Positions 1 through 8,880 of a stretch of 8,880 nucleotides of DNA are shown here, piece by piece. Positions within the stretch are counted from its first letter, which is position 1, and every line of letters begins with the position of its first letter. The stretch comes from Pyrodictiaceae archaeon (GTDB lineage: Archaea; Thermoproteota; Thermoprotei_A; Sulfolobales; Pyrodictiaceae), in NCBI GenBank assembly GCA_027046105.1, contig JALTZQ010000236.1, forward strand, positions 1-8,880, in the 5' to 3' direction. Position numbers and translations under genes: made by a program. The notes below the pieces were generated by a model. The model searched no databases. It saw nothing but the letters and a program-made list of their open reading frames with translations, and was not told the origin of the DNA.

Positions 1-373
1 CTTCTTCCAGCCTGGCACCATTGCAGACCTTAATGGAGATCTAGTAGTAGTAGAATCGATAAGTAATGGTAGGGTACAGTTTAGACGGCTTGGAAGTAGA
101 AAGAGACGAAGCCTTAAGATAGAACATGCTTGGGAGCAGCTGAGTCACCCAAGTGGTGCAGAAGCTCTTTACGGTCTCATCTCAGCCATAGAGCCTGGAT
201 GGATACATGTACAAGTACTTGAACCTAACTATGATTACCTTGAGCTCCCCTTAAACCAGACAAGAGTTGAAGTGAACCTAGTACCAGGTATAGAGGTTGT
301 AGTACTAAAATATAATAACAAGTACTACCTTATCCCAAGAGCTATGTGGGAACATTCTAGCCAGATGCTATAA
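1..373 (+). CDS. C-terminal part of an unrecognised protein (5' end outside window)
   Basis: An open frame read from base 2 runs 123 codons to a TAA at 371-373. There is no upstream stop, and the only in-frame ATGs are in the last few codons, so the start lies before the window. The visible protein is soluble-looking and beta-rich, with a basic patch (RRLGSRKRRSLK) near residues 28-39 and a C-terminal stretch with alternating hydrophobics (VEVNLVPGIEVVVLKY). No transmembrane segment or catalytic motif is seen and I do not recognise the family. Codon use (ATA, CTA, AGA/AGG) matches the neighbours, which supports real coding. Its last 17 bases overlap the 3' end of the opposing RAM-domain gene. 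Confidence 0.7.
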   Translation, partial: FFQPGTIADLNGDLVVVESISNGRVQFRRLGSRKRRSLKIEHAWEQLSHPSGAEALYGLISAIEPGWIHVQVLEPNYDYLELPLNQTRVEVNLVPGIEVVVLKYNNKYYLIPRAMWEHSSQML

Positions 374-608
374 GAGTCACAGTTCTTAGCACGCCTTGTA
401 GGCCACGTATGGCCGTAACAGCCTTATCTATCTTCTTTAGACTGTCAGCTACAATCTTCACTGCTACATCATATTCGCCATAAACGACATACGCCTCTAT
501 CTCTACACCAATATCCTTGCCTAATGCTAGTATTCGGTCACGCACATTATATTCCTCCCCTATTTGTGAAACAACAAGTACAAAAGCAACAACCTTCTCC
601 TCAGACAA
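357..608 (-). CDS. Stand-alone Lrp/AsnC effector-binding (RAM/SAM) domain protein
   Basis: The 83-residue protein is essentially one AsnC-type ligand-binding domain: an N-terminal beta strand (KVVAFVLVVSQ), a helix, a second strand around EIEAYVVYG, the family-typical Gly-Glu-Tyr-Asp (residues 44-47) followed by a hydrophobic strand (VAVKIVAD), then a helix and the strand GVLRTVTLIA. The helix-turn-helix of full-length Lrp/AsnC regulators is absent, and the length fits the stand-alone family. Such proteins in archaea and bacteria form dimers and higher rings, bind amino acids at subunit interfaces, and may modulate full-length Lrp partners; that role is inferred here. The start is TTG at 608. 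A GGTG-containing G-rich site about 7 bases upstream supports it, and no upstream ATG or GTG is plausible. Confidence 0.88.
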   Translation of the reverse strand: MSEEKVVAFVLVVSQIGEEYNVRDRILALGKDIGVEIEAYVVYGEYDVAVKIVADSLKKIDKAVTAIRGLQGVLRTVTLIASG

Positions 609-644
609 GGACAGACACCACCCCGCAACTAGCTCGACACAAGA

Positions 645-657
645 CTATATCAAACTT
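645..657 (-). promoter_or_regulatory. Candidate TATA promoter for the RAM-domain gene
   Basis: On the minus strand an AT-rich TTTGATATAG element lies about 40 bases upstream of the TTG start. That would place transcription initiation roughly 15-20 bases before the start, leaving room for the GGGGTGGTG ribosome-binding site in the leader. It sits just downstream of the T-run ending the 688-2151 gene, which fits an independent transcription unit. Position and composition only; no experimental support. Confidence 0.35.
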
Positions 658-665
658 ATCACTAG

Positions 666-671
666 AAAAAA
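666..671 (-). terminator. T6 terminator after the 688-2151 gene
   Basis: The minus strand carries six consecutive T residues beginning about 17 bases beyond the TAG stop at 688-690, after a short G+C-rich stretch (GCAGCCCGC). No clear hairpin precedes it. Archaeal RNA polymerase terminates at T-runs without needing one, so this is a reasonable terminator separating the gene from the next minus-strand gene. Confidence 0.5.
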
Positions 672-687
672 TTGCGGGCTGCTACAT

Positions 688-2151
688 CTAGTTTGGTGTA
701 TACAGCATTGAGAGATAGGCAACGACTTTATCCTTCATTGGTATAGCCATATAGAAACACTTATTGTTGAATACAGCTACGTTTGTTCCAAGATTAATAT
801 CGATATAGGCTAGTCCATAGAGATCTTCCTTAGCCATGAACAACACTAGCGGCACTAACGATAATTCCTTGGCACCAGCATACTTGACTAGGATACTACC
901 CACTGGCAACAAAAGACCATTCGGCTCGAACCTCACTCTTTTCGCACAGTCTGCTAACGTCACTCTCACACTAGTCCCGCGTTCACTATAATAGGTCTTG
1001 TTGAGGCCTATGGAGGTGTTTACCCAGACAAGTTCAGCAAGGCCACGTCCATCAACAGTATTATCTACTTGCACCACTGGTTCAAGACGCATTAAGCTAT
1101 CCATGTATGGTAAAGCTTGAACAATATAGACCCTACTTAGTAGTTCGGTTCCAGAAAAGACCGCATCTTCGTAAATTGTCTTTTCTAGGGCTAGGCCTGC
1201 AACCCATATCCTTCCAGTGAATCCAGTTAAAACGAAAAACTCCTCACCAATACTTGTTACTGTGAACTCCCCTCCCCCATACTTGCAATACGAATCTTTA
1301 CCAGTAGTTGCTTTGTAGAATACACAGTGAAGATCAAGAAAGATGCGGACCCATGGATATTTCATTTCGTAGCCTTCTTGTAGAAAACTTACCTCAGTAT
1401 ATCCATCACGGACTTTCACTATAGTCGTACCTAGCCTAAGCTCGTCCGTTGCCAAGTAGATGTCATGCACAAACTTATCTATGAGGCTGCCTATTTCCCT
1501 CCTAATATAGCTATCAATTACTGGTATGGGTTCTTTACTAGTAACCAACCCCCATTCATAGGTCCAACGAAGACAGTATATGCTTTCATTAAGCGATACA
1601 CATGTTGGCCAAGGCTTAGCAACTAGTTTAGCACTACGTTCATACATAAGAGGCTCATTATTATTAACTCCTATAGTTACATAGATGCTTGTTCCCTCTA
1701 ATAGTTTGTCTACACGTAGAGGAACCGGAACTACACCAGAATACAATTCTACCATGTCATCTCTCTCTAGCGCTGCCACATAGAACAGCAAAATAGCAAC
1801 ACGACTATCCAGGGGGAGGCCTTGCTGACGAAGCACTGTGTATAAGTGCTCAACGTAGCCTTGTAAATCTAGTGATGCCATACCATATCCGCTAAGACGG
1901 CCTATAACCATTGGCGCTTCTGGAGCTACGCCTATAGCGAGAACCGTAAACGCAGCTAGGTCTTCACCTACAAAGATACGTAGGTTCAACTTGCTAGCTC
2001 CATCCACTATATAGGTTACGACTGTACTACTGCTGAGTTGCTCCACACTGGTGACAATGCTCGTATAGAGCATATGTACAAGGGTGGGTACTGCAATTAC
2101 TACTAGTAGTATGGGAGCTAGGATCGATACTAGCCTCAAACGAGATCCCAA
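688..2151 (-). CDS. Membrane-anchored hypothetical protein with a large extracytoplasmic domain
   Basis: This 487-residue protein is not recognised. Residues 1-6 are basic (MGSRLR) and residues 7-32 form one strongly hydrophobic helix ending near a Tyr-Thr-Ser stretch, typical of a signal anchor or uncleaved signal peptide. The remaining ~450 residues lack further membrane helices and look beta-rich, so the bulk probably lies outside the cell. It has six cysteines, all in the presumed external part and roughly paired in sequence (184/193, 276/289, 402/465), consistent with disulphides. There are three N-glycosylation sequons (N188, N378, N384). The start is TTG at 2151. A TATA box about 30 bases upstream and no clear Shine-Dalgarno site suggest a leaderless or nearly leaderless mRNA. 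No enzymatic motif was seen. Confidence 0.82.
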   Translation of the reverse strand: MGSRLRLVSILAPILLVVIAVPTLVHMLYTSIVTSVEQLSSSTVVTYIVDGASKLNLRIFVGEDLAAFTVLAIGVAPEAPMVIGRLSGYGMASLDLQGYVEHLYTVLRQQGLPLDSRVAILLFYVAALERDDMVELYSGVVPVPLRVDKLLEGTSIYVTIGVNNNEPLMYERSAKLVAKPWPTCVSLNESIYCLRWTYEWGLVTSKEPIPVIDSYIRREIGSLIDKFVHDIYLATDELRLGTTIVKVRDGYTEVSFLQEGYEMKYPWVRIFLDLHCVFYKATTGKDSYCKYGGGEFTVTSIGEEFFVLTGFTGRIWVAGLALEKTIYEDAVFSGTELLSRVYIVQALPYMDSLMRLEPVVQVDNTVDGRGLAELVWVNTSIGLNKTYYSERGTSVRVTLADCAKRVRFEPNGLLLPVGSILVKYAGAKELSLVPLVLFMAKEDLYGLAYIDINLGTNVAVFNNKCFYMAIPMKDKVVAYLSMLYTPN

Positions 2152-2177
2152 GTAAACTCGTTCGTGTATCGGTTTGC

Positions 2178-2184
2178 TATAAAC
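2178..2184 (-). promoter_or_regulatory. TATA box for the 688-2151 gene (leaderless arrangement)
   Basis: The minus strand reads GTTTATAGC, centred about 30 bases before the TTG start at 2151. Crenarchaeal initiation about 26 bases downstream of the box would put the transcript start within a few bases of the start codon. The absence of a Shine-Dalgarno motif in this gap agrees with leaderless translation. A second TATA-like element (CTATTTATAG, 2211-2220) lies further upstream and could be an alternative promoter. Confidence 0.45.
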
Positions 2185-2240
2185 TGTATTTATGCAATAA
2201 CCTATTGCGTCTATAAATAGTGATGAAATAGTGAAAGAAG

Positions 2241-2310
2241 GTGCTCAGATACGCGGGGCAGCATTCTTCATAACATGTGTTTTCTGACCGTGGTCCTCTC
2301 ATCACTGCAC
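2241..2310 (-). ncRNA. Box C/D sRNA candidate (2'-O-methylation guide) overlapping the ligase stop codon
   Basis: Read on the minus strand, the elements in order are as follows. A 5' stem strand GTGC is at 2310-2307, followed by A at 2306. Box C, GTGATGA, is at 2305-2299. A 12-base guide follows at 2298-2287, then a D'-like box CAGA at 2286-2283. An 11-base spacer precedes a C'-like box ATGAAGA at 2271-2265. A 16-base guide (2264-2249) leads to a perfect box D, CTGA, at 2248-2245, and the 3' stem strand GCAC is at 2244-2241. GTGC and GCAC pair perfectly. Counting A-G-U as the three-base bulge before the tandem sheared G-A pairs gives the canonical kink-turn bound by L7Ae. By the D+5 rule the guides would direct methylation of a G (opposite C2253) and a U (opposite A2291); I could not assign the targets. 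D' and C' each differ from consensus by one base, and the 16-base guide is slightly long. The ligase TGA stop (2304-2302) lies inside box C. Confidence 0.7.
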
Positions 2311-4131
2311 AGTCTTCGTTTCCTCCTTTATCTTTCGTAGCTGTCTCTTATACATCTCGTATAGCTCTTTGGTTGTTGTAGCATCTTCTGGACTTTTATC
2401 TGGTCTCCATCTTATAAATCTTGGGAATCTTATTGATATACCAGCACCTGGCTTAGCCCAACCATAGCAACATGTATGTATTGGGCTTAATGTAAGTTCG
2501 GCACCAATTATCTCTGCCACTAGTGCTGGTTCAACCCATACATCAGGCTTCATTGTGCTATCTACTCTTGGTGGCTTCTTGTCACGTATATAGGGTTTTA
2601 GGAGTTCATCCATTCTTTCAAGGTCTTCGTCGGTAAATCCGCTACCAACCTTACATACGCTCTTGAATGTATCGGTGTCTGGGTCGTAGGCTGCCATTAA
2701 GAGCGTTCCTATTTTGCCGCCACGCCTACCCTTACCGTAAAACCCACCTATGACAACAAGGTCTACTGTGTCAGCCATTTCGCTCTTGTAGTCCCTCTTG
2801 TATTTTATCCATAACCATCCTCTTGCACCCGCTTGATAAATACTTCTATCGTGTATAGCTTTAGCCATTATACCCTCTGCGCCATCCTCTATGGCTTTAA
2901 GGAAGAACTTCTCAAGATCCTCTGCTCTATCTGTTACCATGCCCTCAGCTAGTCTCCATTTATCATTTTGCGCAATGGCTTCTTCTAGGTGGCGGCGCCG
3001 TACTAGTAGGGGTTCAACAGTAAGGTCCTTACCATCACGATATAGTATGTCAAATAGGAAAACAGCAACTGGGATCTCCTTCATAACTGTATGGATATCG
3101 TGTTTTCTTCTACGATGCATTAGTACTTGGAATGGTCTTAGCTCACCTGTGTCTGGGTCTATTGCAACAATTTCTCCTTCAACGATAGCCTCGTCTGCTT
3201 TTATGTGGTTCTTAGCTAATTCTACCACATCCGGATAGGCGTGTGTAATGTTTTCGAGTCTCCGGGAATAAATGATTATTTTATCGCCTTTCTTGTGTAT
3301 TTGGGCTCTCTCACCATCATACTTATACTCGGCTAGTGCACGACCACCTAGTTTACGTAGGATCTCCTCTGGATCACTTAGCCTCTCAGCAAGCATAGGT
3401 CTTATTGGAATCCCTACCTCCGGTTTTACTTTCTTAAGAGAGTCAACACCCTGCGTCGCCAAAATCTTCGCTATCATTCCAAGATCGGCCCTTAGGTTAT
3501 ATGCTCTTTCAACAATTTGTTTCATTGCAGCACTACCTGCATAAACTACGGCAAGTGCTTCCATGATTGTTGCATCACCTACACCTAGGCGAAGCCTACC
3601 TTCAATAAAACGTGCTATATACTTGGCCTCACGTGGATCAGCATCACTAAGTAGGCTGGCTAATAGCTTAAGCTTTGCATCCCTACTACCCTCACCAGTA
3701 GCCATAGCTATTCGTGCTAATGTTTCATAGACTTTCTCAACAGTTAGCTTTTCACCTGTCTTTTGCTGCTGGCCCGGGATAAACGCTAGCAAACCCACTG
3801 GCTTACCACGCTTTGACTCTAGCTCTCTCTTTAGCCTCTCTACAACAGTACCTATGTCGCCATACCTCTTTGCCAGACTTTCGATTCTGGATTCCGACAC
3901 TTGTAGTGCTATTGACGCTGCTTTTATCAATAACTTTTCTCCTACACCAAGCTCTGGCAGCCCTTTCCAATCTGGCCATAGCTTTCCCTGAAGAAAATAC
4001 ACTACCCTGTCTATAGTCTCTGGTGGTGTCTTCTTAAACAAGTCTACAAGGTAAAGCAACATTTGGGTGCGTGATGTTGTTCTCTCCAGACGTTCAAAGG
4101 TTTCCACCAGAATGGAGAAAGGCATTGGCAA
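2302..4131 (-). CDS. lig: ATP-dependent DNA ligase (archaeal type)
   Basis: This enzyme seals nicks in double-stranded DNA during Okazaki fragment joining and repair, through ligase-adenylate and DNA-adenylate intermediates. The 609-residue length is normal for archaeal LigI-like enzymes. An N-terminal helical DNA-binding domain (about 1-235) is followed by the adenylation domain. Motif I is KYDGER at 270-275, with K270 as the AMP-accepting lysine. VEGEIVAID (about 317-325), DGAEGIMAK (416-424) and WIKYKRDY (441-448) are the other nucleotidyltransferase motifs. The C-terminal OB-fold includes the RFPRFIRWRPDK stretch (568-579). All key residues are intact. The start is TTG at 4131: AGGGTG at 4145-4140 lies 8 bases upstream, whereas ATG at codon 3 would be 14 bases away. 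Relatives in Desulfurococcales can use other nucleotide cofactors besides ATP; that cannot be read here. The stop codon lies in box C of the downstream sRNA. Confidence 0.98.
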   Translation of the reverse strand: MPMPFSILVETFERLERTTSRTQMLLYLVDLFKKTPPETIDRVVYFLQGKLWPDWKGLPELGVGEKLLIKAASIALQVSESRIESLAKRYGDIGTVVERLKRELESKRGKPVGLLAFIPGQQQKTGEKLTVEKVYETLARIAMATGEGSRDAKLKLLASLLSDADPREAKYIARFIEGRLRLGVGDATIMEALAVVYAGSAAMKQIVERAYNLRADLGMIAKILATQGVDSLKKVKPEVGIPIRPMLAERLSDPEEILRKLGGRALAEYKYDGERAQIHKKGDKIIIYSRRLENITHAYPDVVELAKNHIKADEAIVEGEIVAIDPDTGELRPFQVLMHRRRKHDIHTVMKEIPVAVFLFDILYRDGKDLTVEPLLVRRRHLEEAIAQNDKWRLAEGMVTDRAEDLEKFFLKAIEDGAEGIMAKAIHDRSIYQAGARGWLWIKYKRDYKSEMADTVDLVVIGGFYGKGRRGGKIGTLLMAAYDPDTDTFKSVCKVGSGFTDEDLERMDELLKPYIRDKKPPRVDSTMKPDVWVEPALVAEIIGAELTLSPIHTCCYGWAKPGAGISIRFPRFIRWRPDKSPEDATTTKELYEMYKRQLRKIKEETKTVQ

Positions 4132-4139
4132 AATATCTA

Positions 4140-4174
4140 CACCCTACTACGTAACACCCATACTTGGTAAATAG
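4140..4174 (-). promoter_or_regulatory. Candidate TATA box and ribosome-binding site of the ligase gene
   Basis: On the minus strand CTATTTACC (4174-4166) could serve as a TATA box, with initiation near 4144. AGGGTG (4145-4140) is an anti-16S match 8 bases before the TTG start, and it decides the start choice. An alternative TATA-like element, CTTAATTAG, lies further upstream near 4189-4197 and would give a longer leader. Confidence 0.35.
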
Positions 4175-4243
4175 GGAGAAGAGCAAGCTAATTAAGCCAC
4201 TGGGACCATGAGGACCTGTGGTCGATAGAAAATTGTTAATTAC

Positions 4244-4252
4244 CTTTTATGG
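4244..4252 (+). promoter_or_regulatory. TATA-like element upstream of the G+C-rich island
   Basis: CTTTTATGG in an A+T-rich stretch would direct plus-strand initiation near 4272, just before the G+C-rich island. It could drive either a short RNA ending at the T5 run (4386-4390) or a long leader for the downstream cluster. Another TATA-like stretch (CATATTAG, 4410-4417) could give a shorter leader. Confidence 0.3.
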
Positions 4253-4300
4253 TTACTGTATACCCCCTTGCCAAAACATGTTGTAAGGCATTACACCTGC

Positions 4301-4361
4301 GATAGGGCTACTCGGGCCCAGTGGGTCACTGCGGGTTAGCCCCTCCCCAAATAGGTGGGCT
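4301..4361 (+). other. G+C-rich island with mutually exclusive hairpins (candidate structured RNA)
   Basis: GGGCTA at 4305-4310 pairs perfectly with TAGCCC at 4337-4342. Inside that, CAGTG (4319-4323) pairs with CACTG (4327-4331) around a three-base loop. The same AGCCC arm (4338-4342) can instead pair with GGGCT at 4357-4361, giving a competing hairpin. G+C is 65% across 4301-4360 against about 30% in the 40 bases on either side; such islands in hyperthermophile genomes often mark structural RNAs. A T5 run follows at 4386-4390. The strand and function are not certain. Confidence 0.4.
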
Positions 4362-4415
4362 TCGATTACGTGATTAGCAATACCCTTTTTCGTCAATTGT
4401 TCTTCTACACATATT

Positions 4416-4461
4416 AGCCCCCTGTCAATGCTAGGACGAGCGGAGCCCTACACGGGGGGCT
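4416..4461 (+). repeat. 10-bp inverted repeat / leader hairpin just before the 4472 start
   Basis: AGCCCCCTGT (4416-4425) pairs with ACGGGGGGCT (4452-4461) over ten positions including one G-U pair, with a 26-base loop. The right arm contains the only G-run upstream of the TTG at 4472 and would sequester it when folded. The left arm repeats the TTAGCCCC found at 4336-4343, so this hairpin could compete with the upstream island. A role in translational control is inferred from position. Confidence 0.5.
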
Positions 4462-4471
4462 TTGCGTTCCC

Positions 4472-4792
4472 TTGGTGTACATCGAATTAATAAGTAAGGA
4501 AGACGACGGAGCCGCATGGTTTAACGAGGGTAGGATCTTTGTTAACCTCCGCTGGGTCAATATAGAAGACGAAATAGTATGGTACATTGATGAAAGCTTT
4601 ATGCACGAATACATCGAGCATGTGTTGGGGCTAGGTCACCGCTCGGCTGTCTTTATTGAGAGGCTACTGAGGAAGCTTTTGTACCGTGACTGGTTTGGTA
4701 GAGAGCCGGAGGAGATACTCTACAGTGATGAGCCTAACAGTAGTCGAGGACGGCCTAATATATACTGGGTTCAATCCACCCCGCAAAGTTAA
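4472..4792 (+). CDS. Small protein with a metzincin-like HExxxHxxGxxH string
   Basis: This 106-residue protein has no recognised family. Its core is HEYIEHVLGLGH at residues 45-56. It resembles the zinc-binding consensus of metzincin metallopeptidases (HExxHxxGxxH) but has one extra residue between the glutamate and the second histidine. Alternatively H45, E49 and H56 could form a zincin-like metal site. The region before it is rich in acidic and aromatic residues and the region after it forms a basic amphipathic helix (about 57-72). No membrane segment is seen. Catalysis is unproven, and the length is small for a peptidase. The TTG start at 4472 is the only in-frame start after the TAG at 4415-4417. 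The last 65 bases overlap the amidohydrolase gene, so the C-terminal tail (from about residue 86) may be little constrained. Confidence 0.7.
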   Translation: MVYIELISKEDDGAAWFNEGRIFVNLRWVNIEDEIVWYIDESFMHEYIEHVLGLGHRSAVFIERLLRKLLYRDWFGREPEEILYSDEPNSSRGRPNIYWVQSTPQS

Positions 4793-6257
4793 TGGTCTTG
4801 TTTCTCTTTCTGGCCGCGTAGTATATGCTGGCGGACGTGATGAGGCATGGAGCATAGCCAATAAGCTATCTAGGGCTCTGGGTGTCGAGCCTACAGTAAT
4901 AGAGCTTGGTGGCGCTATTGCTATTCCAGGGTTTGTTGATGCACATCTACATTTTGGCTCGCTAGGGCTTACAAAGTATACACTTAGCCTGCATGAGGCA
5001 TCAAATATCAATGAACTGCTGAGTCTCTTAAAGGAATTCGCTTTAGGAACACCTTCTTACTGGATTATTGGCCGTGGCTGGGATCAAGAAAGACTTGGTA
5101 GATGGCCTACACGCTGGGATATTGATAAGGTTGTCTCGGATCGGCCTGTTATACTTATACGCGTTTGTGGCCATGCAGCCGTGCTTAATAGTAGGGGATT
5201 AGAGGTTTTAGGCATAGTAGAGTGTGGAGATATGGTTGAATGTAGAGGAGGCAAGCCGACAGGTATTGTCTACGAGGATGTTGTGGCAACTGCTTTACGC
5301 GAGGCTAAGAAGAGCATTGGCTCGAAAGACCCGCTACTTGCTGCTCAAGACATCTTGTTGTCTCAGGGGGTTACACTTGTAGGAGACATGGGTGTTGATG
5401 CCTTTTGGTTATCCGGCATACTATCTCTCCGTGTTGACAATGCACTCAAGCTACGTGTACGGGTCTACCTAGCCCGGGAATTGTTTGAAGAATTTGCGAA
5501 AATTGGTGTCATTGGCACTATTGGAGATGAGTACGTGGGTATAGTTGGTGTTAAATTATTTGCCGATGGTTCTCTAGGTGCAAGGACAGCTAGGCTATCA
5601 GCACCTTATAATGATGATCCGGATAATAGGGGTAAACTACTCATGGACTGGAAAAGCATTGCAAACACTGCACTTAGGGCTTCTAAGCATGGGCTAGATG
5701 TAGCAGTACATGCTATTGGAGATGAAGCTCTTGACCATGCAATACGAGGCCTCATCTCTGCTAGAACCAGTGGTAGAATAGAGCATGCATCAGTCGTCCG
5801 TGATGATCAACTAGAAGCTCTTGCTCGCTATGGTCTACGTATAGCTGTACAACCAGGCTTTATAGCCAGCGATTGGTGGATTCCTCAACGGCTAGGCGAT
5901 AGGGCTAAACTCGTTTATCGTTTTCGCAGCATGCTTCTCCATGGTATAACCATAGGATTCTCAAGTGATGCACCCGTCGAGCCCGCTCGACCGTTACTTG
6001 CAGTCTACTACGCTGTCACAAGGCCTGGACTCGTGAAGTATAACCGTGAGGAACGATTGGATGTCGCCACAGCCTTAGAGCTCCATACACGAGGTGCCGC
6101 ATTAGTGTTACGTGAGGAAAATGCAGGATGCCTTTACCAGGGTTGTTACGCGGATATTGCTGTACTCGATGCGGATCCTCTCAATGTGCGCATCGACGAC
6201 ATTCCTAGTATTAGGGTTGAGGCGACTATTATTGGTGGCCGAAGGGTATATCCGTAA
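4728..6257 (+). CDS. Amidohydrolase superfamily protein, YtcJ-like (Amidohydro_3)
   Basis: This is a metal-dependent hydrolase of the TIM-barrel amidohydrolase superfamily, 509 residues from the ATG at 4728. The N-terminus (MSLTVVEDGLIYTGF) and C-terminus (ADIAVLDADPL, then EATIIGGRRVY) form the flanking beta-sandwich. The barrel carries metal-ligand candidates H73 and H75 (VDAHLHF), K276 (VKLFADGSLGART), H328 (VHAIGDEALDHAI), H353 (RIEHAS) and D414 (GFSSDAPVEP). The GRGWDQ and RVCGHAAVLNSRGL stretches are hallmarks of the YtcJ subgroup, which includes N-substituted formamide and amide deformylases. The actual substrate cannot be predicted. A GTG 14 codons upstream (4686) is possible, but homologous N-termini begin like MSLTVVEDG, and GGAGGAG at 4708-4714 precedes the ATG. 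It overlaps both neighbours, indicating an operon. Confidence 0.92.
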   Translation: MSLTVVEDGLIYTGFNPPRKVNGLVSLSGRVVYAGGRDEAWSIANKLSRALGVEPTVIELGGAIAIPGFVDAHLHFGSLGLTKYTLSLHEASNINELLSLLKEFALGTPSYWIIGRGWDQERLGRWPTRWDIDKVVSDRPVILIRVCGHAAVLNSRGLEVLGIVECGDMVECRGGKPTGIVYEDVVATALREAKKSIGSKDPLLAAQDILLSQGVTLVGDMGVDAFWLSGILSLRVDNALKLRVRVYLARELFEEFAKIGVIGTIGDEYVGIVGVKLFADGSLGARTARLSAPYNDDPDNRGKLLMDWKSIANTALRASKHGLDVAVHAIGDEALDHAIRGLISARTSGRIEHASVVRDDQLEALARYGLRIAVQPGFIASDWWIPQRLGDRAKLVYRFRSMLLHGITIGFSSDAPVEPARPLLAVYYAVTRPGLVKYNREERLDVATALELHTRGAALVLREENAGCLYQGCYADIAVLDADPLNVRIDDIPSIRVEATIIGGRRVYP

Positions 6258-7110
6258 GTGCAGACTTTTTGCGAGAGCATGCACAACGGCTACCATAGTC
6301 GATGTCCTCGTTGATAGGCCTGGCCTTAGTAGCCGTTGCAAACCACGTAGAGATCCCCCACCACTAGCTGCAGCATATCATGCGCCAGTGGTCTATGAGG
6401 TATGTCTCTACTCGTGTATGTGGGGTCTAGGCCTTTATGATCAAAGGCCTACAATTCTATGGCTAAAGAGCTGTAGAGACATGACCCGCTATGGCAATAT
6501 AGGTATGGGTTACACGCTTCTTCTTACGCTCCAAGCAGCGGCACTGGGCTATAGTATGTGGAGGAAGGGAAGCGATAAACGAGAGCACGTTATGGGCTCA
6601 GTTGTTGAGGTCGTTGATGCGCTAGGCGTCGATGGGGCTAAGGACTTCTATCGATGCTTACAATTCGTTTCACCAAGCTATTTATGGAGAATAGGCTATG
6701 CAGGTTTACCGGAAGTGAACGGCCTATATAGCCTCACATTGCTAGCAGAGAAGAAAGTAACCTTTTCAAGACTACTCTTCGAAGCCAGTATTTACGACCC
6801 CGTCTCCAAGGATATAGTTGAGGCAATGACGTATAGCCTAGGCTACGCTCTTGACGTAATTGCTTCACAACCAACACTTGAAGAGGGCGTTTTTAGAGCA
6901 ACATACGGGGTAGCATCATGGATAGGTGATTTAATATTAGCTAGGAAAGCTGGTTACATACCTAGAGAGCTCCTCCATAAAGTGGCTCAGGGAGACAAAA
7001 CAGTTCTCACAGAGCTGGAGAAACTGCTCGGAGAAGACGCCGGGCCAGGCTCAGCAGCAGATCTAGTAGTCAATGCTGTTGCACGACTAGTCTATGAGCA
7101 TACGGTCTAG
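6232..7110 (+). CDS. Divergent CitG-family protein (triphosphoribosyl-dephospho-CoA synthase-like)
   Basis: The 292-residue helical protein resembles the CitG/MdcB family, which in bacteria makes the triphosphoribosyl-dephospho-CoA precursor of the citrate lyase and malonate decarboxylase prosthetic group. Matching features are an N-terminal ACTTATIVDVLVDRPG segment (RPG at 29-31 in place of the usual KPG), a GNIGMGYTLLLTLQAAALG segment (about 88-106) where CitG has its NTxxG motif, a DGAKDFYRCLQ helix (about 134-144), and a C-terminal GPGSAADLVVNAVA (271-284) like the family's PGxxADLxA signature. No citrate lyase gene is in view and archaeal members have unknown partners, so the reaction is inferred. 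TTG 6232 is preferred, with GAGG at 6219-6222 nine bases upstream; GTG 6235 is an alternative. Starting at ATG 6112 would force a 146-base overlap with the amidohydrolase. The 26-base overlap suggests translational coupling. Confidence 0.7.
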   Translation: MVAEGYIRKCRLFARACTTATIVDVLVDRPGLSSRCKPRRDPPPLAAAYHAPVVYEVCLYSCMWGLGLYDQRPTILWLKSCRDMTRYGNIGMGYTLLLTLQAAALGYSMWRKGSDKREHVMGSVVEVVDALGVDGAKDFYRCLQFVSPSYLWRIGYAGLPEVNGLYSLTLLAEKKVTFSRLLFEASIYDPVSKDIVEAMTYSLGYALDVIASQPTLEEGVFRATYGVASWIGDLILARKAGYIPRELLHKVAQGDKTVLTELEKLLGEDAGPGSAADLVVNAVARLVYEHTV

Positions 7111-7279
7111 GACAAGCAAAGCTATACGACATGGGCTCCGTAGTCTCCCCCAGGCTTCCTCACATTCTAGGTTCTCGGTACAGGCCAGCTTCTTCACAGC
7201 CCTCCGTGAAAGACTCCCTCGAGGCACACTACTATAGTTTTCCAAAACCGGAATGGGGGTTCCTCTTAGCTTGCTGCTT

Positions 7280-8119
7280 TCATTTGAGTTCTGCCTTTAG
7301 GATATAGCCTGGCTCCTCAACGGTTTCGCCAAGACTTAACCCTTGTTTCTCAGCAAGCATCTTTATTGTTGATGAAACATATCCCTGGCTATCACTAGTC
7401 TTAAAGAATACTGGCTTGTAGTAGACTAGACGGTTGGTATCAAGTCCTTTAGCTAAATGCGAGTAGGCGTATAGTAGCATTTTCGGCTTTTGAGCTGAGA
7501 CTACATCAGCAACTACTATGTCGAGTGCTGTTCGTGTAAAACGCTGAGCCTCCTTCAACACCTCTTCAATAACTCTGCCGTAGCCTAGCTGCCTGCTAAG
7601 CCATAGAGTGAGGACATGGCTGTCAGTGTATGCTTCTGGGTCAACCCCCATCATCATTGCAAGTTGCTCCTTATCTACACTACCGTTATGTATCAGTGCT
7701 ATTGTGCGATAACCATGTCTTGCACCAAGACCATGAATAAATGGGTGTGTATGCATTGTTCCACGTGGTTCTCTCCTTCCAGCTCTCCTAGCATGGAACA
7801 ACACTATGCCCTTAAGACTTGATTCAACGATCTCTGCAAGACGGTGGGAAGCTTCTTCCAGTGCTTCAAGATTGGCCTTACACGACTCTTCTCCAATACC
7901 TAGCTCGTCAGCAGCATCATACTTCTCTACAACGGCTCTAAAGCCATGACCACTACTATAGATAACCATGTAACCGTAGCCATGACAATGTCTTGAATCC
8001 CCTGCTATGCTCGCAAGAAGAGGGTCACTACTAGCCGCTTCATATACGAGCCTTACTAATCTTGCAACGAACTCTGCACCAGAGCTAGTAGTCCATATAG
8101 CACCTATCATCCTACACAT
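7280..8119 (-). CDS. Class II glutamine amidotransferase (Ntn hydrolase, GATase_4-like)
   Basis: The protein begins Met-Cys-Arg-Met-Ile-Gly. Removal of Met exposes Cys2 as the N-terminal nucleophile that hydrolyses glutamine to glutamate and ammonia. Further signatures are FHAR (H109, R111), THPF (H125), IHNGS (H144, N145, G146) and TDSH (T165, D166), matching the H-x-R, N/T-HPF, HNG and SDTE elements of the stand-alone YafJ-like/GATase_4 group. At 279 residues there is no synthase domain, so the ammonia acceptor or partner is unknown. A TTG nine codons upstream (8146) keeps the frame, but it would bury the catalytic cysteine and is rejected. A GGGGCG stretch lies about 7 bases before the ATG. 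It converges with the CitG-like gene across a 169-base gap and is divergent from the two-helix membrane protein. Confidence 0.9.
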   Translation of the reverse strand: MCRMIGAIWTTSSGAEFVARLVRLVYEAASSDPLLASIAGDSRHCHGYGYMVIYSSGHGFRAVVEKYDAADELGIGEESCKANLEALEEASHRLAEIVESSLKGIVLFHARRAGRREPRGTMHTHPFIHGLGARHGYRTIALIHNGSVDKEQLAMMMGVDPEAYTDSHVLTLWLSRQLGYGRVIEEVLKEAQRFTRTALDIVVADVVSAQKPKMLLYAYSHLAKGLDTNRLVYYKPVFFKTSDSQGYVSSTIKMLAEKQGLSLGETVEEPGYILKAELK

Positions 8120-8154
8120 AACAATACGCCCCTTTACACCCAACAACCGGGGGC

Positions 8155-8172
8155 GAGACGTCTCTAATAGAG
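8155..8172. repeat. Overlapping palindromes GAGACGTCTC and CTCTA-A-TAGAG
   Basis: GAGACGTCTC (8155-8164) is a perfect 10-bp palindrome. CTCTAATAGAG (8162-8172) is an inverted repeat with one central base that overlaps it. Both lie 36-53 bases upstream of the glutamine amidotransferase ATG, where a TATA box or BRE would be expected, so they are candidate operator sites. No regulator is identified. Confidence 0.45.
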
Positions 8173-8191
8173 GAGAGTAAGGGTATTTTTG

Positions 8192-8206
8192 CTAGTCCTC
8201 GACTAG
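8192..8206. repeat. Inverted repeat CTAGTC-N3-GACTAG
   Basis: A perfect 6-bp inverted repeat with a three-base spacer lies midway between the divergent amidotransferase and membrane-protein genes. Its size and position suit a dimeric regulator, but no more than that can be said. Confidence 0.4.
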
Positions 8207-8212
8207 GCATAG

Positions 8213-8224
8213 CCATGTACATGG
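8213..8224. repeat. 12-bp perfect palindrome CCATGTACATGG
   Basis: This perfect palindrome ends 12 bases upstream of the TATA box of the 8283 gene, where archaeal activators or repressors often bind. It is the longest exact palindrome in the divergent intergenic region. Confidence 0.45.
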
Positions 8225-8236
8225 TGGGCAGGGTGG

Positions 8237-8278
8237 TTTATGCAAAGTGTTCTAGTAGGAGAGAATGGATTGGTGAGG
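8237..8278 (+). promoter_or_regulatory. TATA box and Shine-Dalgarno site of the two-helix membrane protein
   Basis: TTTAT at 8237-8241 is placed to start transcription near 8265. GGTGAGG at 8272-8278 is a strong anti-16S match ending 4 bases before the GTG at 8283, which fixes the start. The leader would be about 18 bases. Confidence 0.5.
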
Positions 8279-8282
8279 CGCC

Positions 8283-8708
8283 GTGAACGAGTTGGCCATC
8301 GTATCATTATTAGCCTCAATAATGCTCGTGGTTATAGCGTTACTCATGTATATTCGTGGCGAGCTACAGCTAGGTATACGTCTATTCTATCGTGAAGAAA
8401 AGACAGTCAACAGCCTCGAACGAGTCCTAGATGATTTGACTAAAACTCTTAGAGCTAGAGGCTATAGAGTTGAAGGGAGAAATCATGAACTTGTAATAAA
8501 GACGGGACTAGTCGACATACCAGTTAGGCCTATGACAATCGGAGAAAAGGGTTACATAATAAGTTGGTGGATGGAGCCAACAACAGCCTCCATAATATTG
8601 TTTGTGGCAGGCTTAGCTCTTTACCTCATACCAGCCGTCATTGTTGCAGTACTAGCCTATATGAAGTACGATGAAGTATCAAGTATAATAAGGGCAAATA
8701 TCCAGTGA
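8283..8708 (+). CDS. Small two-helix membrane protein, unknown function
   Basis: This 141-residue protein has a hydrophobic helix at about residues 4-23 and a second at about 100-127, enclosing a roughly 75-residue soluble domain. That domain has an amphipathic helix (ERVLDDLTKTLRARGYRVEG, about 46-65) followed by short strands (ELVIKTGLVDIPVRP). The hairpin topology puts both termini on the same side. With few positive charges before helix 1 and an RGE/RLFYRE segment after it, the soluble domain may face the cytoplasm. The GTG start at 8283 is well supported by the ribosome-binding site. I do not recognise the family. The gene is monocistronic in view and divergent from the glutamine amidotransferase. 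Confidence 0.75.
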   Translation: MNELAIVSLLASIMLVVIALLMYIRGELQLGIRLFYREEKTVNSLERVLDDLTKTLRARGYRVEGRNHELVIKTGLVDIPVRPMTIGEKGYIISWWMEPTTASIILFVAGLALYLIPAVIVAVLAYMKYDEVSSIIRANIQ

Positions 8709-8761
8709 AGAAGGGAAGAGCTGCCTAATTAAAATTGTCATGATTGATTTTGCATGGGTTT

Positions 8762-8772
8762 AGAAAAAGAAT
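8762..8772 (-). terminator. T-rich terminator for the minus-strand gene entering at the window end
   Basis: The minus strand reads ATTCTTTTTCT, a T5 within a pyrimidine-rich run, starting about 33 bases beyond the TAA at 8807-8805. The position is typical of an archaeal T-run terminator and supports the partial gene call. Confidence 0.35.
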
Positions 8773-8804
8773 GCATGAATTCCTACCTGGATACGATTAC
8801 GCAA

Positions 8805-8880
8805 TTATGCTTGTTGGACTATGCTTTCAGCTTTGATCAACAGTCTTTCAATACTTACAAGCATTGCATTAGCTCGCTGT
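8805..8880 (-). CDS. Probable C-terminus of an unrecognised protein (start outside window)
   Basis: A minus-strand frame entering at the right edge encodes about 24 residues, ending LVSIERLLIKAESIVQQA before TAA at 8807-8805. The segment is a well-formed amphipathic helix and reads like real coding. A T-run follows 33 bases later. A competing plus-strand frame (ATG 8754 to the edge, 42 codons) is rich in Cys and Ser and looks less natural. The evidence is short, so this call is tentative. Confidence 0.4.
   Translation of the reverse strand, partial: QRANAMLVSIERLLIKAESIVQQA

Follow-up and report, generated by a model that had tools for sequence, protein, structure and literature searches.

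In the general pathway of archaeal box C/D sRNAs, L7Ae binds two k-turns, after which Nop5 and fibrillarin assemble, and both guides are typically spaced by about 12 nt. According to excerpts of the review PMC7994747, 25% of C/D genes overlap the 3´ end of an ORF, almost half of those with the stop codon in box C, and reporter tests of such 3´ overlaps gave neutral or slightly negative effects (Tripp et al. 2017, reported in PMC7994747). The same excerpts describe tRNA-targeting sRNAs, which have one targeting guide and another guide without a target.

The window analysed here is the whole stretch of 8,880 nucleotides from a heat-loving Pyrodictiaceae archaeon (contig JALTZQ010000236.1). On its minus strand, every part of an archaeal box C/D sRNA can be read directly at 2310-2241, which confirms the existence of the element that an earlier sequence-only reading had placed there. 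The GTGATGA and CTGA boxes, the GTGC/GCAC stem, the D´-like CAGA and the C´-like ATGAAGA are all present, as is the proposed three-base k-turn bulge, in which A-G-T separates the stem from the GA of box C. The TGA of the ligase ORF (2304-2302) likewise forms bases 2-4 of box C, as that reading had stated. The features are as follows.

2302..4131, minus strand: ATP-dependent DNA ligase gene, the neighbour upstream of the sRNA (Pfam, NCBIfam TIGR00574)
2241..2310, minus strand: box C/D sRNA gene of the predicted tRNA-Pro guide family (boxes and stem read; aligned with 14 relatives)
2307..2310, minus strand: 5´ arm of the terminal stem, GTGC (read directly)
2306, minus strand: single A between stem and box C (read directly)
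2299..2305, minus strand: box C, GTGATGA (read directly)
2302..2304, minus strand: ligase stop codon TGA within box C (sequence and ORF end)
2287..2298, minus strand: D´ guide, GAGGACCACGGT, 12 nt (read directly)
2288..2296, minus strand: D´ guide core, GGACCACGG, complement of CCGUGGUCC in the tRNA-Pro of relatives (sequence comparison)
2283..2286, minus strand: box D´, CAGA (read directly; identical CAGA in G009)
2272..2282, minus strand: D´-C´ spacer (read directly)
2265..2271, minus strand: box C´, ATGAAGA (read directly)
2249..2264, minus strand: D guide region, ATGCTGCCCCGCGTAT, 16 nt, diverged from the CCCYGCATCG of relatives (alignment)
2245..2248, minus strand: box D, CTGA (read directly)
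2241..2244, minus strand: 3´ arm of the terminal stem, GCAC (read directly)

The D´ guide of the window is thus 12 nt long and the D guide region 16 nt. By eye, the corresponding C´-to-D spacer measures 12 nt in G004, G009 and G052, 13 nt in G050 and 14 nt in G049, and the D´-C´ loop, which reads AAC-ACAT-GTT in the window, forms a hairpin rich in G and C in several relatives. A grammar that combines RTGATGA, CTGA, an exact 4-bp stem and the inner boxes was scanned on both strands; it matched once in the window, at 2310-2241, and never in 400 dinucleotide-shuffled windows. A chance or decayed C/D-like sequence that yields no RNA product would agree with the CAGA at box D´, which is one base off the CTGA consensus, with the drifted D guide and with an Rfam search of the window element that returned only C/D families below the gathering score. 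The shuffles, the exact stem and a D´ guide that keeps the family core unchanged in the alignment with 14 relatives argue against this explanation, which we regard as highly improbable.

The boxes, whose conservation the sequence-only reading had proposed to check, are conserved in relatives in the form of a box C/D sRNA, though mostly not behind the ligase. A sequence model (R1) was built from six members and matched 19 of 20 Pyrodictiaceae genomes at E ≤ 1. Members were counted at E ≤ 2.2e-4 where box C, a guide resembling GGACCACG and a D-like box could all be read, which gave members in 14 of the 20 genomes, nine of the 14 being absent from the model that found them. Box D´ is poor in three of the counted members (G005, G007 and G012). 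Among the six genomes without a counted member, the G053 match is weak (E 0.0072, 16 bits) and lacks a good box C, the G015 match (E 2.4e-5) covers the D half only and goes with a different D´ guide, G001, G013 and G014 score E 0.02 or worse, and the R1 search gave no match in G008. G001 was also among the six of 18 genomes that matched an initial pattern search; its locus (L086) fits that pattern without a D half and was dropped as a chance match. When the best-pairing D-like box was taken for each of 15 aligned members, the terminal stem has at least 3 bp in 12 of them and 1 or 2 bp in G004, G006 and G012. The stem sequences differ among members (GTGC/GCAC, GGGG/CCCC, GGGT/ACCC and CGGGGC/GCCCCG).

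Beyond the family, a second model (R2) matched 27 genomes outside the 14 at E ≤ 0.01. Sixteen of the matched loci were read, of which six are clear, three are partial (G066, G078 and G087) and seven show the D half only or nothing. Six more Desulfurococcales genomes carry the guide core GGACCACGG together with a C box and a CTGA box D´; in these genomes the core reads CGGACCACGG or GGGACCACGG and is followed by a later D box. The D guides differ among these six genomes, with GCAT kept in four of them, which makes the predicted tRNA guide the better conserved half.

The position behind the ligase is confined to the window and G003 among the aligned members, and the stop codon lies within box C in the window only. 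The ligase of G003 (L003) has TAG as its stop codon, which lies four bases ahead of box C. The longest ORF per locus within 1.4 kb of the sRNA was compared, and no ligase ORF was found in the 13 other aligned relatives as far as the loci reach. With the ligase as query, 80 loci were fetched from related genomes; the same D´ guide directly follows the ligase in one of 21 ligase 3´ ends read (L003). In eight relatives, G006 among them, a type II methionyl aminopeptidase gene lies downstream of the sRNA. The same sRNA is therefore found with different host genes, two carriers having it behind the ligase and eight ahead of methionyl aminopeptidase, in keeping with the idea that such sRNA genes settle wherever transcription is available.

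These comparisons bear on the claim that the stop codon in box C is notable and could couple the ending of the ligase mRNA to sRNA maturation. Regulation of the ligase, in which L7Ae binding or processing at box C competes with translation termination or generates the 3´ end of the mRNA, could draw on the bases that stop codon and box C share. However, the arrangement is not conserved, as the TAG of G003 precedes the box and in eight relatives the sRNA stands ahead of the aminopeptidase gene, and the excerpts of PMC7994747 call such overlaps common, with little effect in reporters. The coupling is therefore unsupported, and we hold such regulation to be hardly credible. The stop-codon arrangement is of an ordinary, already described kind, and most likely the overlap does no more than supply the sRNA with a host transcript.

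Several other features of these neighbourhoods were recorded. An AsnC-like gene (the two copies were judged alike by visual comparison and from a weak NCBIfam match that they share) follows the sRNA in L003, and in the window it comes after an extra 487-aa ORF (688-2151, minus strand) that has no Pfam or NCBIfam match and for which there is no room in L003. A 5S rRNA gene oriented oppositely to the sRNA follows it closely in two loci, at 1671-1790 (minus strand) of L085 from G006 and at 1698-1817 (minus strand) of L083 from G009. A different C/D-like RNA stands just behind the ligase in ten other loci (L001, L004-L011 and L013), and the same second family occurs on the opposite strand ahead of the ligase in L020, L033, L035, L054 and L066; nine of these fifteen were searched against Rfam and gave no match at that place. 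One guide of this second family, TACCCGGCAAG, pairs over 11 bp with 23S near 2130 in G049 and G052 and also fits a 10-bp 16S site near 750; the other has an 8-bp match in 23S near 2097, in the same two genomes.

The D´ guide is predicted from its complementarity to direct 2´-O-methylation of U44 in tRNA-Pro. Four genomes were searched for the D´ complement with the pattern YCGTGGTCCN, and, in G052 as in G006, flanks were read for 18 of the 19 hits, the sRNA's own being left out. The search led to tRNA-Pro(UGG) and tRNA-Pro(CGG) in G052 and to tRNA-Pro(CGG) in G006. The paired stretch, CCGUGGUCC, corresponds to positions 41-49 of tRNA-Pro, and the base at N+5 is U44 (numbered by hand). Against 47 tRNA sequences, mostly from G006, the longest Watson-Crick run of the window's D´ guide is 9, all in tRNA-Pro. 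Of 2000 shuffled guides, 77 equal this 9-bp run within the same set.

In 20 of 21 genomes, the organism's own tRNA-Pro pairs with its D´ guide over an unbroken 8-11 bp that include N+5, an agreement that is not independent across genomes because guide and tRNA are both inherited. The tRNA-Pro loci were hand-picked and then filtered for a CCGTG-like motif, which dropped G066 and the GGG isoacceptor; the 21 genomes include G053, G078 and G087, whose sRNAs are partial, and exclude the window and G004, so that the complementarity is one seen in relatives. With G072, which fits, and G066, which does not, both read by eye, the count becomes 21 of 23. G066 had been considered as a matched change of guide and tRNA; N2 pairs and N3 is mismatched, and it was counted as a miss. 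In G005, where a single tRNA-Pro was retrieved, its pairing with the D´ guide extends over 5 bp. Core changes that keep the pairing through G-U are GGATCACGG in G002 and G009 and GGGCCACGG in G007 and G010. In G053, CCGTGATCC in the tRNA-Pro is accompanied by GGGTCACGG in the best family hit, a matched change that is suggestive of guide and tRNA having altered together. The target is absent from tRNA-Pro(GGG), which reads CCGGTGATCC in G004 and G006 and CCGGTGGTCC in G007 and G010. If this assignment is correct, the tRNA-Pro of the source organism itself would be expected to carry CCGTGGTCC.

Ribosomal RNA was considered as an alternative target of the D´ guide. In the 16S and 23S of four relatives, the longest D´ run that pairs at N+5 is 7, with one G-U. 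The 16S stretch TCCCTGCTCCTT, identical in the four Pyrodictiaceae 16S read, was rejected as a D´ target with two C-C mismatches remaining; a 16S core motif was also sought in viral contigs and not found there. A complete LSU in L088 (G008) was dropped from the set, as it aligns to the G006 LSU at 74-83% in pieces and is probably foreign; a tRNA-like stretch lies in front of it, and the contig is probably a foreign one in a MAG. One rRNA candidate is 23S near 162, where 11 of 12 bases of the window's D´ guide pair (one G-U) in G049 and G050 and where one difference in the source organism's 23S would complete the match. However, the mismatch falls exactly on the N+5 base, the own D´ guides of G049, G050, G052 and G053 mismatch at the same base and pair less well, and 16 to 27 of 500 shuffled guides reach the quality of this site in a given relative. 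In addition, the conserved core N2-N10 is exactly the part that pairs with tRNA-Pro. Action of the window's D´ guide on 23S near 162 instead of tRNA-Pro is therefore very unlikely.

The tRNA-Pro(UGG) gene of G006 (L137) is interrupted within the predicted guide target by an insert of 33 nt, which separates U44 exactly from G45. The insert folds with a hairpin of its own and is read as an intron. Direct tRNA scans of G006 had overlooked the target, as one tRNA-Pro is split by the insert and another is absent from the tRNA list. Because the insert splits the target, the latter is present in this tRNA only after splicing; among the tRNA-Pro genes read, this was seen in G006 only. The cut of tRNA splicing uses the 2´-OH, and methylation of U44 at an earlier stage should block it. 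The guide might thus enforce an order of tRNA maturation, with methylation of U44 following splicing by way of the split target, a suggestion that we put forward tentatively and regard as less likely than not. If true, Um44 of tRNA-Pro would be a modification placed by a guide, and the split target would hold it back until splicing is complete.

The two guides fare differently in the complementarity that the sequence-only reading had sought in rRNA and tRNA: the D´ guide has the conserved tRNA match, but the D guide has no convincing target in the window. In relatives, the D guide is mostly CCCYGCATCG, and in the window it is CCCCGCGTAT, with a longer spacer. The relatives' form pairs over 9 bp (0 or 1 G-U) with 16S CGATGCGGG in G049, G050 and G052, and its variable positions often face G in UGUAAACGAUGCGGG, where (by eye) they would be tolerated; this site is presumably near E. 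coli 810. The window's D guide has a 10-bp candidate (one G-U) in 23S near 1024 in four relatives, with further candidates at 23S 439 in G052 (10 bp) and at about 16S 72 in G053. These pairings would favour a D half that is active in the window too, on 16S or 23S rRNA, with both arms working. In contrast, 20 to 51% of shuffled relatives' D guides pair equally well somewhere in 16S/23S, 12 to 28% of shuffled window D guides do equally well in rRNA, in G050 and G052 the 16S site is equalled by one in 23S near 1050, the 23S candidates of the window leave the three bases adjoining box D unpaired, and the window's spacer is 16 nt. We consider an active D half in the window unlikely. The D half of relatives could fit a 16S site, at a level of pairing not beyond chance, and that of the window has drifted and looks degenerate.

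Taken together, we find it probable that the element is an archaeal box C/D sRNA whose D´ guide acts on U44 of tRNA-Pro and whose D half is degenerate in the window. The sRNA would be transcribed with the ligase and is probably released by processing from the 3´ end of the ligase transcript. L7Ae would bind the two k-turns of the sRNA, and Nop5 and fibrillarin would then assemble. The D´ guide would base-pair with nucleotides 41-49 of tRNA-Pro, and U44, which faces the guide nucleotide five positions ahead of box D´, would receive the 2´-O-methyl group. The D half may derive from a form able to pair with 16S at UGUAAACGAUGCGGG. The useful result is the tRNA-Pro guide family, not the stop-codon arrangement: a conserved archaeal guide is given a concrete, testable tRNA target.

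Compared with described systems, the element shares the general C/D shape of the Rfam families sR14 (RF01145), sR43 (RF01128) and snoPyro_CD (RF00095), and a CCACGGUC stretch of the sR43 consensus is common with the window's D´ end. All matches to these families are below gathering; the window scores 13.5 of 38 bits (sR14) and 14.1 of 45, and L332 scores 30.6 of 45. The 3´-overlapping C/D sRNA genes in the excerpts of PMC7994747 likewise extend over the terminus of the ORF upstream, whose stop codon falls in box C. The present case is of the same kind and differs only in having a DNA ligase as its ORF and in lacking conservation. No guide to tRNA-Pro position 44 is named in the titles or abstract openings of the literature listing, the excerpts of PMC7668247 list none of their tRNA guide sites there, and those of PMC6313347 do not mention Um44 or position 44. 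The closest likeness is to the tRNA-targeting C/D sRNAs described in excerpts of PMC7994747 and PMC7668247 (sR50 in the tRNA-Trp intron, the tRNA-Met and tRNA-Leu guides, and Pyrobaculum families), which likewise carry one tRNA guide; as in those of PMC7994747, the second guide of the window seems to be without a target. The difference lies in the site, which in the excerpted accounts of those guides falls at positions such as 34, 39, 18, 47 and 50 and is here predicted at U44 of tRNA-Pro.
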